Part shown: in pieces, positions 1-64,000 of the stretch
How the letters are laid out: every line of letters starts with the position of its first letter
Numbering within the stretch: position 1 is the stretch's first letter
Source: Cytobacillus gottheilii
GTDB lineage: Bacteria > Bacillota > Bacilli > Bacillales > Cytobacillaceae
DNA: 64,000 nucleotides
Direction of reading: 5' to 3'
Assembly: GCF_900166665.1 (NCBI RefSeq)
Contig: NZ_LT800494.1
Location: 2,215,704-2,279,703, forward strand
Notes under the pieces: generated by a model
What the model was told of the DNA's origin: nothing
Database searches by the model: none
Seen by the model: the letters and a program-made list of their open reading frames with translations, nothing else
Made by a program: the position numbers and the translations under genes

Positions 1-373
1 CTGATTTAAATAAGTAAAAACCAAAACCAGCCATTACTGCGACTAGAAATAGTAAAGTGAACATTGTGTATGGATTTGCGGAAGAATAGCTATATTGAAC
101 TTCATAGTTTTCAACAAACTTGTTTACCATGTCGCTATTTGGGGGAACATGTGAAATATATTCTTGTTTATCAGCGGTGATAATTAATTTTCCGCTTTTA
201 AATTCTTCTATGGATTTTTCATCTGAAGATGAAATTATATTTTCAACCTGGGAAAATGGAATCGTTGCCTCTTTGTCTTTCATATTCATGAAAGTAAAAA
301 ATAATGCTAAAATCACGACCGAAGCTGCTGCTAACCAAAGAAATGATGAGCCTTTTCTAAAAAGTGATTTCAA
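1..373 (-). CDS. FtsH-like membrane-anchored AAA protein, N-terminus only (runs off the window)
   Basis: The visible ~124 residues have the layout of the FtsH N-terminal region: a basic start, one membrane segment (about residues 11-29), a ~70-residue extracytoplasmic part with a PFSQV...ISHVPP pattern like the FtsH extracellular domain (YSTF...LTHVPEG), then a second membrane segment at the window edge. The AAA and protease domains would lie outside, so catalytic activity cannot be judged. AAGGAGG sits 7 nt before a TTG at 373; an in-frame ATG at 379 is only 1 nt from that site, so the TTG start is preferred. It could be an FtsH paralogue or an FtsH-related ATPase without protease. Confidence 0.55.
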   Translation of the reverse strand, partial: MKSLFRKGSSFLWLAAASVVILALFFTFMNMKDKEATIPFSQVENIISSSDEKSIEEFKSGKLIITADKQEYISHVPPNSDMVNKFVENYEVQYSYSSANPYTMFTLLFLVAVMAGFGFYLFKS

Positions 374-596
374 CCTCATACCTCCTTATATATCTATCTA
401 TATTATAGACTACTTGTCCGCTAAGTGTTAGCGATAGACTGTTTTTAAACGTGGTAATTGTTGGTTAAATGAAGGGTGATCCTTTAGATAACTAAAGAAA
501 TGAATTGGAAAACCTATATATTCCAATTATGATGATGATGTTTAATGAGGTTAGAAAAAGTCAATATATAAATATAGAACATTTTGTGAAAATAAA

Positions 597-626
597 TTGA
601 CAATTTTGTGAACAAAGGAATATTAT
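597..626 (+). promoter_or_regulatory. Sigma-A-type promoter for the small membrane protein gene
   Basis: TTGACA (597-602) and TATTAT (621-626) are separated by 18 nt, about 25 nt before the start codon. Two direct copies of TTTTGTGAA (about 582-590 and 604-612), two helical turns apart, straddle the -35 element and look like half sites of a TTGTGA-type redox regulator. Confidence 0.55.
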
Positions 627-649
627 AGAGATACAGGAGGGTGATGGAT

Positions 650-892
650 ATGAGTAAACATCGAACCATGTTAAAGGCAATTAGATACTGTGGAATTTCA
701 ATTTTATCAATTGGCATTATTCTGTTTACAATAGGTTTCCTTGAAAGCGGTTCCAGTATTCTTACCCCAATAGGAATCGGAACAGTAATGGGAGCAATTT
801 TTATTTTCTTAATGGGTGTGTTCTTTGTAGCAACTGAAGAAACACTTGAAAAAACAGAAAAGACTTCAGGCGGATTTTTATTTAAAAGATAA
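650..892 (+). CDS. Small membrane protein of unknown function, two predicted membrane helices
   Basis: An 80-residue protein with two hydrophobic segments (about residues 13-31 and 38-60) joined by a short Gly/Ser/Pro turn, and a charged C-terminus rich in Glu/Lys ending KR. I do not recognise the family. The ATG at 650 is 9 nt after AGGAGG; an in-frame GTG (641) and ATG (644) overlap or crowd that site and are less likely. It is convergent with qoxD and shares a bidirectional terminator with it. Confidence 0.7.
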   Translation: MSKHRTMLKAIRYCGISILSIGIILFTIGFLESGSSILTPIGIGTVMGAIFIFLMGVFFVATEETLEKTEKTSGGFLFKR

Positions 893-920
893 AAAGGAGC
901 GACGTTAGTCGCTCCTTTTT
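891..920. terminator. Bidirectional intrinsic terminator between the small membrane protein gene and qoxD
   Basis: Perfect 13-bp stem AAAAAGGAGCGAC / GTCGCTCCTTTTT around a GTTA loop, with T runs on both strands. Confidence 0.9.
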
Positions 921-932
921 GTTTGCTGCGGT

Positions 933-1217
933 TTATACATAACCCCATACCATTGTCAGTAAAGTACCTAGTATTGTAACAATGGCAATAAAGATTCCAT
1001 AATAGACATTTGTGTAAATATGAGCTTTGTCTTCTGATTCTCCAGCATGCATAAACATAACCAGCTGCAGACCTGCTTGTATAAATGCTGTGACAAGCAG
1101 GATTGTCATTCCCGCAGTAAAAGACATATCAAAGAAATAAACGGCTAATGCTACTGCTGTTAAAACAAGAGAGAAGATAAAGCCCATAACTTGTTTTATA
1201 GGAAATAATTCTTTCAT
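933..1217 (-). CDS. qoxD: Cytochrome aa3 quinol oxidase subunit IV
   Basis: A 94-residue protein with three membrane helices, the length and layout of QoxD/CyoD family subunits (cytochrome o ubiquinol oxidase subunit IV), which assist assembly of the CuB site rather than carrying cofactors. The helix-3 turn contains the family-type GLQLVMFMHAG stretch. It is the last gene of qoxABCD, one nucleotide after the qoxC stop, so the two are surely cotranscribed. Transcription ends at the hairpin at 891-920. Confidence 0.93.
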   Translation of the reverse strand: MKELFPIKQVMGFIFSLVLTAVALAVYFFDMSFTAGMTILLVTAFIQAGLQLVMFMHAGESEDKAHIYTNVYYGIFIAIVTILGTLLTMVWGYV

Positions 1218-1218
1218 A

Positions 1219-1815
1219 TTACATCATTCCTTTCAAGTAGATGAAGCTGAAAATAAAGATCCAAACTACATCCAGGAAGTGCCAGTAAAGAGAGAATATG
1301 AAAGATTTATTAGCAGTTTGAGGTGTTAAACCACGCTTCTTAATTTGAATCATGATGAATAATCCCCAAACAAGACCAAATGTTACGTGAGCTCCATGCG
1401 TCCCGAGCGTTGTTAAAAGGATGGAGGTGAATGCACTTGTCTGCAAGGCAGCACCCACATGGATATAATGATTAAATTCGTAAATCTCAACACCTAAGAA
1501 TGCAAGACCAAGAATTAACGTGATTCCAAAGAAGACTAACATTGGTTTTGTTCTTCCAAGTCTCATCGCGTGGATCGCAAGTCCAATTGTGAAACTGCTT
1601 GTTAAAAGCAGAATAGTTTCTGCCAGCACTGGTGTTAATTCAAAAATAGAAGAGCCAGCAGGGCCGCTTCCAGTTCTGTCGGCTAGGACAAAATAGGAAG
1701 CGAATAGTGTAGCAAATAGCATGATTTCAGCGCCAAGGAAAATCCAAAAGCCTAAAATTTTCATTTGATTTTCTTGTGTACTGTATTCAAGAGGGAGTGA
1801 ATGATCTATTTTCAT
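1219..1815 (-). CDS. qoxC: Cytochrome aa3 quinol oxidase subunit III
   Basis: A 198-residue heme-copper oxidase subunit III with five predicted helices, as usual for the short bacterial quinol-oxidase type. The first helix has the conserved LGFWIFLGAEIMLF pattern and the protein contains THGAHVTFGLVWG and SLYWHFLDVVWIF, signatures of the CyoC/CtaE family. The start ATG overlaps the qoxB stop by 4 nt, implying translational coupling. Confidence 0.95.
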   Translation of the reverse strand: MKIDHSLPLEYSTQENQMKILGFWIFLGAEIMLFATLFASYFVLADRTGSGPAGSSIFELTPVLAETILLLTSSFTIGLAIHAMRLGRTKPMLVFFGITLILGLAFLGVEIYEFNHYIHVGAALQTSAFTSILLTTLGTHGAHVTFGLVWGLFIMIQIKKRGLTPQTANKSFIFSLYWHFLDVVWIFIFSFIYLKGMM

Positions 1816-3761
1816 ACGGTAGGACCTCCCAGTTTTTCTTCAGTTTCTTTTATTTCTTCAACAGAGATGTAGCGGCCATGATCTTTTTCAAATGACTGAT
1901 AAGCCATGCAGCCGAAAATTCCGAGCGTTGCAATAATTAATGGAATCCACATTGCAAATACGAATGAGAAGCCCCATACAAAGAAGATGCTGCTCAATAT
2001 GAAAGGAATTGGACTGTTGTTTGGCATGTGAATCTTTTCAATTTCACCTTTAAACAACTTATGGCCTTTCTTTTTAGCGTCCCAGAATGCTTCAGTTGAT
2101 TCAACATTAGGGACAATTGCAAAGTTGTATTCCGGTACTGGGCTACGTGTAGCCCATTCAAGTGATCTTGCATCCCATGGATCTGAACCGATATCTCTCG
2201 GAGCGTAACGAATGCTATAGTAAATATTATAGACAATCAATGCAAAACCAATTGCAAGGCCGATAGCTCCGACAAAAGAAATCATATTCCACATTGTAAA
2301 GCCTGCTTGTTCAGAGTATGTGTACATTCTTCTTGCTTGGCCATCGAGACCAGAGAAGAACATTGGAATGAAAGCAACCAGTGTACTGATGGAAATAATC
2401 CACGCACTTAATTTTCCAAGTTTTTCATTTAACATAAAACCAAACATTTTTGGCCAGTAGTAAGTTAATCCAGCAAGCATTGCGAATACGACACCTGGAA
2501 TAATAACTAAGTGGAAGTGAGCAACTAGGAACATCGTATTATGATACTGGTAGTCAGCTGCTGACATTCCCAGCATTACACCTGTAACACCACCGATTGT
2601 AAATAACGGAATGAAAAGCAGAGAGTAAAGCATAGGTGTCGTAATAACAATTTTTCCTTTCCAGAGTGTAAAGAGCCAGTTAAAGATTTTTACACCTGTT
2701 GGGACGGCAATAGCCATTGTTGTGATTGAGAAGATACTGTTAACAAACGCACCTTGACCCATTGTAAAGAAGTGGTGAACCCAAACAAGGAACGAAAGCA
2801 ATGAAATAATAACCATTGATGCGACCATTGATTTGTAGCCGTATAGGTTTCTGCGCGCGAAAGTTGAAATGATTTCACTGTATATACCAAAAGCAGGCAA
2901 TACTAAAATATATACTTCAGGATGTCCCCAAACCCAGAACAGGTTGGCCCATAACATGTCCATACCGCCATTATTGGTTGTAAAGAAATTTGAAGCAAAG
3001 AGTCGATCAAGTGTACCCATTGCAAGAGCAACTGTTAAAACTGGGAATGCAAAAACGATAATAATATTTGTGATAAACGCTGACCATGTGAACATAGGCA
3101 TTTTCATTAAAGTCATGCCTGGTGCTCTCATTTTTAAGATGGTTGTCATAAAGTTGATTCCTGTCGCCAGAGTACCGATCCCGGCAATCTGCAGGGCAAT
3201 CATATAGTAGTTGGTCCCAACAGACTCACTAAATTCTGTACCGGCAAGCGGGAAGTATGATGTCCAGCCTGCATCCGGTGAACCACCGATGACAAATGAG
3301 ATGTTAAAGAGCATAGCTCCCATGAAAAATAACCAAAAGCTTAGTGCATTTAAGCGAGGGAAAGCTACATCTCTTGCACCAATTTGCAATGGTATAACGA
3401 AGTTCATCAGTGCCATAATAAATGGCATAGCCATGAACATGATCATAACAACTCCGTGAGTTGTAAAAATTTCATTATAGTGCTGTGCATCTAATAATTT
3501 GTTCTCCGGCATTGAAAGCTGAGCTCTCATCATGATCGCATCAGCGCCACCGCGGAAGAGCATAAGAAGCGCAGAAATTAAATACATAATACCGATTCGT
3601 TTATGGTCAACTGTTGTTAACCACTCGCGCCATAAATAGCCCCATTTTTTAAAGTAAGTTAATCCAGCGAGAATAGCAATTACGGTTAATCCAATAGCGA
3701 CCATGGATGCGTATATTGCTGGGCTTGGATGCGGTATGGCGAATCGTTCAAAGAATTCCAT
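1812..3761 (-). CDS. qoxB: Cytochrome aa3 quinol oxidase subunit I (heme-copper catalytic subunit)
   Basis: 649 residues, the usual length for Bacillus QoxB. Catalytic subunit reducing O2 to water with electrons from menaquinol and pumping protons. Visible ligands: TTHG (His102, low-spin heme), WGHPEVY (CuB His and the cross-linked Tyr), VWVHH (CuB His pair) and HFH near NTMFLVAHFHLVI (heme ligands). About 14-15 membrane helices. ATG 3761 follows AAGGGAG by about 8 nt; an upstream in-frame TTG at 3779 would absorb the ribosome binding site. It follows qoxA by 63 nt. The heme A this subunit needs depends on ctaB at 33.8 kb. Confidence 0.97.
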   Translation of the reverse strand: MEFFERFAIPHPSPAIYASMVAIGLTVIAILAGLTYFKKWGYLWREWLTTVDHKRIGIMYLISALLMLFRGGADAIMMRAQLSMPENKLLDAQHYNEIFTTHGVVMIMFMAMPFIMALMNFVIPLQIGARDVAFPRLNALSFWLFFMGAMLFNISFVIGGSPDAGWTSYFPLAGTEFSESVGTNYYMIALQIAGIGTLATGINFMTTILKMRAPGMTLMKMPMFTWSAFITNIIIVFAFPVLTVALAMGTLDRLFASNFFTTNNGGMDMLWANLFWVWGHPEVYILVLPAFGIYSEIISTFARRNLYGYKSMVASMVIISLLSFLVWVHHFFTMGQGAFVNSIFSITTMAIAVPTGVKIFNWLFTLWKGKIVITTPMLYSLLFIPLFTIGGVTGVMLGMSAADYQYHNTMFLVAHFHLVIIPGVVFAMLAGLTYYWPKMFGFMLNEKLGKLSAWIISISTLVAFIPMFFSGLDGQARRMYTYSEQAGFTMWNMISFVGAIGLAIGFALIVYNIYYSIRYAPRDIGSDPWDARSLEWATRSPVPEYNFAIVPNVESTEAFWDAKKKGHKLFKGEIEKIHMPNNSPIPFILSSIFFVWGFSFVFAMWIPLIIATLGIFGCMAYQSFEKDHGRYISVEEIKETEEKLGGPTV

Positions 3762-3824
3762 ACGATTATCTCCCTTCAAGTATAGCAGTCAAGTTTTCTA
3801 GCTTTAAATATTCTAATCTATCAA

Positions 3825-4763
3825 TTAATGATGATGTTCCGATTCTTCGTGATCATGCTCTTCATCATTATGTTCTTCATGATGATCGTCATCAGATTCT
3901 TCTTCATTAGTAGAAGAGCCATGGTTATGTCCTCCGTGTTCTCCTTCTGGAGCAGGGCGGAAATCAAGATGTGTTCCTGTAAATGTTAATTGGCCAAGAT
4001 GACCTGGTTCAAGAAGTTCATCAAATTTATCTTCTGTAAGCGGGGAAGCTGTTTCTTTGACTTCTTCTACCCATTCATCAAATTCAGTTTGTGACATAGC
4101 CGTTACATTAAATGTATTTTCAGCGAACCCTTTTCCATTAAAGTTTGCATTTCTTCCCATGTACTCACCAGGAACATCTGCAGCAAGGTGTAGCGTGTTT
4201 ACCATATCGGACATGGCATACTTTTGTCCGCCTAATTGCGGAATCCAGAAGCTGCTGATTGTTCCAAAAGAATATAATTTAAATTCAAGTGCCCGGTCAG
4301 TTGGAACATAAAGATAATTGACTGTTTCAATTCCTTCTTCTGGATAGCTGAAATGCCACTTCCATGCAGAAGAAGATGCATATACTACTAAAGGTTCTTT
4401 GTCTTCATATCCTGCAGGTGTAGCTTCAACTTTATAGTTGCTTTGAACAGACATGAAAGAGAGAACTGCAACAATGAGTACTGGAATCCCAACACAGATT
4501 GTTTCAACGAGAATGCTGCCCTCAATATGTGGAGGTTCATAATCTTCTGATTGCTTTGAAGCTCTGTATTTAATTAACATGTAGGCTAAAATACCAAAAA
4601 CAGCTATAACAATAAACAACATGATGACAGCTGAAATAATAATATCATTTGCCTGTACTGCAGCCTGCGGACCTTTTGGATCTAGAACAATTAATTGTTC
4701 ACACCCCGTAAGCACTGTGGCAATAGTAATAACAAGAAAGAGAATTGCCGATTTAAGTTTCAT
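3825..4763 (-). CDS. qoxA: Quinol oxidase subunit II, lipoprotein with a His/acid-rich tail
   Basis: 312 residues. A lipobox LTGC (Cys21) ends the signal peptide; two membrane hairpin helices follow (about 40-64 and 87-107), then the cupredoxin-fold periplasmic domain. The CuA Cys ligands are absent, as expected for a quinol-oxidising enzyme. SSAWKWHFSYPE and IPQLGGQKYAM are family signatures. The last 38 residues are unusual: 11 His and 16 Asp/Glu, a likely metal-binding tail. ATG 4763 has AAAGGAG upstream. First gene of qoxABCD. Confidence 0.95.
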   Translation of the reverse strand: MKLKSAILFLVITIATVLTGCEQLIVLDPKGPQAAVQANDIIISAVIMLFIVIAVFGILAYMLIKYRASKQSEDYEPPHIEGSILVETICVGIPVLIVAVLSFMSVQSNYKVEATPAGYEDKEPLVVYASSSAWKWHFSYPEEGIETVNYLYVPTDRALEFKLYSFGTISSFWIPQLGGQKYAMSDMVNTLHLAADVPGEYMGRNANFNGKGFAENTFNVTAMSQTEFDEWVEEVKETASPLTEDKFDELLEPGHLGQLTFTGTHLDFRPAPEGEHGGHNHGSSTNEEESDDDHHEEHNDEEHDHEESEHHH

Positions 4764-4841
4764 TATTGTGCTCCTTTCAAAAATGAATGAAAAATATTAT
4801 TCATCATTACTAAACTATTAATGTTCACTTTAACAGTCTCT

Positions 4842-4893
4842 ATATTAGTATCATATAATGTTAATTACAATCATTTGTGATATGTGTCACAAA
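4842..4893 (-). promoter_or_regulatory. qoxABCD promoter with an Fnr/Rex-type palindrome
   Basis: On the minus strand TTGTAA (4870-4865), a 17-nt spacer and TAATAT (4847-4842) form a sigma-A promoter about 80 nt upstream of qoxA. Just upstream of the -35 is the palindrome TTTGTGA-N6-TCACAAA (4874-4893), matching TGTGA-N6-TCACA (Fnr) and resembling a Rex box. A further half site TTTTGTCACAAAA lies near 4917-4929. The rest of the 470-nt gap to 5238 is AT-rich and holds a short palindrome TATATGTACATATA (5093-5106). Confidence 0.55.
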
Positions 4894-5237
4894 AAGTTCA
4901 TGATTAAACGAGCTGTTTTTGTCACAAAATGTTCAAAAATAGGCTAGTAAATGATTGGTAATCTTGAAATCATGTTAGTAATTCTAAGTATCTTAGAGTA
5001 TTATTAGTTTTTTTATCTGCTCAGAGCAGTATGATTAATGTTTTTCTACTATAATTCGTTCTTGTAATGTTATATCATTTTTGACGTTTATATATGTACA
5101 TATAAGGGTAAATTACATTACAACTGACTATACCCCCAGAAAAATGTCTTTAATCACGAAATGTATTGTAAACTGCAAAGTTCAATACATTGTCACATTT
5201 TTTCTTTTGAATCATTTATTATACAAGGAGTCTGATT

Positions 5238-5366
5238 ATGAAAATCTTTGATGGTGATATTGACCAATTATTAGACGATACATCTGATATGGCTGATGAA
5301 GATATTTCTCATCTAATCAGACATATTGAAATAGATCTATTGCTGGAAAGCACTCAAGATTGGTGA
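5238..5366 (+). CDS. Very small acidic protein, 42 residues, unknown function
   Basis: ATG at 5238 with AAGGAG seven nucleotides upstream opens a 42-codon frame. The peptide begins MKIFDGDIDQLLDD and contains 12 Asp/Glu with regularly spaced Ile/Leu (DISHLIRHIEIDLLLE), suggesting an amphipathic helix. It lies in the divergent region between qoxA and the beta-propeller gene and is followed by a hairpin that can act as a terminator. Family unknown; the good ribosome binding site is the main argument that it is real. Confidence 0.5.
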   Translation: MKIFDGDIDQLLDDTSDMADEDISHLIRHIEIDLLLESTQDW

Positions 5367-5406
5367 AAGTAATTCAGTTTAATATATTATTATTTCATCC
5401 GAGCAT

Positions 5407-5487
5407 AAGAGGTTGAAACATAAGTATACAGTACATATTTCCGAATGGTTGGGTATTCATAGCCCTAGTCATTCGGTTTTTTTATAG
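5407..5487 (+). repeat. Partial copy of the MITE-like repeat, hairpin end; probable terminator
   Basis: Begins AGAGGTTGAAACA, a decayed version of the AGAGACTGGGACA element end, and keeps the terminal hairpin: CCGAATGGTTGGG paired with CCCTAGTCATTCGG, followed by TTTTTTTAT. The GC-rich core of complete copies is missing. It probably terminates the 5238 transcript. The remaining sequence up to 5695 shows nothing recognisable. Confidence 0.55.
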
Positions 5488-5695
5488 GCTCAATTTTTAA
5501 ATTTTTTTTAACAGGTTTCTGCCAGTATAACTTGTAATTATTCGCTTGTGGACATAGGCATTTTATTTTTTTCCCGCTCTCTTGTGAACCTTTATTAATT
5601 AAATTAACTAATGGTGATAAGCTGCTAGAAATTTAGTGCATCATTGTAACCTGCTTCCAGGTATTCTCGTCAAAAGGGATAAAGGGGTGTTATCA

Positions 5696-7870
5696 ATGAA
5701 AAGAAGATGGCTTGTTATGATCCTTTTGCTGCTTATACCAGCGGCAATCAGTGCTGTTATTATGGGTACACAACTCAAGGTTGTCAGCCAGATTGATACT
5801 GTAGACGCGAAGGTGCTCAGTAATAAAACGTGGAAAATTTATTTTTCACAAAAACTCGATCATCATACTGTAAATGCTCAAACCGTATACGTGGTCAATG
5901 ATGAAGGGGAGAAACAAAATGTTACTCTAGATCTAAGTGATGATCAAAAGGCCATTTTTATCAGACCTCCTGAAACAGGATATGAAGCAAGAGCAGGTTC
6001 ATACAAGCTATTATTGTCAGATGATATTCAATCTGTGCATGGCAGGAGCTTAACTGCACAAAGAGAACAGTCATTTAGTGTCGAGCTTACATTGCCGAAA
6101 GCGGAGTCGGTAGCTCAAATAAATGACCATTTTCTTTCACTTTTAAGCAGTAACAGACGTTCAAATAAGTTTGAACTTTTCAGCAGTTCGGAGTCTGTAG
6201 AAGAAAGCAGTATGGATAACAGCGGCGCAGCAGAGGGAGGAGGGCAGCATTCTGAAACAAATATCCAAGTTGAAGGTGTCGACGAAGCAGATGCAGTAAA
6301 AACAGATGGTCAATACATTTACCGGGCAGCAAATGGAGAAGTGCAAATTGTTTCTGCTTATCCGGCTAATAAAATGGAAGTCATGTCCGTGCTGAAATTC
6401 AATCAGGAATTTAGTCCAGAGTCATTGTTTTTGCATGAGCAACAGCTTGTGGTTATTGGACATAGTTATACTGAAAATAGAAAAAGTGTGGAAGGTTATG
6501 TTCAAGACACATCTTTTCCCGCATATTATCAAGGTGTAAAGGCGATTGTTTTTGATATTGAAAATAAAAAGGACCCGAAAGTAATACGTGAAATTGAAGT
6601 CGAGGGTTACTTAACAGCCGCACGGATGAAAGAAGGAAAGGTATTTATGCTTGCTAATCAATATCCAGATATTTGGATATTAGAGGAGAACCCTGAAGCA
6701 GATCTGCGCCCAATGTTTAAAGATACCGTAAAATCTGATTCCTTCGAGCGTGTGGACGTAAAGAATATCAGTTATATACCAGCATCAAAAGATCAAAACT
6801 TCACAAATATTGCTGTCTTTGATTTAAATCAAAAAAACAAAGAAGCTGTACTCTCCACTTTTATTGGCAGCGGTGACAATATATATATGTCAAAAGATTA
6901 TCTTTATATGGCGTCAAATGATTTCTCCTTAATGCCATTGCGTCAAAATAGTATTGATGATTTTAGTCCAGATACAACCATTTATAAATTTAAGTTTGAA
7001 GACTTAAAAACCGTTATGATGGCAAGTGCAGAAATTAACGGAACCATTTTGAATCAATTTTCGATGGATGAGCATGAGGGTTATTTTAGAATTGCGACAA
7101 CCAAAGGTAGTACATTTAATGATGACAGGCCTTCAGCTAACAATTTATATATTCTAGATGAAAATTTACATGAAGTTGGAAATGTAGAGGATTTAGCACG
7201 AGGGGAAAGAATTTATTCTGCACGTTTTATGGGCGATAAGATATATATTGTTACCTTTAAGGAAACAGATCCACTGTTTGTGATAGACAGCAGTGATCCT
7301 CAGTCACCTAAAGTTCTTGGCGAGTTGAAAATTCCTGGTTTCAGTAATTATTTACATCCTTATGATGAAAATCATTTAATTGGATTCGGTTATGATACAA
7401 GGGTGGAAGCTGGTAAAAACGGAAGCGAGCCGCTCGTCTTTACAGAGGGCATTAAAATGTCACTCTTTGATGTTACTGACATGAAAAACCCAAAGGAAAA
7501 ATTTACAGAGATTATTGGCGGCCGGGGCACCTATTCGCCATTAAATGATGACCATAAAGCATTATTGTTTAATAAAAAGAAAGATATTTTCGCATTTCCC
7601 ATTACGGTATATGAAAACAGAAAAGATAAACAGTATGATAGTAAATACACCTTCCAGGGCGCATATGTATACGGAGTTGATCTAGAGAATGGGTTTACGA
7701 TAAAAGGAAAGATGACCCATCAGGACAATGATGCCATCTATGAAGAATGGGAAGATACTATTGACAGGCTAGTTTACATTAACAACACCATCTACGCATT
7801 ATCCCCTGAAGCCATATCAGCATATGATATGGACACATACAGAAAAATAAATGTAATGGATATCAACTAG
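5696..7870 (+). CDS. Secreted or membrane-anchored beta-propeller protein with N-terminal Ig-like domain
   Basis: 724 residues. N-terminal membrane/signal segment (about residues 5-23, after KRRW), then a SbsA/Big_5-type Ig-like stretch (about 25-115) with the SNKTWKIYFSQKLD pattern, a Ser/Glu-rich linker, and a long C-terminal region opening with TNIQVEGVDEADAVKTDG, the hallmark of the secreted C-terminal beta-propeller family (PF09826). Role unknown; extracytoplasmic location is inferred. ATG 5696 follows AAAGGGGTG; an in-frame GTG at 5636 has no ribosome binding site and would place 20 residues before the signal segment. The MITE-like repeat just downstream probably supplies the terminator. 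Confidence 0.8.
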   Translation: MKRRWLVMILLLLIPAAISAVIMGTQLKVVSQIDTVDAKVLSNKTWKIYFSQKLDHHTVNAQTVYVVNDEGEKQNVTLDLSDDQKAIFIRPPETGYEARAGSYKLLLSDDIQSVHGRSLTAQREQSFSVELTLPKAESVAQINDHFLSLLSSNRRSNKFELFSSSESVEESSMDNSGAAEGGGQHSETNIQVEGVDEADAVKTDGQYIYRAANGEVQIVSAYPANKMEVMSVLKFNQEFSPESLFLHEQQLVVIGHSYTENRKSVEGYVQDTSFPAYYQGVKAIVFDIENKKDPKVIREIEVEGYLTAARMKEGKVFMLANQYPDIWILEENPEADLRPMFKDTVKSDSFERVDVKNISYIPASKDQNFTNIAVFDLNQKNKEAVLSTFIGSGDNIYMSKDYLYMASNDFSLMPLRQNSIDDFSPDTTIYKFKFEDLKTVMMASAEINGTILNQFSMDEHEGYFRIATTKGSTFNDDRPSANNLYILDENLHEVGNVEDLARGERIYSARFMGDKIYIVTFKETDPLFVIDSSDPQSPKVLGELKIPGFSNYLHPYDENHLIGFGYDTRVEAGKNGSEPLVFTEGIKMSLFDVTDMKNPKEKFTEIIGGRGTYSPLNDDHKALLFNKKKDIFAFPITVYENRKDKQYDSKYTFQGAYVYGVDLENGFTIKGKMTHQDNDAIYEEWEDTIDRLVYINNTIYALSPEAISAYDMDTYRKINVMDIN

Positions 7871-7879
7871 GAAGAAAAC

Positions 7880-8110
7880 GAGACTGGGACATATAAGTAT
7901 TTAATACGAACATAGAACCGAATGGTTAGGAAGTCAATCTTTCTCATTATTCGGTTCTTTTGTTAAGTTAAAATATATCTTTTAAACATGAGTGATATGG
8001 AGCGGAGGGCACTCTACTTCTGTGGGAAATATAGGAAAGGATGAGCCCGCGCAGCAGCTTCCTCCCCAATGAAAGCGAGGGTCCGCAGCGAAAGTGGAAC
8101 GTATTTGTTT
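7880..8110 (+). repeat. MITE-like intergenic repeat, copy A
   Basis: Starts GAGACTGGGACATA, carries the hairpin ACCGAATGGTTAGG...CATTATTCGGTTCTTTT that can terminate the preceding gene, then the GC-rich core (GGAGCGGAGG ... GAAAGCGAGGGTCCGCAGCG). Same orientation as copy E. The core is somewhat decayed (about 230 bp) and the far inverted end is not clear. It occupies most of the gap 7871-8232. Confidence 0.7.
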
Positions 8111-8232
8111 ACATGTCTAAATGATTTCATTAAATACTCCTTCAAGATATGCCTATGATGCATGGTAATTCACATTAGCAGAAAAATCCAGTAAAATAAA
8201 GAAATAATCCGATTGGAAAAGAGGGAATTAAA

Positions 8233-9384
8233 TTGAATTTTTTACAAATAGATCATGCCAAAGAGCGTTTGCACGCTCTTGAGAAAATAGCTGAAAACTT
8301 TCGTAAAAGAGCAGATGCACATGATACGGAAGGGACATTTCCTTTTGAAAATATTAGTGAGTTAAAGCAATCAGGCTATACGGCATTGACAGTTCCTAAA
8401 GAATATGGAGGCCAAGGAATTTCATTGGCAGAACTTTTACACCTGCAGGAAACAATAGCAGAAAGAGATGGATCAACTGCTCTCTCAATTGGCTGGCATA
8501 TGGGAATAGTCCATAACCTATTTGAAAAAAAAGAATGGGATAAACATATTCTTCAGTGGATTGCTAAAGAAGTACTTAATGGTGCCCTTATTAATACATT
8601 GGCAACTGAAAAGCAAACAGGCAGCCCGACAAGAGGAGGCAACCCGCATACAACTGCAAGAAAACAGAATAATGAGTGGATCATTAATGGCCGTAAAAGC
8701 TTTGCAACCATGTCACCTGTACTCGATTATATGATTGTAACCGCGACGATTACAGAAACGGAGGAAGTTGGCAGTTTTATCATCCCCGCAAACAAAGAGG
8801 GAATTATAATAGAAGAAACTTGGGATAGTGTTGCAATGAAAGGAACAGGAAGTCATGATGTTATTTTTAAAGATGTAGTCATTAAAAATGATCATTTAGT
8901 TGAAATTATGCAGCCATGTCCTAAGCGGGCCAATGGCTGGCTTCTTCATATACCTGCCTGTTATCTAGGCATTGCTCGTGCTGCCCAATCCTACTCCATT
9001 CAATTTGCGAAGAAATATACTCCTTCAAGTATTAGTAAACCGATTATTGAACTGCCCAATGTTCGTCAAAAGCTTGGCGAGATTGAGCTTGAGCTATCCA
9101 AGTCCCGCTATTTTATGTATGGAGTTGCAAAAGAATGGGATGAAAAAAAGAATGAAGCAAGAGATAACATGACACCAATTCTTTCAGCCGTTAAACACGA
9201 AGCTACAAATAGTGCGATCAAAATTGTTGATTTGGCTATGAGAGTTGCCGGTGCACATAGCTTGTCCCAAAGTAATCCGCTCCAAAGATATTACCGGGAC
9301 GTTAGAGCAGGGCTGCATAATCCTCCTATGGATGATATGACCATCGAACAGCTTGCGGCGTTTTCAATAGACAAGCAGAAGTAA
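8233..9384 (+). CDS. Acyl-CoA dehydrogenase family protein (YdbM-like)
   Basis: 383 residues, a full-length acyl-CoA dehydrogenase fold: N-terminal helical domain (EYGGQGISLAEL), middle beta domain (NGRKSFATMSPVLDYMIV; GTGSHDVIFKDV) and C-terminal helical domain (RVAGAHSLSQSNPLQRYYRDVRAGLHNPP). FAD-dependent alpha,beta-dehydrogenation of an acyl-CoA or similar substrate is expected. The usual catalytic Glu region is not obvious, as in the YdbM/dibenzothiophene-desulfurisation-type branch, so the substrate is uncertain. TTG start at 8233 after GAGGGA. Confidence 0.85.
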   Translation: MNFLQIDHAKERLHALEKIAENFRKRADAHDTEGTFPFENISELKQSGYTALTVPKEYGGQGISLAELLHLQETIAERDGSTALSIGWHMGIVHNLFEKKEWDKHILQWIAKEVLNGALINTLATEKQTGSPTRGGNPHTTARKQNNEWIINGRKSFATMSPVLDYMIVTATITETEEVGSFIIPANKEGIIIEETWDSVAMKGTGSHDVIFKDVVIKNDHLVEIMQPCPKRANGWLLHIPACYLGIARAAQSYSIQFAKKYTPSSISKPIIELPNVRQKLGEIELELSKSRYFMYGVAKEWDEKKNEARDNMTPILSAVKHEATNSAIKIVDLAMRVAGAHSLSQSNPLQRYYRDVRAGLHNPPMDDMTIEQLAAFSIDKQK

Positions 9385-9450
9385 AGATTATCATATAAAA
9401 GCTCTTGTCATGTTATAATAATGGAAGTATATATTCACTAGGAGAACCTT

Positions 9451-10035
9451 ATGGTGTTCATGATCTACTTGTTTGCATATTTTGCTGGAAATCTATTGAC
9501 CGGTGTCTTAATCAGCAGTCTATTTAAAAAAGGGGATATAAGGGGAACAGGGTCCGGAAATCCAGGAGCACGAAACGCGGGACGGTTGTATGGAAAAAAG
9601 GCATTTATTTTTACATTTTTAGGAGATGCAGTAAAAGCAGCTATTGTTGTAGTAGTGTGTTCTATTTTTCAGTTATCGCCGAGCGAAACGCTATTTGCAC
9701 TTCTACTGACTATTCTTGGGCATATAAAACCAATTCTTTTTCAATTTAAAGGCGGAAAAGGCATTTCATCCTTTATTGGCGGAATTCTTGTTATCGAGCC
9801 TATTATGGCCATTTTCATTATTCTCGGTTTTATTATCCTTTATCCGATTTCCAAAAGTTTTACGATAGCTGGGCTAGGGTCTTTTATAGTAATCCCATTT
9901 ACAGCTTATTTTGTTTTTCACTATACAATGGCAGAGGTTCTTTTGATTTTCCTAATTATCTTAATCGTAATTGCAGCACACCAGAAAGATATAAGAGGTT
10001 ACTTTATTAAAAAATTCACTTCCAAAAATACATAA
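9451..10035 (+). CDS. plsY: PlsY family glycerol-3-phosphate acyltransferase (probable paralogue)
   Basis: 194 residues, five predicted membrane helices. The three PlsY motifs are present in variant form: GTGSGNPGARNAGR (loop 1), FQFKGGKGISSF (loop 2) and a C-terminal IVIAAHQKDIRGY stretch. PlsY transfers acyl groups from acyl-phosphate to glycerol-3-phosphate in the membrane. The loop-1 P-G-A-R-N instead of the common I-G-A-T-N and the isolated position suggest one of the additional PlsY paralogues of Bacillus rather than the housekeeping copy. Upstream is an extended -10 (TGTTATAAT); AGGAG precedes the ATG. Confidence 0.8.
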   Translation: MVFMIYLFAYFAGNLLTGVLISSLFKKGDIRGTGSGNPGARNAGRLYGKKAFIFTFLGDAVKAAIVVVVCSIFQLSPSETLFALLLTILGHIKPILFQFKGGKGISSFIGGILVIEPIMAIFIILGFIILYPISKSFTIAGLGSFIVIPFTAYFVFHYTMAEVLLIFLIILIVIAAHQKDIRGYFIKKFTSKNT

Positions 10036-10068
10036 CTTAAACTAAAATCTTTTCAAAATCAGCAAAAG

Positions 10069-10104
10069 ACCCGAACGATCAGAGCGAATCGTTCGGGTTT
10101 ATTT
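10069..10104. terminator. Intrinsic terminator between convergent plsY and amidohydrolase genes
   Basis: CCCGAACGAT / ATCGTTCGGG stem with a 7-nt loop, followed by TTTATTTAT on the plus strand. Confidence 0.8.
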
Positions 10105-10135
10105 ATGGCTATATTTGATTCTGCTAAGGTTATGA

Positions 10136-11347
10136 TTACTTGTTTTCTAAGGCTTTCCTTTCATTAAACTCGGCTGCAATGCCAGCTAAAACCTCAGTGT
10201 CAGTAATTAGCTTTAATGCAGTTAAGGCAAGTGCTTTAGCACCTGTAATCAATGCTTGATCTCCTTTTGGAGAAGCAGCTGCTTCTCTGAATGGAACAGT
10301 GTGAGGGATCAGACCACTTGAACCAATCTTAATATAAGGATGGATGGTTGGCACCACTTGGCTAATATTTCCTGCATCAGTCGAACCAAGCCCTTCGCGA
10401 ACGCCCATAACTGTTTCTCCTAATTCTTCTGCAGCTTCTCTAAAGATCTCATCGTACTTTTCATTAGCAAGAAGGTTATCTACTGCATTTTGAAAAGCAA
10501 TAACGTTTAATTTTGCCCCAGTGGCCAAGGCTGCACCTTCTGCAACTGCCTTCACTTTTTGAGTTACTTCATTTAATTTTGCTCTTGTTGCTGCACGAAT
10601 AAAGAAGCGTGCTTTAGCATATTCAGGAATAATATTTGGCGCATCTCCGCCATGTGTGATAATCCCATGAATACGCACATCATCTGTCAGCTGCTGTCTT
10701 AATGCATTAATTCCATTGAACAATTGAATAACAGCGTCCAATGCATTAATGCCTTCGTGCGGGGAAGCTGCAGCGTGTGCTGGTTTGCCGGTATATTCAA
10801 AATCAAGCGGATCAACCGCCAGGGAAGGACCAGTCAAGCGTGTTTCACTGTTTGGGTGAATCATTAAGGCTGCATCTATTCCATCTGTTAGATTATGTTT
10901 TACAAAGCTTCCTTTTGCACTTCCGTTAGGTCCGCCTTCTTCGGCGGGTGTTCCGAATACAACCGCTTCACCGCCTGTTTCTTCAATAACTTTACTCAAT
11001 GCAATGGCAGCAGCTGTACTTGTTGTGCCAATAATATTATGGCCGCATGCATGACCAATTCCTGGGAGAGCGTCATATTCAGCTAAAAATGCGATTGAGG
11101 GTCCGGGTTTGCTGCTCTTTTTGCGTGCGACAAAAGAAGTTTCGTGCCCTGCAACGGCCTTTTCTACAGCGAAACCTTCTTTTTCAAGCAGTTCAGTCAG
11201 AAGGGAAGAAGCAAAGAATTCTTCGTTTCCTATTTCCGGGTTTTCATGAATTTTATGACTTGTTTCGATGTATACTGATTTGTTATCTTCTACATTTTGA
11301 ATGATTTTTTCTTTTAGAACAGCTGCTGATTGAGTTGATGTGCTCAT
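10136..11347 (-). CDS. M20 family metallo-amidohydrolase downstream of metNPQ
   Basis: 403 residues with the M20D amidohydrolase pattern: HENPEIGNEE at the N-terminus, the di-metal motif ACGHNIIG, catalytic/metal Glu pair in GTPAEEGGPNGS, GKPAHAA in the dimerisation-domain junction, and C-terminal STDAGN. The family hydrolyses N-acyl amino acids or short peptides. Its position 72 nt after metQ with an AAGGAGG ribosome binding site suggests cotranscription with the methionine transporter, hence possibly deacylation of imported N-acyl-methionine or related sulfur compounds (inference from context). Confidence 0.85.
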   Translation of the reverse strand: MSTSTQSAAVLKEKIIQNVEDNKSVYIETSHKIHENPEIGNEEFFASSLLTELLEKEGFAVEKAVAGHETSFVARKKSSKPGPSIAFLAEYDALPGIGHACGHNIIGTTSTAAAIALSKVIEETGGEAVVFGTPAEEGGPNGSAKGSFVKHNLTDGIDAALMIHPNSETRLTGPSLAVDPLDFEYTGKPAHAAASPHEGINALDAVIQLFNGINALRQQLTDDVRIHGIITHGGDAPNIIPEYAKARFFIRAATRAKLNEVTQKVKAVAEGAALATGAKLNVIAFQNAVDNLLANEKYDEIFREAAEELGETVMGVREGLGSTDAGNISQVVPTIHPYIKIGSSGLIPHTVPFREAAASPKGDQALITGAKALALTALKLITDTEVLAGIAAEFNERKALENK

Positions 11348-11419
11348 TTTATTTCCTCCTTATAATGGAGGAGGTTCTTGCGTAAGACAAAAACCTCCTT
11401 GAAGATTTAGAGTAACGGT

Positions 11420-12235
11420 TTACCAGCCAATATTGCTTAGTGGTACAAATGTAGGGATTAAGTTGCCGTCATATTCTTTTTCAATAAACTCTGCTGTATC
11501 TTCTTCTTGGTAAAGCTCGGCGATTCTCTTATATGTTTCGTTATCTTTGTCTTCTGCATTGGCAGCAATAATATTAATGTAAGGTGTTGCCGTTTCGCTT
11601 TCATGATAAATAGCATCAGTCAATGGAGTAAGTCCTGCATCACGTGCAATTCCATTGTTAATAAGAGATACAGCAACATCCGGCAATGCTCTTGGCGTTT
11701 GAGCAGGAACCATTTCAACTAATTCAAGGTTTTTAGGATTATCGGTTACTTGGGTTAAGTTCCCGTTAGAATCAAAGTCTTCAGGCAGTCCGATAAGTCC
11801 TGCGTCTTCAAGAAGCATTAATGCACGGCCTTGGTTAGATGCATCATTTGGAAGTGCAATTTTTGCACCATCAGGAATGTCATTAACATCTTCGTATTTG
11901 TCAGAATAAATCCCCATCGGTGCAAGAACGGTTGTAGCAATGGGAACAAGATCCAGGTTGTGTTCTTCAATAAATACATCGAAGTAGGCAACGGTTTGGA
12001 ATGCATTAAGATCCAATTCTCCTTCTGCAAGTGCAGTGTTTGGTGCTACGTAATCAGAGAATGAGACAATTTCAATATCAATGCCTTCTTTTTCTGCTTT
12101 TTCAGCAATGAAATCCCACGTTCGCGTATCTGTTCCGCTAATGCCGATCTTTACTGTTTCAGAGCTGTCGCTGGAGCAGCCTGCTGCAAAAGCTGCGAAA
12201 CCTAATAGAATGCTAGATAGTAATAGTTTTTTCAT
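11420..12235 (-). CDS. metQ: Methionine ABC transporter substrate-binding lipoprotein
   Basis: 271 residues of the NlpA/MetQ family (Lipoprotein_9). Signal peptide with lipobox FAAGC, then the family pattern: KIGISGT, YVAPNTALAEGELDLNAFQTVAYFD, IALPNDASNQGRALMLLEDAGLI, and the conserved C-terminus FVPLSNIGW. Binds D/L-methionine outside the membrane and delivers it to MetP/MetN. It follows metP by 18 nt; the ATG at 12235 has AGGAGGAAAC upstream. Confidence 0.95.
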   Translation of the reverse strand: MKKLLLSSILLGFAAFAAGCSSDSSETVKIGISGTDTRTWDFIAEKAEKEGIDIEIVSFSDYVAPNTALAEGELDLNAFQTVAYFDVFIEEHNLDLVPIATTVLAPMGIYSDKYEDVNDIPDGAKIALPNDASNQGRALMLLEDAGLIGLPEDFDSNGNLTQVTDNPKNLELVEMVPAQTPRALPDVAVSLINNGIARDAGLTPLTDAIYHESETATPYINIIAANAEDKDNETYKRIAELYQEEDTAEFIEKEYDGNLIPTFVPLSNIGW

Positions 12236-12253
12236 GATGTGTTTCCTCCTAAA

Positions 12254-12904
12254 TTATCTTCGTCTAATTTTTTTAGCAGTAAAATTCCCTAAGCTTTGTA
12301 ACCCTTGCACAATAACAACGAGAATGGCAACGGTGATGATCATTGTAATTTCATCAAAACGCTGATACCCATATGTAATGGCTAAATCGCCAATACCGCC
12401 TGCGCCGACTGCTCCTGCCATCGCTGTTGCACCAACAAGCCCGATGGTTGCAATGGTAAGCGCAAGTACTAGGGAACTTAGAGCTTCAGGAAGCAGAAAC
12501 TTAGAAATGACCTGCCATGGTGTAGCTCCCATAGCTTCAGCTGCTTCAAGAACCCCTGGGTCTACTTCTAATAAAGAATTCTCTACTAATCTCGCAATAT
12601 ATGGCCCTGCATAAAAGACAAGCGGGACAATTGCCGCTGCTGTCCCAATGGAAGTGCCAACAATTAATCTTGTGACTGGAATGAGCGCAACCAGTAAAAT
12701 AATGAATGGTACTGAACGGAAAATATTAATGATTCCATTTAAAATATTAAAGACAGGCAAGTTTTCAAGCAGATGTCCTTTTCTTGTTACGACCAGTAAA
12801 ATACCGAGCGGCAATCCAAGCAGGGTTGAAAATAAAAGTGAAAAAGTGACCATTTGTATCGTTTCAATTAAAGCTTCAATAATTTGGTCTGTATTAGCTA
12901 GCAT
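12254..12904 (-). CDS. metP: Methionine ABC transporter permease
   Basis: 216 residues, about five membrane helices, with the ABC permease EAA loop (EAAEAMGATPWQVISKFLLPEA) that contacts the ATPase. MetI/MetP family. Two starts are possible: ATG 12910 is almost on top of AGGAGG, whereas ATG 12904 is 9 nt away and is preferred; either overlaps the 3' end of metN, implying translational coupling. Confidence 0.94.
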   Translation of the reverse strand: MLANTDQIIEALIETIQMVTFSLLFSTLLGLPLGILLVVTRKGHLLENLPVFNILNGIINIFRSVPFIILLVALIPVTRLIVGTSIGTAAAIVPLVFYAGPYIARLVENSLLEVDPGVLEAAEAMGATPWQVISKFLLPEALSSLVLALTIATIGLVGATAMAGAVGAGGIGDLAITYGYQRFDEITMIITVAILVVIVQGLQSLGNFTAKKIRRR

Positions 12905-13925
12905 GTTCATTCACCTCCTTAATGCTGATCTCCTTTTCTTGGATATAAGTTAAGGTGCGGGCAATTTCCTTTTCATCTCCTTGGAACTCAACTATTAAAT
13001 TTCCAAACGGTATTCCCTGTAATTCTGTAATATTGCCAAAAAGCACATTTATATGAATATCAAACTTCTTGGAAATTTCCGATAATAATGGCTGTCCGGC
13101 TTTGTTGCCAACAAAGTTAATGCGGAATATTTTTTGCATGCCTGCATGCTGCTGAATCAGTTCCTGAATGGATTCTGGTAGCTGATCATTCATAACCGTA
13201 CTGACAAAATTTCTTGCCGTTACTGTTTGCGGAGAAGAAAAGACATCAAATACAGACCCTTCTTCAATAATTTGTCCTGCTTCTATCACTGCAACACGAT
13301 CACAAATCTCCCTAATAACTGACATTTCATGGGTAATGATTAAGATGGTAATATTGTATTCTTTGTTAATTTTTTTTAACAGCTGTAAAATCGAGCTGGT
13401 TGTCTGCGGATCTAATGCAGATGTTGCTTCGTCACATAGCAAAATGGACGGCTGTGTTGCTAAAGCTCTTGCAATACCAATTCGCTGCTTTTGTCCTCCA
13501 GAGAGCTGGTCAGGGTAATTATCTGCTTTGTCAGCTAGACCGACAAACTCGAGCAGCTCTTCCACACGTTTCTTAATCTGATCTTTTGGTGTATTCACTA
13601 AAGTAAGAGGCATTGCCACATTGGCAAAGACAGTTTTAGAATTTAGTAGATTAAAATGCTGAAAAATCATCCCGATATTCTTCTTTACTTTTCTCACCTC
13701 TTTGACTGATAGGGAGGTAAGGTCGTGTCCATCTACAATGACATGACCGGACGTCGGACGTTCAAGCAAGTTCACACAGCGAATGAGTGAGCTTTTACCA
13801 GCTCCGCTGAAGCCGATTACACCAAATATTTCTCCCTTATTGATTTTTAGATCAATTCCGTTAAGCGCAGCAACCTGCTGTCCGCCGCTATCGTATACTT
13901 TTCTGAGCTGCTGAAATTCAATCAA
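12894..13925 (-). CDS. metN: Methionine ABC transporter ATP-binding protein
   Basis: 343 residues from a TTG at 13925 (GGAG 9 nt upstream), giving the family-like start MIEFQQLRKVY and the length of Bacillus MetN (about 341). Walker A GFSGAGKSS (39-47), signature LSGGQKQR, Walker B LLCDEATSALDP, H-loop ITHEMSV, and a C-terminal ACT-like NIL domain (about 265-343) for methionine feedback. The open frame continues upstream to 14096, but that stretch is riboswitch and terminator sequence. First gene of metN-metP-metQ-amidohydrolase, under two SAM-I riboswitches. Confidence 0.94.
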   Translation of the reverse strand: MIEFQQLRKVYDSGGQQVAALNGIDLKINKGEIFGVIGFSGAGKSSLIRCVNLLERPTSGHVIVDGHDLTSLSVKEVRKVKKNIGMIFQHFNLLNSKTVFANVAMPLTLVNTPKDQIKKRVEELLEFVGLADKADNYPDQLSGGQKQRIGIARALATQPSILLCDEATSALDPQTTSSILQLLKKINKEYNITILIITHEMSVIREICDRVAVIEAGQIIEEGSVFDVFSSPQTVTARNFVSTVMNDQLPESIQELIQQHAGMQKIFRINFVGNKAGQPLLSEISKKFDIHINVLFGNITELQGIPFGNLIVEFQGDEKEIARTLTYIQEKEISIKEVNEHAS

Positions 13926-13961
13926 ACTTTTCATCTCCATTTCCAGTTGTGTTTCATAGAT

Positions 13962-13997
13962 AAAAAAATCTCCTTCTCGAAAGAAAGAAGGAGATTT
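13962..13997 (-). terminator. Riboswitch-controlled terminator, proximal to metN
   Basis: Stem AAATCTCCTTCT / AGAAGGAGATTT (plus-strand view) with a T run (TTTTTTT) on the minus strand, placed directly after the proximal SAM-I aptamer and about 37 nt before the metN start. Confidence 0.88.
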
Positions 13998-14024
13998 GCA
14001 AACAAAATACAGCAATGAAGTCTC

Positions 14025-14126
14025 CTTATCTTTCAAGCTCTTCAGCTTGCTGGATTTGGCACAAACTTCAGATTGAAGCCGCTGCCGAGGTGTCATAGGG
14101 CCAGTCCCTCTACCTCTCTCGATAAG
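14025..14126 (-). ncRNA. SAM-I (S-box) riboswitch aptamer, proximal copy
   Basis: On the minus strand P1 arms CTTATC (14126-14121) and GATAAG (14030-14025) enclose the S-box core: GAGGGACTGGCCCTATGA, CACCTCGGCAGC and GTGCCAAATCCAGCAAGC. All conserved joining regions are recognisable. It is followed by its own terminator, so SAM binding should stop transcription before metN. Confidence 0.95.
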
Positions 14127-14140
14127 AATATTATTTAGTT

Positions 14141-14175
14141 AAAAATAAAAACCCTCTTCTACATAAGAAGAGGGC
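14141..14175 (-). terminator. Riboswitch-controlled terminator, distal copy
   Basis: CCCTCTTCT and its complement AGAAGAGGG around a short loop, followed on the minus strand by TTTTTATTTTT. It lies between the two SAM-I aptamers, so transcription can be stopped before the second aptamer is made. Confidence 0.88.
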
Positions 14176-14200
14176 AATAGATAATAAACGATCTGACCTC

Positions 14201-14298
14201 TTCTCATCTTTCAAGACATGCTTGCTGGAGTTGGCACAGAATAAAATTCCGCTGCCGAGGTGTCATAGGGCCAGTCCCTCAACCTCTCTTGATAAGAA
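14201..14298 (-). ncRNA. SAM-I (S-box) riboswitch aptamer, distal copy
   Basis: P1 arms TTCTTATC (14298-14291) and GATGAGAA (14208-14201) enclose a complete second S-box: GAGGGACTGGCCCTATGA, CACCTCGGCAGC, GTGCCAACTCCAGCAAGC. The conserved core is nearly identical to the proximal copy, while P3, P4 and loops differ. Confidence 0.95.
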
Positions 14299-14333
14299 GT
14301 GTGTTCGTATTTTGTTTTTTAAACTTGATTATT

Positions 14334-14362
14334 AATTTAACGCATTAAATCATAGATGTCAA
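14334..14362 (-). promoter_or_regulatory. Promoter of the SAM-regulated met operon
   Basis: TTGACA (14362-14357), 17-nt spacer, TAAATT (14339-14334) on the minus strand, about 35 nt upstream of the distal aptamer. Confidence 0.75.
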
Positions 14363-14447
14363 ATATTTTTTTGAAATAATTTTATTTTTTATTAAATTCT
14401 TAATGTGAAATGCTACAAAATCCTTGCTTTATAGTCATTCTATTACT

Positions 14448-14639
14448 TTATTCCTCAAAATATTCTTTAATTTCTTTTTCATTTGATCCATTATAATAAG
14501 GATTTTCTTCTGTAGAGTTTTTCTCATCTAGATTCGTGCGAATGACTAACGATGGACTGGAAGAATGCTGTGCAATTAAACGATCGTCAAGTTTAGTGAA
14601 CGGTGGCAATTTATCATTTCCGATGTTTTTGTTCTCCAT
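14448..14639 (-). CDS. Small hydrophilic protein of unknown function
   Basis: 63 residues from ATG 14639, with AGGAGGTG 6 nt upstream; a GTG at 14648 overlaps the ribosome binding site and is rejected. Strongly hydrophilic, acidic C-terminus (KEIKEYFEE), no membrane segment or known motif seen. It is transcribed away from the 14778 gene on the other strand. Not recognised. Confidence 0.6.
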   Translation of the reverse strand: MENKNIGNDKLPPFTKLDDRLIAQHSSSPSLVIRTNLDEKNSTEENPYYNGSNEKEIKEYFEE

Positions 14640-14777
14640 AGTAAACACCTCCTGCTATTAGCTTTGCTAACAGTTATACAAAATATCCATATACGGTTTT
14701 GGTTTTAGCATATGCAAAAAAAGGTAAGATAATATTAAGTTATTTACCAAGGACGTGCTTTATGAGGGGAAGGAATT

Positions 14778-15347
14778 TTGAGTATGCTGGATACTATATT
14801 AGATATTATTGAAAAAAAAGGTCCCATCTCACTGCTTGCATTATGTGCAGAAATAAATCATAGAAACGAAAAAGCGGAAAAGGGGAAAACAGTACAATTA
14901 GCAGATGTTCAAACAGTGATTGACCGGAAGAAGGATTTATTCATAATACAAAATGGAGAGATCATAATTGATCCCAATAAAGACCCAATACGGCTGCGTG
15001 TCTCATTAGGAGGTCATCCCGGACCTTGGTATAAAATTAATATTGATTTTGAACAGCATCAATTTCATTATTTTGAATGGCATTTAAGCAGATTTTCTAA
15101 TACCAATCGTTTTCCTCAAAAAGCAGGTAATATCGATGCGTTTAAAAGACAAATATACCGATATAGAATTTGGAATTGGCTTGAATTTTATGAAGATGAC
15201 GGTTTGCGATTAGAAGATACCTATTGGGATGTGAAACTTGAGACAAAGGGAAAAGTATACAAAATGAAAGGGTATGATTCCTATCCAGCGGAATGGACTG
15301 AATTTTGTATATCATTGTCAGAATTGATTGGAAAGAGAATATGCTGA
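14778..15347 (+). CDS. Protein with possible N-terminal winged-helix-like domain, unknown function
   Basis: 189 residues. The first ~70 (ILDIIEKKGPISLLALCAEINHR ... VQTVIDRKKDLFIIQNGEIII) resemble a HARE/RpoE-delta-type winged helix. The rest is rich in aromatic residues (HPGPWYKINIDF, HYFEWHLSRFS, RIWNWLEFYEDDG) and I do not recognise it. TTG 14778 lies 7 nt after GAGGGGA; ATG 14784 lies 9 nt after AAGGA and is an equally good start. Confidence 0.6.
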   Translation: MSMLDTILDIIEKKGPISLLALCAEINHRNEKAEKGKTVQLADVQTVIDRKKDLFIIQNGEIIIDPNKDPIRLRVSLGGHPGPWYKINIDFEQHQFHYFEWHLSRFSNTNRFPQKAGNIDAFKRQIYRYRIWNWLEFYEDDGLRLEDTYWDVKLETKGKVYKMKGYDSYPAEWTEFCISLSELIGKRIC

Positions 15348-15402
15348 AACTTCTTTGAACTGTGAGAAAAACAGAGACAAGCGATGAATTACCTAAAGAA
15401 TG

Positions 15403-15456
15403 ACCCGAACGGATAGGAAAAGATTTTAGCGAATCTGGTATCGTTTGGGTGTTTCT
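15403..15456. terminator. Probable weak terminator between convergent genes
   Basis: CCCGAACG and CGTTTGGG (one G-U pair) close a long loop, followed by GTGTTTCTTGTG. Same arm sequence type as the terminator at 10069. Confidence 0.45.
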
Positions 15457-15534
15457 TGTGTTTTTAACTCTTTATTTTATAATCACCAATAAACCTCCTT
15501 TAAGATAAATTTATCGGTATTTTTGTAGCTTTAA

Positions 15535-15843
15535 TTAATCACTATCAATGATTCGCAGGATAAATGCTTCATTGATTTCATCAATAAATAGGCAATATTC
15601 ATGCTCATAATCAACGTTTAATAATAATTGAAGTTCTTTCGGAATATAGACTGCACCGCTTTCAGAAATAATTCTCTTATTGTTTGTAGTGTTTGAGCGA
15701 GCCTTCTGAATAATCACCTGTTTCTTAACATACGAAAGTTCTGCAACCTTCCCCGGCAATAAACCAAATTCTTTTCTCCATTTACTAGGCAGCTGGATTT
15801 TTCCGGTTTTACTGAAATTTTTGCATTTATAAATATCAGGCAT
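15535..15843 (-). CDS. Protein with two AbrB/SpoVT-like swapped-hairpin repeats
   Basis: 102 residues that divide into two similar halves: FSKTGKIQLPSKWRKEFGLLPG..ELSYVKKQVIIQK and SESGAVYIPKELQLLLNV..EYCLFIDEINEAFILRI. Each follows the AbrB N-terminal pattern (G-x-I-x-[LI]-P-x-[ED]-[LWI]R-x-x-[LF]). AbrB and SpoVT carry one such element per chain and dimerise; two in one chain would form the DNA-binding unit within a monomer, as in MraZ. DNA binding is inferred. ATG 15843 is preceded by GGAGATGATTTTCA. Confidence 0.6.
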   Translation of the reverse strand: MPDIYKCKNFSKTGKIQLPSKWRKEFGLLPGKVAELSYVKKQVIIQKARSNTTNNKRIISESGAVYIPKELQLLLNVDYEHEYCLFIDEINEAFILRIIDSD

Positions 15844-15964
15844 TGAAAATCATCTCCATTTTATTCTTATATACCTATTTCACCAAATCACAGGTTAAAA
15901 ACATCACGCATAAAAAGACGCTCCAATCTTCAAACTGATTATATAAGGATGGGAGGCTAAAAAA

Positions 15965-16120
15965 GTGGATGAACAAAGAGAACAAACTCGCGATATAGAT
16001 GAAAAAGACATTCTGCATCATTTATTGGAGGAACAAATTGCGTATATTTTAGTAGACGAAGAACGGGAAAGAACGAAAAATGAACATTTAAAAAAGGGAG
16101 AGCAGCATGACCTGGACTAA
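15965..16120 (+). CDS. Small charged protein, 51 residues, unknown function
   Basis: GTG at 15965, 8 nt after GGAGG, opens 51 codons of highly charged sequence (MDEQREQTRDIDEKDILHHL...), likely helical and without cysteine or a membrane segment. Its 3' end overlaps the next gene by 14 nt in another frame, and the ribosome binding site of that gene (AAAAGGGAGAG) lies inside this one, so the two are probably translationally coupled. Not recognised. Confidence 0.6.
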   Translation: MDEQREQTRDIDEKDILHHLLEEQIAYILVDEERERTKNEHLKKGEQHDLD

Positions 16121-16442
16121 AAGTGTTTTTCTAATTTTTTCATTCATTTTTGCTGGTGACATAACGTCTTTAGAACCGATGGCCAACAATCAAGTGGTCA
16201 TTCAAGATGGATATGCTAAATGGGGAAGATTAGCCGTCAAATCTGCAAAGAAAAAGTTTCCTAATGCTCAAATGGTTGATTATCGCTACGATGGACGAGT
16301 TGACAAAGATAAAATAGCAATAGAACAATTCACCCTGTGGGCTAAGGAAGGGGAAGAGGAATTCGGTGTCATAGTCATGATAGAAGTCGATCAAAAAACG
16401 AATAAGTTAATAAAAATTGACGTAAATAAAAAGTTACAATAA
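16107..16442 (+). CDS. Secreted DUF3889 family protein (YqzG-like)
   Basis: 111 residues: N-terminal signal-like hydrophobic segment (SVFLIFSFIFAGD), then the DUF3889 pattern YAKWGRLAVKSAKKKFPNAQMVDYRYDGR and a beta-rich end (FGVIVMIEVDQKTNKLIKI). Bacillus YqzG belongs to this family of small exported proteins of unknown function. It overlaps the preceding small gene by 14 nt. A hairpin at 16490-16545 follows. Confidence 0.75.
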   Translation: MTWTKSVFLIFSFIFAGDITSLEPMANNQVVIQDGYAKWGRLAVKSAKKKFPNAQMVDYRYDGRVDKDKIAIEQFTLWAKEGEEEFGVIVMIEVDQKTNKLIKIDVNKKLQ

Positions 16443-16489
16443 TAATATTATGTAAACTAGTGGGTGGCTTGTCCTTTCAGCTTATAAAA

Positions 16490-16545
16490 AAACCGAATGA
16501 TTAGCAGTTTATTGATTACTGTCTAATCATTCGGGTAATTTTGTT
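16490..16545 (+). terminator. Terminator-like hairpin derived from the MITE-like repeat
   Basis: ACCGAATGATTAG and CTAATCATTCGGGT pair perfectly over 12 bp (extendable by AGT/ACT) and are followed by AATTTTGTTA. The arm sequence equals the hairpin end of the repeat family; the rest of the element is absent. Confidence 0.6.
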
Positions 16546-16615
16546 ACTATATACGTTTAACTTTGGTGTGGTTGAGAATCTAGATGCTTTGGGGCATTTT
16601 CCAGCAGCATTCATG

Positions 16616-16795
16616 TCATTCTTCAATTAAATAAAGAACGGGTACTTCATCCTCACGGTCAGGTTCTTTCTTATAATAGATCCTAGCCGTTTTGGTGTGT
16701 TCGTCCACATGTTGGATAATTACTGGTTCATCCAAATACGTAATATTAAAGGTTTCTGCAGCAGAAGATATTTCAATGGCACGCCCAATATTCAC
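16616..16795 (-). CDS. sspH: H-type small acid-soluble spore protein
   Basis: A GTG at 16795, 7 nt after GGAGG, opens 59 codons: MNIGRAIEISSAAETFNITY..PVIIQHVDEHTKTARIYYK. This matches the SspH family (MNxxRAxEISxSAE, VxIQHVDExxxTARIY) in sequence and exact length. SspH is a minor spore core protein, normally made in the forespore. An ATG a few bases upstream runs into a stop after nine codons. The gene shows that the organism sporulates. Confidence 0.9.
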   Translation of the reverse strand: MNIGRAIEISSAAETFNITYLDEPVIIQHVDEHTKTARIYYKKEPDREDEVPVLYLIEE

Positions 16796-16986
16796 TCATG
16801 TTCCTCCTAATTCCTGTATATAGGTTATTTTGTCAAGTCATTGAAATTTTATTCGGAAAAAATTAGTAGAAAGTAATCCATAGTTACTGTTGAATCCTAT
16901 TTTTTATACTATAATGAAACAAAGTTCTAAAATAAAATATTGGTGCTTTTCATTAAAGTGGAGGAAGAAAGGGTGGAGAATTTTTC

Positions 16987-17205
16987 ATGCAATTTCATGT
17001 TCATGCTGAGGAACTGGCGAGTGCAGATGATCCAATAGTTATTGCAACAGAAGATGGCATAGAAGTGATTCATCAATGTAAACAAAACCAATGCTTTATG
17101 TGCAGCGGTCATATTGATTATCCGCGAAATTTGAGATCTCCAATTGATCATGCAAAGTTTGTGCAAAAGGTTAAAGAGCCACTATATTTAGTTGAAATGT
17201 GTTAA
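16987..17205 (+). CDS. Small Cys-containing protein of unknown function
   Basis: 72 residues with a cluster HQCKQNQCFMCSGH (three Cys in a CX4CX2C arrangement) and a final Cys; His/Cys content could bind metal but no known zinc-finger spacing is complete. GGTGGAG precedes the ATG by about 10 nt and a good terminator follows at 17276. Not recognised. Confidence 0.55.
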   Translation: MQFHVHAEELASADDPIVIATEDGIEVIHQCKQNQCFMCSGHIDYPRNLRSPIDHAKFVQKVKEPLYLVEMC

Positions 17206-17275
17206 GCCGGACAGTTGCCTTTTTCTATTAAGTAATGACAAAGAGGTCCATCTTAGCTTCATAATTGTTTTTTCG

Positions 17276-17299
17276 CTTGCCGAAATGGGCAAGTTTTTT
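17276..17299 (+). terminator. Intrinsic terminator
   Basis: CTTGCC / GGCAAG stem with a GAAATG loop followed by TTTTTTG. Confidence 0.75.
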
Positions 17300-17424
17300 G
17301 TGTTTCATAAGTTAACAATATTGAAAATACTTACATAATAAACCGAATGGCAATTCATTTTCTCAATATAAGTATTTTTCTAAAAAATAATATATTATTT
17401 TCCACTATTTTCGTGTTTTTATCT

Positions 17425-17474
17425 TTGTATCTATGCCTTTAACGTGTTAAAATGGCTATGGAAACGTTTTATCC
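17425..17474 (+). promoter_or_regulatory. odhAB promoter with cre-like site
   Basis: TTGTAT (17425-17430), 17-nt spacer, TAAAAT (17448-17453). Just downstream, ATGGAAACGTTTTATC (about 17458-17473) fits the CcpA cre consensus with one mismatch, in a roadblock position. Two AT-rich perfect palindromes flank this: AAAATAATATATTATTTT (17384-17401) and AATAATATTATT (near 17480). Confidence 0.45.
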
Positions 17475-17604
17475 TCTGAAAAATAATATTATTCACAATT
17501 TTTTCCGTGGTTTTTTAATCGGAGTATTTGAATATCATTTAAAGAGGATAAAATTTTAATATTATATAAAAAACATTTAAAAAGAGTTATGGAGGTAATT
17601 TTCC

Positions 17605-20445
17605 ATGAAAAAGCCATCTAATGGCGAAGGGCCATTTGGTCTTGGTTTTCACGGCCCAAACCTCGGCTATGTAATTGAGCTTTATGAAAAATACTTAGAA
17701 GATCCACAATCAGTTGACGATGAAATGAGAACGTTTTTTGAAGAAAATGGATCACCATTCCAGGAAACTGGATCTGTATCTCAACCTGTTTCGAGTGCAG
17801 ACCATGCAGTAACTGCAGGCCAATTGGAAAAAAGTCTGGCAGCGATTAAACTTGCTGACAATATTCGCTCCTACGGTCACTTGGGGGCAAAGATATTCCC
17901 TTTAAATGACCGGCCGGCTGAAGAAGCTCTATTTGATTTAAAAACATATGGATTAACAGAAAATGATTTATTAAATGTGCCTGCACATGTCATTTGCTCA
18001 GAAGCGCAAATTCCGCTTCGAAATGGAAAAGAAGCTATCGATTATTTAAAATCCGTTTATATGGGACCAATCGCTTTTGAATTTAATCATGTATATGATG
18101 CTAGTGAAAAAGAATGGCTCCGACGCAAAGTTGAAAGCAATAGTGTAAGGGCTTCCCTATTAAAAGAAGAGAAGGTTAAGGTTTATAAACGCTTAACAGA
18201 GGTAGAGGAATTTGAGAAATTTCTACATCGTACCTTTGTTGGTCAAAAGCGTTTTTCAATAGAAGGTTTGGATACAATGGTTCCCCTCTTGGACGAAATT
18301 GTATCAGAATCAGTAGGTGATGGTGCAAAGACAATAAATATTGGTATGGCACACCGCGGCCGTTTGAATGTTTTGGCACATGTGCTTGGGAAACCGTATG
18401 AAATGATTTTTGCAGAATTTCAGCATGCACCAAATAAAGATTTAGTCCCTTCTGAAGGCTCAATTGGCATAAGCTATGGCTGGACAGGAGATGTAAAATA
18501 TCACCTTGGACTTGATAAGCAAATTAAGGCTGAGAATACGACGGTTGCACGATTGACATTAGCAAACAACCCAAGTCACCTTGAATTTGTAGGTGCAGTA
18601 GTTGAAGGCTACACAAGAGCCTCTCAGGATGATCGATCTGCTTCTGGCTATCCTGAAGTAAACCACAGCAGTGCGTTGTCCATCATTATACATGGTGATG
18701 CTGCGTTCCCGGGCCAGGGAGTGGTTGCTGAAACGTTAAACCTTGGACAGTTAACAGGTTACGACACCGGCGGTTCCATCCATTTAATTGCAAACAACAC
18801 AATTGGATTTACGACAGAATCACATGATTCCCGCTCAACAAGATATGCGAGTGATTTAGCAAAAGGGTATGAGATCCCGATTCTTCATGTGAATGCAGAC
18901 GATCCCGAAGCTGTTGTATCAGCAGCTAGATTGGCATGTGAATATCGTGCTAAATTCCAGAAGGACTTCTTAATTGATTTAATTGGCTATCGCCGTTTTG
19001 GCCACAATGAAATGGATGAGCCAATGACAACGAATCCATTAATGTACAACATTATTCACCAGCGTCCAACAGTTAAAGAGCTTTATGGGCAACGACTTTT
19101 AGAGGAAGCATCAATCTCTGAGGATCATGCAAAAGAAATTCACGGCGAAGTAATGGCAAAGCTGAAAGCTGCTTATGAAAAGGTGCCAGCTAAAAAGAAA
19201 ACCGTTCAAATGGATGATATGAATCCGCCAGAATTCGTTGATAAGGAGCTTCCATTTATTCCTACAGCTGTTTCAATTGACAGACTGAAGCAAATGAATG
19301 AAGAGCTGCTGACGTGGCCTGAGGATTTTAAAGTTTTTGATAAGCTGGGTAAAATCTTAAAACGCCGTACAGATGCCTTAGAAGGAAATGGCAAGATTGA
19401 TTGGGGATTAGCCGAAACACTTGCTTATGCTTCTATTTTAGCGGATGGAACACCAATTCGTTTAACTGGACAGGATTCAGAACGCGGAACTTTTGCACAG
19501 CGGAATGTTGTCCTGCACGACCATACAACGGGCAAAGCATATTCACCATTGCACAAGCTCGACTCTGCTAAGGCTTCTTTTGCTATCCATAATAGCCCAT
19601 TATCAGAAATGGCTGTACTTGGCTTTGAATATGGATACAATGTTTTTGCACCTGAAACTCTAGTATTATGGGAAGCGCAATATGGGGATTTTGCCAACTC
19701 TGCTCAAGTAATGTTTGACCAATTTATTGCTGCTGGCCGTGCAAAATGGGGACAAAAATCTGGTCTTGTCATGCTCTTGCCTCATGGATATGAAGGACAA
19801 GGACCAGAACATTCAAGTGCAAGGTTAGAGCGATTCTTAATCCTAGCCGCTGAAAATAACTGGACTGTGGCAAACCTGTCATCATCGGCTCAATACTTCC
19901 ATATTTTGAGAAGACAAGCAGCGATTCTAAATAAAGAAGAAGTTCGGCCGCTCGTCATCATGTCGCCAAAGAGTTTGCTTCGTAATCCACTTGTTGCTTC
20001 AAATGGCATCGAGTTGAGTGAAGGTGAATTTAAATCCGTTATTGAACAAAATGGTCTAGGTGAAAATCATGAGGCCGTAACACGGATTGTCTTAGCGACA
20101 GGAAAAATGTCGATTGATTTAGCAGAAAGTCTTAGTAAAAAAGAGGATATGGATTGGCTTCATGTTTTACGTGTTGAAGAAATCTATCCATTCCCTTTAA
20201 TTAAAATAAATGAAATCATGAGCCGCTATCCAAACCTTCAGGAAATCGTTTGGGTTCAAGAAGAGCCGAAGAATATGGGAGCATGGACTTTCATTGAACC
20301 TCGTCTGAATGAAATCGCACCTGAAGGATCTGCTGTGAGTTACATCGGCAGACGCCGCAGATCTTCACCTGCTGAGGGAGATCCAAATGTGCATAAAATG
20401 GAGCAAGCGAGAATAATCGAAGAAGCATTAACACGTAAGCAATAA
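17605..20445 (+). CDS. odhA: 2-oxoglutarate dehydrogenase E1 component
   Basis: 946 residues, the usual Bacillus OdhA length. Thiamine-diphosphate-dependent decarboxylase of the TCA-cycle 2-oxoglutarate dehydrogenase complex. Visible: N-terminal [29 protein letters not shown], the ThDP-binding region [20 protein letters not shown]...[24 protein letters not shown], and the C-terminal half with [13 protein letters not shown] and [24 protein letters not shown] 17605 has GGAGG upstream. Followed by odhB after 14 nt. Confidence 0.97.
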
Positions 20446-20459
20446 GGGAGGAAATTAAG

Positions 20460-21722
20460 GTGGCAGAAATTAAAGTTCCTGAATTAGCAGAATCGATTAC
20501 GGAAGGTACGGTTGCACAATGGCTTAAACAGCCAGGTGATGCAGTAAACAAAGGGGATTACATCGTTGAACTTGAAACGGATAAGGTAAATGTTGAAATC
20601 ATTTCCGAATACAGCGGTGTATTATCAGAATTAAAAGCACAGGAAGGCGACACAGTAAATGTTGGGGAAACGATTGCTGTTGTTAGCGAGGGCGGAGAAG
20701 CGCCTGCACCTGCTGCATCAAAAACAGAAGAACCACCAGCTGTACAAAAGCAAGAAGAACAAAAGGCACCTGCTGCTGCAGAAAAAGCTGAAGAAACTGC
20801 TTCAGCATCTGGCAAACAGCGTCCGATTGCATCACCTGCTGCCAGAAAAATGGCCAGAGAAAAAGGAATTGATTTAACTCAAGTGCCAACTGCAGATCCG
20901 TTAGGCCGAGTTCGTGCACAAGATGTATCTAGTTATAATCCTGAAGCAAAATCAGCGCCAGCTGCACCGGCACCAGTATCAAAAGCACCATCCCAGCCTG
21001 CTGCAGCGTCAGCAGACAGTAAGCCAGTTGAACGGATTCGCATGACTCGCCGCAGACAAACGATCGCAAAACGTCTTGTGGAAGTTCAGCAAACAGCTGC
21101 TATGCTAACAACGTTTAATGAGGTTGATATGACAAATGTTATGGACCTTCGCAAAAAACGCAAAGATAAGTTCCAGGAAGATAACGATGTTAAGCTTGGA
21201 TTTATGTCCTTCTTCACAAAAGCAGTTGTCGCTGCTCTGAAACGCAGCCCATTATTAAATGCTGAAATTCAAGGCGATGAGCTTGTGCTTAAAAAGTTCT
21301 ATGACATTGGAATTGCTGTTTCAACAGATGAAGGATTAGTTGTTCCAGTTGTCAGAGATGCTGATCGCAAAAACTTTGCCGAAATTGAAAAAGATATTGT
21401 TGGTCTTGGCAAAAAAGCAAGAGATAATAAATTAGCCATTTCAGATTTACAGGGCGGTACGTTCACGATTACAAATGGCGGTGTGTTCGGTTCATTACTG
21501 TCAACGCCAATTTTAAATGGACCTCAAGTGGGTATTTTAGGAATGCATTCCATTCAGCTGCGCCCAGTTGCCATCGATGCAGAAAAAATGGAAAATCGCC
21601 CAATGATGTATATTGCTTTGTCCTACGATCACCGAATTGTAGATGGAAAAGAAGCGGTTACGTTCTTAAAACGTGTGAAAGAGCTTATTGAAGATCCTGA
21701 ATCATTATTATTTGAAGCATAA
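20460..21722 (+). CDS. odhB: Dihydrolipoyllysine succinyltransferase, E2 of 2-oxoglutarate dehydrogenase
   Basis: 420 residues: lipoyl domain (1-75) with the lipoyl-Lys in [11 protein letters not shown], Ala/Pro-rich linker, peripheral subunit-binding domain (about 122-157, [27 protein letters not shown]), second linker, and catalytic acyltransferase domain ending with the active-site motif [13 protein letters not shown] (His and Asp). Starts with GTG 20460 after GGGAGG. It transfers the succinyl group made by OdhA to CoA. A strong terminator follows immediately. Confidence 0.97.
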
Positions 21723-21724
21723 GA

Positions 21725-21752
21725 AAACGGGGGCCTTTGGCCTCCGTTTTTC
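21725..21752 (+). terminator. odhAB intrinsic terminator
   Basis: ACGGGGGCC / GGCCTCCGT stem (one G-U) with TTT loop followed by TTTTTC. Confidence 0.9.
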
Positions 21753-21835
21753 ATTTTAGTTTAACTGATCGAGTGTTGTTCTTGGTCATCGCTGCAAAGT
21801 TGAAAACTTCTTGTTTTGCATATGAGGAAGCGGTG

Positions 21836-22030
21836 AAAATAAGCGGAGATATTACCCTTATTTCCGAAATTGAGCTATTTTTTTGTGAAATAAGCGGAGT
21901 TTTCCGATTATGTTGAAAAAAATCGCTAATTTACAAGTTTTTCGGTCAGTTAGTCGGAGTTTCTCCTTTTATTTAAGCACAAATTTAGCAATTTTACGAT
22001 TTAAACGGAATTCTTCCGTCTATTTTTAAG
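21836..22030. repeat. Degenerate tandem intergenic repeat (AAGCGGAG...TCCG units)
   Basis: Four loosely similar 45-60-bp units: ATAAGCGGAGATATTACC, ATAAGCGGAGTTTTCCG, TTAGTCGGAGTTTCTCC and TTTAAACGGAATTCTTCCG, separated by A/T-rich spacers with a recurring ATCGCTAATTT / TTTAGCAATTTTACG motif. No coding capacity. The rest of the ~590-nt gap between odhB and 22318 shows nothing recognisable. Confidence 0.5.
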
Positions 22031-22317
22031 AGATTTATAAACCTATAGTTTTGGAAAATCAAATTAATTACTTTGCCTGTTGATTTGAAACATAAACGTG
22101 TGAGACACCTGCTTAGGATCAGAACCCTCTCTGTTAGAATAGGAGTACACGATCTGGACATCTTTGTACATATGGATGATTAAAAAAAAGTTTGCAAACC
22201 AGCCTATTCTAAAAAAATGGGTTTTATTTAAAGGATAAGTAAGGATTTAAAATTTTTGCATTAAGGAAACTTTTTGGCTTATGTGCATAAACTGTAGTAA
22301 AAGCAGGAGTGGTGATC

Positions 22318-22461
22318 ATGAAAGGAAGAAAAGAAAAGATTGTCCTGTATAGTTGTCTGCTTAAAAAGATCGGTATTCTAACAAAAGAGGATTTACATTC
22401 AATCGCAAGCTTAAATGATGTTTCGCTGCATAAAGAGAACAAAGAGAAACATCTGTTTTAA
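22318..22461 (+). CDS. Small basic protein, 47 residues, unknown function
   Basis: ATG at 22318 with AGGAG 8 nt upstream opens 47 codons: MKGRKEKIVLYSCLLKKIGILTKEDLHSI..., rich in Lys with an amphipathic helical pattern. It is convergent with the sda-like gene and shares a terminator with it. Not recognised; small size limits confidence. Confidence 0.5.
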   Translation: MKGRKEKIVLYSCLLKKIGILTKEDLHSIASLNDVSLHKENKEKHLF

Positions 22462-22468
22462 AATAAAA

Positions 22469-22496
22469 AGAACGGAAGGGCTCCTTCCGTTCTTCA
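22469..22496. terminator. Bidirectional terminator between the 47-residue gene and the sda-like gene
   Basis: GAACGGAAGG / CCTTCCGTTC perfect stem with GCT loop; T-rich on the plus side and TTTTTATTTT on the minus side. Confidence 0.85.
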
Positions 22497-22503
22497 TCAA
22501 TCA

Positions 22504-22635
22504 TTAATCTTTAAATGGTCTTAATCCGCGTCTTTGAATTTCTGATTTTAAAATCCTAATCCATTCCTCTTCTGACCCTGACTTCAATGCATCACGATAC
22601 GAGACGACCAACTGCTCATTACTCATAATTTTCAA
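22504..22635 (-). CDS. sda: Sporulation histidine kinase inhibitor Sda-like
   Basis: 43 residues from a TTG at 22635 (AGGAGG 8 nt upstream): MKIMSNEQLVVSYRDALKSG..EEWIRILKSEIQRRGL. It matches the Sda pattern (LSDELLIESYxxA...FIxLxxxEIxRRSL), two antiparallel helices that bind the KinA/KinB HisKA domain and block Spo0A phosphorylation after DNA damage or replication arrest. In B. subtilis the sda promoter has DnaA boxes; none with TTATCCACA was seen here. A two-PAS kinase at 61.2 kb could be a target (speculative). Confidence 0.72.
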   Translation of the reverse strand: MKIMSNEQLVVSYRDALKSGSEEEWIRILKSEIQRRGLRPFKD

Positions 22636-22877
22636 TGTGCATACCTCCTGGTTAAATGGATTGAATTTTCTTTCTTTTGTACATTGTAAAGGATATGTTA
22701 AGATTTGAAAACCCATTTGTGCGAAAATATCACAAAAGGAATGAATTACCTATATTTCCAGTTGATGATTTAGTGATAAAAAGCATAAGGACAATATAAC
22801 GTTTATATCTTACATTTTCTTTATACGGCTTATGAGTGATAAAATAGAGCCAATATGTCATCACTAGGAGGAAAAAC

Positions 22878-23639
22878 ATGGAGATTACGTTAGATCATAT
22901 TGTCCATTTTATTGGGAATGACCCGCAGCATGTGGTACATACATTTCAGAACAAGGGAATTCATGCTGTAGCAGGAGGCAGTCACAAAAATTGGGGAACT
23001 TATAATAGTCTTCTGTATAGCGGGTTAGCTTATATTGAATTCTTAGCAATTGAACATGCTGAAATTGCAGCTAAAAGTGATAACCCTTTAGTTATTCACT
23101 TAAGAAATACGATTAAAAGGGAAGAAGGAATCGGTCAAATTTGCTTTCGAACAGAGCATATTGATAAGCTTCAGCAGCATCTACATAATCTCAACCTTAA
23201 AACATTGCCAATATTCCATGGGAGCAGGATTCGTCAGGATGGAAAACAAATAGAATGGAAAATGCTCTTTATAGAAGACAAGGATCCCTATATCCCGCTT
23301 CCATTTTTCATTGAGTGGAAGGAAAACGATGAAAGTAGATTGGCAGAATTAAAGACTGGCGGGTTTGTTGATTCAAATCTCGAAAATAGTCAAATTAAGA
23401 GAGTTGAATGGCCAGTTACTGACTATAAAAAAGCGGCATTGTCATGGAGTTCTCTATTTGGAGAACAAATGTATATGAATGATACTTTAAAAAAAGTGCG
23501 GATTATGGTTGGAAATACGGAGATTTGTTTTACTTCCCAAGATACAAATAGAACTAGTAAGGGAAAGCAATACAAAGTCATCCTCGATCCGCCTCTAATA
23601 GGTGGGCCAATCTGTGTAAATGGAGTTCAATATGAATAA
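22878..23639 (+). CDS. VOC (glyoxalase-like) family protein
   Basis: 253 residues with a glyoxalase-like domain opening TLDHIVHFIGNDPQHVV and continuing GGSHKNWGTYNSLLYSGLAYIEFLAIE, as in the Glyoxalase_3-type group (PF13468). His6 (DHIV) and Glu in YIEFL are likely fold or metal positions; a second weaker repeat (KRVEWPVTDYKKAALSWSSLFG) follows, giving the usual two-module VOC fold. Substrate unknown. ATG 22878 is preceded by AGGAGGAAAAAC. Confidence 0.75.
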   Translation: MEITLDHIVHFIGNDPQHVVHTFQNKGIHAVAGGSHKNWGTYNSLLYSGLAYIEFLAIEHAEIAAKSDNPLVIHLRNTIKREEGIGQICFRTEHIDKLQQHLHNLNLKTLPIFHGSRIRQDGKQIEWKMLFIEDKDPYIPLPFFIEWKENDESRLAELKTGGFVDSNLENSQIKRVEWPVTDYKKAALSWSSLFGEQMYMNDTLKKVRIMVGNTEICFTSQDTNRTSKGKQYKVILDPPLIGGPICVNGVQYE

Positions 23640-23663
23640 AAAGTTATCAGTGATTTTTTTAGT

Positions 23664-23942
23664 GGTTGAGTCAAACAAGAACGTCACTTCTAAAACACGA
23701 ATATTTAATACTTGGTTTGGGTAATCAAATAAGCTGTTTCCAATTCGCTGCGGACCCTCGTTTTCCGAAGGGAGGAAGCTGAGCCTCCTCGGCAGGCCTA
23801 AGGGGTCTCACTCTTTCCTCTATTTCCCTCCGGAGTCGACGCTCCATTACAATCATGTTTGTAAAAATAACAAATAAAAAGAATGACTTCTTAACCATTC
23901 GTTGCTATTATTGCGCTTAATAATTATGTCCCCGCCTCTTTA
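23664..23942 (-). repeat. MITE-like intergenic repeat, copy B
   Basis: Opposite orientation to copies A and E. GC-rich core CGCTGCGGACCCTCG...GGAGGAAGCTGAGCCTCC...GGGGTCTCACTCTTTCCTC, then the decayed hairpin (AAAAAGAATGACTTCTTAACCATTCGTTG) and the end ATGTCCCCGCCTCTTT. It fills most of the gap between the VOC gene and yngI. Confidence 0.7.
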
Positions 23943-24015
23943 ATTTTTCCATATATTTGATGGCCGAAGAGAATAATCGTCCCTAAAAATATTGAATATT
24001 ATTAATTTTTTGATA

Positions 24016-24037
24016 TTATAATATGAAAGCGTTTTAA
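24016..24037 (+). promoter_or_regulatory. yngI promoter -10 and cre-like CcpA site
   Basis: TATAAT (about 24016) is followed directly by TGAAAGCGTTTTAA (24024-24037), close to the cre consensus TGAAARCGYTTTCA, in a position expected for catabolite repression of a fatty-acid utilisation gene. Confidence 0.5.
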
Positions 24038-24076
24038 ATAACTCGTAAACAATCATTCTTTGAAAGGGCGGGTTTT

Positions 24077-25723
24077 ATGAACCAATTGCTGAACACCACT
24101 GTAGGCCAATTGCTTGAGGAACAGGCATATATGTTTCCAGAGAAGGAGGCTCTTGTTTATTCAGATCGAAATTTACGGCTGACTTATAGTCAATTCAATG
24201 ATTCTTGTAATATGGCAGCAAAAGGATTAATGAAACTTGGGGTTGCGAAGGGAGATCACCTTGCTGTTTGGAGCAGCAACATCCCTGAATGGGTGACAGT
24301 TCAATTTGCAACAGGAAAAATGGGAGCAGTTCTGATCACAGTAAATACCAATTACCGAAAGGCTGAGCTGGAATATTTGCTGAGCCAATCAGATGCTACA
24401 ACATTGATTTTAATGGAAACATACCGGGATGCTTCTTATATTGAGTTGTTATATGAACTAATTCCTGAATTGACAGAGGCTGAGAGAGGGAACCTTCAAA
24501 TTGACAGGCTGCCATTTTTAAAGAATGTCATCATTATAGGTGAGAATAACTATCCTGGTACATACAATTGGAATGAGATTATAGAAATGGGAAATCAAAT
24601 TTCAGATGAAGAATTGAAAGAACGCCAACAAAGTCTGTCCGCTTATGATGTCATCAATATGCAATATACGTCTGGTACAACGGGATTTCCTAAAGGGGTT
24701 ATGCTCACGCATTCTAATATCATCAACAATGCTTATCATATTGCAGGCTGCATGAAGCTTACAAGTCAGGACAGATTGTGTATACCTGTGCCGTTTTTTC
24801 ATTGCTTCGGCTGTGTCATTGGCACACTTGCCTGTGTTTCAGTTGGTGCGGTAATGGTACCTGTTCAAGAATTTAATGCATCAGAAGTCTTGAAGACTGT
24901 AGAGAAAGAAAAGTGTACAGCCTTGCATGGAGTGCCGACTATGTTTATTGCAGAATTAAATGATCCTCATTTCGCTTCTTATAATCTGAGTTCATTAAGA
25001 ACAGGGGTTATGGCAGGATCAAACTGTCCGATTGAAGTCATGAAGGATGTCATTCATAAAATGGGAGCTGCTGAGATAACGATTTGTTATGGACAAACTG
25101 AATCATCACCTGTCATCACGCAAACAAGAGCAAATGATCCTCTCGAGCTCAGAGTTGAAAGTGTTGGAAGAGCCTTGCCTATGGTTGATGTGAAAATTAC
25201 AGAACCTGGTACAAGCAAGGAATTGCCATATGGGATGCAGGGAGAATTGTGTACAAGAGGATATCATGTGATGAAGGGCTATTATAAAAATCCGGAAGCC
25301 ACTAAGAATGCCATTGATGAAGAAGGCTGGCTTCATACTGGGGATCTAGCGGTTATGGATGAAAATGGCTATTGTAAAATTACCGGGAGACTAAAGGATA
25401 TGATTATTCGCGGAGGTGAAAATATATATCCTCGTGAAATTGAAGAATTCTTATATACACATCCCGCGATTTTAGATGTACAGGTTGTTGGCGTTCCAGA
25501 TGCTGTCTATGGAGAAGAAGCCGCAGCATGGATCATTTTAAAAGAGGGTGCTGATCTAACAGTTGAACAGGTTCGTTCCTATTGTATAGGAAGCATTTCT
25601 CGTCACAAGGTTCCCCGCTACATTGAGTTTACAAAATCTTATCCTATGACCGCATCCGGTAAAATTCAAAAATACAAACTTAGAGAGCAGTCGATCGAAA
25701 AGACTGCCCATCAAAATTTATAA
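24077..25723 (+). CDS. yngI: Acyl-CoA synthetase (AMP-forming), YngI orthologue
   Basis: 548 residues, adenylate-forming enzyme family. P-loop-like motif MQYTSGTTGFPKGVMLTH, substrate-pocket segment CIPVPFFHCFGCVIG, A5 motif ITICYGQTESSP, A7 GWLHTGDLA, A8 ITGRLKDMIIRGGENIYPREIEE, and the catalytic A10 Lys in PMTASGKIQKYKLRE. Sequence and length closely match B. subtilis YngI (about 549 residues). Activates a medium or longer carboxylic acid to its CoA thioester; substrate is not fixed by sequence. ATG 24077 follows AAAGGGCGG. A cre-like site overlaps the promoter. Confidence 0.9.
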   Translation: MNQLLNTTVGQLLEEQAYMFPEKEALVYSDRNLRLTYSQFNDSCNMAAKGLMKLGVAKGDHLAVWSSNIPEWVTVQFATGKMGAVLITVNTNYRKAELEYLLSQSDATTLILMETYRDASYIELLYELIPELTEAERGNLQIDRLPFLKNVIIIGENNYPGTYNWNEIIEMGNQISDEELKERQQSLSAYDVINMQYTSGTTGFPKGVMLTHSNIINNAYHIAGCMKLTSQDRLCIPVPFFHCFGCVIGTLACVSVGAVMVPVQEFNASEVLKTVEKEKCTALHGVPTMFIAELNDPHFASYNLSSLRTGVMAGSNCPIEVMKDVIHKMGAAEITICYGQTESSPVITQTRANDPLELRVESVGRALPMVDVKITEPGTSKELPYGMQGELCTRGYHVMKGYYKNPEATKNAIDEEGWLHTGDLAVMDENGYCKITGRLKDMIIRGGENIYPREIEEFLYTHPAILDVQVVGVPDAVYGEEAAAWIILKEGADLTVEQVRSYCIGSISRHKVPRYIEFTKSYPMTASGKIQKYKLREQSIEKTAHQNL

Positions 25724-25841
25724 AAGCTAGGAATGTAATCGAAATTGCCTTTTTTATCTCTTATCCAGCGGATGTTTCTTAAAGGATTTTGTTTTTATGC
25801 TGAAGAATAAGGTAAAGAGATAAGCAAAGGAGGCTATTTTT

Positions 25842-26708
25842 TTGAGTGAAGTGTACAAGCTGTTCGTTTATGGAACACTGCGCAAGCATGAAAAGAATCA
25901 TTTTCTGCTGGAAAAAAACAGTTGTCTTGCACAGCAAGCCTGGGTATATGGAGAATTATATGATACAGGTTTAGGATATCCGACAATGAAAGGCTCTGAT
26001 CTGGAACATAAAGTGTACGGTGAACTATATGAAGTAAAATCTGAACAATTTAAAGATCTGGATGAGCTGGAAGATTTTATTCCTGGTGATGAAAATAATT
26101 TATACAACCGTATAGAACTCAATATTCATACAGATTCGGGTATTCATAAAGCCTTTGTTTATGTATCTAATCGAGATGACCTTTTGGGTAAACCTATTGT
26201 TCATGGAGATTGGAAGTTAAATAGGCTGATGGAGAGGAAACCTGAAAAAATTTATTATTTTGCCTATGGTTCCTGCATGGATATGGAACGGTTTAAAGCT
26301 GCAAAAGCGGATCAGTTTTTTCGTACCATTCGGGGAGTTGGCCTGTTAAAAGGCTATTCTATGAAATATGTTTTTCCAGGAACAGATGGAGGAAGAGCGG
26401 ATATCGTTGAAAATGGCGGTGAAACAGAAGGGATCCTATATGAAATACCATATGAAGGGGTAGAGTATTTATTTCAAAGAGAAGGTTTTTATGGAGGCTG
26501 GTATCGTCCAATTTTTGTTGATATATGCTTACCAGATGGAAAGACGATTACGAATGCGTTAACCTTTCATGTTTACAATAAAAAAGAAGAAAAAGCACCG
26601 CCATTGCACTATGCAACCGAGATCTTAAGAGGAGCGAAGGGGCGGCTTAGTGATCGGTATTTTGCTCAGCTGGAGGAACAGCTTAAAGGTCTTGGTCTAA
26701 AGATTTAA
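25842..26708 (+). CDS. Two-domain gamma-glutamylcyclotransferase-like protein (YkqA-like)
   Basis: 288 residues containing two GGCT/AIG2-like modules. Module 1 (about 1-120) starts KLFVYGTLRKHEKNH and has the acidic dyad region DLDELEDF; module 2 (about 135-280) starts YYFAYGSCMDMERF, the AYGSN-type signature. B. subtilis YkqA has the same arrangement. The family cleaves gamma-glutamyl amines or dipeptides to 5-oxoproline, but activity here is unproven. TTG start at 25842 after AAGGAGG. Confidence 0.8.
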   Translation: MSEVYKLFVYGTLRKHEKNHFLLEKNSCLAQQAWVYGELYDTGLGYPTMKGSDLEHKVYGELYEVKSEQFKDLDELEDFIPGDENNLYNRIELNIHTDSGIHKAFVYVSNRDDLLGKPIVHGDWKLNRLMERKPEKIYYFAYGSCMDMERFKAAKADQFFRTIRGVGLLKGYSMKYVFPGTDGGRADIVENGGETEGILYEIPYEGVEYLFQREGFYGGWYRPIFVDICLPDGKTITNALTFHVYNKKEEKAPPLHYATEILRGAKGRLSDRYFAQLEEQLKGLGLKI

Positions 26709-26831
26709 AAAGAATGCAAGCATTCATGAAAATGAACAGGCACATCTTTTATAATATCGTGCAAAAATGTTTAATACATGCTGAGCTGGTGGTAAAGATA
26801 GATGCCAACAGCTTAGAAAGAAGGTCATTTA

Positions 26832-27086
26832 ATGAATACTATTGCAGATTATGGATTAATCGAAATTGAATATAACCATGAGCAATATAAAAATATGGAA
26901 TTCATTAGAGTCGATCGCATACAAAATATAACATATATTACGCTAAAAGATGTGTTAACAGGTGAAATGTATACATTCGAAGAAAATAAAATACAATCCA
27001 TTCGCAAAAAAATGAAATATATGCCTGAAAAGACTCGTGTTCCGCAAAATCAGCTTGCAGATACTGATTCATATTCTTTATACTAG
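26832..27086 (+). CDS. Small protein of unknown function, 84 residues
   Basis: Beta-rich pattern (GLIEIEYNHEQY, MEFIRVDRIQNITYITLKDVLTG) followed by a basic helix and polar tail; no membrane segment. AAGGTCA precedes the ATG. Followed after 30 nt by a second small gene in the same direction, probably an operon. Not recognised. Confidence 0.65.
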   Translation: MNTIADYGLIEIEYNHEQYKNMEFIRVDRIQNITYITLKDVLTGEMYTFEENKIQSIRKKMKYMPEKTRVPQNQLADTDSYSLY

Positions 27087-27116
27087 TAGAGAATGAATAT
27101 GAAGGAGTGTCTGACA

Positions 27117-27320
27117 ATGATTCATCAATCTTGGAATGAAAGACCAACAATAAAAAAAGTTAAATGTGTTCATACAGATGCAGCAAAATATATTGTTAAC
27201 AGAGCATTAACAGCAGAAAAGACGTATGAAGTAAAAAATGAAACTGAAGAGTTTTATTTCGTTGTTGATAACTCTGGAAAAGTTAGCGGGTTTTATAAGG
27301 ATTACTTTAAAGAATTGTAA
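27117..27320 (+). CDS. Small conserved Bacillus-type protein (DUF6501-like)
   Basis: 67 residues from ATG 27117 (AAGGAGTG upstream; the in-frame ATGs at 27093 and 27099 lack a ribosome binding site). Sequence MIHQSWNERPTIKKVKCVHTDAAKYIVN ... TAEKTYEVKNETEEFYFVVDNSGKVSGFYKDYF resembles small SH3-like proteins annotated DUF6501 in bacilli (from memory, not searched). Function unknown. Confidence 0.7.
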   Translation: MIHQSWNERPTIKKVKCVHTDAAKYIVNRALTAEKTYEVKNETEEFYFVVDNSGKVSGFYKDYFKEL

Positions 27321-27396
27321 TTAAGAGAGAAGTGTTTGAGGGTCATATGTTATGGTGAATACGCTTTAAGTACGTATCTCTCTTCTAATTACATAA

Positions 27397-27432
27397 GAAA
27401 GGCAAGCTTTGGACCGTTCCAGCTTGCCTTTT
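27397..27432. terminator. Terminator between convergent genes
   Basis: AAAGGCAAGCT / AGCTTGCCTTT stem around a 12-nt loop, followed by T on the plus strand and flanked by A on the other side, so usable in both directions. Confidence 0.85.
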
Positions 27433-27461
27433 CATGTTTTAAATAATATATATTGATTTGC

Positions 27462-28082
27462 TTAATCGTTTCGAGTAGGAAAAATTCGGCGCACCATTTC
27501 ATTAAATTCGTCAAAGAATCCTTCGACAGGTTCACCATTGCGGATATTATCTGCATAATTGGTCATGCGATTGTTAAAATCAGGATCAAATGATACATAT
27601 ACTTGATCAATATCCTGATCAACGGACTTAACTTGGTCAGATATCTTATTCTCAAGTGTTTCTCTTGTTTCTAAGTTTCGAACATTTTCTAGTGAGGCGG
27701 CGACATATGCATTATTGTCTGTAACAATTACATTAGCAGTATCCACTTCCTGCATATCTGTAATTTTGTCTGCAACCCGATCAGCTACTTCCATTGAATG
27801 GTTGATCTCATCCTCTGCATTGTTTACACGATTGCCTCCGTATAACCTGTAGTCTTCAAGCCCTGGATTTCCATTATCATTTACATTATAGGAGCGGGTA
27901 TTATCATTATCTTCATTCGGTCGGTTATTCCGGTCGTTGTTTTCATAATTGACTCGAAGTGGTTCATTTAAATTTCTATCATCAAATGCAGTGTCATTCA
28001 AGTTATTGTTGTTGGCTCCGCACGCTGATAGCATCATAGCAGCAAAAGCTGTTCCGATTATTACTTTTTTGTTAATCAACAT
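27462..28082 (-). CDS. YhcN/YlaJ family sporulation lipoprotein
   Basis: 206 residues. Lipobox LSACG after a short signal peptide, then an Asn/Asp/Arg-rich low-complexity linker, and a conserved C-terminal domain with ADRVADKITDMQEVDTANVIVTDNNAYVAASLE..., the YhcN/YlaJ (PF09580) pattern. Members are forespore or spore inner-membrane lipoproteins in Bacillus. ATG 28082 follows AAGGAG by 6 nt; the next codon is TTG, and an upstream GTG at 28088 overlaps the ribosome binding site. Confidence 0.85.
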   Translation of the reverse strand: MLINKKVIIGTAFAAMMLSACGANNNNLNDTAFDDRNLNEPLRVNYENNDRNNRPNEDNDNTRSYNVNDNGNPGLEDYRLYGGNRVNNAEDEINHSMEVADRVADKITDMQEVDTANVIVTDNNAYVAASLENVRNLETRETLENKISDQVKSVDQDIDQVYVSFDPDFNNRMTNYADNIRNGEPVEGFFDEFNEMVRRIFPTRND

Positions 28083-28192
28083 GATCACTCCTTCTAGTTT
28101 ATATCTTTTTTAGAATGCGTAAAATACATATGGATATGTAAGATCATAAAGTGGGAGTTATAGGCAATCAGCACGTGGTTAGGAGTGATGAA

Positions 28193-28570
28193 ATGAAGTA
28201 TTTATATGTTGGCATGGGCGGGATGATTGGAAGTTCATTGCGCTATGGCCTTTCCTTCATGCCGTATAGTACGGTTCATTCATTTCCATTTGCAACTTTC
28301 TTTACCAACATTTTAGGATCACTGCTTTTAGGGGTACTTGTAGCAAATTCAAAAAGATTTCGAATTAAAGCGGAGTATCAACTTTTCTTTGGAACAGGCA
28401 TCATCGGTTCTTTTACGACCTTGTCAGCTGTAAGTGCTGAAACAGCAAGGCTTCTAGTGGAAGGGAATTATTTGATTGGATTTATTTATGTTTTAAGCAG
28501 TATAATCAGCGGTTTTCTGGGAGCAGCTTTAGGATTGAAAATCAGATTTAAGCAAAAGGAGGAATCATAA
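28193..28570 (+). CDS. crcB: CrcB/Fluc fluoride channel subunit 1
   Basis: 125 residues, four predicted helices. Family signatures GGMIGSSLRYGLS, FFTNILGSLLLG (conserved Asn and Gly) and GTGIIGSFTTLSAVSAE (Phe box and the S/T track). Fluc channels expel F- and can be heterodimers encoded by adjacent genes, as here. Start ATG 28193 follows AGGAG; a longer frame from 28151 is less hydrophobic at its start and lacks a ribosome binding site. No fluoride riboswitch was recognised upstream. Confidence 0.92.
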   Translation: MKYLYVGMGGMIGSSLRYGLSFMPYSTVHSFPFATFFTNILGSLLLGVLVANSKRFRIKAEYQLFFGTGIIGSFTTLSAVSAETARLLVEGNYLIGFIYVLSSIISGFLGAALGLKIRFKQKEES

Positions 28571-28572
28571 AG

Positions 28573-28938
28573 GTGACATTCCTTCTTGTAGCTGCGGGGG
28601 GGTTTTTAGGGGCCATTTGCCGTTATGCTATAACTTTGTTTTTCGCAGACAAAACGAACCGGCATTTCCCTATGGGTACTTTCCTAGTCAATCTATTCGG
28701 CTCCTTTTTATTGGGGTTAGTGGTCGGGAGCAGTATGAATGGAGGTTTTTACGCATTTTCTGCCATTGGCTTCCTAGGCGGATTTACAACCTTTTCTACG
28801 CTTTCTGTCGAGCTTGTTGAGTTATTTAAAAGTGGAAAATATAAAGCGTTTTTCTTGTATTTAAGCTGTACCTATTTAGGTGGAATATGTACAGCATTTA
28901 TTGGAATGTTGCTAATGGTAGCTTTTATAAAGATGTAA
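28573..28938 (+). CDS. crcB2: CrcB/Fluc fluoride channel subunit 2
   Basis: 121 residues, four helices, with GGFLGAICRYAITL, GTFLVNLFGSFLLGLVVG and AIGFLGGFTTFSTLSVE, all Fluc signatures. Starts with GTG two nucleotides after the stop of crcB; the ribosome binding site AAGGAGG lies within the end of crcB. The pair probably forms a dual-topology heterodimeric fluoride channel. Confidence 0.93.
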   Translation: MTFLLVAAGGFLGAICRYAITLFFADKTNRHFPMGTFLVNLFGSFLLGLVVGSSMNGGFYAFSAIGFLGGFTTFSTLSVELVELFKSGKYKAFFLYLSCTYLGGICTAFIGMLLMVAFIKM

Positions 28939-28960
28939 AAAAGCGCAGATAATTTCTGCG
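28937..28960 (-). terminator. Terminator at the far end of the yidC2 transcript
   Basis: On the minus strand CGCAGA / TCTGCG stem followed by CTTTTTT; it lies beyond the tandem hairpin repeats downstream of yidC2 and touches the crcB2 stop codon. Confidence 0.65.
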
Positions 28961-28962
28961 AC

Positions 28963-29222
28963 AAAGTGGCCCGACAGAAGAGAAAAACAGAGTTGGCGGG
29001 CACTAAAGATGGGGGAAAGTGCCCGCAGAAGAGGAAACTTGTGGTGGGGGGCACAAAAGGTGTGTGAAAGTGCCCGTCAGAAGAGAAAACCAAGGCTGGG
29101 GGGCACTAAAGCTACGACAAAGTGCCCGTCAGAAGAGAAAACCAAGGCTGGGGGGCACTAAAGGTATGTGAAAGTGCCCGCCAGAGGAGAAAATCAAAGC
29201 TGGGGGGCACTAAAGCTGCGCT
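28963..29222. repeat. Five tandem 51-53-bp hairpin repeats
   Basis: Units begin at about 28963, 29016, 29067, 29119 and 29171. The consensus unit is AAAGTGCCCGTCAGAAGAG followed by AAAACCAAGGCTGGGGGGCACT. AGTGCCC and GGGCACT in each unit can form a 7-bp stem. Units 3 and 4 are nearly identical. The array sits between convergent crcB2 and yidC2, within the 3' region of yidC2. Confidence 0.85.
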
Positions 29223-29235
29223 ATTTTTACATCTG

Positions 29236-30018
29236 TTATACCTCTGTATTTACTATTCCTGCTGTTTCTTTCCTCTGCTGATAGAGCTTACGGCCTAACC
29301 ATGACTGGAATATTAAGAAAATACCTCCGACCGTCCAATAAAGCGGCAACGCAGCAGGGGCATTAAGCGAAATAAAAACGATCATGATTGGGGAAAGAAG
29401 CCCCATAAACTTCATTTGCTGCTGTTGAGCAGCAGGTAAGCTTGCCTGTGAAAACTTGAATTGCAGAAAATAGACAACACCAGCTAATGCTGTAATCCAT
29501 ATATCTGATTGTCCGAGGTTAAACCAAAGAAATGAATGAGTAGCAATTTCTTCTGATCCACGTATGGCATAATAAAAGCCCATTAATATTGGCATCTGTA
29601 TAAGCATAGGCAAACAGCCGATATTAAGCGGGTTTACACCGTGTTTTTGGTATAGCCCCATCATTTCCTGCTGCAGCTTTTGCTGTTCTTTCTGATTCTT
29701 GGTTGATTTTAGCTTTTTTTGTATTTGATCCATTTCAGGTTTTAGCAAATCCATTTTTTCTTTCATTACCTGCTGATTTTTAAATTGTTTCATCATCAGC
29801 GGCATTAATAGCAGTCGCACTGCTAGTGTAATAATGATAATGGCGATTCCGAAATTATCATTAAAAAACATGCCCACATAATGGATGGAAACAGCGAATG
29901 GGTTAACAAATACGGAATGAAAAAATCCTCCGTCACTTCCCTGAGACTGACAGCCAGCAAGCAGTGCTGCAGTCATGATAAGCATCATAAGCATTAATAT
30001 CTTTTTGTTTAATTTCAA
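29236..30018 (-). CDS. yidC2: Membrane protein insertase YidC2 (Oxa1 family, lipoprotein)
   Basis: 260 residues. Lipobox LLAGC; five membrane helices of the Oxa1/YidC core; first helix after the lipoprotein part carries the conserved Arg of the hydrophilic groove (IIITLAVRLLLMPLM); charged cytoplasmic loop (KPEMDQIQKKLKSTKNQKEQQKLQQEMM); GCLPMLIQMPILMGFYYAI and NAPAALPLYWTVGG are family signatures. It is preceded by a MifM-like ORF and an SD-masking hairpin, so it corresponds to the inducible YidC2/YqjG rather than SpoIIIJ. TTG 30018 is 11 nt after AGAAGGGA. Confidence 0.92.
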   Translation of the reverse strand: MKLNKKILMLMMLIMTAALLAGCQSQGSDGGFFHSVFVNPFAVSIHYVGMFFNDNFGIAIIIITLAVRLLLMPLMMKQFKNQQVMKEKMDLLKPEMDQIQKKLKSTKNQKEQQKLQQEMMGLYQKHGVNPLNIGCLPMLIQMPILMGFYYAIRGSEEIATHSFLWFNLGQSDIWITALAGVVYFLQFKFSQASLPAAQQQQMKFMGLLSPIMIVFISLNAPAALPLYWTVGGIFLIFQSWLGRKLYQQRKETAGIVNTEV

Positions 30019-30029
30019 ATTTGTTCAAG

Positions 30030-30070
30030 TCCCTTCTGTTTTTCATTTTAACTATTGAATCAGAGAGGGA
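30030..30070 (-). promoter_or_regulatory. Hairpin masking the yidC2 ribosome binding site
   Basis: On the minus strand TCCCTCTCTG (30070-30061), the last codons and stop of the leader ORF, pairs with CAGAAGGGA (30038-30030), the yidC2 Shine-Dalgarno region: nine base pairs with one bulged C. A ribosome held just before the stop codon would open the stem. Confidence 0.7.
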
Positions 30071-30341
30071 GGTGTGATGCTGTATCGTCATTTGGCGCTT
30101 CTTTTTTGCGAATGCAAATGCAAAGAAAACGCAATTTATAATGAATGTTTAATGAATTACTGATCTTTAAAATATAATCTTCTATATGAAGAGAAAATTG
30201 CTTTTGAAATTTGTTTGGCTTTAAATGAATGGATTCGGCATTCCAAAGCCATACAAATTTAGCAGTAAAGGCGATGAATAAACTAGCATATAATGTGTAA
30301 TGAGCATAGTTATTGCTCATTTCTAATAGAAAATCCGTCAT
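30060..30341 (-). CDS. MifM-like translation-arrest leader peptide upstream of yidC2
   Basis: 93 residues (B. subtilis MifM has about 95) starting at ATG 30341 after AGAGGTGA. One N-terminal membrane segment (about residues 14-33, HYTLYASLFIAFTAKFVWLW), a basic amphipathic middle (IHLKPNKFQKQFSLHIEDYIL) and a C-terminus with RKKEAPNDDTASHLPL, the Asp pair at residues 85-86. MifM is an insertion substrate of SpoIIIJ that stalls ribosomes near its end when insertion fails, opening a hairpin to switch on yidC2. Position, length, topology, acidic end and the hairpin all fit. The exact arrest residues could not be aligned. Confidence 0.72.
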   Translation of the reverse strand: MTDFLLEMSNNYAHYTLYASLFIAFTAKFVWLWNAESIHLKPNKFQKQFSLHIEDYILKISNSLNIHYKLRFLCICIRKKEAPNDDTASHLPL

Positions 30342-30387
30342 TTATTCACCTCTTTTTTTTGCAGTCAGTTCGTTGTGGTACATACAA

Positions 30388-30416
30388 ATTATACAGCAAT
30401 TTGGGTATTATCACAA
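30388..30416 (-). promoter_or_regulatory. Promoter of the leader-yidC2 operon
   Basis: Minus strand TTGTGA (30416-30411), 17-nt spacer, TATAAT (30393-30388), about 47 nt upstream of the leader start codon. The remaining part of the 30342-30650 gap holds nothing else recognisable. Confidence 0.65.
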
Positions 30417-30650
30417 TGGCAGCAGGCATATGCAAAGTAGCGTATCATGCTTTGTTCTATACAGAAATAAGTGACTCATTCGCTGCAAGAGTGATGGTAA
30501 ATCAGTGCTTTCAGGAGGTTAAGTATCGTTCGACTTATTTTTTTATCATAGCTATTGGGGAAGTTTTCCTTATATAATTAAATGATGTCTTGCTTTTTGT
30601 TGAAAATTCAGCAATTTGGAAGGTCAAATAGGAAGAAGTGATGGAGTGTT

Positions 30651-31577
30651 TTGACTATTATTAAAAAGAAACAAGTTATAACAATAGCAAAAGTGATTTT
30701 TCCATTGATTGTATTAACCATTATTTATTTTGAAGCACAGGGAATTCTAAAAGATTTTGATTGGGGTCTGCTAAATTTGTATATGGACAGGCTATCGCCA
30801 CAGCATATTGTCTATATTTTTGTCTTAGGGCTCGTCGCAATCTTTCCGATGTATTATTATGATGTTATTCTCTTAAGATTATTTCAGATTGATGTTTCAA
30901 ATAAAAAACTGTTTTGGATGTCGCTGTCGGCAAACGCGTATTCAAATTTAGTTGGATTTGGCGGGATTGCAGGGGCAACATTGCGATCATTTTATTATCG
31001 AAAATATGTAGATGATCAAGTGCCATTTATTAAAGTCATAGCCAAGCTTTCCTTATTTTATTTAACTGGTCTATCCATTTTGTCTGCAATTCTAGTTGTA
31101 TTCGATAGCCCTTTCTTAGAACAGTTACAATTTGCAAAGCTTGCTGTGATAGCTGTTGCTGCGTATACGCCTATATTGCTTGCCATTTTCTCCCTCCGCA
31201 AGAGCACTTGGAATCTGGACAATATGAAAAAGGCTTATCTTAGTGAGCTATTGCTTATCTCATTTTTTGAATGGCTTTTTGTTGTCATATGTATATGGGG
31301 AATTTCCAACGTTTTGGGTGTACATATTTCACTTCTTTCTATTTTGCCTATTGTAATATTATCCTCTTGTGTAGGAATTGTCAGTATGATCCCCGGTGGA
31401 ATAGGTTCATTTGATTTTGTTTTCCTGCTAGGTATGGAATTTTACGGAGTACCGGCGGAATTATCTTTGTTAATCCTTCTTTTTTATCGTTTAAGTTATT
31501 ATTTATTTCCTGCTCTTATTAGTACACCGTTTGTGCTTGCGGAAATGATACAGGATCGGCGCACGAAATCTTTATAA
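30651..31577 (+). CDS. Flippase-like membrane protein (MprF N-terminal / UPF0104 family)
   Basis: 308 residues with about eight membrane helices and the lysylphosphatidylglycerol synthase/flippase TM-domain pattern (PF03706): SLSANAYSNLVGFGGIAGATLRSFYYRKY, KLSLFYLTGLSIL, and GIVSMIPGGIGSFDFVFLLGM (IPGGxGxxE/D signature). The C-terminal aminoacyl-PG synthase domain of full MprF is absent, so it cannot be a complete MprF; a lipid flippase role is possible. TTG 30651 follows GGAGTG. The next gene begins 47 nt downstream. Confidence 0.8.
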   Translation: MTIIKKKQVITIAKVIFPLIVLTIIYFEAQGILKDFDWGLLNLYMDRLSPQHIVYIFVLGLVAIFPMYYYDVILLRLFQIDVSNKKLFWMSLSANAYSNLVGFGGIAGATLRSFYYRKYVDDQVPFIKVIAKLSLFYLTGLSILSAILVVFDSPFLEQLQFAKLAVIAVAAYTPILLAIFSLRKSTWNLDNMKKAYLSELLLISFFEWLFVVICIWGISNVLGVHISLLSILPIVILSSCVGIVSMIPGGIGSFDFVFLLGMEFYGVPAELSLLILLFYRLSYYLFPALISTPFVLAEMIQDRRTKSL

Positions 31578-31624
31578 AATAAAAACAAGAAGGCTGCAAT
31601 ACTTTGGGAAGTGGAGGAGTTGTT

Positions 31625-33643
31625 ATGGATCAAACTCATTATGAAATCATGCATGCTTATAAAAATGGGCTGCTGACGGGTGCAATGCCTTATTGGCTGG
31701 AAATGATTGTTTCAGCAGAAGAAATTACACAAAATTACGAATCTGTTGAAGCGGTGAATCACTTAAGCTCAGCACACCTTTTTGATTATGTCTTTCAAAC
31801 TCTTGCTATTCTCGAAGACATTAAACAGGATCACGACGAGATTTATTATATGTTATCAACCGTTCTTGCATACAGTGAAATATCTAAAGGCGGGAGCTAC
31901 ATTCAAAGAAAAAGCTGGCGGGACCAAGGGTATCAGCTGGAAATTCACAATGAGGCTTCAGCGTATATATTCCAAGATACTGTTTATTATGAAAATCCGA
32001 GACGAAAGAATCTTACCTTCCAGCTGATCTTTACACATGGATTAATTGGACAGTACATTAGGGGAGAATCACGTCTTCAGTCAACAGCGGATTTAGTTTA
32101 CAGCTTGAAAAATTTTTATAGTGATACCAGTATAAAAGAAATGCTGATGATCTTAAATGAGTGTATTATAAGGGCCGTTTCGGAAAAGATCTGGTCCGAA
32201 GTAAAAGAGGAAACTGCTCAGATCCTAGATCAATTAATAAATGGGGAAATTAAGCAAACCATTATGGAGCGCTTATGTAAGTTAACAGATGGGAAGTATG
32301 TGGACGAAGACATTAACCCCAAAATCCGTTTATTTATTGAACAAGCTGATATATGGTATGCCTCTGCTGCCTTACATGACTATTCTCTTTTGGATCTGCT
32401 GACGATCATGGAACTGGCAGCAGATCGGTCTTCTGAGTTGCTTGTTAGGCATATCCATTTCGGCAGGCTTATGGTGCAAATGCATTATGATTATAAAGGG
32501 TTTAAACATACTAATATTTATCGAAAGCGAGTCATCGAAAAGTATTTGTCAGAACATCGTCAATCCGGAAAGCCCGATGAGACACATGTATCATTTAAAG
32601 TCGATTATGATCAAAATGCACAATGCGTTTTTATTTCTTTTCAGTTTTCTGATGTTGGGGAGGCTTTAATTCGCTTTTGTGTAGAAGCGGAAAAGGTAGA
32701 TCTGATGCATTCAAGGGCGACCATTATGTTATTCGACTTTTTTGGCCTAAGAAGAGACCCTTATGACCGTTTTCATAATGAGGAAGAATATTTAGCTAGT
32801 ATGAACAATGCAGCAGATGATAAGCGGATCATTTTAGATTATTTAAAAGGCGACAGTATTGTAGATATCGGACCTGGCGGCGGTGTCATGCTTGATCTAA
32901 TTGAAAGTGAAACAAACAAAAAAGAAATCATTGGAATTGATATCGCTGAAAATGTTATTGAAAATCTGCTGAAAAAAAAGAATGCCGAGAATCGCAAGTG
33001 GAAAGTCATGAAAGGTGATGCACTTCAATTAACACAAACCTTTTCCGCTGATTCTGTTGACACCATCATATTCTCTTCCATTTTACATGAATTATTTTCA
33101 TATATCCCATTTAACGGCCATAAGTTTAACCACGAAGTGATCGCTGAGGCACTGCAGAGTGCATTTTCTGTTTTAAAGCCTGGAGGAAGGATCATTATCA
33201 GAGACGGGATTATGTCAGAAAATAAAGGTGAATTCAGGAAGATCCATTTTAAGAATGAAAAATGGATGAGTTATTTAGAGCAGTATGTGAAAGAGTTTAA
33301 AGGCAGAAAAATACTCTATGAACAAATCGCTAAAAATGAAGTGATAATGCCGATTAACGATAGTATGGAAGCACTGTACACCCTAACTTGGGGACCAGAA
33401 GCGTTCGCACATGAAGTGCAGGAGCAATTTGGCTACTTTACACCGTCAGAATACGATCAATTTATCAGGAAAACACTAGGAGAAGACGCGAACATTATTT
33501 GTTTGCAGCATTATTTACAAGATGGTTATACCATTCATTTACAAGATAAAATAAAGTATATGGATGAACTTGGAAAAGAAGTGCCTTTGCCAGATAGTAC
33601 ATGCTTGATTGTAATTGAAAAGAGAGAAACTAAATCCGAATGA
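31625..33643 (+). CDS. Long protein with C-terminal class I SAM methyltransferase domain
   Basis: 672 residues. Residues about 405-545 form a Rossmann methyltransferase: SIVDIGPGGGVMLDL (motif I), EIIGIDIAEN (motif II), DTIIFSSILHELF (motif IV) and LKPGGRIIIRDG (motif VI). The N-terminal ~400 residues are helical and I do not recognise them. The last ~100 residues extend beyond the fold. ATG 31625 lies 7 nt after GGAGGAG; an in-frame TTG at 31604 precedes the ribosome binding site. It probably forms an operon with the flippase-like gene. The substrate is unknown. Confidence 0.75.
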   Translation: MDQTHYEIMHAYKNGLLTGAMPYWLEMIVSAEEITQNYESVEAVNHLSSAHLFDYVFQTLAILEDIKQDHDEIYYMLSTVLAYSEISKGGSYIQRKSWRDQGYQLEIHNEASAYIFQDTVYYENPRRKNLTFQLIFTHGLIGQYIRGESRLQSTADLVYSLKNFYSDTSIKEMLMILNECIIRAVSEKIWSEVKEETAQILDQLINGEIKQTIMERLCKLTDGKYVDEDINPKIRLFIEQADIWYASAALHDYSLLDLLTIMELAADRSSELLVRHIHFGRLMVQMHYDYKGFKHTNIYRKRVIEKYLSEHRQSGKPDETHVSFKVDYDQNAQCVFISFQFSDVGEALIRFCVEAEKVDLMHSRATIMLFDFFGLRRDPYDRFHNEEEYLASMNNAADDKRIILDYLKGDSIVDIGPGGGVMLDLIESETNKKEIIGIDIAENVIENLLKKKNAENRKWKVMKGDALQLTQTFSADSVDTIIFSSILHELFSYIPFNGHKFNHEVIAEALQSAFSVLKPGGRIIIRDGIMSENKGEFRKIHFKNEKWMSYLEQYVKEFKGRKILYEQIAKNEVIMPINDSMEALYTLTWGPEAFAHEVQEQFGYFTPSEYDQFIRKTLGEDANIICLQHYLQDGYTIHLQDKIKYMDELGKEVPLPDSTCLIVIEKRETKSE

Positions 33644-33767
33644 TCGCTTTATGTTGTATTTCATCGATTATTCTGTGATTTTGCCTAATAGGCATATTTT
33701 CCTCAGACTGCTTAAAATGTATGATACAATCCTTATATAAAGTGATTACATGAAAAGGAAAGAATAT

Positions 33768-34694
33768 GTGGTAATGGCAAATAAACATGAAGAGATAACA
33801 ATACAGAAACAACCATTTACAAAAATTTTAGCTGCAACAGTGAAAACAGGAATTATTAAATCAAACTTAATTCCTATGTTTGCTGGACTTACACTGGCAA
33901 TATATACGTATGATTTAGATCTTATAGATCAAATCCCGAATATACTTTTTGCCCTTATTGGTTCAATTTTAGTGATGGGAGCAGCTGGTGCATTTAATAA
34001 CCTGTATGATCGGGATATTGATGCCATAATGGAGAGAACGAAGCAAAGACCAACTGTAACCAATGAAATTTCGTTCTCCAAAGCATTGTGGCTGGCAATC
34101 ATCATGACCATTGCTGGAGTCATTTCGCTGGCTCTAGCCTCACCGTTAGCTGCCATTATTGGCTTTGCAGGTTTGTTTTTATATGTTGTTCCTTATACTA
34201 TGTGGAGCAAGCGCAGAACGGTTTATAATACGGAAATCGGCAGTCTGTCCGGAGCTACACCTCCGTTAATTGGCTGGGCTGCTATTAATCCAGAGATCAC
34301 GCATCCTGCTGTATTAGGACTATTTATTATTACGATCATCTGGCAAATGCCGCATTTTTACGCAATTGGCATTCGCAGGCACGATGAATATAAAAGAGCT
34401 GGAGTGCCAATGCTTCCTGTTGTAAAAGGAATCAAACGAACTTATTGGCAAACGAATGCGTATTTAGTTTTATTAATTTTAACAAGCTTTTTGTTCAGCT
34501 CTTTAAGTATGGGGTTAACCCTTGTTTCTTTTTTGCTTGGAGGCGGCTGGCTGGCTTTAAGTATTTATGGCTATCATAAAATGGATCCAGAAAAATGGGC
34601 AAAAACCATGTTCATCTACTCACTTCTGCATATGACCATTTTGTTTTCAACCGTCATTGTCTATTCATTGGTGGGGACGATCTTTAATTTGTAA
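33768..34694 (+). CDS. ctaB: Protoheme IX farnesyltransferase (heme O synthase)
   Basis: 308 residues, UbiA prenyltransferase family, about nine helices. First Asp-rich motif NNLYDRDIDAIMERTKQRP and the second loop YTMWSKRRTVYNTEIGSLSGATPPLIGWAA are typical of CyoE/CtaB; RRHDEYKRAGVPMLPVV is also diagnostic. It makes heme O, precursor of the heme A needed by the Qox aa3 oxidase. GTG 33768 is 8 nt from AAGGA; alternatives are ATG 33774 (spacing 14) and ATG 33750 (no site). ctaA is not in the window; the gene stands alone here. Confidence 0.93.
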   Translation: MVMANKHEEITIQKQPFTKILAATVKTGIIKSNLIPMFAGLTLAIYTYDLDLIDQIPNILFALIGSILVMGAAGAFNNLYDRDIDAIMERTKQRPTVTNEISFSKALWLAIIMTIAGVISLALASPLAAIIGFAGLFLYVVPYTMWSKRRTVYNTEIGSLSGATPPLIGWAAINPEITHPAVLGLFIITIIWQMPHFYAIGIRRHDEYKRAGVPMLPVVKGIKRTYWQTNAYLVLLILTSFLFSSLSMGLTLVSFLLGGGWLALSIYGYHKMDPEKWAKTMFIYSLLHMTILFSTVIVYSLVGTIFNL

Positions 34695-34706
34695 TGGAAA
34701 TTAAAA

Positions 34707-34746
34707 TAAGCCAAAGCTCCGAATGGACGCTTTGGCTTCCTTTGTT
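34707..34746. terminator. Terminator between convergent ctaB and bioY
   Basis: AAGCCAAAGC / GCTTTGGCTT perfect stem with an 11-nt loop, then TCCTTTGTTTATTT; A-rich on the other flank, so probably bidirectional. Confidence 0.85.
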
Positions 34747-34749
34747 TAT

Positions 34750-35328
34750 TTAAGCAGATTTCTTTGCTGTATACTCTGTAGGCAGCAGGAGTTTGGCTGA
34801 CTGCAGTCTTTTCCTTACTAAAACACCAATCCATGCAGCTAATGCAGCTTTAATTAGTCCGACAATGATAAAAGGTGTAAATCCGCCGGCAAGAGCAGCA
34901 AGCCAGGACATATCAGCTGCGATCTTTAACCAGACAGTACCGAAAACAAGAGCGATCAGCATACCGATTGTGTTTGCGATCATTGAGTGCAAAAAATTAA
35001 AGGCTGTCTTTTCCATATATAAACCCATGATGAAAACAGCTGGAATAAAGCCAATTAAATATCCGCCTGTTGGACCAATTATGGTAGAAAATCCACCTGA
35101 GAATTCCGCAAAAACAGGAACACCCGCAGCGCCAATCATTAAATATAGAAGAACAGAAAAAGTACCATATTTGGCTCCCAAGATGGTTGCTGCAAGTCCA
35201 ATTGCCAGTGTTTGTCCTGTAATAGGAACGGGAGGGATGGGAATAACCATTTGTGCCATAACTCCAATTACAGCAGCAAATAAGGCGGTAACGATCATTG
35301 ATCTAAGCTTAATTTGTTCATTATTCAT
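34750..35328 (-). CDS. bioY: Biotin ECF transporter substrate-binding protein BioY
   Basis: 192 residues, six helices. BioY family signatures: IPIPPVPITGQTLAIGLAATILGAKYG, VFAEFSGGFSTIIGPTGGYLIGF and the C-terminal PFIIVGLIKAALAAWIGVLVRKRL. It is the S component that binds biotin and works with the shared EcfAA'T energiser or alone. Upstream lies a BirA-like inverted repeat, so biotin repression is expected. Confidence 0.94.
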   Translation of the reverse strand: MNNEQIKLRSMIVTALFAAVIGVMAQMVIPIPPVPITGQTLAIGLAATILGAKYGTFSVLLYLMIGAAGVPVFAEFSGGFSTIIGPTGGYLIGFIPAVFIMGLYMEKTAFNFLHSMIANTIGMLIALVFGTVWLKIAADMSWLAALAGGFTPFIIVGLIKAALAAWIGVLVRKRLQSAKLLLPTEYTAKKSA

Positions 35329-35348
35329 ATGTATCTCCCTTTCTATAT

Positions 35349-35379
35349 ATGTAAACTATAAACCTTTGTTAGTTTACAT
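35349..35379. promoter_or_regulatory. BirA-like biotin operator upstream of bioY
   Basis: ATGTAAACTA and TAGTTTACAT are perfect inverted repeats separated by 11 nt (TGTAAAC-N15-GTTTACA), 20 nt upstream of bioY, in keeping with BirA operators of biotin genes. A second, imperfect inverted repeat (AGTCAACTTA-N8-TAAGTTAACT) lies at 35402-35429. Confidence 0.6.
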
Positions 35380-35431
35380 TATAAAGAAGAGGGATGATTT
35401 TAGTCAACTTATTTTTCATTAAGTTAACTGT

Positions 35432-36544
35432 TTAACTCCATAAATAATCACTTAACTCACCGCGAAATAAATTTGTATCGATATTGCATGTCTGTGCGTC
35501 AAGACCATATTGCCAGCCATAGACGAGTGATCCTTCAGGAGCTTCGGGATTGTATGCTGGTGCATTTTCCTCTGTCGTAATTCCTTCCTGTGGAGAAGCA
35601 GTCCAAAGAATTAAGTCATTTTGCAATTCAGCATTATTTTCAGCTGCTGCAGTATATTCTGTAAATAATGCCTGTTCTGAATCGAATACTCCATAAACAC
35701 CAGGCACATAAGATGATTCACTCATTCCCTCATAAAATCCTTGGATAAATTCTGCATCAACGGGATAGTTAGGCTCAATATCAGCAAAAATAGCTACTCC
35801 TTCTGGTATGCCTAACTGCTGAGCTTCTTCAATTGCTTGTCTTGCTTCATTTTGTCCATTTTCATAGCCTGTTGCATCGGTAAAGTGGTTCCAAATAACA
35901 AGGATCTCTATGCCTTCATTTTGAAGAAGCTGAACCTCTTCAGAAGTTAGACCAGCTGATACACCTTCCTTTTCCCCTAAATATCGGCCCCAGATTGCTG
36001 GGTCACCAAAATTTTCACGTACACAGGAAAGCAAGTCGTTTGTGGTTAGACTTGCTGAATCTACACCCCAAACGACCTCTTCACTTTCATTGCCATTTCC
36101 GCTGGCATTTTGGTCGCTGCTTTGATCAGAGTTTTCTCCGCTCGAATTCTGATCGTTTCCAGCTTCATTATTGTCATCTGAGCTAGAATCTTCATTTGTT
36201 GAAGCACCATCAGTATTGTTTGTAACATCATTCTGAACGTTAACATCCACATTGACATTGATATTGTTTGTTATATTGTTATCAATTGAATTGTTGTTTC
36301 CGTTCTTTATTTGATTATTGATTGAATTAGTAATATCGGCATTATCACTATTTACATCGTTCTCAACATTATTGGTAACGCCGCTTTCTCCGCCGCTGGA
36401 TGAATTAGCGTCTTCCGTTTCATTTGCATGTGTATCTCCGCTTGGATTTACTTCCTTACTGTCAATAAAAGAAAATAGAAATATAGACAAAACCGCCGCA
36501 GCAAATGCTGTGATGGCATAAGATAGCCATTTTTTTCGATTCAA
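35432..36544 (-). CDS. Membrane-anchored protein with Asn-rich linker and DUF1906 glycosidase-like domain
   Basis: 370 residues from a TTG at 36544 (AGGAGG 9 nt upstream). One N-terminal anchor (about 7-27) after RKKW, then ~130 residues of Asn/Asp/Ser low complexity with alternating Val/Ile (NNINVNVDVNVQNDVTNN), then a C-terminal domain (about 160-370) starting VVWGVDSASLTTNDLLSCVRENFG, continuing WGRYLGE, VIWNHF, IFADIEPNYPVD, the DUF1906/Rv2525c-like glycoside-hydrolase-type TIM barrel. The acidic pair in FADIEPNY would be the catalytic region. Probably cell-surface, role in wall binding or remodelling inferred. Confidence 0.8.
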   Translation of the reverse strand: MNRKKWLSYAITAFAAAVLSIFLFSFIDSKEVNPSGDTHANETEDANSSSGGESGVTNNVENDVNSDNADITNSINNQIKNGNNNSIDNNITNNINVNVDVNVQNDVTNNTDGASTNEDSSSDDNNEAGNDQNSSGENSDQSSDQNASGNGNESEEVVWGVDSASLTTNDLLSCVRENFGDPAIWGRYLGEKEGVSAGLTSEEVQLLQNEGIEILVIWNHFTDATGYENGQNEARQAIEEAQQLGIPEGVAIFADIEPNYPVDAEFIQGFYEGMSESSYVPGVYGVFDSEQALFTEYTAAAENNAELQNDLILWTASPQEGITTEENAPAYNPEAPEGSLVYGWQYGLDAQTCNIDTNLFRGELSDYLWS

Positions 36545-36709
36545 TGTTCCTTGCCTCCTTCGGCATATAGTTGTTGTCGATCCTTTGTGAGGTAGGTCCA
36601 TACATCCTATGCAGTAAGAGAGTCAGCCGTGAAAAAGCAAAAAATGTGAGTAAGAGAAAAAAAATAGGGAAAATAAAGTAAAAGACTTTCATTAAAGTAG
36701 AAGTTTGCA

Positions 36710-36741
36710 TATAATAAAATTAACAATTAACATTTTGTTAA
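36710..36741 (+). promoter_or_regulatory. Promoter -10 and inverted-repeat operator of the NAD salvage operon
   Basis: TATAAT (36710-36715) is followed by TTAACAA-N8-TTGTTAA (36720-36741), a 7-bp-arm inverted repeat covering the expected transcription start, 10 nt before the GTG of the NrtR-like gene. Likely operator for autoregulation. Confidence 0.5.
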
Positions 36742-36751
36742 AAGTAAGGCG

Positions 36752-37519
36752 GTGACGTTTTTACAGTTGAATAACAAACATAAATATCGTACACCTGATG
36801 GCTATACGGCCGACATTGCTGTCTTCACGATTGTGACTGAAAAGAGAGAAGTCTTTAAACCTCCTATTATGTCATTAAAAATTATGCTGATTAAGCGCAG
36901 CGAATTGACTGCTGAAGGAACAGCTAATATTGAAGCAGGAAAGTGGGCACTGCCTGGAGGATTTGTGAAAGAAAGTGAAAATGGTCTCGAAGCGGCTAGA
37001 AGAGAACTAATGGAAGAGACAGGTATTCAAGATATTCATATGAAGCACTTTGCTGTGTTTGATCAGCCTGGACGGGACCCGCGCGGATGGATCCTTTCAA
37101 ACGCCTTCTACGCTCTAGTGCCTGAACATTTATTAAAAAGCCGGCAAGCAAATGATGATGCGGCAGCTGTTGCCCTTTTCTCTGTTAACGAGGTGCTGCA
37201 ATCGGAATTAGCTTTTGATCACCTGGAAATAATCAAACAAGCACTTGAAATGGTTACTAAGGTTATGCTTCAGACAACCGCAGCCAAAAATTATCTGCCA
37301 GAAGAGTTCACATATTCAGAGCTCCAAGCTGTGCTGTCAACGGTCACTGATGATTCAGCCATCTTAAATGAACAATCGTTTGCTAGAAAGATTAAGACAT
37401 TGCCATTTATTGAATTAGCAGAGGGAAAAACAACACAGCGGACATCCAAAAAAGGAACAAAGCTTTATCGCTTTATTGATATGGATATCGTAAACCCGAT
37501 CTATACCGCCAGATATTGA
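36752..37519 (+). CDS. NrtR-like regulator: Nudix domain plus C-terminal winged helix
   Basis: 255 residues. N-terminal Nudix domain (about 1-150) with an intact Nudix box: GFVKESENGLEAARRELMEE followed by TG; C-terminal ~100 residues with the NrtR-type winged helix (EEFTYSELQAVLSTV ... NEQSFARKIKTLPFIELAEG ... SKKGTKLYRF). NrtR proteins repress NAD biosynthesis genes and respond to ADP-ribose. Located first in an operon with pncA, pncB and nadE, it is very probably their regulator; the intact box suggests it may also hydrolyse ADP-ribose-like substrates. GTG 36752 is close to AAGGCG; the start is not certain. Confidence 0.82.
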   Translation: MTFLQLNNKHKYRTPDGYTADIAVFTIVTEKREVFKPPIMSLKIMLIKRSELTAEGTANIEAGKWALPGGFVKESENGLEAARRELMEETGIQDIHMKHFAVFDQPGRDPRGWILSNAFYALVPEHLLKSRQANDDAAAVALFSVNEVLQSELAFDHLEIIKQALEMVTKVMLQTTAAKNYLPEEFTYSELQAVLSTVTDDSAILNEQSFARKIKTLPFIELAEGKTTQRTSKKGTKLYRFIDMDIVNPIYTARY

Positions 37520-37534
37520 TGAGGAGGAATCAGC

Positions 37535-38077
37535 GTGAAGAAAGCTTTAATAGTGATTGACTACACGAATGATTTTGTTACCGGGGCATTGCCGTGCGGG
37601 GAACCTGCTATCAAGATTGAAGATACAATCACTTCACTAACGGAAGAATTTATACATGCAGGCGATCCAGTTTTTTTCGCCATTGATTTGCATCATGAAG
37701 GAGATTCTTTTCACCCAGAAACTGCATTATATCCCCCGCACAATATTGCTGGAACTGAGGGAAGAAATCTATATGGGAAGCTTGCAGATGTGTATAAGAA
37801 ATACAAGTTGGAAAACCATGTAATATGGAAAGATAAAACAAGGTATAGTGCATTTGCCGGTACAAACATTGAATTGCTGCTGCGGGAAAGAGGCATTGAA
37901 GAATTGCATCTTGTTGGAGTCTGCACGGATATTTGTGTGCTTCATACAGCTGTTGACGCCTATAACAAGGGATTTAAGATGACGATTCACAGTGATGCAG
38001 TTGCGAGCTTTAATGAAGCAGGACATGAGTGGGCACTTTCCCATTTTAAAAATACTTTAAATGCGAACATAATCTAA
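37535..38077 (+). CDS. pncA: Nicotinamidase
   Basis: 180 residues, isochorismatase-like cysteine hydrolase. Catalytic triad visible: Asp in ALIVIDYTNDFV, Lys in VIWKDKTRYSAFAGT, Cys in HLVGVCTDICVLHT; metal-binding FFAIDLHHEGDSFHPE. It deamidates nicotinamide to nicotinate. GTG 37535 follows AGGAGGAATCAGC. Second gene of the NAD salvage operon; pncB follows 19 nt downstream. Confidence 0.93.
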   Translation: MKKALIVIDYTNDFVTGALPCGEPAIKIEDTITSLTEEFIHAGDPVFFAIDLHHEGDSFHPETALYPPHNIAGTEGRNLYGKLADVYKKYKLENHVIWKDKTRYSAFAGTNIELLLRERGIEELHLVGVCTDICVLHTAVDAYNKGFKMTIHSDAVASFNEAGHEWALSHFKNTLNANII

Positions 38078-38096
38078 TAGGAGAAGGTGAGTCACC

Positions 38097-39560
38097 ATGG
38101 GTACAATTTATGAAGATGATAGCTTAGGACTGCACACGGATCTCTACCAAATCAATATGGCATACACATATTGGCAGGACGGCATTCATGAAAATAAAGC
38201 TGTATTTGATCTCTTTTTTCGCAAGCTGCCTTTTGGAAATGGGTATGGCATTTTTGCAGGTCTGGAGAGAGTGATTGAATATCTGCAAGGTTTTTCATTT
38301 TCAGGCAGTGATATTCAATTTTTACGTAAACAATTGCACTATCCTGAAGACTTTCTCACGTATTTAAGTGAATTGCGTTTTACAGGTACATTAAAAAGCA
38401 TGGAAGAGGGAGAATTGGTTTTTGGCAATGTGCCGATTTTAAGGGTGGAGGCATCCCTGGCAGAAGCTCAATTGATTGAAACAGCTCTCTTAAACATTAT
38501 TAATTATCAAACATTGATCGCAACAAAAGCGGCAAGAATTAAAGAGGTTGTTGGAGATGAAGTTGCCATGGAATATGGATCTCGCCGCGCCCAAGAGCTT
38601 GATGCTGCAATTTGGGGCACTAGAGCAGCTTTTATCGGCGGATTTCAGGCTACATCTAATGTAAGAGCTGGGAAAAAATTTGGCATCCCAGTAGCTGGTA
38701 CTCATGCTCATTCTCTCGTTCAGGCATATGGAGATGAATATATAGCCTTTCATAAATATGCAGAGAGTCATACTGATTGTGTTTTTTTAGTAGATACTTA
38801 TAACACCTTGCGATCGGGCGTTCCTAATGCTATTAAAGTGGCCAAAGAGCTTGGAAATAAGATCCGTTTTAAAGGAATTCGACTAGACAGCGGCGACTTA
38901 GCTTATCTATCGAAGGAAGCGCGCAAGATGCTTGATGATGCTGGGTTCACGGATACAAAAATCATTGCATCTAATGACCTTGATGAGTATACCATTATGA
39001 ATTTAAAGGCTCAAGGTGCTAAAATTGATATATGGGGAATCGGGACAAAGCTAATCACTGGCTATGATCAGCCTGCATTGGGAGCAGTATATAAGCTAGT
39101 CAGTATTGAAAGAGACGGCGAAATGACCGATACCATTAAAATTAGTGCAAATCCTGAAAAAGTATCCACACCAGGACTTAAAAAAGTTTACCGAATCATC
39201 AATAAGGCAAATGATAAATCAGAAGGCGATTATATTGCCCTTGATCATGAAAGTCCGCAGCAGGAGGAACGGTTGAAGATGTTCCATCCAGTTCACACGT
39301 ATATTAGTAAATTTGTGACAAATTTCGAAGCAAAAGAACTACATGTACAAGTTTATACAAACGGCGAGCTAACCTACCTTAAGCCGAAGATTGAGGAAAT
39401 TCAGCAAAAAGTAAAAACAAATCTCAATCTGCTCTGGGATGAATATCGCCGTGCGCTAAATCCGGAAGAATATCCTGTTGATCTAAGTCCTATGTGCTGG
39501 GAAAACAAAATGAGTCATATTGCCAGTATTAAAGAGAAAGTAAAACAAAATGAAAAATAG
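38097..39560 (+). CDS. pncB: Nicotinate phosphoribosyltransferase
   Basis: 487 residues. Family pattern: [15 protein letters not shown] at the N-terminus, [44 protein letters not shown] (the phosphoribosylation His/Arg region), [14 protein letters not shown] and [16 protein letters not shown]. It converts the nicotinate made by PncA to nicotinate mononucleotide. ATG 38097 follows AGGAGAAGGTGAG. Its 3' end lies 16 nt before nadE. Confidence 0.95.
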
Positions 39561-39576
39561 AGAGGATGCTGCAAAA

Positions 39577-40398
39577 ATGAGCTTGCAATCTGAAATTATT
39601 TCAGCATTAAATGTAAAACCGGAAATTAACCCAAAAGAAGAAATTTCAAGCCGAATTCAATTTCTGAAAGATTATCTGAAAAAAACAAACGCAAAAGGTT
39701 ATGTACTTGGCATTAGCGGGGGGCAGGATTCTTCTTTAGCCGGACGCCTTGCTCAGTTAGCTGTTGAAGAACTCCGTTCAGAAGGATATGATGCTACCTT
39801 TGCAGCAATCCGGCTTCCTTATGGTACACAACGGGATGAAGAAGACGCACAGCGGGCATTAGACTTTATTAAGGGAGATCAAGAATTTTCATTTAATATT
39901 AAAACAGCAGTGGATGCTGTTCAAGAAACATATAATTCTTCTGCAGGTGAAGATGTGCTTAAGGATTATCATAAAGGCAATGTAAAGGCAAGAATGAGAA
40001 TGATCGCACAATATGTTTTTGGCGGACAAAAAAACTTGCTTGTCATTGGAACAGATCATGCCGCAGAAGCTGTCACTGGCTTCTTTACAAAGTATGGTGA
40101 TGGCGGAGCGGATGTTCTTCCTTTAACAGGCTTATCCAAAAGGCAAGGAAAACAGCTGCTTCAAGAGCTGGGAGCGGAAGAGAGAATTTATCTAAAAGTT
40201 CCAACAGCTGATTTACTTGATCAAAAGCCTGGTCAGGCAGATGAAACAGAGCTTGGAATTTCTTATGACCAGCTGGACGATTATTTGGAAGGCAAAACAG
40301 TTCCAGCAGATGTTGCAGAAAAAATTGAAAAACGCTATATGATGACAGAGCATAAACGTCAAGTGCCAGCTTCTATGTTTGATGCATGGTGGAAATAA
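39577..40398 (+). CDS. nadE: NH3-dependent NAD synthetase
   Basis: 273 residues, the usual length for Bacillus NadE (272), ammonia-dependent form without a glutaminase domain. ATP pyrophosphatase P-loop [90 protein letters not shown]. It completes NAD synthesis. ATG 39577 follows AGAGGATG; an in-frame ATG at 39550 overlapping pncB would add nine unconserved residues. Confidence 0.96.
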
Positions 40399-40431
40399 GA
40401 AACATGCTGTTGCGTAATGCAGCAGATCATG

Positions 40432-40487
40432 AAAACCCAAACGATAAGAAGAAAATATTTCTTCTTACAAATCGTTTGGGTTTTTTA
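40432..40487 (+). terminator. Terminator of the NAD salvage operon
   Basis: AAACCCAAACGAT / ATCGTTTGGGTTT long stem with an internal AAGAAGAAA/TTTCTTCTT extension, followed by TTTTTTATAT. Confidence 0.92.
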
Positions 40488-40670
40488 TATAAAGAATCTT
40501 AAAAAATGGAGCAGAGTAAGAGAACAAATAAGTGTAACAGGTTTATGACAAAGAATTCAGGTTATAGTGAAATATCCGTAACATTTTAAGCGATATTACG
40601 TCAAATAGAGAAAGAAAGATTTTATATTGAAATCATTTTGTAACAATTTTGAAATATTTATAGAAAAAAA

Positions 40671-40697
40671 TGTAACTTTTCTTTTTGTTGCATCGTC
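40671..40697 (+). promoter_or_regulatory. Possible ECF sigma factor promoter
   Basis: TGTAAC (40671-40676), a 17-nt spacer beginning with a T run, and CGTC (40694-40697) followed by TAATAAG: the form of SigX/SigM/SigW-type promoters in bacilli, 41 nt upstream of the secreted protein gene at 40738. Confidence 0.45.
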
Positions 40698-40737
40698 TAA
40701 TAAGTAAAATATCAAAAGATAAAAGGAGTGTATGATT

Positions 40738-41418
40738 TTGAAGAAGAAATGGATTTCTATTTTAGTAGCTGCTATGTTCTTTTTTGCTACCGGAGCATTT
40801 TATTATGGAGGCAAACCAGATGATGCTTCAGCGAACGAAGAGCAAGTAAAAGAGGAGATTAAAAGTGAATTTCAGGACGATGTGACTGTAGCTGAAGATG
40901 AAGAAACGGATTCTGAGAATGAAATAAACTCGAAAGCTCCTAGTGATGCAGCAGAACCAGTAAAAGAAGAAGTTGATCAAGGATCCAAAACAGAGCCAGC
41001 ACAAGTTGGAAAGCAAGAAGAAAAGACGGACATCGAGGATAAAAAGCCTGAGACCATTGTATCTGAAGATGGGTACACTTATCATTTAATTGAAGACAAA
41101 ACGAAATATAGCAATCTTGTAGAATTGATTGATTTAGCTGCAAGTTTTAATCTATCTTTATATGGTATTGATGGTTCTGATGTCTTTGCGCTTATTAAGG
41201 ATGGCAAGGTAATCGGCGGGTTATCAACAGGCAGTTTATCTATTGATCCGGAGTATAAAAGCTTTGCCATTCAAAAACACAGCTTTTATAAGGATAAAGG
41301 GCTAGAAGAAAATATTGATCTTGCCATTCGTACCGGTGCTAGTATTACTGTTAACTTTGAGGAATATACTGGATATCATATTCAATATAAAGATGGAACA
41401 ATTATTATCAATCATTGA
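40738..41418 (+). CDS. Exported protein of unknown function with acidic linker
   Basis: 226 residues from a TTG at 40738 (AAGGAG 9 nt upstream; the ATG at 40732 is only 3 nt away). N-terminal signal or anchor (about 5-22), a ~75-residue Glu/Lys/Asp-rich linker, and a C-terminal globular part from about residue 105 (YTYHLIEDKTKYSNLVELIDLAASFNLSLYGID ... GYHIQYKDGTIIIN). Not recognised. The ECF-like promoter upstream would suggest envelope-stress control. Confidence 0.7.
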   Translation: MKKKWISILVAAMFFFATGAFYYGGKPDDASANEEQVKEEIKSEFQDDVTVAEDEETDSENEINSKAPSDAAEPVKEEVDQGSKTEPAQVGKQEEKTDIEDKKPETIVSEDGYTYHLIEDKTKYSNLVELIDLAASFNLSLYGIDGSDVFALIKDGKVIGGLSTGSLSIDPEYKSFAIQKHSFYKDKGLEENIDLAIRTGASITVNFEEYTGYHIQYKDGTIIINH

Positions 41419-41449
41419 TTATATTGGCTTTCATTAATTATTTATAAAA

Positions 41450-41726
41450 AGGATTGGGAAATCTTCATAGTATAGTTGTTTAGGTATTTAACCAAGCCGG
41501 TTCCACTGCACTGCGGACCCTCGCTTTCAGTGGGGAGGAAGCTGAGCCTACTCGGCATCTTACCATTTTCTCTATTGCCCACAGGCGTCGTATGTTCTCC
41601 GCTCCATTTCACACATAAAAAAATATACCTTATAATAACAATAAAAAACCGACTGGTTAGAAAGATTTACTTCCTAATCGGTCGGTTCTTCTTTTGCCAT
41701 GTTTAATACTGTATCCCAGCCTGCTG
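41450..41726 (-). repeat. MITE-like intergenic repeat, copy C
   Basis: Ends AGGATTGGGAAAT and ATCCCAGCCT are inverted relatives of each other. Core CACTGCGGACCCTCGCTTTC...GGAGGAAGCTGAGCC...ATTGCCCACAGG, then hairpin ACCGACTGGTTAG / CCTAATCGGTCGGT. The core has lost about 25 bp relative to copy F. Lies between the convergent 40738 gene and pflA. Confidence 0.75.
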
Positions 41727-41736
41727 GTATGAGTAT

Positions 41737-42468
41737 TTAGTATTGTGTTGTTAGCAGCTGGTAAGCCCATTCGGCAGTTTCTTCACTAGGTGGTTCAATA
41801 TCCTTTAAAGGATAATCGAGTCCAAGAGCCTCCCATTTATAGACGCCAAGTTTATGATAAGGCAATACCTCTACCTTTTTTACGTTATTTAATGTGCTAA
41901 TAAAGCGGCCTAATTGAATCAAGTCTTCTTCAGAGTCAGATATAGTTGGAACAAGCACATGCCGAACCCAAACAGGGATATTTTGTTCTGATAAGAATTT
42001 GGCAAAAGTCAGGATATGTTCGTTCGTTAATCCTGTTAATTTCTTATGTTTTTCTTTATCAATATGCTTTAAATCAAGCAATATTAAATCGGTGTATTTC
42101 AGTACTTCTTTTAATTGACTTTGAAAATGAGGGGAGTTGGAATAACAGCCTCCTGAAGAGTCAATCGTCGTATGAATCCCAAGTTTCTTGCATTCTTTGA
42201 ATAATTCAATTAAAAAGGGGAGCTGCAATAAAGGTTCTCCGCCGCTGACTGTAATCCCTCCACCTGATGACTCAATAAAAGGAAGGTATGTTTTTAAATC
42301 AGCAATGATTTCGGAAACAGACATTTGTTTACCTGTACCAATTTCCCAAGTATCTGCGTTATGACAGAACTGGCAGCGCAGAAGGCACCCCTGCGTAAAA
42401 ATGACGTATCGAATGCCTGGTCCATCAACTGTTCCAAAAGTTTCTATTGAATGTATATTTCCGTTCAT
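41737..42468 (-). CDS. pflA: Pyruvate formate-lyase activating enzyme
   Basis: 243 residues, radical SAM enzyme. [4Fe-4S] motif in FTQGCLLRCQFCHNADTW (CX3CX2C), SAM-binding GGGITVSGGEPLLQ, and TTIDSSGGC. It installs the glycyl radical on PflB. ATG 42468 follows AAAGGAAG by 6 nt; upstream in-frame codons to 42492 include that site. It lies downstream of pflB, separated by a 126-bp tandem repeat array instead of the usual short gap. Confidence 0.95.
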   Translation of the reverse strand: MNGNIHSIETFGTVDGPGIRYVIFTQGCLLRCQFCHNADTWEIGTGKQMSVSEIIADLKTYLPFIESSGGGITVSGGEPLLQLPFLIELFKECKKLGIHTTIDSSGGCYSNSPHFQSQLKEVLKYTDLILLDLKHIDKEKHKKLTGLTNEHILTFAKFLSEQNIPVWVRHVLVPTISDSEEDLIQLGRFISTLNNVKKVEVLPYHKLGVYKWEALGLDYPLKDIEPPSEETAEWAYQLLTTQY

Positions 42469-42549
42469 TGTGATCTTCCTTTCATAATTCAAGAGTATAG
42501 AAGGGGAGAAATCAGCAATAGCTGATTTCTCATTAAATTAGATTAGCGA

Positions 42550-42945
42550 GCGCCTTCCGCATTTCGTGTTGTCCAGTTGCAGGCGCTAGGGACTCGAGGT
42601 CTTAAGCCAATCCAGTCAAAAGGTCAAAGAACGACCTTCCGCCTGGCTCGTCTTAAGCTTGTCGTCCCTGGGCAAGCGCCTTCCGCATTTCGTGTTGTCC
42701 AGCTGCAGGCGCTAGGGACTCGAGGTCTTAAGCCAATCTGTCCAGAAGGTTAAAGAACAACCTTCTAGCCATCTTGTCTTAAGCTTGTCGGGGCTGGGCA
42801 AGGCGCTTTCGCTTTTCGTGTTGTCCAGCTGCAGGCGCTAGGGACTCGAGGTCTTAAGCCAATCCAGTCAAAAGGTCAAAGAACGACCTTCCGTCTGGCT
42901 CGTCTTAAGCTTGTCGTCCCTGGGCAAGCGCCTTCCGCATTTCTT
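42550..42945 (-). repeat. Three tandem ~126-bp units plus a partial, between pflB and pflA
   Basis: Units start at about 42550, 42676 and 42803, with a partial from 42928. Each contains GCGCCTTCCGCATTTCGTG, TTGTCCAGCTGCAGGCGC, TAGGGACTCGAGGTCTTAAG and a hairpin: CTTAAG...CCAG..AAGGTC-AAAGAAC-GACCTT..CTGG...CTTAAG. In unit 2 the inner stem reads AGAAGGTT / AACCTTCT, so both arms changed together. The third unit and the partial run to the end of pflB. Confidence 0.85.
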
Positions 42946-42946
42946 G

Positions 42947-45172
42947 TTACATTGTTTCGTGGAAGGTTCTGTTGATTACGTCTAGTTGCTGTTCTTTTGT
43001 TAGTTTAATAAAGTTTACTGCGTATCCTGAGACGCGAATGGTTAGCTGCGGGTATTCTTCAGGGTGTTCCATAGCGTCTAGTAGTGTTTCTCTGTTAAAT
43101 ACGTTAACGTTTAAATGGTGGCCTTCTTTAATGGAATACCCATCAAGGATGGAAACAAGGTTGCTCTTTCTTGATTCATCATCTTTGCCAAGTGCTTTAG
43201 GTACGATTGAGAAGGTATTAGAGATACCATCCTGTGCGTAATCGTAAGGAAGTTTTGCTACAGATGATAGAGAAGCAAGTGTTCCTTTACGGTCACGGCC
43301 ATGCATTGGGTTAGCACCTGGTGCAAATGGTTCACCAGCACGGCGGCCATCAGGTGTGTTGCCAGTCTTCTTACCATAAACAACATTAGAAGTAATGGTT
43401 AAGATGGACATTGTATGCAATGAATTGCGGTATGTCTGGTGTTTGCGAAGTTTTGTCATGAAAGTTTCTACAATATCAACCGCGATGCTGTCTACACGAT
43501 CATCGTTGTTTCCGTATTGTGGATATTCACCTTCTGTTTCAAAATCAACAGCCACTCCATTTTCATCACGGATTACTTTAACTTTTGCATGTTTAATGGC
43601 ACTTAATGAATCAGCTACAACACTCAATCCAGCGATACCTGTTGCCATTGTGCGAAGAATTTCTGTATCATGTAATGCCATTTCAATTCGCTCATAGCTG
43701 TATTTGTCATGCATGTAATGAATTACATTTAAAGTGTTGATATATAATCCTGCCAGCCACTCCATAACATTATCAAACTTTTGCATTACTTCTTCATAAT
43801 CAAGTACATCAGAAGTAATCGGAGAGAAGGTAGGAGCTACCTGGATTTTCAGTTTTTCATCTACACCGCCGTTAATTGCATATAACAAGGCTTTAGCAAG
43901 GTTGGCGCGTGCACCGAAGAATTGCATTTGTTTGCCGATTTCCATTGCGGATACACAGCATGCAATTCCATAATCATCGCCATATTCTGGTCGCATGATG
44001 TCATCATTTTCGTATTGGATAGAACTCGTATCAATTGACATCATCGCACAATATTTCTTAAATCCTTCAGGAAGATCTTTGGACCATAGTACAGTTAAAT
44101 TTGGCTCTGGTGCTGGTCCAAGATTCTTTAATGTATGAAGGAAACGGAATGAGTTTTTTGTTACAAGCGGACGGCCGTCAATTGCCATACCGCCGATTGA
44201 TTCAGTTACCCAAGTTGGATCACCGCTGAATAGATCGTTATAATCAGGTGTACGGGCAAATTTTACTAAACGAAGCTTCATGATGAAATGATCCACAATT
44301 TCTTGTGCTTCGACTTCAGTAAGCGTTCCATTCTCGATATCTCTTTCAATATAAATATCAAGGAATGTAGATACACGTCCAAGACTCATTGCTGCACCAT
44401 TTTGTTCTTTTATGGCAGCAAGGTAACCAAAGTATAGCCATTGGAATGCTTCTGCAGCATTGTTAGCAGGTTCTGAAATGTCGAAGCCATAACTTGCCGC
44501 AAGCTGTTTTAATTCATTAAGAGCTCGCACTTGCTCTGAAAGCTCCTCGCGAAGACGGATTGTTTCTTCAGACATTACGCTGCTTGTATTTTTGATATCT
44601 TCTTTCTTAGCCTCAATTAAGCGATTAACTCCATATAAAGCTACACGTCTATAGTCACCAATGATTCTTCCGCGGCCATAAGCATCTGGAAGTCCGGTAA
44701 TAATTGCTGCTTTTCTAGCTAATTTCATTTCATCTGAATAAGCATCAAATACACCTTGATTGTGTGTTTTGCGGAAATCTGTGAAGATTTTTTCCATTTC
44801 TTTGCTTGCTTCAAATCCATACGATTCACAAGCTTGAACGGCCATGCGCACACCGCCAAATGGCTGCAGTGAACGTTTGAAAGGTTTGTCAGTTTGAACA
44901 CCAACTACTTTTTCTAAATCCTTGTTTAAATATCCAGGACCATGAGAAGTAATGGTTGAGACAATTTCAGTATCCATGTCAAGGACACCGCCATTTTCTC
45001 TCTCCTGTTTTGTAAGATCCATAACTTGTTCCCATAATCGGTCAGTTCCTTCTGTTGAACTTACTAAGAAGGATTCATCTCCATCATAAGGTTTAAAATT
45101 CTGAAGAATAAAATCGCGAACATTCACTTCTTTATTCCATTTGCCGTCTGTAAAACCATTCCATTGTTTCAT
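42947..45172 (-). CDS. pflB: Pyruvate formate-lyase (formate acetyltransferase)
   Basis: 741 residues. Glycyl radical enzyme converting pyruvate and CoA to acetyl-CoA and formate during anaerobic growth. Active-site Cys-Cys pair in [12 protein letters not shown]; glycyl-radical loop near the C-terminus [28 protein letters not shown] and CEPL-type N-terminal features. ATG 45172 follows AGAGGTGA by 7 nt. An Fnr/Rex-like palindrome is upstream at 45256. Its activase gene pflA lies downstream. Confidence 0.97.
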
Positions 45173-45255
45173 TATCAAGTCACCTCTGTAAATATGATTT
45201 AAATATCTTATAACAGTTGATACAACTTAACTACAATTTGAGTATAACAGACTTA

Positions 45256-45273
45256 TTGTGAAAAGAATCACAA
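45256..45273. promoter_or_regulatory. Fnr/Rex-type operator upstream of pflB
   Basis: TTGTGA-AAAGAA-TCACAA, a perfect inverted repeat with the Fnr spacing TGTGA-N6-TCACA and one mismatch to the Rex box TTGTGAA-N4-TTCACAA, about 85 nt upstream of pflB. A second half site, TATTGTGAACA, follows at 45286-45296. Confidence 0.6.
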
Positions 45274-45419
45274 TAATTATGAACGTATTGTGAACACTTG
45301 GTAAATAAGGATTCTTTTCGATGTTTACAACATGTTCGTAGTGTTAAGTGTTCATCTGTACTATATTATTAGGTGGGGAATGGTGATCTGTTATATATAG
45401 TAATCTATGGGGCGTTTTT

Positions 45420-46106
45420 ATGAAAATAGGCAACTTCGGCAACATTTACCGCTATTTAAATAGCAATTTATCTGTTTTAATTAAGACTATGAAAAAACTA
45501 CTTTTAACTTTCATGTTGTCCGTTACTCTAGTCTTTGGATTTTATAGCTCAGCATCTGCAGCATCTGTTCACAGCGTTCAGACAGGAGATACAATGTGGA
45601 AGATTGCTCTAAAATATCAGGTAGGAGTTTCTGAGATTATTAGTGCAAATCCATCTGTTTCTAATCCTAATATGATTTATCCTGGACAAAAGCTTAACAT
45701 TCCAGCTTTAGCGGCTTCAACGCTAACTGTTGAAGAAGAAGTTGTACAGCTTGTAAATCAAGAAAGAGCAAAATATGGCTTAAAGCCATTAACCTCAAAT
45801 TGGGAAGTTGCAAGAGTTGCAAGATACAAATCTCAGGACATGATTAATAAAAACTACTTTGATCATAATTCTCCTACGTATGGTACACCATTCCAAATGA
45901 TGAAGAATTTTGGAATTACCTATAAAACGGCAGGTGAAAATATCGCGGCAGGTCAAACGACAGCACAAGCTGTTGTTAAGGCGTGGATGAATAGTGAAGG
46001 ACACCGCAAAAATATTCTATCTTCAAGCTACACTCAAATTGGTGTCGGTTATGTAAAAGGCGGATCTTATGGCCACTACTGGACACAAATGTTTATTTCA
46101 AAATAA
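45420..46106 (+). CDS. Secreted LysM-CAP domain protein
   Basis: 228 residues: signal peptide ending SASA/AS, one LysM domain (HSVQTGDTMWKIALKYQVGVSEII...IYPGQKLNIP) that binds peptidoglycan or spore cortex glycan, then a CAP/SCP-PR1 domain (VVQLVNQERAKYGLKPL, SQDMINKNYFDHNSP, AGENIAAGQTT, WMNSEGHRKNIL, HYWTQMF). The YkwD and SafA-like families combine these modules. Start uncertain: ATG 45420 has GGGGCG upstream, and ATG 45489 gives a cleaner signal peptide but no ribosome binding site. Confidence 0.88.
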   Translation: MKIGNFGNIYRYLNSNLSVLIKTMKKLLLTFMLSVTLVFGFYSSASAASVHSVQTGDTMWKIALKYQVGVSEIISANPSVSNPNMIYPGQKLNIPALAASTLTVEEEVVQLVNQERAKYGLKPLTSNWEVARVARYKSQDMINKNYFDHNSPTYGTPFQMMKNFGITYKTAGENIAAGQTTAQAVVKAWMNSEGHRKNILSSSYTQIGVGYVKGGSYGHYWTQMFISK

Positions 46107-46118
46107 AAAATCGTTCAT

Positions 46119-46159
46119 TAAAAAGGATGTCCAATGACTATTCAGGACATCCTTTTTTT
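46119..46159 (+). terminator. Terminator of the LysM-CAP gene
   Basis: AAAAGGATGTCC / GGACATCCTTTT stem with a 12-nt loop followed by T7. Confidence 0.92.
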
Positions 46160-46303
46160 GCATATCTAAAAACTGGGAATGAGAAGCATCGAATGATTAG
46201 GGAAAGCAGCAAATTGAAGTCAATATGTCTGTGGAAGAATCAAACTAAGCCGTTGCTTAAGTCTTGCCCATCATATAACACTTTTTAGAAATAAGCCTAT
46301 TTG

Positions 46304-46756
46304 TTAATCTACAACAATATAAGCAATCATCGTACCATGATTTTCATGGTGAGAATGAACATCGCATACAAGCTTATATGTTCCTTCTTTAGAAAAATTC
46401 AGTGGAACGACCGTTTCTTCACCCTTTTTAACAACACCTTTAATGTCAGTTCCTTCGATATAAAAAGGATGCTCACTGCCGTTTACCCCTAAGATCTTTA
46501 AATTCACATTTTCCCCTTTTTCAAGAAAAATTGTACCAGGATCCCAGCGATAAACCTCCATTTCCTTTCCATCAGCAGTAGTAGTTGTAAATTCTCCAGT
46601 CACCATGTGGATGTCTCTAACATTCTCCCCGGCAGCAGGATTAAATGCTGTAACATTTTCAGATTTTGTGTAAATAACAGCAGCTGCACTTGCAATCACA
46701 GTTAACACGGCTAGAAACAAAAAAATGGTTCTCTTCTTTAAAACAAAAAATGTCAT
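46304..46756 (-). CDS. Membrane-anchored cupredoxin-domain protein
   Basis: 150 residues from ATG 46756 (GGGGAG 8 nt upstream). Hydrophobic N-terminal anchor (about 9-30), then a cupredoxin-like beta sandwich with a conserved HPFYIEG and a copper-site loop CDVHSHHENHGTM. One Cys, His residues and a Met after the Cys fit a type-1 or incomplete CuA site of the COX2/nitrous-oxide-reductase type. Extracytoplasmic electron transfer or copper binding is inferred; no oxidase subunit I is adjacent. Confidence 0.7.
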   Translation of the reverse strand: MTFFVLKKRTIFLFLAVLTVIASAAAVIYTKSENVTAFNPAAGENVRDIHMVTGEFTTTTADGKEMEVYRWDPGTIFLEKGENVNLKILGVNGSEHPFYIEGTDIKGVVKKGEETVVPLNFSKEGTYKLVCDVHSHHENHGTMIAYIVVD

Positions 46757-46994
46757 CCGTTTTTCTCCCCTCAAATATGTTTGTTCATTATAAAGGTATG
46801 CGTATTGTATAGGGGAACTTGTCTACTTTTCCGTTTTTTCTCAATAAAATTTTATAACCTATCTGTACCCGCGATTAGGATTAAAAATCTATAGACAAAA
46901 AGAGGGAAAAGTGTAAAAATTTAATTAAATTCATACTCTAATTGCAAGATCCATTTCATACTGATGTATACCTATAGAAAATGGGGGAGATATA

Positions 46995-47948
46995 ATGGAA
47001 TTTTTGATTGTTATTTTAATAATGGTGTTGTTTGTTGTAGGGATTACCGCTGCTAACAAATCGAAAAATCGCGGTTTGTCATTAAAGAATACACCTTTAC
47101 CCGATGATTTAGGTCTGCAAATCGAAGCTGCTTTAGCTATCGAGAAAAAATTAGAGCAAACTCTGCCATTCTCATATGAAGAAAATGTGCTAAATAGAGT
47201 ATTACATGAATATCCAAAAACAACTTCTTTTGAAGTGGATTGGGCTATTTATGAGTTAAAAAGATATTTTGTCATGAATGCGATATTAAAATCTGTTCCA
47301 ATGTTTAGTGCTAAGGCGGATGAGGTTTGGCATGAAATGCTGATGTTTACCAGGGAATATCAGCAATTTTCCAATCAATTTTATGGTGGTTATTTGCATC
47401 ACGCACCAAACCTGGATGCTGAACCAATTCCTGGGAAGCGAGCATTTTTTGACTGGGTATATATAAGTTTATTTAAAGTTGAAGAAAACAGTAAGATTAT
47501 TTGGGGTGGTTTCCTTAAAAATGCAATAAAACAAGAAATTCTAGAGGATTTTTACCATCTGGATGAAAGAGCTTTATTGGATAAATATTTTAAAGCTGGC
47601 GATGAGTTTATGGATGTTAAGATGTATTTAATCCATAAAATGAAAGATGATATGATAGATGCAAAAAGGCTTAAGGACAATGGGGATGTTTTTACTCTCG
47701 ACAAAGGAACATCCAATTCCCAAGTATATATGTATGCTAGTAGTGCGGTCATCTTTTACTCCCTTTATGAGCCAGACCTTTTTGAAGAGCATATGAATGA
47801 GTTGTTGCCTAAAGAAATGACGAAGGACCATTATTCCGGAGGATCCTCTTGTTCAGGTTTTGGCTGCAGCAGTTCTTCTGATTCCGATAGCGGCGGCGGG
47901 GGAGGTTCAAGCTGTTCAAGCTGTGGCGGAGGAGGCTGCAGCAGTTAA
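46995..47948 (+). CDS. GRDP/DUF1399-like protein with Cys/Gly/Ser-rich tail
   Basis: 317 residues. Short N-terminal membrane segment (about 2-20), then a soluble region with KADEVWHEMLMFTREYQQF and FYGGYLHHAPN, similar to the glycine-rich-domain-containing (DUF1399) pattern D-x-x-WH...Y..F....LHH. The last ~37 residues are almost only Ser, Gly, Asp and Cys (seven Cys, e.g. SSCSGFGCSSSSDS), like the tails of TIGR04222-type membrane proteins. Function unknown. GGGGGAG precedes the ATG. Confidence 0.65.
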   Translation: MEFLIVILIMVLFVVGITAANKSKNRGLSLKNTPLPDDLGLQIEAALAIEKKLEQTLPFSYEENVLNRVLHEYPKTTSFEVDWAIYELKRYFVMNAILKSVPMFSAKADEVWHEMLMFTREYQQFSNQFYGGYLHHAPNLDAEPIPGKRAFFDWVYISLFKVEENSKIIWGGFLKNAIKQEILEDFYHLDERALLDKYFKAGDEFMDVKMYLIHKMKDDMIDAKRLKDNGDVFTLDKGTSNSQVYMYASSAVIFYSLYEPDLFEEHMNELLPKEMTKDHYSGGSSCSGFGCSSSSDSDSGGGGGSSCSSCGGGGCSS

Positions 47949-48104
47949 AAAATTAGTCGTTAAGTAATGGGAGTAAATTCTTAGAAACTTTCATTTTTTT
48001 CAAAAAAAGGAAGAAACATTTCATTTTATTAACAATTTTATATCAATGATAAATCACAAACAATATTTTGGTACAATCTATTATGGTTAAAGGCTAAGTA
48101 TTGG

Positions 48105-49301
48105 ATGTGTTATACTGTGAAAAAAACTTTTTGTGCTGTACTAGTATCGTTCATGATTATTACGTTTTCAAATTCAGTTTACGCAGAAACCGAGAGCATT
48201 GCAGAAGAACCAGAGAATCCAGAAATTGTTAGTGAAGCAGCTATTTTGATGGATTCTGATACGGGTGCTATACTTTATGAAAAAAATGCACAGGAAAAAA
48301 TGGTTCCGGCCAGCTTAACTAAAATAGCAACAGCTATATATGCGATTGAAAACGAAGAATTAACAGATATCGTGATTGTTAGTGAATCTGCAAGAAATGT
48401 TGTTGGTACTCGTGTTTATCTCGAAGCAGGGGAACAAGTATCACTTTTGAAGCTTCTGCAGGGAATGCTCATTAACTCGGGCAATGACGCGGCATGGGCA
48501 ATTGCAGAATATACAGACGGAAATATCGAGCGGTTTTCAGAACACGTAAATGAATATTTAAAAGAAAAAGTTGGAGTAAAGAATACGCATTTTACAAATC
48601 CTCATGGTTTATATGAAGAAGATCACTATACCACGGCAGAGGATTTAGCACTTATTACGAATTATGCCATGCAAAATGAAACATTTCGCCGAATTTTTGG
48701 TGAAACAGAATTACCATGGAATGGTGAGTCTTGGGATACTACCCTCTATACCCACCATTTAATGCTTTTAAGTCAGTATCCGTATGAATGGGTGACTGGC
48801 GGAAAAACCGGGTTTGTGAATGAAGCCAAGCAAACATTAGCGACCACGGCTTCTAAAGGATCCTTGAATTTAACTGCCATTACATTAAAAGCTGACTTTA
48901 AACGTGATATCTATCAAGATACAATTAAGATGTTTGATTATGGGTTTAATACGTATGTACATGATGTAATTGATCAGAATGAAGTGTATCAGGATAAAGA
49001 AAACAAGTATACAACAAACGGACAAAATATTGAAGTTACCGTTCCGTTCAATAATGAGTATAGAGAAGAATTATCAGACGATGGAGAATTACGATTTTTC
49101 AATGAGGATGGTACGTATGTGCAGTCCATTCAGCTTCACCTTAAACCATCTGAAGAGAATATATCTCAACACTTAAAAAGTGCAGCACCACCACCCCCTG
49201 AAGAGGAGCCTAGCCAGAAAAACTGGATAGTGAACTCCATATTGGCTGCCGGAATGCTGGTAATGGCCGTTTTTGGATATAGAAGAATAAGAAGCCGATA
49301 A
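48105..49301 (+). CDS. D-alanyl-D-alanine carboxypeptidase (class C low-mass PBP)
   Basis: 398 residues, S11 family. Signal peptide, then active-site motifs SLTK (in MVPASLTKIATAIYA), SGN (MLINSGNDAAWAIAEY) and KTG (WVTGGKTGFVNEAKQ), a C-terminal beta domain and a C-terminal hydrophobic anchor (about 375-392). It trims terminal D-Ala from peptidoglycan stem peptides; DacF/DacB-like, exact orthologue not assigned. The start may be ATG 48105 or GTG 48117 (the latter gives VKKTFCAVL). Confidence 0.9.
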   Translation: MCYTVKKTFCAVLVSFMIITFSNSVYAETESIAEEPENPEIVSEAAILMDSDTGAILYEKNAQEKMVPASLTKIATAIYAIENEELTDIVIVSESARNVVGTRVYLEAGEQVSLLKLLQGMLINSGNDAAWAIAEYTDGNIERFSEHVNEYLKEKVGVKNTHFTNPHGLYEEDHYTTAEDLALITNYAMQNETFRRIFGETELPWNGESWDTTLYTHHLMLLSQYPYEWVTGGKTGFVNEAKQTLATTASKGSLNLTAITLKADFKRDIYQDTIKMFDYGFNTYVHDVIDQNEVYQDKENKYTTNGQNIEVTVPFNNEYREELSDDGELRFFNEDGTYVQSIQLHLKPSEENISQHLKSAAPPPPEEEPSQKNWIVNSILAAGMLVMAVFGYRRIRSR

Positions 49302-49305
49302 AACA

Positions 49306-49346
49306 AAAATGCGAGAATTGCTTAACGAGCAGTTCTCGCATTTTTT
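49306..49346 (+). terminator. Terminator of the carboxypeptidase gene
   Basis: AAAAATGCGAGAA..GCT / AGC.TTCTCGCATTTTTT stem, strong T run on the plus strand. Confidence 0.9.
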
Positions 49347-49427
49347 AGTTAGAAATCTAAGAGGTATACATGTTCCAAACGAATAAAAACAGAACACTGA
49401 AGAATGATAAGTATGGAGGTGGTATGA

Positions 49428-49556
49428 ATGGGAAAGCGAAAAAAGGATGCTTCAAAGACTGGATTAAGTTCACCTGAGGTAAAAGGACAAGGAACAACAG
49501 AAACAGAAACTGGCGTTAGTTCCTCATCAGCTCGTCATAAAAATAAAAAGCACTGA
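49428..49556 (+). CDS. Small basic Ser/Thr/Lys-rich protein, 42 residues
   Basis: ATG at 49428 shortly after GGAGGTG opens 42 codons: MGKRKKDASKTGLSSPEVKG..., hydrophilic, no hydrophobic core, ending RHKNKKH. Size and composition recall minor small acid-soluble spore proteins, but it does not match a family I can name. Followed by a hairpin shared with ykpA. Confidence 0.55.
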   Translation: MGKRKKDASKTGLSSPEVKGQGTTETETGVSSSSARHKNKKH

Positions 49557-49587
49557 AAAAAAGAGTCAGCCTCCCTAAGCTGACTCC
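49554..49587 (-). terminator. ykpA terminator
   Basis: GAGTCAGC / GCTGACTC stem with an 8-nt loop, followed on the minus strand by TTTTTTT. Confidence 0.85.
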
Positions 49588-49594
49588 TTCAAAA

Positions 49595-51214
49595 TTATTT
49601 ATACATCCCCGCTACTTTCTTTTGCAATTCATGATCTTCGAGGTATTCATCATAAGTCATTTGCTTGTCAATGATTCCAGCAGGTGTTAGTTCAATAATA
49701 CGGTTTGCAATGGTTTGAATAAATTGATGGTCATGAGAAGCAAAAATCATCGACCCTTTAAAATTAATTAAACCATTATTTAACGCAGTAATAGATTCTA
49801 GGTCAAGGTGATTTGTAGGCTCGTCAAGAAGCAGGACATTGGAACCGCTGAGCATCATTTTTGAAAGCATGCAGCGAACTTTTTCCCCTCCGGACAGAAC
49901 TTTAGCGTTCTTCAATACTTCTTCACCAGAAAAGAGCATTCTGCCTAAGAAACCGCGCAGGAAGCTTTCACTTTGATCATTTGGTGAAAATTGACGCAGC
50001 CAATCAACTAGGTTCACATCACTATTTTCAAAATACTGCGAGTTATCACTTGGAAAATAAGATTGTGATGTAGTCACACCCCACTTATAAGTACCTTCAT
50101 CAGGCTCCATTTCTCCTGCAAGGATTTTAAAGAGGGTTGTTTTTGCTAATTCGTTTGTGCCGACTAAGGCAATTTTATCGTCTTTATTCATAATAAAGCT
50201 AATGTTATCAAGTACTTTGACACCATCAATCGTTTTGCTGATTCCATCGACACGAAGAAGGTCGTTCCCAATTTCGCGGTCAGGTGTGAAACCTACAAAA
50301 GGATAACGGCGAGATGATGGTCTAATATCATCTAATGTAATTTTATCTAACAGCTTCTTACGGGAAGTAGCTTGTTTCGATTTTGACGCATTAGCACTGA
50401 AACGAGCAATAAAGTTTTGCAGTTCTTTTATTTTTTCTTCCTTCTTTTTGTTCGCATCAGAAGCCATTCTTTGTGCAAGCTGGCTAGATTCGTACCAGAA
50501 ATCATAGTTCCCTACATAAATCTGAATTTTTCCGAAATCTAAATCGGCAATATGCGTACATACCTTATTTAAGAAATGACGGTCATGGGATACAACAATA
50601 ACTGTATTCTCAAAATTAATTAAGAATTCTTCAAGCCATTGAATCGCTTTAATATCCAAATGGTTTGTAGGCTCGTCAAGAAGCAGCACATCTGGCTTCC
50701 CAAATAAAGCTTGAGCGAGAAGAACCTTTACCTTCTCCGAACCAGAAAGATCAGCCATTGTCTTTGTATGAAGTTCTTCTTCAATCCCTAATCCTTTTAA
50801 AAGAATTGCCGCTTCAGACTCTGCTTCCCATCCATTAAGTTCGGCGAATTCACCTTCAAGCTCAGCTGCTTTCATACCATCCTCGTCTGTAAAGTCAGCT
50901 TTCATGTAAATTGCGTCCTTCTCCTGCATAACCTCGTATAAGCGAGCATGACCCATAATGACGGTTTTTAAAACTTCGTGTTCTTCGTATTCAAAATGGT
51001 TTTGCTTCAAAACTGCCAGACGCTCGCCTGGTCCCAATGAAACCTGACCAGTTTGGGATTCAATCTCACCAGAAACAATTTTTAAAAAGGTAGATTTTCC
51101 CGCACCATTTGCTCCGATCAAACCGTAGCAGTTCCCAGGTGTAAATTTAATATTAACGTCTTCAAAAAGCTTACGATCTCCATAACGAAGACTGACATTG
51201 CTAACACTTAACAT
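49595..51214 (-). CDS. ykpA: ABC-F family ATPase YkpA
   Basis: 539 residues, two ABC modules joined by the ABC-F linker (~240-320, rich in Lys/Ala/Ser). Module 1: Walker A GANGAGKST, signature LSGSEKVK, Walker B VLLLDEPTNHLD. Module 2: Walker A is atypical, GTNELAKTT (Ala for the Gly before Lys), signature LSGGEKVR, Walker B VLLLDEPTNHLD. ABC-F proteins act on ribosomes instead of transport. Length and sequence match B. subtilis YkpA (about 540). ATG 51214 is preceded by GGAGGAATTTAA. Confidence 0.9.
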   Translation of the reverse strand: MLSVSNVSLRYGDRKLFEDVNIKFTPGNCYGLIGANGAGKSTFLKIVSGEIESQTGQVSLGPGERLAVLKQNHFEYEEHEVLKTVIMGHARLYEVMQEKDAIYMKADFTDEDGMKAAELEGEFAELNGWEAESEAAILLKGLGIEEELHTKTMADLSGSEKVKVLLAQALFGKPDVLLLDEPTNHLDIKAIQWLEEFLINFENTVIVVSHDRHFLNKVCTHIADLDFGKIQIYVGNYDFWYESSQLAQRMASDANKKKEEKIKELQNFIARFSANASKSKQATSRKKLLDKITLDDIRPSSRRYPFVGFTPDREIGNDLLRVDGISKTIDGVKVLDNISFIMNKDDKIALVGTNELAKTTLFKILAGEMEPDEGTYKWGVTTSQSYFPSDNSQYFENSDVNLVDWLRQFSPNDQSESFLRGFLGRMLFSGEEVLKNAKVLSGGEKVRCMLSKMMLSGSNVLLLDEPTNHLDLESITALNNGLINFKGSMIFASHDHQFIQTIANRIIELTPAGIIDKQMTYDEYLEDHELQKKVAGMYK

Positions 51215-51461
51215 TTATTTAAATTCCTCCAAATGTACATAATCTCTAGAATTATAACATTTACAGTGCAGATTATAAAGGAATTAAGAAAATCGCGGAG
51301 AATATGTTTAAGGCAGAACGTTTATATAAACACCAGCAGGGAAAATAGAGAAAAAAGAAAAACAGAAAAAAGAACAACTTTTTTAAAATTGTTCATAGTT
51401 TTTTCATAATTATCCTGTACAATGAATTTATAAACGGCAGGTAAGAAGGAGAGTATGTCAA

Positions 51462-51596
51462 ATGGCCAAAAAGCAGCTCGTAGAATTAGTTAATCGATTA
51501 AAAAAGTCGGGTATTAAAGTTAGCTTTACTAAGCCAAGAACTCAAGCGATTTTGTCCTTACATGCAAGTAAATCATTGCCTACTGCCTCGAATTAA
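51462..51596 (+). CDS. Small basic ORF, possibly the 5' part of a frameshifted gene
   Basis: ATG 51462, 9 nt after AAGGAG, gives 44 codons: MAKKQLVELVNRLKKSGIKVSFTKPRTQAILSLH followed by 10 more residues before a TAA. The first 34 residues look like a genuine folded start; the tail does not. A second frame (+1) starting at 51562 overlaps it. Two readings: a 44-residue protein, or a gene broken by a single-base change. Not recognised. Confidence 0.45.
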   Translation: MAKKQLVELVNRLKKSGIKVSFTKPRTQAILSLHASKSLPTASN

Positions 51597-51702
51597 ACAT
51601 TGTACTTGTTATTATGACAAAATGCTGGAGCTGGCTCCATTTAAGATTGGCGCCGTTGAAGTATTGTATGAAGTGGCGCCTTGTGATCTACATAATAAAT
51701 GA
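51562..51702 (+). pseudogene. Overlapping +1 frame, possible 3' part of the same gene
   Basis: 46 codons from ATG 51562, +1 relative to the 51462 frame, with no ribosome binding site of its own. It encodes KHCTCYYDKMLELAPFKIGAV followed by EVLYEVAPCD, a protein-like, Cys-containing sequence. Best explained as the continuation of the 51462 gene in another frame after an indel near 51560-51595, or as an overlapping gene translated by coupling. Ends directly before the terminator at 51707. Confidence 0.35.
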
Positions 51703-51706
51703 TAAA

Positions 51707-51738
51707 TAAAAAAGCGAGTGCATAAGCATTCGCTTTTT
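51707..51738. terminator. Bidirectional terminator
   Basis: AAAAAAGCGAGTGC / GCATTCGCTTTTTT stem with ATAA loop between the small ORF and the SCO1 homologue. Confidence 0.88.
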
Positions 51739-51756
51739 TACTGTTATAGCATCAAA

Positions 51757-52356
51757 TTAAATTTCTTTCATAATTTTTGTGTATACATCTTCTTTGCTGA
51801 ATTCTTCGCCCATTGGAAATTTCTTTAGATAGCGGTTATTTTCATCTAAGAGATAGACAAAGGTGCTATGAACAAAGAAACCATCTCCTGGATCTCGATA
51901 TTGAAATTTGAAGGTGTTTGCCAGATCAAGTATTTCTTGCTGATCTTGCTTCATATCTTCCTGATCACCAGTAAGCATAATCCAGTTTCCATCATCTTCA
52001 ATTTCAAAGGTATTCATATAATTTTTCATTATTTCAGGTGTGTCACGATAGGGGTCAATCGTAATGGTAAGAAACTGAACATTTTCCCCAAATACACCTT
52101 CTTTTTGTAAGTCACTTTTCAATAAATTCATTTTTTGCGTAGTTGTCGGACAAATATCAGGACAATGAGTATACATGAATTCCACTAGCTTTAATTTCTT
52201 ATCCGACTGGGCAAAATCATATGTTTCTCCATTCATGGTCACAAGGGTTGTGTTTTCTGGAATTGTCGCCATATGATCGCGAATGATAAAAAATGAAATG
52301 CCCGCAGTAATGCCCACTGCTACAATTAAGCTGCAAATAATATAGATCTTTCTCAT
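51757..52356 (-). CDS. ypmQ: SCO1/SenC family copper chaperone (YpmQ-like)
   Basis: 199 residues from ATG 52356, preceded by GGGAGGGG. N-terminal membrane anchor (about 5-24) and a thioredoxin-like domain with the copper motif CPDICP (CX3C) and the distal conserved His in GDGFFVHSTFVYLLD. SCO proteins deliver copper to the CuA site of cytochrome c oxidase. QoxA has no CuA, so the client is presumably a caa3 oxidase elsewhere in the genome. Confidence 0.9.
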   Translation of the reverse strand: MRKIYIICSLIVAVGITAGISFFIIRDHMATIPENTTLVTMNGETYDFAQSDKKLKLVEFMYTHCPDICPTTTQKMNLLKSDLQKEGVFGENVQFLTITIDPYRDTPEIMKNYMNTFEIEDDGNWIMLTGDQEDMKQDQQEILDLANTFKFQYRDPGDGFFVHSTFVYLLDENNRYLKKFPMGEEFSKEDVYTKIMKEI

Positions 52357-52488
52357 TCTTTCCCCTCCCACTATTAAGATAATGAATACCGTAAAAAATT
52401 CCTATGGATAATATGTGAACACGCTAATAAAGTGACAATTGTGTGAAAAGTCACTTTGTTTATATAGGTAGAGGGCAGATAAAAACAA

Positions 52489-52782
52489 AAGAGACTCGGA
52501 CAAATGTCATGGTTTGGTATTTAACCAAGCCCGTTCCACCAGCGCTGCGGATCCTGTTTTTTCGTGGGATCAAAAGCTGAGCCTTCTCGTCGCTACGCGC
52601 TCCTGCGGGGTCTCACCTTTTCCTCTATTACCCACAGGAGTCGAGTGTTCTCCGCTTCATTTCACTCGTGTTTAAAAAGTGAAATTTCTAAAATAACAAA
52701 TAAAACCAAATGATTAGAAAGTTTTCACTTACTAACCATTCGGTTCTATTTTCGTGTTAAATTTGTATGTCCAGTCTCTTTG
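52489..52782 (-). repeat. MITE-like intergenic repeat, copy D, with clear terminal inverted repeats
   Basis: The ends AAGAGACTCGGACA and TGTCCAGTCTCTT are inverted complements with one mismatch. Between them are the GC-rich core (CGCTGCGGATCC ... GCTCCTGCGGGGTCTCACC ... CCCACAGGAGTCGAGTG) and the hairpin AACCAAATGATTAG / CTAACCATTCGGTT. It lies between dhaS and the SCO1 gene, both on the minus strand, and accounts for most of the gap. Confidence 0.8.
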
Positions 52783-52789
52783 TCTTAAA

Positions 52790-54274
52790 TCAATTCATGT
52801 TAATCCATACACTTTTGACTTCTGTGTAATTATCCAGTGCATAGGAGCCCATTTCACGTCCCATACCGGATTGTTTATAGCCGCCAAATGGAGATGCAGC
52901 ATCAAAAACATTGTAGCAATTTACCCAGACTGTACCAGCACGCAAGCGGTTTGCAATATAATGACCGTTCTTAATATCCTGCGTCCAAACGCCAGCTGCT
53001 AGACCGTACTCGCTCTTATTGGCTCGAGCAATTAATTCATCTAAGTCATCGTAAGGCATGGCCGAAATGACTGGTCCAAAAATTTCTTCTTTTGCAATAG
53101 TCATATCATCATGAACATTAGCAAAAATAGTAGGGGAGACAAAATATCCTTCTTCCTGCGGTTTATTTCCTCCAACGACTAGCTCAGCACCTTCATTGAG
53201 GCCGTTTTCAATATAACCTAGCACACGTTTTTGCTGCTCAGTGGAAACGAGCGGTCCAATTTCCGTGTCACTATGCAAGCCGGCCCCTTGTTTAATGGAT
53301 TGAGCATGACTGACCATATCAGAAACGACATTATCGTAATGTTTCTTTTGAATAAATACACGAGAGCCTGCGCAGCATACTTGTCCCTGATTAAACATAA
53401 CACCATTTAAAGCACCAGGTACTGCTTTCGTTAAATCTGCATCAGGTAAAATAATATTCGGTGATTTGCCTCCAAGTTCCAGCGTTACTCGTTTTAGAGT
53501 TTTTGAGGCGTTTTTCATAATCATCTTACCTACTTCAGTTGACCCTGTAAAAGCAATCTTATCAACAAGAGGATGGTCAACGAGCGGCTGTCCGGCTGTT
53601 TCGCCAAAACCAGGAACAATATTTATAGCGCCTTCAGGGAATCCAGCTTCATCGATTAATTCAGCCAGATACAAAGCAGATAAAGGCGTTTGTTCAGCAG
53701 GCTTCAATACGACCGCACATCCTGTTGCTAATGCTGCACCGAGCTTCCACATTGCCATCAGAAGAGGGAAGTTCCATGGAATAATTTGGCCAACCACGCC
53801 TACAGCTTCATGCCGTGTGTAATTAAAATAAGGACCGTTGACTGGGATGGTTTGTCCTGTGATTTTGGTAGCCCAGCCAGCATAATAGCGCATATGTTCT
53901 ATGGCGAGCGGAATATCTGCTGCAGAAGTCTCCCGAATCGGTTTGCCATTATCAAGTGTTTCTAATTGGGCAAGTTCTTCACTGTTTTCTTCCATTAAAT
54001 CGGCCAGTTTATACATAAGCCGGCTTCGATCTGCAGCTGTCAGCTTCGACCAGTGACCTTCATCAAACGCTTTTCGGGCAGCTTTAACTGCCAGATCAAT
54101 ATCTTCTGCAGTAGCTCCATAAACATGAGCAAGAACTTCACCTGTTGCAGGATTAAATGTTTCAAAGGTTTTCTGTAATTTGCTATCAACAAATTGTCCG
54201 TTAATATAAAGCTGCTTTTTACCATTTAAAAACCTTTCAACCTTTTCTTTTAATGCTGACGTTAATTGACTCAT
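52790..54274 (-). CDS. dhaS: Aldehyde dehydrogenase, DhaS family
   Basis: 494 residues, NAD-dependent aldehyde dehydrogenase. Oxyanion-hole Asn region PWNFPLLMAMWK, NAD site GFGETAGQPLVDHPLVDKIAFTGSTEVG, catalytic Glu in LELGGKSPN, catalytic Cys in NQGQVCCAGSR, EEIFGPV and the C-terminal SPFGGYKQSGMGREMG. It oxidises aldehydes to acids; substrate range broad. ATG 54274 has AAGGAGGAATAG upstream. The nearest downstream feature is MITE copy D. Confidence 0.93.
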   Translation of the reverse strand: MSQLTSALKEKVERFLNGKKQLYINGQFVDSKLQKTFETFNPATGEVLAHVYGATAEDIDLAVKAARKAFDEGHWSKLTAADRSRLMYKLADLMEENSEELAQLETLDNGKPIRETSAADIPLAIEHMRYYAGWATKITGQTIPVNGPYFNYTRHEAVGVVGQIIPWNFPLLMAMWKLGAALATGCAVVLKPAEQTPLSALYLAELIDEAGFPEGAINIVPGFGETAGQPLVDHPLVDKIAFTGSTEVGKMIMKNASKTLKRVTLELGGKSPNIILPDADLTKAVPGALNGVMFNQGQVCCAGSRVFIQKKHYDNVVSDMVSHAQSIKQGAGLHSDTEIGPLVSTEQQKRVLGYIENGLNEGAELVVGGNKPQEEGYFVSPTIFANVHDDMTIAKEEIFGPVISAMPYDDLDELIARANKSEYGLAAGVWTQDIKNGHYIANRLRAGTVWVNCYNVFDAASPFGGYKQSGMGREMGSYALDNYTEVKSVWINMN

Positions 54275-54501
54275 CTACTATTCCTCCTTAAATATGGTAA
54301 GATAGGGTAAATCGCCAATAGGAAAACGCTTACAAATTAAGGTTAACACCAACACTAGTAAACTTTCAATCATAAATAGAAGAAAAATTCTGATAAATTT
54401 AGACAAAATCTACTTTTCATAAATAGATTACGAATAAGAGGGAGGACGCACAAACGAAAATAACCATGCTAAGAGAAGTAGGAGCTTAATATAATATGAT
54501 A

Positions 54502-54655
54502 TTCTAAAACAAAAATATTCAATATCAAGGTTTGGGGATATATCCAATTAAAAAGAGATATTTTATAATAATCAAATAAAAAATCGAATGATTAGAAGAA
54601 TTAACTTCCTAACCATTCGATTCTGTTTCCATGTAAAATGCTTGTAAGTAAGCCA
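54502..54655 (-). repeat. Core-deleted derivative of the MITE-like repeat
   Basis: TTCTAAAACAAAAATATTCA followed by ATATCAAGGTTTGGG matches the left flank of copy F (TCTAAAACACGAATGTTC..ATATCTTGGTTTGGG); the GC-rich core is missing; then TTTTATAATAATC and the hairpin ATCGAATGATTAGAAG / CTTCCTAACCATTCGAT match the right end. Lies downstream of nupC and can serve as its terminator. The gap 54275-54501 shows nothing else. Confidence 0.65.
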
Positions 54656-54666
54656 CACTTACTTTA

Positions 54667-55884
54667 TTAAAATAGCATACCTGCAATTGCAGCACTTAAT
54701 AGGGAAGCGAGAGCTCCAGCAATAACAGCTTTTAGACCAAGTTTTGCAATATCATTTCTTCTGTCAGGAGCCAGGTTTCCAAGACCGCCAAGTAAGATGG
54801 CCATAGATGAAATATTAGCAAAACCGCAAAGAGCAAAACTGATGACAACAGCTGTTTTTTCTGAAAAATCTCCTATTACAGGTGCAAAATCCGAATAAGC
54901 AACAAATTCATTTAACACAAGTTTTTGTCCAATAAAACCACCGGCCTGTACAGCTTCAGACCATGGAACGCCAATGGCAAATGCCAGAGGTGAGAACAAA
55001 TAGCCCAGCAGCATTTCTAATGTCAGGTCTTCGAAACCGAATAGACCGCCTACAAATCCAAACAAGCCATTAATTAACGCTACTAAAGCAATAAATGCTA
55101 ATAGCATAGCTCCGATATTTAAAGCAAGCTGAAGACCGACACTTGCTCCTTTAGCCGCTGCATCTACAACATTTACAGAATCAGTATCTTTTTCGATTGT
55201 AATGTCATCTGTTGTTTCGGATTTCTCGGTTTCAGGAATCATAATTTTTGCCATGATCAAACCAGCAGGTGCGGCCATGAAGCTGGCTGCCAATAAATAT
55301 TCTAAAGGAACACCTAGCAGTGAATAACCAATTAACACTGAACCAGCTACAGATGCAAGCCCACCAGTCATGACAGCAAATAGCTCCGATTTTGTCATCC
55401 GATTAATAAATGGACGAACGATTAAAGGAGCTTCTGTTTGTCCGACAAAGATATTGGCAGCTGCTGAAATAGATTCTGCCTTACTGGTGCCGAGCAATTT
55501 AGCAAGTCCGCCTCCAATAAATTTAATCACCACTTGCATAATCCCCGTATAATAAAGGACCGAAATGAGTGATGAAAAGAAAATCACAACCGGAAGAACT
55601 TGAAACGCAAAAACGGATCCAATATTCGTTCCTTCTTGAAAGAAACCGCCAAAAAGAAAGTTTATCCCTTCATTCGCATAACCCACAATATCATTCACTA
55701 CAAAGGTTACTTTTTCAAGGGCAGCTTTACCTAAATCCCATTTAAGGACAAGAAAGGCAAATATAAATTGAATGAGAAGGCCGCCGATGATCGTTCTTAT
55801 ATTGATTGCTTTCCGATTATCTGATAAAAGAAAAGCGATCATGAAAATCGTAAAAATACCAAACAATCCCCAAATAATATTCAT
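54667..55884 (-). CDS. nupC: Concentrative nucleoside transporter (NupC family)
   Basis: 405 residues, CNT family, with the NupC layout: N-terminal helix, gate domain, [34 protein letters not shown] and [28 protein letters not shown], and C-terminal [26 protein letters not shown]+- or Na+-driven nucleoside uptake. ATG 55884 follows GAGGTG; the frame runs open upstream to 56001 without ribosome binding site. Upstream (55885-56140) are a perfect 10-bp palindrome CAGACGTCTG (55960-55969) and a cre-like TGAAAACGGTTCCT. Confidence 0.9.
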
Positions 55885-56196
55885 TAATAAACACCTCATT
55901 TGATAAATTCTAGCTGTCATTTTTACATGCAGGTTATTTGAAAACGGTTCCTTTAAGAACAGACGTCTGACATCCAACATGTTCGTTTTATATTGTAACA
56001 TGAATCCGTTTTCAGTAAAGGGTTAATTTTAATTTTCTTTAAGACTCATATATAAAGTTTATTAACTTGCATGACCTAAACAGAGAAAATTGATATATAT
56101 TAGGAATTACCTATCAAAAAATGCTAAAATATACTTTATGCTTGTTTGAAGAATCAAAAGATGACAAATATGAAAGCTACAGAAATGGTGATTTAT

Positions 56197-57375
56197 ATGA
56201 CATCAATAAAGAAAACAATTTTAACCATGCAAGGATTTTACTTGCTTACTTTTTTTGCAGTAGGCAGCATGATGCCGCTGTTAAGTGTTTATTTGAGTGA
56301 AGCTGAAAACTTAAATGGATATCAAATTGGCATCATTATGTCGATTAACCCCGTTGTTATGATCTTTTTTCAGCCTTTATGGGGCATGATCTCTGATAAA
56401 ACAAATTCTCCTATTAAAATTCTCACGTTTACTACCTTTATTGCAGGAACTTTAGCTTTAGGATATTTAGCGTTTAGCGGATATTCTGCCATCTTCTTTA
56501 TCGCTGTTCTTGTAGCCATTTTTCAGAGTGCAATTATCCCAGTCTCGGATAGTATTTCGATTAGTTATACGAGTAAAGTCCAATACAATTACGGAAATAT
56601 CCGCCTATTCGGTTCATTAGGGTTTGGTCTCGCAGTCTTTATAATGGGGAGACTTTCAGAATGGAATAACCAGGTTATCTTTATTTCGTTCTTTTTAGCG
56701 CTAGTGCTTGCCTCTATTTTGGCGTGGCGAATGCCCTCAGAAAAAAAGAAACAAAAGCCAAATCTTTTGCTTGGTGTTAAAGATATTCTTACGATGAAAA
56801 AGTTTTTGCTGTTCCTTCTTGTTACATTTCTGATTTTCGGCCCTAATCTTGCTAATAATACGTATTTTGGTCTCTTTATAGAAGGAAGCGGTGGGACCTA
56901 TACGGGCATAGGGGTTGCTTTTTTAATTGCGGTTTTATCAGAAGCACCATTTATGAAAGCTGCTAATGGTCTCATTCAAAGACTGGGTTTGCTGAACATT
57001 ATGCTGCTGGCCTCATGTGTTTCGTTGATAAGGTGGGTTCTTTATTTTACAGAGCCAAGTTTATGGATTGTTTATTCAACCGCTGTTTTTCAGGGGATAT
57101 CAATTGGTCTATTCATTCCAGCCGCCCTTCAATATTTAAGAGAAATTACGCCTACACACATTACTGCTACGGCTATAACCCTGTATTCGGCAATAGGCAA
57201 TGGACTTGGCAACTGGTTTTGTACGTTTTTTGGCGGGATCATTTTCGAGGAGTTCAGTATTTTTCATGTGTACCTTTTCTACGCGATTTTAGCAGCGCTT
57301 GGAGTCATCCTGACCATAAGTCTAATCCAAATGCAAAAAACAGAACAAAAGAAATCGATCGCAACTACAGGCTAA
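56197..57375 (+). CDS. MFS transporter, LacY/YwbF-type (MFS_1_like)
   Basis: 392 residues, 12 predicted helices. Loop 2-3 motif WGMISDKTNSPIKIL (G-x-x-x-D-[RK]) and the sugar-porter-like ISYTSKVQYNYGNIRLFGSLGFGLAVF, typical of the nucleoside:H+/LacY-type MFS_1_like family. Substrate unknown; divergent neighbour of nupC, so possibly a nucleoside or sugar. ATG 56197 follows GGTGAT; upstream in-frame starts at 56146 and 56161 are possible. Confidence 0.8.
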   Translation: MTSIKKTILTMQGFYLLTFFAVGSMMPLLSVYLSEAENLNGYQIGIIMSINPVVMIFFQPLWGMISDKTNSPIKILTFTTFIAGTLALGYLAFSGYSAIFFIAVLVAIFQSAIIPVSDSISISYTSKVQYNYGNIRLFGSLGFGLAVFIMGRLSEWNNQVIFISFFLALVLASILAWRMPSEKKKQKPNLLLGVKDILTMKKFLLFLLVTFLIFGPNLANNTYFGLFIEGSGGTYTGIGVAFLIAVLSEAPFMKAANGLIQRLGLLNIMLLASCVSLIRWVLYFTEPSLWIVYSTAVFQGISIGLFIPAALQYLREITPTHITATAITLYSAIGNGLGNWFCTFFGGIIFEEFSIFHVYLFYAILAALGVILTISLIQMQKTEQKKSIATTG

Positions 57376-57377
57376 GC

Positions 57378-57674
57378 AAAGAGACTGGGACAAAACTATT
57401 TAACAAAACCACAGAACCGAATGATTAAGAAGTGAATCTTTCTAATCATCCGGTTTTTAATTTGTATTTAACATTTAATATTTTCTAAACATGAGTGAAA
57501 TGGAGCGGAGGATCCTCGACTCCTGTGGGCAATAGAGGAAAAGGTGAGACCCCGCAGGAGCTTGCTCCGAGGAGGCTCAGCTTCCTCCCCACGGAAAGCG
57601 AGGGTCCGCAGCGCAATGGAACGGGCTTGTGGAAAAACACAAAACTTGAAAAAATGTTTAATGCTTTGGACAGG
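57378..57674 (+). repeat. MITE-like intergenic repeat, copy E
   Basis: Best-preserved plus-orientation copy: end AAAGAGACTGGGACAAAAC, hairpin AACCGAATGATTAAGAAG / CTTTCTAATCATCCGGTT, then the full core GGAGCGGAGGATCCTCGACT...CGCAGGAGCTTGCTCCGAGG...GAAAGCGAGGGTCCGCAGCG and AATGGAACGGGCTTG, to the other end near TTTGGACAGG. Long open frames across it are composition artefacts. It also supplies a terminator for the MFS gene. Confidence 0.8.
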
Positions 57675-57808
57675 ACCAAGCTATTTGTGTGGCATGAATT
57701 TTTCCTTTGCTCACCTTTCTTCAAATATGGGAGGGCTTTTTTGAACGCTTCCTGTATGTTCTTGGAAATTATGTTTAACAATAGAGGAGGAAGGGAGGGT
57801 TTTTATTC

Positions 57809-58000
57809 ATGCAAGAAGAAAAAATTCCGATGAAGGAAGTCTTACATGTAGAAACAGATGTGTATGTTCCGTTTGATGATTATTCATCAGGATTAATTGG
57901 CGAGGAAACAATGTCATATCCGCCACATGAAGATGAAGTCTCACAAGGCTATGTGGAAGAAGTCGATATTTCGATTTCTGTGAATGGGAAGCAGATTTAA
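57809..58000 (+). CDS. Small acidic protein, 63 residues, unknown function
   Basis: ATG 57809, downstream of AGGAGGAAGGGAGGG. Acidic, beta-prone sequence (VLHVETDVYVPFDDYSSG, EEVDISISVNGKQI), no Cys or membrane segment. Together with the ydjO-like gene 88 nt downstream it may form an operon. Not recognised. Confidence 0.6.
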   Translation: MQEEKIPMKEVLHVETDVYVPFDDYSSGLIGEETMSYPPHEDEVSQGYVEEVDISISVNGKQI

Positions 58001-58087
58001 AAAAGAAGGAAATAAAAAATAGCAAAAAAAGGATTTTTATCATAAATTCCCCTTGTTTGTCCATACTAAGCAATAAAAGGGGGCGTT

Positions 58088-58282
58088 ATGGTGTTCTTCA
58101 ACAGAAAAGGCCAAGATGATACACCTGAAGTAGTTATGCTGGATACGGAAGTCTATTCATGCAGTACAGAAAGCTGTAATGGCTGGATGCGTAAGGATTT
58201 TGCATCTGCTGATTTAAAATGTCCATTATGTGGAAATGAGACAACGGCTGAAATCAGAGAGCTGCCAGCTATTCAAAACTAA
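58088..58282 (+). CDS. ydjO: Cold-inducible YdjO-like zinc-ribbon protein
   Basis: 64 residues with two Cys pairs: VYSCSTESCNGWMRKDFASADLKCPLCGNE (CX4C...CX2C), the pattern of the YdjO family (cold-inducible protein YdjO in B. subtilis), including the conserved CNGW-RK-FAS stretch. Likely a small zinc-binding protein. ATG 58088 follows AAGGGGGCG. Confidence 0.82.
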   Translation: MVFFNRKGQDDTPEVVMLDTEVYSCSTESCNGWMRKDFASADLKCPLCGNETTAEIRELPAIQN

Positions 58283-58372
58283 GGAATGACTAATTCTGCC
58301 TACTGAGTATAGCTGCAGACAATACTTGTAAAATGTATTGCGATCCGCTAATTTAACTTTTTATAAAGTGTA

Positions 58373-58408
58373 AAAAACCCTCTCCAAAGGTGGAGAGGGT
58401 TTTTTTCG
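58373..58408. terminator. Bidirectional terminator between ydjO-like gene and pepF
   Basis: ACCCTCTCC / GGAGAGGGT stem with AAAGGT loop; T7 on the plus strand and TTTTTTACAC on the minus strand. Confidence 0.9.
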
Positions 58409-58494
58409 CTTTCATTTTAAGCATACTCAAGTCAGCTGCTCAAATAAGCGTATTGATGTAAAATAAAGACTTTCCAACTGGCGTTGCTGGATAG

Positions 58495-60309
58495 TTATTG
58501 GAAACTATCCTCTAATTCCTGGATTAGAGTACCAACATAGTGTACGGCACTCTTAATCGGCTCTGGCTGAGACATATCAATGCCAGCCATTTGAAGAAGA
58601 TCTAATGGTTTCTTTGTACCGCCGGCTTTTAATACGTTTAACCAGCTTTCTACAGCTTCAGTTCCATTTTCCTGAATTTTAATCGCCATTGCGGTTGAAG
58701 CTGTTAATCCTGCAGAATAGGTATAAGGATATAATCCCATATAATAATGAGGCTGTCTCATCCATGTCAAGCTAGCATCATCATCAATGATCACTTCATC
58801 TCCCCAGAACGAAGACAAAACTTCTTTCTTTTCTGCACATAGCTTAGCAGCAGTTAACGGAATGCCTTTCTCAGCTAAATCGTAAACCCTGCGCTGGAAG
58901 GCTCCTTCTAATAGGTGGGTAACAAAGTTGTGATAATACGTACCGAGAAGCTGCAGAATAACCCATCTCTTCATTTTTACATCATTCGTATTTGACATTA
59001 AATGCTGTGCCAGCAGGAGTTCATTTAATGTTGAAGGCGCCTCTACAAAGTAAGTTGAAGGTCTCGTATTCATGACCCGCTGCTCTTTATTTGCCAAGTA
59101 AAAATGTCCAGCATGCCCAAGTTCATGAGCAAGAACAAATGCTCCACGCATTGTATCAGTCCAGGTCATGAGAATATAGGGATGTGCTCCATATGGACTT
59201 GAGCAGAAGGCACCTGTTGATTTTCCAATATTATCAGATAAATCAACCCATCGGTCTGTTAATCCTTTTTTCATGATTTCGCTGTATTCAGGTCCCATTA
59301 CCTTTAGAGATTCCAGTATTGTATCGCAAGCTTCTTCATAGGTTGTATTTGGGTTGAAATCCGGATCAAGCGGTGCTTTTAAATCGGCAAAATGCATTTC
59401 ATCAAGTCCGAGAATCCTTTTTTTAAGACTTGCAAACTTTCTCATATGAGGAGCAAGTTCTGTTTGTATGATGTCAAGTTGGTTATGATACATTTCTTCC
59501 GTTACATTCTGAGGATCTAATAGCATCTGTGTGACAGACTCATATCCTCGTAACTTTGAAAGTGCAACCTGTTTTTTAACTTCGGCTGAATAAGTTGCTG
59601 CAAATGTATTTTTATAGTGATGCAGAGTTGAAGAAAACGATTTAAAGGCATTTCTCCTCACATCTGCTTTCGGTGAAAATTCATATTTATCTTCAAAAAG
59701 AGCAAATGAATTTTGCAGCACATTGCCGTCTTCGTCAGTAAAATCTTCAAACGGCATGTCAACTAGCTTGGCTGCGTTATAGATTCTGTATGGAGATCCA
59801 TGAACCTCACCAAGAGAAGCTAATGCTTCTTCAGTTTCTGGGGATAGACGGTGCTTTTTAGAATCAAGCAAGTCAGTTAAATAACGGGCAAAAGGAGCAA
59901 ATCTTTCTTCGTTTTGAAGGATTTCTTCCACTTTTCCATCTGGAAAAAGAAGAATTTCAGACTCAATGAATGAAAGACTAGCATTTACTTGTGCCTGCAA
60001 AGAGGCGATTACAGAAGAATCAGCTTGGTTTTCCGGATCCGTTCCATCGCCGGATTGCTTAAGTGATGCATATGTAAAAGCTTGTATGCCTGAAATAAGT
60101 AATTTTTCGTAAGATAGCAGGCATTCATATAATGTATCACTGCTTTCATTTAGTTTGCCTTTATATGAAGTGATTTCCGGTAAGGAATTCTCAATCGCTG
60201 TTATAGCCTTTTGCCAGCTCTCATGAGAAGAAAATAAAGCAGTTAAATCCCAAGTTAACTTTTCAGGCACTTCAGATCGGTGCAGTCTTTTCGTTACAGT
60301 TTGTTCCAT
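58495..60309 (-). CDS. pepF: Oligoendopeptidase F
   Basis: 604 residues, M3B metallopeptidase. Zinc motif HELGHAGH (in GAFVLAHELGHAGHFYL) and the distal Glu in FVEAPSTLNELLLAQHL; N-terminal PEKLTWDLTALFSSHESW typical of PepF. Cytoplasmic hydrolysis of oligopeptides of about 7-17 residues. ATG 60309 follows AGGAGGATTAG. Downstream is a bidirectional terminator. Confidence 0.95.
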   Translation of the reverse strand: MEQTVTKRLHRSEVPEKLTWDLTALFSSHESWQKAITAIENSLPEITSYKGKLNESSDTLYECLLSYEKLLISGIQAFTYASLKQSGDGTDPENQADSSVIASLQAQVNASLSFIESEILLFPDGKVEEILQNEERFAPFARYLTDLLDSKKHRLSPETEEALASLGEVHGSPYRIYNAAKLVDMPFEDFTDEDGNVLQNSFALFEDKYEFSPKADVRRNAFKSFSSTLHHYKNTFAATYSAEVKKQVALSKLRGYESVTQMLLDPQNVTEEMYHNQLDIIQTELAPHMRKFASLKKRILGLDEMHFADLKAPLDPDFNPNTTYEEACDTILESLKVMGPEYSEIMKKGLTDRWVDLSDNIGKSTGAFCSSPYGAHPYILMTWTDTMRGAFVLAHELGHAGHFYLANKEQRVMNTRPSTYFVEAPSTLNELLLAQHLMSNTNDVKMKRWVILQLLGTYYHNFVTHLLEGAFQRRVYDLAEKGIPLTAAKLCAEKKEVLSSFWGDEVIIDDDASLTWMRQPHYYMGLYPYTYSAGLTASTAMAIKIQENGTEAVESWLNVLKAGGTKKPLDLLQMAGIDMSQPEPIKSAVHYVGTLIQELEDSFQ

Positions 60310-60402
60310 TCTAATCCTCCTAAAAGGTTTTATTTCGATTCTCTAACTATTATACACAAAGTAGCGATAATTTTATAGAGTTTTCTAAATAATCAAATAT
60401 GA

Positions 60403-60722
60403 AAGAGGCTGGAACAAAACAAAATGAATTTTTCTAAAACACGAATGTTCAATATCTTGGTTTGGGTAATTAAACAAGTCCGTTCCACCTGCGCTCCGGA
60501 CCCTCGCTTTCCGTAGGGAGGAAGCTGAGCCTACTCGGAGCAAAGCTCCTGCGGGGTCTCACCTTTTCCTCTATTGCCCACAGGAGTCGAGTGTCCTCCG
60601 CTCCATTTCACTCATATTAATAAAATATATTTTATAATCATAAAAAAAACCGAATGATTAGAAAGATAACTTCCTAACCATTCAGTTCTATGAGTGTGTT
60701 AAATACTTATATCCGAGCCTCG
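60403..60722 (-). repeat. MITE-like intergenic repeat, copy F
   Basis: Ends AGAGGCTGGAACA and ATCCGAGCCTC are inverted relatives. Complete core: CCGGACCCTCGCTTTCCGT, GGAGGAAGCTGAGCC, CGGAGCAAAGCTCCTGCGGG, CCCACAGGAGTCGAGTGTCC; then hairpin AACCGAATGATTAGAAAG / TTCCTAACCATTCAGTT. It fills most of the gap between the pepF start and yhfH. Sequence between 60723 and 60843 shows nothing recognisable. Confidence 0.8.
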
Positions 60723-60843
60723 AAGTATACTGTTCCTGCTTTATATGGACAAGTAAACAAGTTTTTAAAATAAATGAATGGTTCAGCCTGCAAAATGAAA
60801 AGTAGACATGGGAACTAGTATAGAGCAACTAATAAAAATAGAT

Positions 60844-60981
60844 TCATTTTTTGATATTGTCAGACGAGCAGTCCTGGCATTCCATTAAATAGGACTCAGC
60901 TTGTTCTGAAAATGTGTGGCCGCAATTAGGACATTGTTTCTTAGGCAGGTTTCGAAAGAATTCAACTGGGCTTTGAATCAT
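60844..60981 (-). CDS. yhfH: YhfH family small zinc-ribbon-like protein
   Basis: ATG at 60981, 8 nt after AAAGGAG, opens 45 codons: MIQSPVEFFRNLPKKQCPNC then GHTFSEQAESYLMECQDCSSD. It matches the YhfH pattern (EFFRNLPxKxCxxCG...EQxESYxxxCxxC) with two CX2C pairs, a likely zinc site. Function unknown. A perfect 16-bp palindrome lies about 50 nt upstream. Confidence 0.82.
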   Translation of the reverse strand: MIQSPVEFFRNLPKKQCPNCGHTFSEQAESYLMECQDCSSDNIKK

Positions 60982-61032
60982 TAATATCGCTCCTTTTTTA
61001 TAATACAGTTATTTTAATTAATTACTGTTATG

Positions 61033-61048
61033 ATACAGTATACTGTAT
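61033..61048. promoter_or_regulatory. Perfect 16-bp palindrome, candidate operator of yhfH
   Basis: ATACAGTATACTGTAT, flanked by partial copies (AATACAGTTATT at 61002-61013 and ATTACTGTTATG at 61021-61032), in the divergent region between yhfH and the histidine kinase. The regulator is unknown. Confidence 0.45.
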
Positions 61049-61196
61049 TTCAAAACGGTTGTGTAGGTTTTTTTCTTATTTTTAAAAAATTATTTTTGAG
61101 CTGAGTATGGCTTTTGGAAAATCCTCTTCCATCTAGAATGTGTTTCCATTACAATCAATATTGAAAGCTTATAAAAAGGAGTGCTGAACAAATTTA

Positions 61197-63350
61197 ATGA
61201 ATGAAATGGTTTCCTTCAGCCCAATTTTAATATTAGTAGCCATTGGTCTTACCTTTATGGCAACATATACAGCTCTAGACTTATTCAGTTTAATACACTC
61301 AAAGGAAAGCAATAGAAAGTTCTTATTTATAGGTGGAACGTTTTCATTAGGAATTGGTATTTGGCTGATGAATTTTATAGGAATGCTTGCCTTTAATATA
61401 GAAGGTTCAGGCAATTATCATATGATCTTTATCTTTTTATCAATGGTGTCCGGTATTTGTTTTACCGGCTTGGCATTCTTGAATATCATTAATAAAAAAA
61501 TGACTTACTATAGAATTCTGATCGGAGGGTTCTTTTTAACACTGGCTGTATTAGCCATTCATGTAACAGGGATGTTTGCGATCGGAAAGTTAATTACGTT
61601 TCATCCGATTCTTTTGGTGATCTCAGTACTCTTAATCTTCTTATCTTTTTCATTTTCACTTTGGCTTATGTTTTTCAAAAAGCCTGTTTCTAAAAGGTAC
61701 CACAGCTGGTTAAAACCGGTTAGTGCCTTCATTATGACAGGTGCCAATATAGAAGGATATCTGCTCCTTATCCGAGCATCTTCTGTACAATCAGCGTTTC
61801 AGCCATCAGAAAACATGGACCCTAGTTCTTATGCCATTTATTTGCTTGCATTTGTAGGGTTTGTCATTCTAGGTGGCGTGGTAGGTTCGAGCAGTGTGAC
61901 CAACCGAAAACTTTCAGCTAGTGATCACCTTCTGGCAGATATTCAATCTGCTTTGGATAAATCATCAATTGTAGCTATAACAGATCCAAAAGGCGTTATC
62001 ACATATGTAAATGACAAATTTGTTGAGATTTCTAAATATTCACGTGAAGAATTGATTGGCAAGACGCATCGTATCCTTAATTCTGATTATCATCCATCAT
62101 CTTTTTTTGAAGAGATGTGGAAAACGATTTCTTCAGGTGGTACGTGGAGAGGAGAAATTAAGAATAAGGCGAAGGATGGAAGTATGTATTGGGTTGAAAC
62201 AACGATTGTTCCTTTTCTAAATTCAAAAGGGAACATATACCAATATGTAGCAATACGCACAGATATTACGCCTTTAAAAACAGCAGAGATTGATCTTAAA
62301 GAGAGTTTAAAAGAAGTTAGTGATATTACGTTCGCCTTAAATCAATCTTCCATTGTGGCATTTACCGACGCTCGGGGCAGGATTACTTCCGTGAATGACA
62401 AGCTTTGTGAAATATCAAAGTACTCAAGGGAAGAGCTAATTGGAGAAGATCATTCTATATTAAACTCAGGCTATCATACCCGCTCATTCTTTAAAGATCT
62501 TTGGGCAGTTATAGGAAACGGAGATGTTTGGAAAGGTGAAATTCGAAACCGGGCAAAGGATGGAAGCTACTATTGGGTAGATACCACGATTGTTCCCTTT
62601 CTCAATGATGCAGGAAAGCCATATCAGTATTTAGCGATCCGCAATGATATAACAGAAAGAAAGCATTCAGAGGAGTTATTGCATAGACAGGATAAACTGG
62701 CAGCGGTAGGACAGCTGGCAGCAGGGGTCGCCCATGAAATCCGTAATCCGCTTACTTCTATGAAAGGGTATGCTGAGTTTCTTTTATTGGATGAACAAAA
62801 TGAAGAACGCAGAGAGTTTATTGATATCATTTTAGATGAAATTGATCGTGTAGATACAATTGTGGAGGATTTTATGGTGCTGGCAAAGCCCAAAGCCATT
62901 CAACTGGAAGAGAAAAACATCATTCCCATTATTGAAAATGTTATTTCTTTACTTGAATTTGAAGCGAGAAAGAGAAATGTAGCGATTCATTTTGAGCCAG
63001 AACAGCCTATTATCCAAATAGAATGTGATGAAAATCGTTTGAAGCAAGTATTTTTAAACTTTATTAAAAACGGAATTGAAGCGATGCCTGATGGTGGTAA
63101 GATTAATATAACAATTGAAAATATCAATGACAAAATAACAATAGCTATTCAAGATACTGGTGTTGGAATTCCCGAGGATAAACTAAAAAAGATTGGCGAT
63201 CCTTTTTATACAACGAAAAAAAACGGGAATGGACTAGGCTTGATGGTTAGCTTTAAAATTATAGAAAGTCATAATGGCAAGGTGTATATTGAGAGTGAGT
63301 TGAACAAAGGTACCATCTTTAATATTGTCCTTCCAGCCAAAATTGCTTAG
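61197..63350 (+). CDS. Membrane sensor histidine kinase: degenerate MHYT-type domain, two PAS, HisKA, HATPase
   Basis: 717 residues. About seven N-terminal helices (1-235) with MHYT-like motifs IWLMNFIGMLAF and LAIHVTGMFAI; the first has Asn where MHYT domains have His. Two near-duplicate PAS-PAC modules (about 250-355 and 375-485), then HisKA with phospho-acceptor His513 in GVAHEIRNPLTS and a HATPase with N box NFIKNGIEAM, DTGVGIPED and GNGLGLM. Orphan kinase without a regulator gene next to it, as for Bacillus sporulation kinases; that role is inferred. ATG 61197 lies 15 nt after AAGGAG, an unusually long gap. Confidence 0.88.
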   Translation: MNEMVSFSPILILVAIGLTFMATYTALDLFSLIHSKESNRKFLFIGGTFSLGIGIWLMNFIGMLAFNIEGSGNYHMIFIFLSMVSGICFTGLAFLNIINKKMTYYRILIGGFFLTLAVLAIHVTGMFAIGKLITFHPILLVISVLLIFLSFSFSLWLMFFKKPVSKRYHSWLKPVSAFIMTGANIEGYLLLIRASSVQSAFQPSENMDPSSYAIYLLAFVGFVILGGVVGSSSVTNRKLSASDHLLADIQSALDKSSIVAITDPKGVITYVNDKFVEISKYSREELIGKTHRILNSDYHPSSFFEEMWKTISSGGTWRGEIKNKAKDGSMYWVETTIVPFLNSKGNIYQYVAIRTDITPLKTAEIDLKESLKEVSDITFALNQSSIVAFTDARGRITSVNDKLCEISKYSREELIGEDHSILNSGYHTRSFFKDLWAVIGNGDVWKGEIRNRAKDGSYYWVDTTIVPFLNDAGKPYQYLAIRNDITERKHSEELLHRQDKLAAVGQLAAGVAHEIRNPLTSMKGYAEFLLLDEQNEERREFIDIILDEIDRVDTIVEDFMVLAKPKAIQLEEKNIIPIIENVISLLEFEARKRNVAIHFEPEQPIIQIECDENRLKQVFLNFIKNGIEAMPDGGKINITIENINDKITIAIQDTGVGIPEDKLKKIGDPFYTTKKNGNGLGLMVSFKIIESHNGKVYIESELNKGTIFNIVLPAKIA

Positions 63351-63390
63351 TTGCGTATTTTTTGAATTATCAAACGATTCGTCATCTGCC

Positions 63391-63407
63391 TGTTATGTTT
63401 CTGTTAT
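63391..63407 (+). promoter_or_regulatory. WalR (YycF) box upstream of yocH
   Basis: TGTTAT-GTTTC-TGTTAT is a perfect match to the WalR consensus TGTWAH-N5-TGTWAH, about 100 nt upstream of the yocH-like gene; a further TGTAAC half lies at 63411-63416. yocH is a known WalR target in B. subtilis. Confidence 0.75.
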
Positions 63408-63506
63408 AACTGTAACTGTATTATAAAGCGGCTGTTCTTTTTATGAGCGATTTTCATGATATGATTAATCCCGTTAGCGAATACAAGCTATACGAGGAGG
63501 TACAAC

Positions 63507-64000
63507 ATGAAAAAATCATTCGTAACTATGGCAGCCGCAGCTGTTTTCTTTAGTACAGCAGGTGCAGCCGTTCAAGCAGAAGAAGTGACTGTTCAAAAAG
63601 GAGATACACTTTGGAAGCTTGCAGGACAATATGATGTCAGCGTTGAGCAAATAAAAGATTGGAATGAGCTGCCATCAGATCACATCGTCGTTAATCAAGT
63701 TTTGGATATTCATAGAGAGAAAGAACATACAGTCTCAAAAGGAGATACACTTTGGAGCATTGCCAAAGCCAATCAAGTAACTGTGGAACAATTACAGAAT
63801 TGGAATCACATTACCGGAGACATCATTGTGCTAGGGCAAAAAATCGTTATTTACCCGACATCACGATCTGAAGATCACACAGCAACAGTTGAAACTGCTG
63901 CACCACAGAACGTAAGCACAGCAAAGCAGAATGCGGTGACAGAACTGACTGTTGAAGCAACTGCTTATACGGCAAGCTGCGAAGGCTGTTCTGGTACGAC
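63507..64000 (+). CDS. yocH: YocH-like cell wall hydrolase, LysM-LysM-3D (runs off the window)
   Basis: First ~164 residues: signal peptide ending AAVQA/EE, LysM 1 (VTVQKGDTLWKLAGQYDVSVEQI), LysM 2 (HTVSKGDTLWSIAKANQVTVEQL), a Thr/Ala/Ser linker, and the start of a 3D domain (TVEATAYTASCEGCSGTT). The same order occurs in YocH, a WalKR-controlled muropeptide-releasing wall hydrolase. ATG 63507 follows GAGGAGGTACAAC. The catalytic 3D Asp residues lie beyond the window edge. Confidence 0.9.
   Translation, partial: MKKSFVTMAAAAVFFSTAGAAVQAEEVTVQKGDTLWKLAGQYDVSVEQIKDWNELPSDHIVVNQVLDIHREKEHTVSKGDTLWSIAKANQVTVEQLQNWNHITGDIIVLGQKIVIYPTSRSEDHTATVETAAPQNVSTAKQNAVTELTVEATAYTASCEGCSGT

Follow-up and report, generated by a model that had tools for sequence, protein, structure and literature searches.

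The window, meaning the whole 64,000-nucleotide stretch analysed here, carries on its minus strand a short leader ORF ahead of a gene for a YidC/Oxa1 insertase. The features of this locus are the following:

29236..30018, minus strand: yidC2, second YidC/Oxa1 insertase, 260 aa, TTG start, lipoprotein-like N-terminus (assigned by Pfam and TIGR03592)
30030..30038, minus strand: 3′ arm of the stem, CAGAAGGGA, containing the yidC2 Shine-Dalgarno (SD) sequence (predicted fold)
30060..30341, minus strand: leader ORF, very probably of the MifM family, 93 codons, with one N-terminal hydrophobic segment at about residues 15–35
30061..30070, minus strand: 5′ arm of the stem, UCCCUCUCUG, within the last leader codons and stop (predicted fold)
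30078..30089, minus strand: codons 85–88 (DDTA), predicted stall region, placed by gap-free alignment to B. subtilis DEED 86–89
30345..30353, minus strand: SD sequence of the leader ORF, AGAGGTGAA, read from the sequence
30388..30416, minus strand: promoter-like TTGTGA-17-TATAAT, from a consensus scan (10 of 12 matches)

A preliminary description of this DNA had placed a 93-codon ORF with one N-terminal membrane segment 41 nt ahead of yidC2, and this architecture is borne out. Specifically, the ORF runs from 30341 to 30060 on the minus strand, its ATG comes directly after AGAGGTGAATAA, and its stop is 41 nt ahead of the yidC2 TTG at 30018. The stretch upstream of the leader ORF pairs with the 16S tail with a duplex energy of -11.7. 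The promoter-like site has its first base 75 nt and its last base 47 nt ahead of the leader ATG, and its TATAAT is identical in the aligned C. gottheilii sister; taken alone the site is weak, because the consensus scan gave seven sites against 5.2 by chance. Hydropathy is 1.25 at residues 17–35, with about 53 residues from there to position 88 (about 54 in MifM), and the charges suggest an N-out orientation. The Asp pair described for residues 85–86 is found there in the translation.

The YidC2 protein matches Pfam 60KD_IMP at 7.2e-46 and TIGR03592 at 1.6e-53. It is encoded by one of two YidC/Oxa1 genes in the genome, spoIIIJ being separate from the leader–yidC2 locus; the other YidC gene sits between ORFs that we take to be rnpA and jag, the presumed spoIIIJ arrangement. 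The leader is thus a small uORF immediately 5′ of the secondary yidC and on the same strand, as expected of MifM. By our own count of strong matches, yidC2 is found in 31 of 36 genus genomes, and the five without a full copy are G005, G015, G021, G028 and G031 (L115). In G031 a 36-residue stretch of yidC2 with a stop remains, and the best leader-like frame in the surrounding 10 kb reaches E = 0.089. Adjoining yidC2 at window positions 28963–29215 is a 52-bp unit in 4.9 tandem copies with GTGCCC/GGGCAC ends; at E ≤ 0.001 it matches its own genome 46 times and that of C. gottheilii 11 times, and the remaining 34 of 36 genus genomes give no match.

Relatives were drawn from the best 80 of 123 named loci, 30 genus stretches and the window, making 111 upstream regions that come partly from the same genomes. 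Among the best 80 of 123, the nearest relative is Cytobacillus gottheilii, whose YidC2 is 91% identical. A proposed check, that close relatives keep an intact ORF, came out in favour of the leader: with the best 80 of 123 relatives included, a profile-recognised leader precedes yidC2 in 105 of the 111 partly redundant regions, the profile having been started from 15 loci, the window and its sister among them, with E accepted up to 0.017 (98 of 105 at ≤0.001). Four of the six misses (L021, L022, L025 and L066) are regions in which the script called no yidC2 start, and leader ORFs are visible in their sequences. The other two lie beside yidC2; L091 (G008) has lost its stop and ends at a late one, and L106 (G025) has a broken leader frame. 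Homology to the MifM group was established with a profile of 58 leaders, drawn from the 105 recognised ones and then freed of the window lineage (window and C. gottheilii), which recovered the entire window ORF at E = 5e-18; among the 573 window frames the runner-up reached 0.17.

With respect to selection, comparison of the leader with that of C. gottheilii gives a dN of 0.070 and a dS of 0.698, indicating purifying selection; the corresponding values for yidC2 are 0.047 and 0.888. Third positions hold 25 of the 39 differences in the leader, and 15 codons change their amino acid against 26.3 expected by random placement, a number as low being reached in 0 of 5000 simulations. Codons 83–92 are identical to those of C. 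gottheilii, against 34 differing codons among the 82 that precede them (P = 0.007, or 0.034 for third positions alone), the identical stretch having been picked after the alignment was viewed, though it equals the arrest and stem region. Conservation of the C-terminal region, put forward as a check, is also seen in the aligned tail, where 14 of the 15 residues 78–92 are kept. The stop differs, the C. gottheilii ORF continuing to 97 codons.

The pairing described between the last leader codons and the yidC2 ribosome binding site recurs in our predicted minimum-energy fold, in which UCCCU-C-UCUG (30070–30061) pairs with CAGAAGGGA (30038–30030) through 9 bp with one bulge. The predicted partner of the yidC2 SD is the end of the leader ORF, as in SD masking. 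The SD has a pairing probability of 0.86, compared with 0.55 on average for shuffles, and 1 of 100 shuffles of the upstream bases was as high. Bulk folding energy was rejected as evidence for the stem, the 112-nt region having a z of -1.03 with 29 of 200 shuffles as good. The signal thus resides in which bases pair, rather than in total stability.

A further check, whether the stem is kept across relatives, also came out in favour of the leader. In 87 distinct regions with a leader–yidC2 gap of 0–130 nt, predicted SD pairing averages 0.86, and shuffles average 0.69 (Wilcoxon 1e-13, without correction for relatedness). Pairing is at least 0.5 in 84 of the 87, with L044, L062 and L063 below 0.5, and in 84 of 87 at least half of it is with the final 60 nt of the leader; in L111 the SD pairs elsewhere after an insertion. 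The effect in any single region is moderate, since 32 of 87 reach 0.05 when each is compared with its own shuffles, and 7 of 87 lie below the mean of theirs. Pairing is lower at the SD of the leader itself than at that of yidC2 (0.64 vs 0.86), the yidC2 SD being higher in 66 of the 80 regions used for this comparison. The window has 22 nt between the first acidic codon and the stem centre; across the leaders measured the median is 24 (IQR 21–25, sd 14.6, n = 86). A ribosome halted at the acid cluster would reach about this far with its front edge. The lone 5′-arm substitution relative to the C. gottheilii sister is the bulged base; this sole close sister genome, in which the pairs are unchanged, offers no covariation for the stem.

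In terms of known systems, published descriptions of B. subtilis MifM, the yidC2 (yqjG) leader, agree with the window in place, length (95 codons, here 93), a single N-terminal hydrophobic segment, an acid cluster near the end, an SD-masking stem, a second insertase as target and a spoIIIJ located elsewhere. The published motif, RIxxWIxxxxxMNxxxxDEED (PMC7897499), is a B. subtilis motif distinct from the published family rule, and many relatives depart from it. The arrest residues are where the window leader differs: in a gap-free alignment to these published residues, Y68 K69 stand against R69 I70, F72 L73 against W73 I74, K79 K80 against M80 N81, and D85 D86 T87 A88 against D86 E87 E88 D89. 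Thus 0 of 6 non-acidic arrest residues are identical and two of four acids are present, and the primary sequence is as divergent as had been stated, with an acid run of two rather than four. This lowers the claim that stalling occurs in the same way and leaves family membership intact. Among the 87 other distinct leaders, position 88 is acidic in 80 and Ala in one, that of C. gottheilii. At position 72, 54 of them have W, 23 have R and 2 have F; the residue there is Phe in both the window and C. gottheilii.

Family membership has been defined over 572 Firmicutes uORFs by a sorting rule that includes a 5-residue charge below -0.3 within residues 70–100 (PMC10987492). The window leader fits this rule as described, having a local charge minimum of -0.4, an N-terminal segment and a soluble part of >30 aa, and by this charge it belongs to the 4 least acidic leaders out of 88. 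According to PMC4423224, stalling in B. subtilis starts with D89 in the P-site and occurs at three further codons; single DEED changes bring no marked loss of stalling, which is impaired when W73 or I74 is replaced by Ala. The acid run has been proposed to support multisite stalling in the paper on CliM (PMC13183943). From these reports together, two acids may suffice, perhaps with fewer sites.

Loss of the acid at 88 and of the Trp at 72 would also be expected had the leader degenerated in this lineage, with arrest weakened or gone and translational coupling alone remaining, each ribosome at the stop codon, which lies within the stem, opening it and aiding yidC2 initiation. We consider this unlikely, given that codons 83–92 and nearly all of the tail residues are kept despite a dS of 0.7, that single DEED substitutions leave B. 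subtilis stalling largely unreduced in the account cited above (PMC4423224), and that Arg replaces Trp at 72 in 23 of 87 other leaders. A remodelling of the arrest in the C. gottheilii lineage is a possibility that we advance tentatively, at somewhat less than even confidence: two acids, no Trp and KK for MN may give one or two stall codons and partly different tunnel contacts. If true, this would provide a natural test of acidic-run length setting the number of stall sites.

The B. subtilis stall needs the ribosomal residues L22 Met90 and L4 Arg66, as reported in PMC4423224. Both permissive residues are established for the genome of the window, where residue 90 of L22 is Met and residue 66 of L4 is Arg, the last of the RKPWR loop. 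An identical L4 loop occurs in 32 sequences, which come from 30 of the 36 genus genomes. Among the 32 genomes read (L168–L197, L228 and L229), residue 90 of L22 is Met in 24 and Gln in 8, and a yidC2 with a leader is present in 7 of the 8 genomes with Gln.

Beyond the genus, an order-level search gave matches at E ≤ 0.001 in 42 of 150 genomes by our own count, and at E ≤ 1 in 108 of 150, mostly by chance. We inspected 45 loci, comprising all 41 non-own genomes at E ≤ 0.001 and four weaker ones that were chosen (G064, G141, G159 and G175), and the leader adjoins a yidC in every one, its best match ranging in position from 80 nt past the estimated yidC start to 51 nt ahead of it. In L129, L148 and L068 the leader overlaps or reads past the yidC2 start, leaving no gap; the same overlap is seen less surely in L139, L140, L142, L156 and L159, where the yidC start is extrapolated.

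These data bear on whether the ORF encodes a small membrane protein with a function of its own that merely resides in the yidC2 operon. Such a protein would account for the coding selection, and the ORF matches nothing in Pfam and nothing convincingly in NCBIfam (Rfam gave nothing useful). We nevertheless judge this explanation very improbable, as the ORF stands beside yidC in 45 of 45 order-level loci, occurs as one copy in its own genome, and has a conserved tail that coincides with the masking stem and its spacing. No leader copy was found in a plasmid search at E 1e-5, and a PDB search for a deposited MifM chain, by single protein and by profile, found none. A chance ORF with a chance stem, to which the region's fold z of just -1.03 might point, is refuted by the homology at E = 5e-18 and the purifying selection, and we give it practically no credence.

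The link from the window to B. subtilis MifM, whose features we took from published papers, is that the profile reaches leaders whose motif almost matches the published one. A profile built from 88 leaders, that of the window among them, recovers L146 at E = 3e-9 and L147 at E = 3e-5 within their 3-kb loci. At whole-genome scale the matches are 3.8e-5 (G078) and only 0.407 (G175, the genome of L147), so that place beside yidC and motif carry the L147 link. The L147 tail, RITTWIRKVIRMNSPANDDED..., fits RIxxWIxxxxxMNxxxxDEED but for one D for E, and L146 departs further; from their tails, both appear to be Bacillus-type leaders, and both stand beside yidC. The yidC leaders CliM (Clostridia) and ApcA (Actinobacteria), compared by description, share the logic of the window leader and have different arrest motifs, and CliM is described as without sequence similarity to MifM (PMC13183943). 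Our literature search found no paper naming both Cytobacillus and MifM.

Start codons of other leaders deserve separate mention. In the C. oceanisediminis/firmus clade, mifM has no ATG, GTG or TTG before the hydrophobic segment (L014:1677, L031:1702, L069:1635, L009:1699 and relatives), one sequence having its first such codon at position 17, another at position 31 and the others at 57 or beyond. The aligned start, after a strong GAGGTGA, is ATC in 12 and ATT in 1 of 13 distinct sequences (20 loci). Three codons 5′ of it the frame is closed by a stop, and mean pN/pS is 0.39. AUC/AUU initiation would be the simplest reading of these alignments, and such a mifM would probably escape ordinary annotation. 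In two further genomes, L091 and L106, an in-frame ATG stands two codons ahead of the aligned start, very near the SD. A literature search by title and abstract start found no report of an AUC/AUU-start mifM, and 'start codon' is absent from the main text of PMC10987492. Our census of 88 leaders (40 ATG, 28 TTG, 12 ATC, 5 ATA, 2 ATT, 1 GTG) is rough because L034 and L036 were assigned starts upstream of a likely TTG/GTG.

Taken together, we consider it highly likely that the window leader and yidC2 form a mifM–yidC2 operon with a MifM-type arrest leader. By position, descent, stem and the published sorting rule the leader is very probably a MifM-family member, and the preliminary reading as a lineage-specific variant of the MifM circuit holds up well, with position, length, segment, stem, homology and separate spoIIIJ in agreement. 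Alongside the ORF, homology, selection, predicted stem, gene context and permissive L22/L4 residues established for the window, we infer stalling, release by insertion and yidC2 induction by analogy to B. subtilis. The N-terminal segment would target the leader peptide to the membrane. With enough YidC activity from SpoIIIJ and YidC2, insertion would pull on the nascent chain, the leader would be finished, the stem would re-form and yidC2 would stay low. If YidC activity dropped, the C-terminal segment would hold the ribosome at about codons 86–89, its leading edge within the 5′ arm (the stem centre is some 22 nt from the first Asp codon), leaving the yidC2 SD free and YidC2 to be made.

The MifM circuit would accordingly extend to the C. 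gottheilii lineage of Cytobacillus, with drift in the arrest residues and conservation of gene order, of the stem and of its distance from the stall. Since the architecture is kept as these residues drift, the acid-number model of multisite stalling becomes testable with natural variants.
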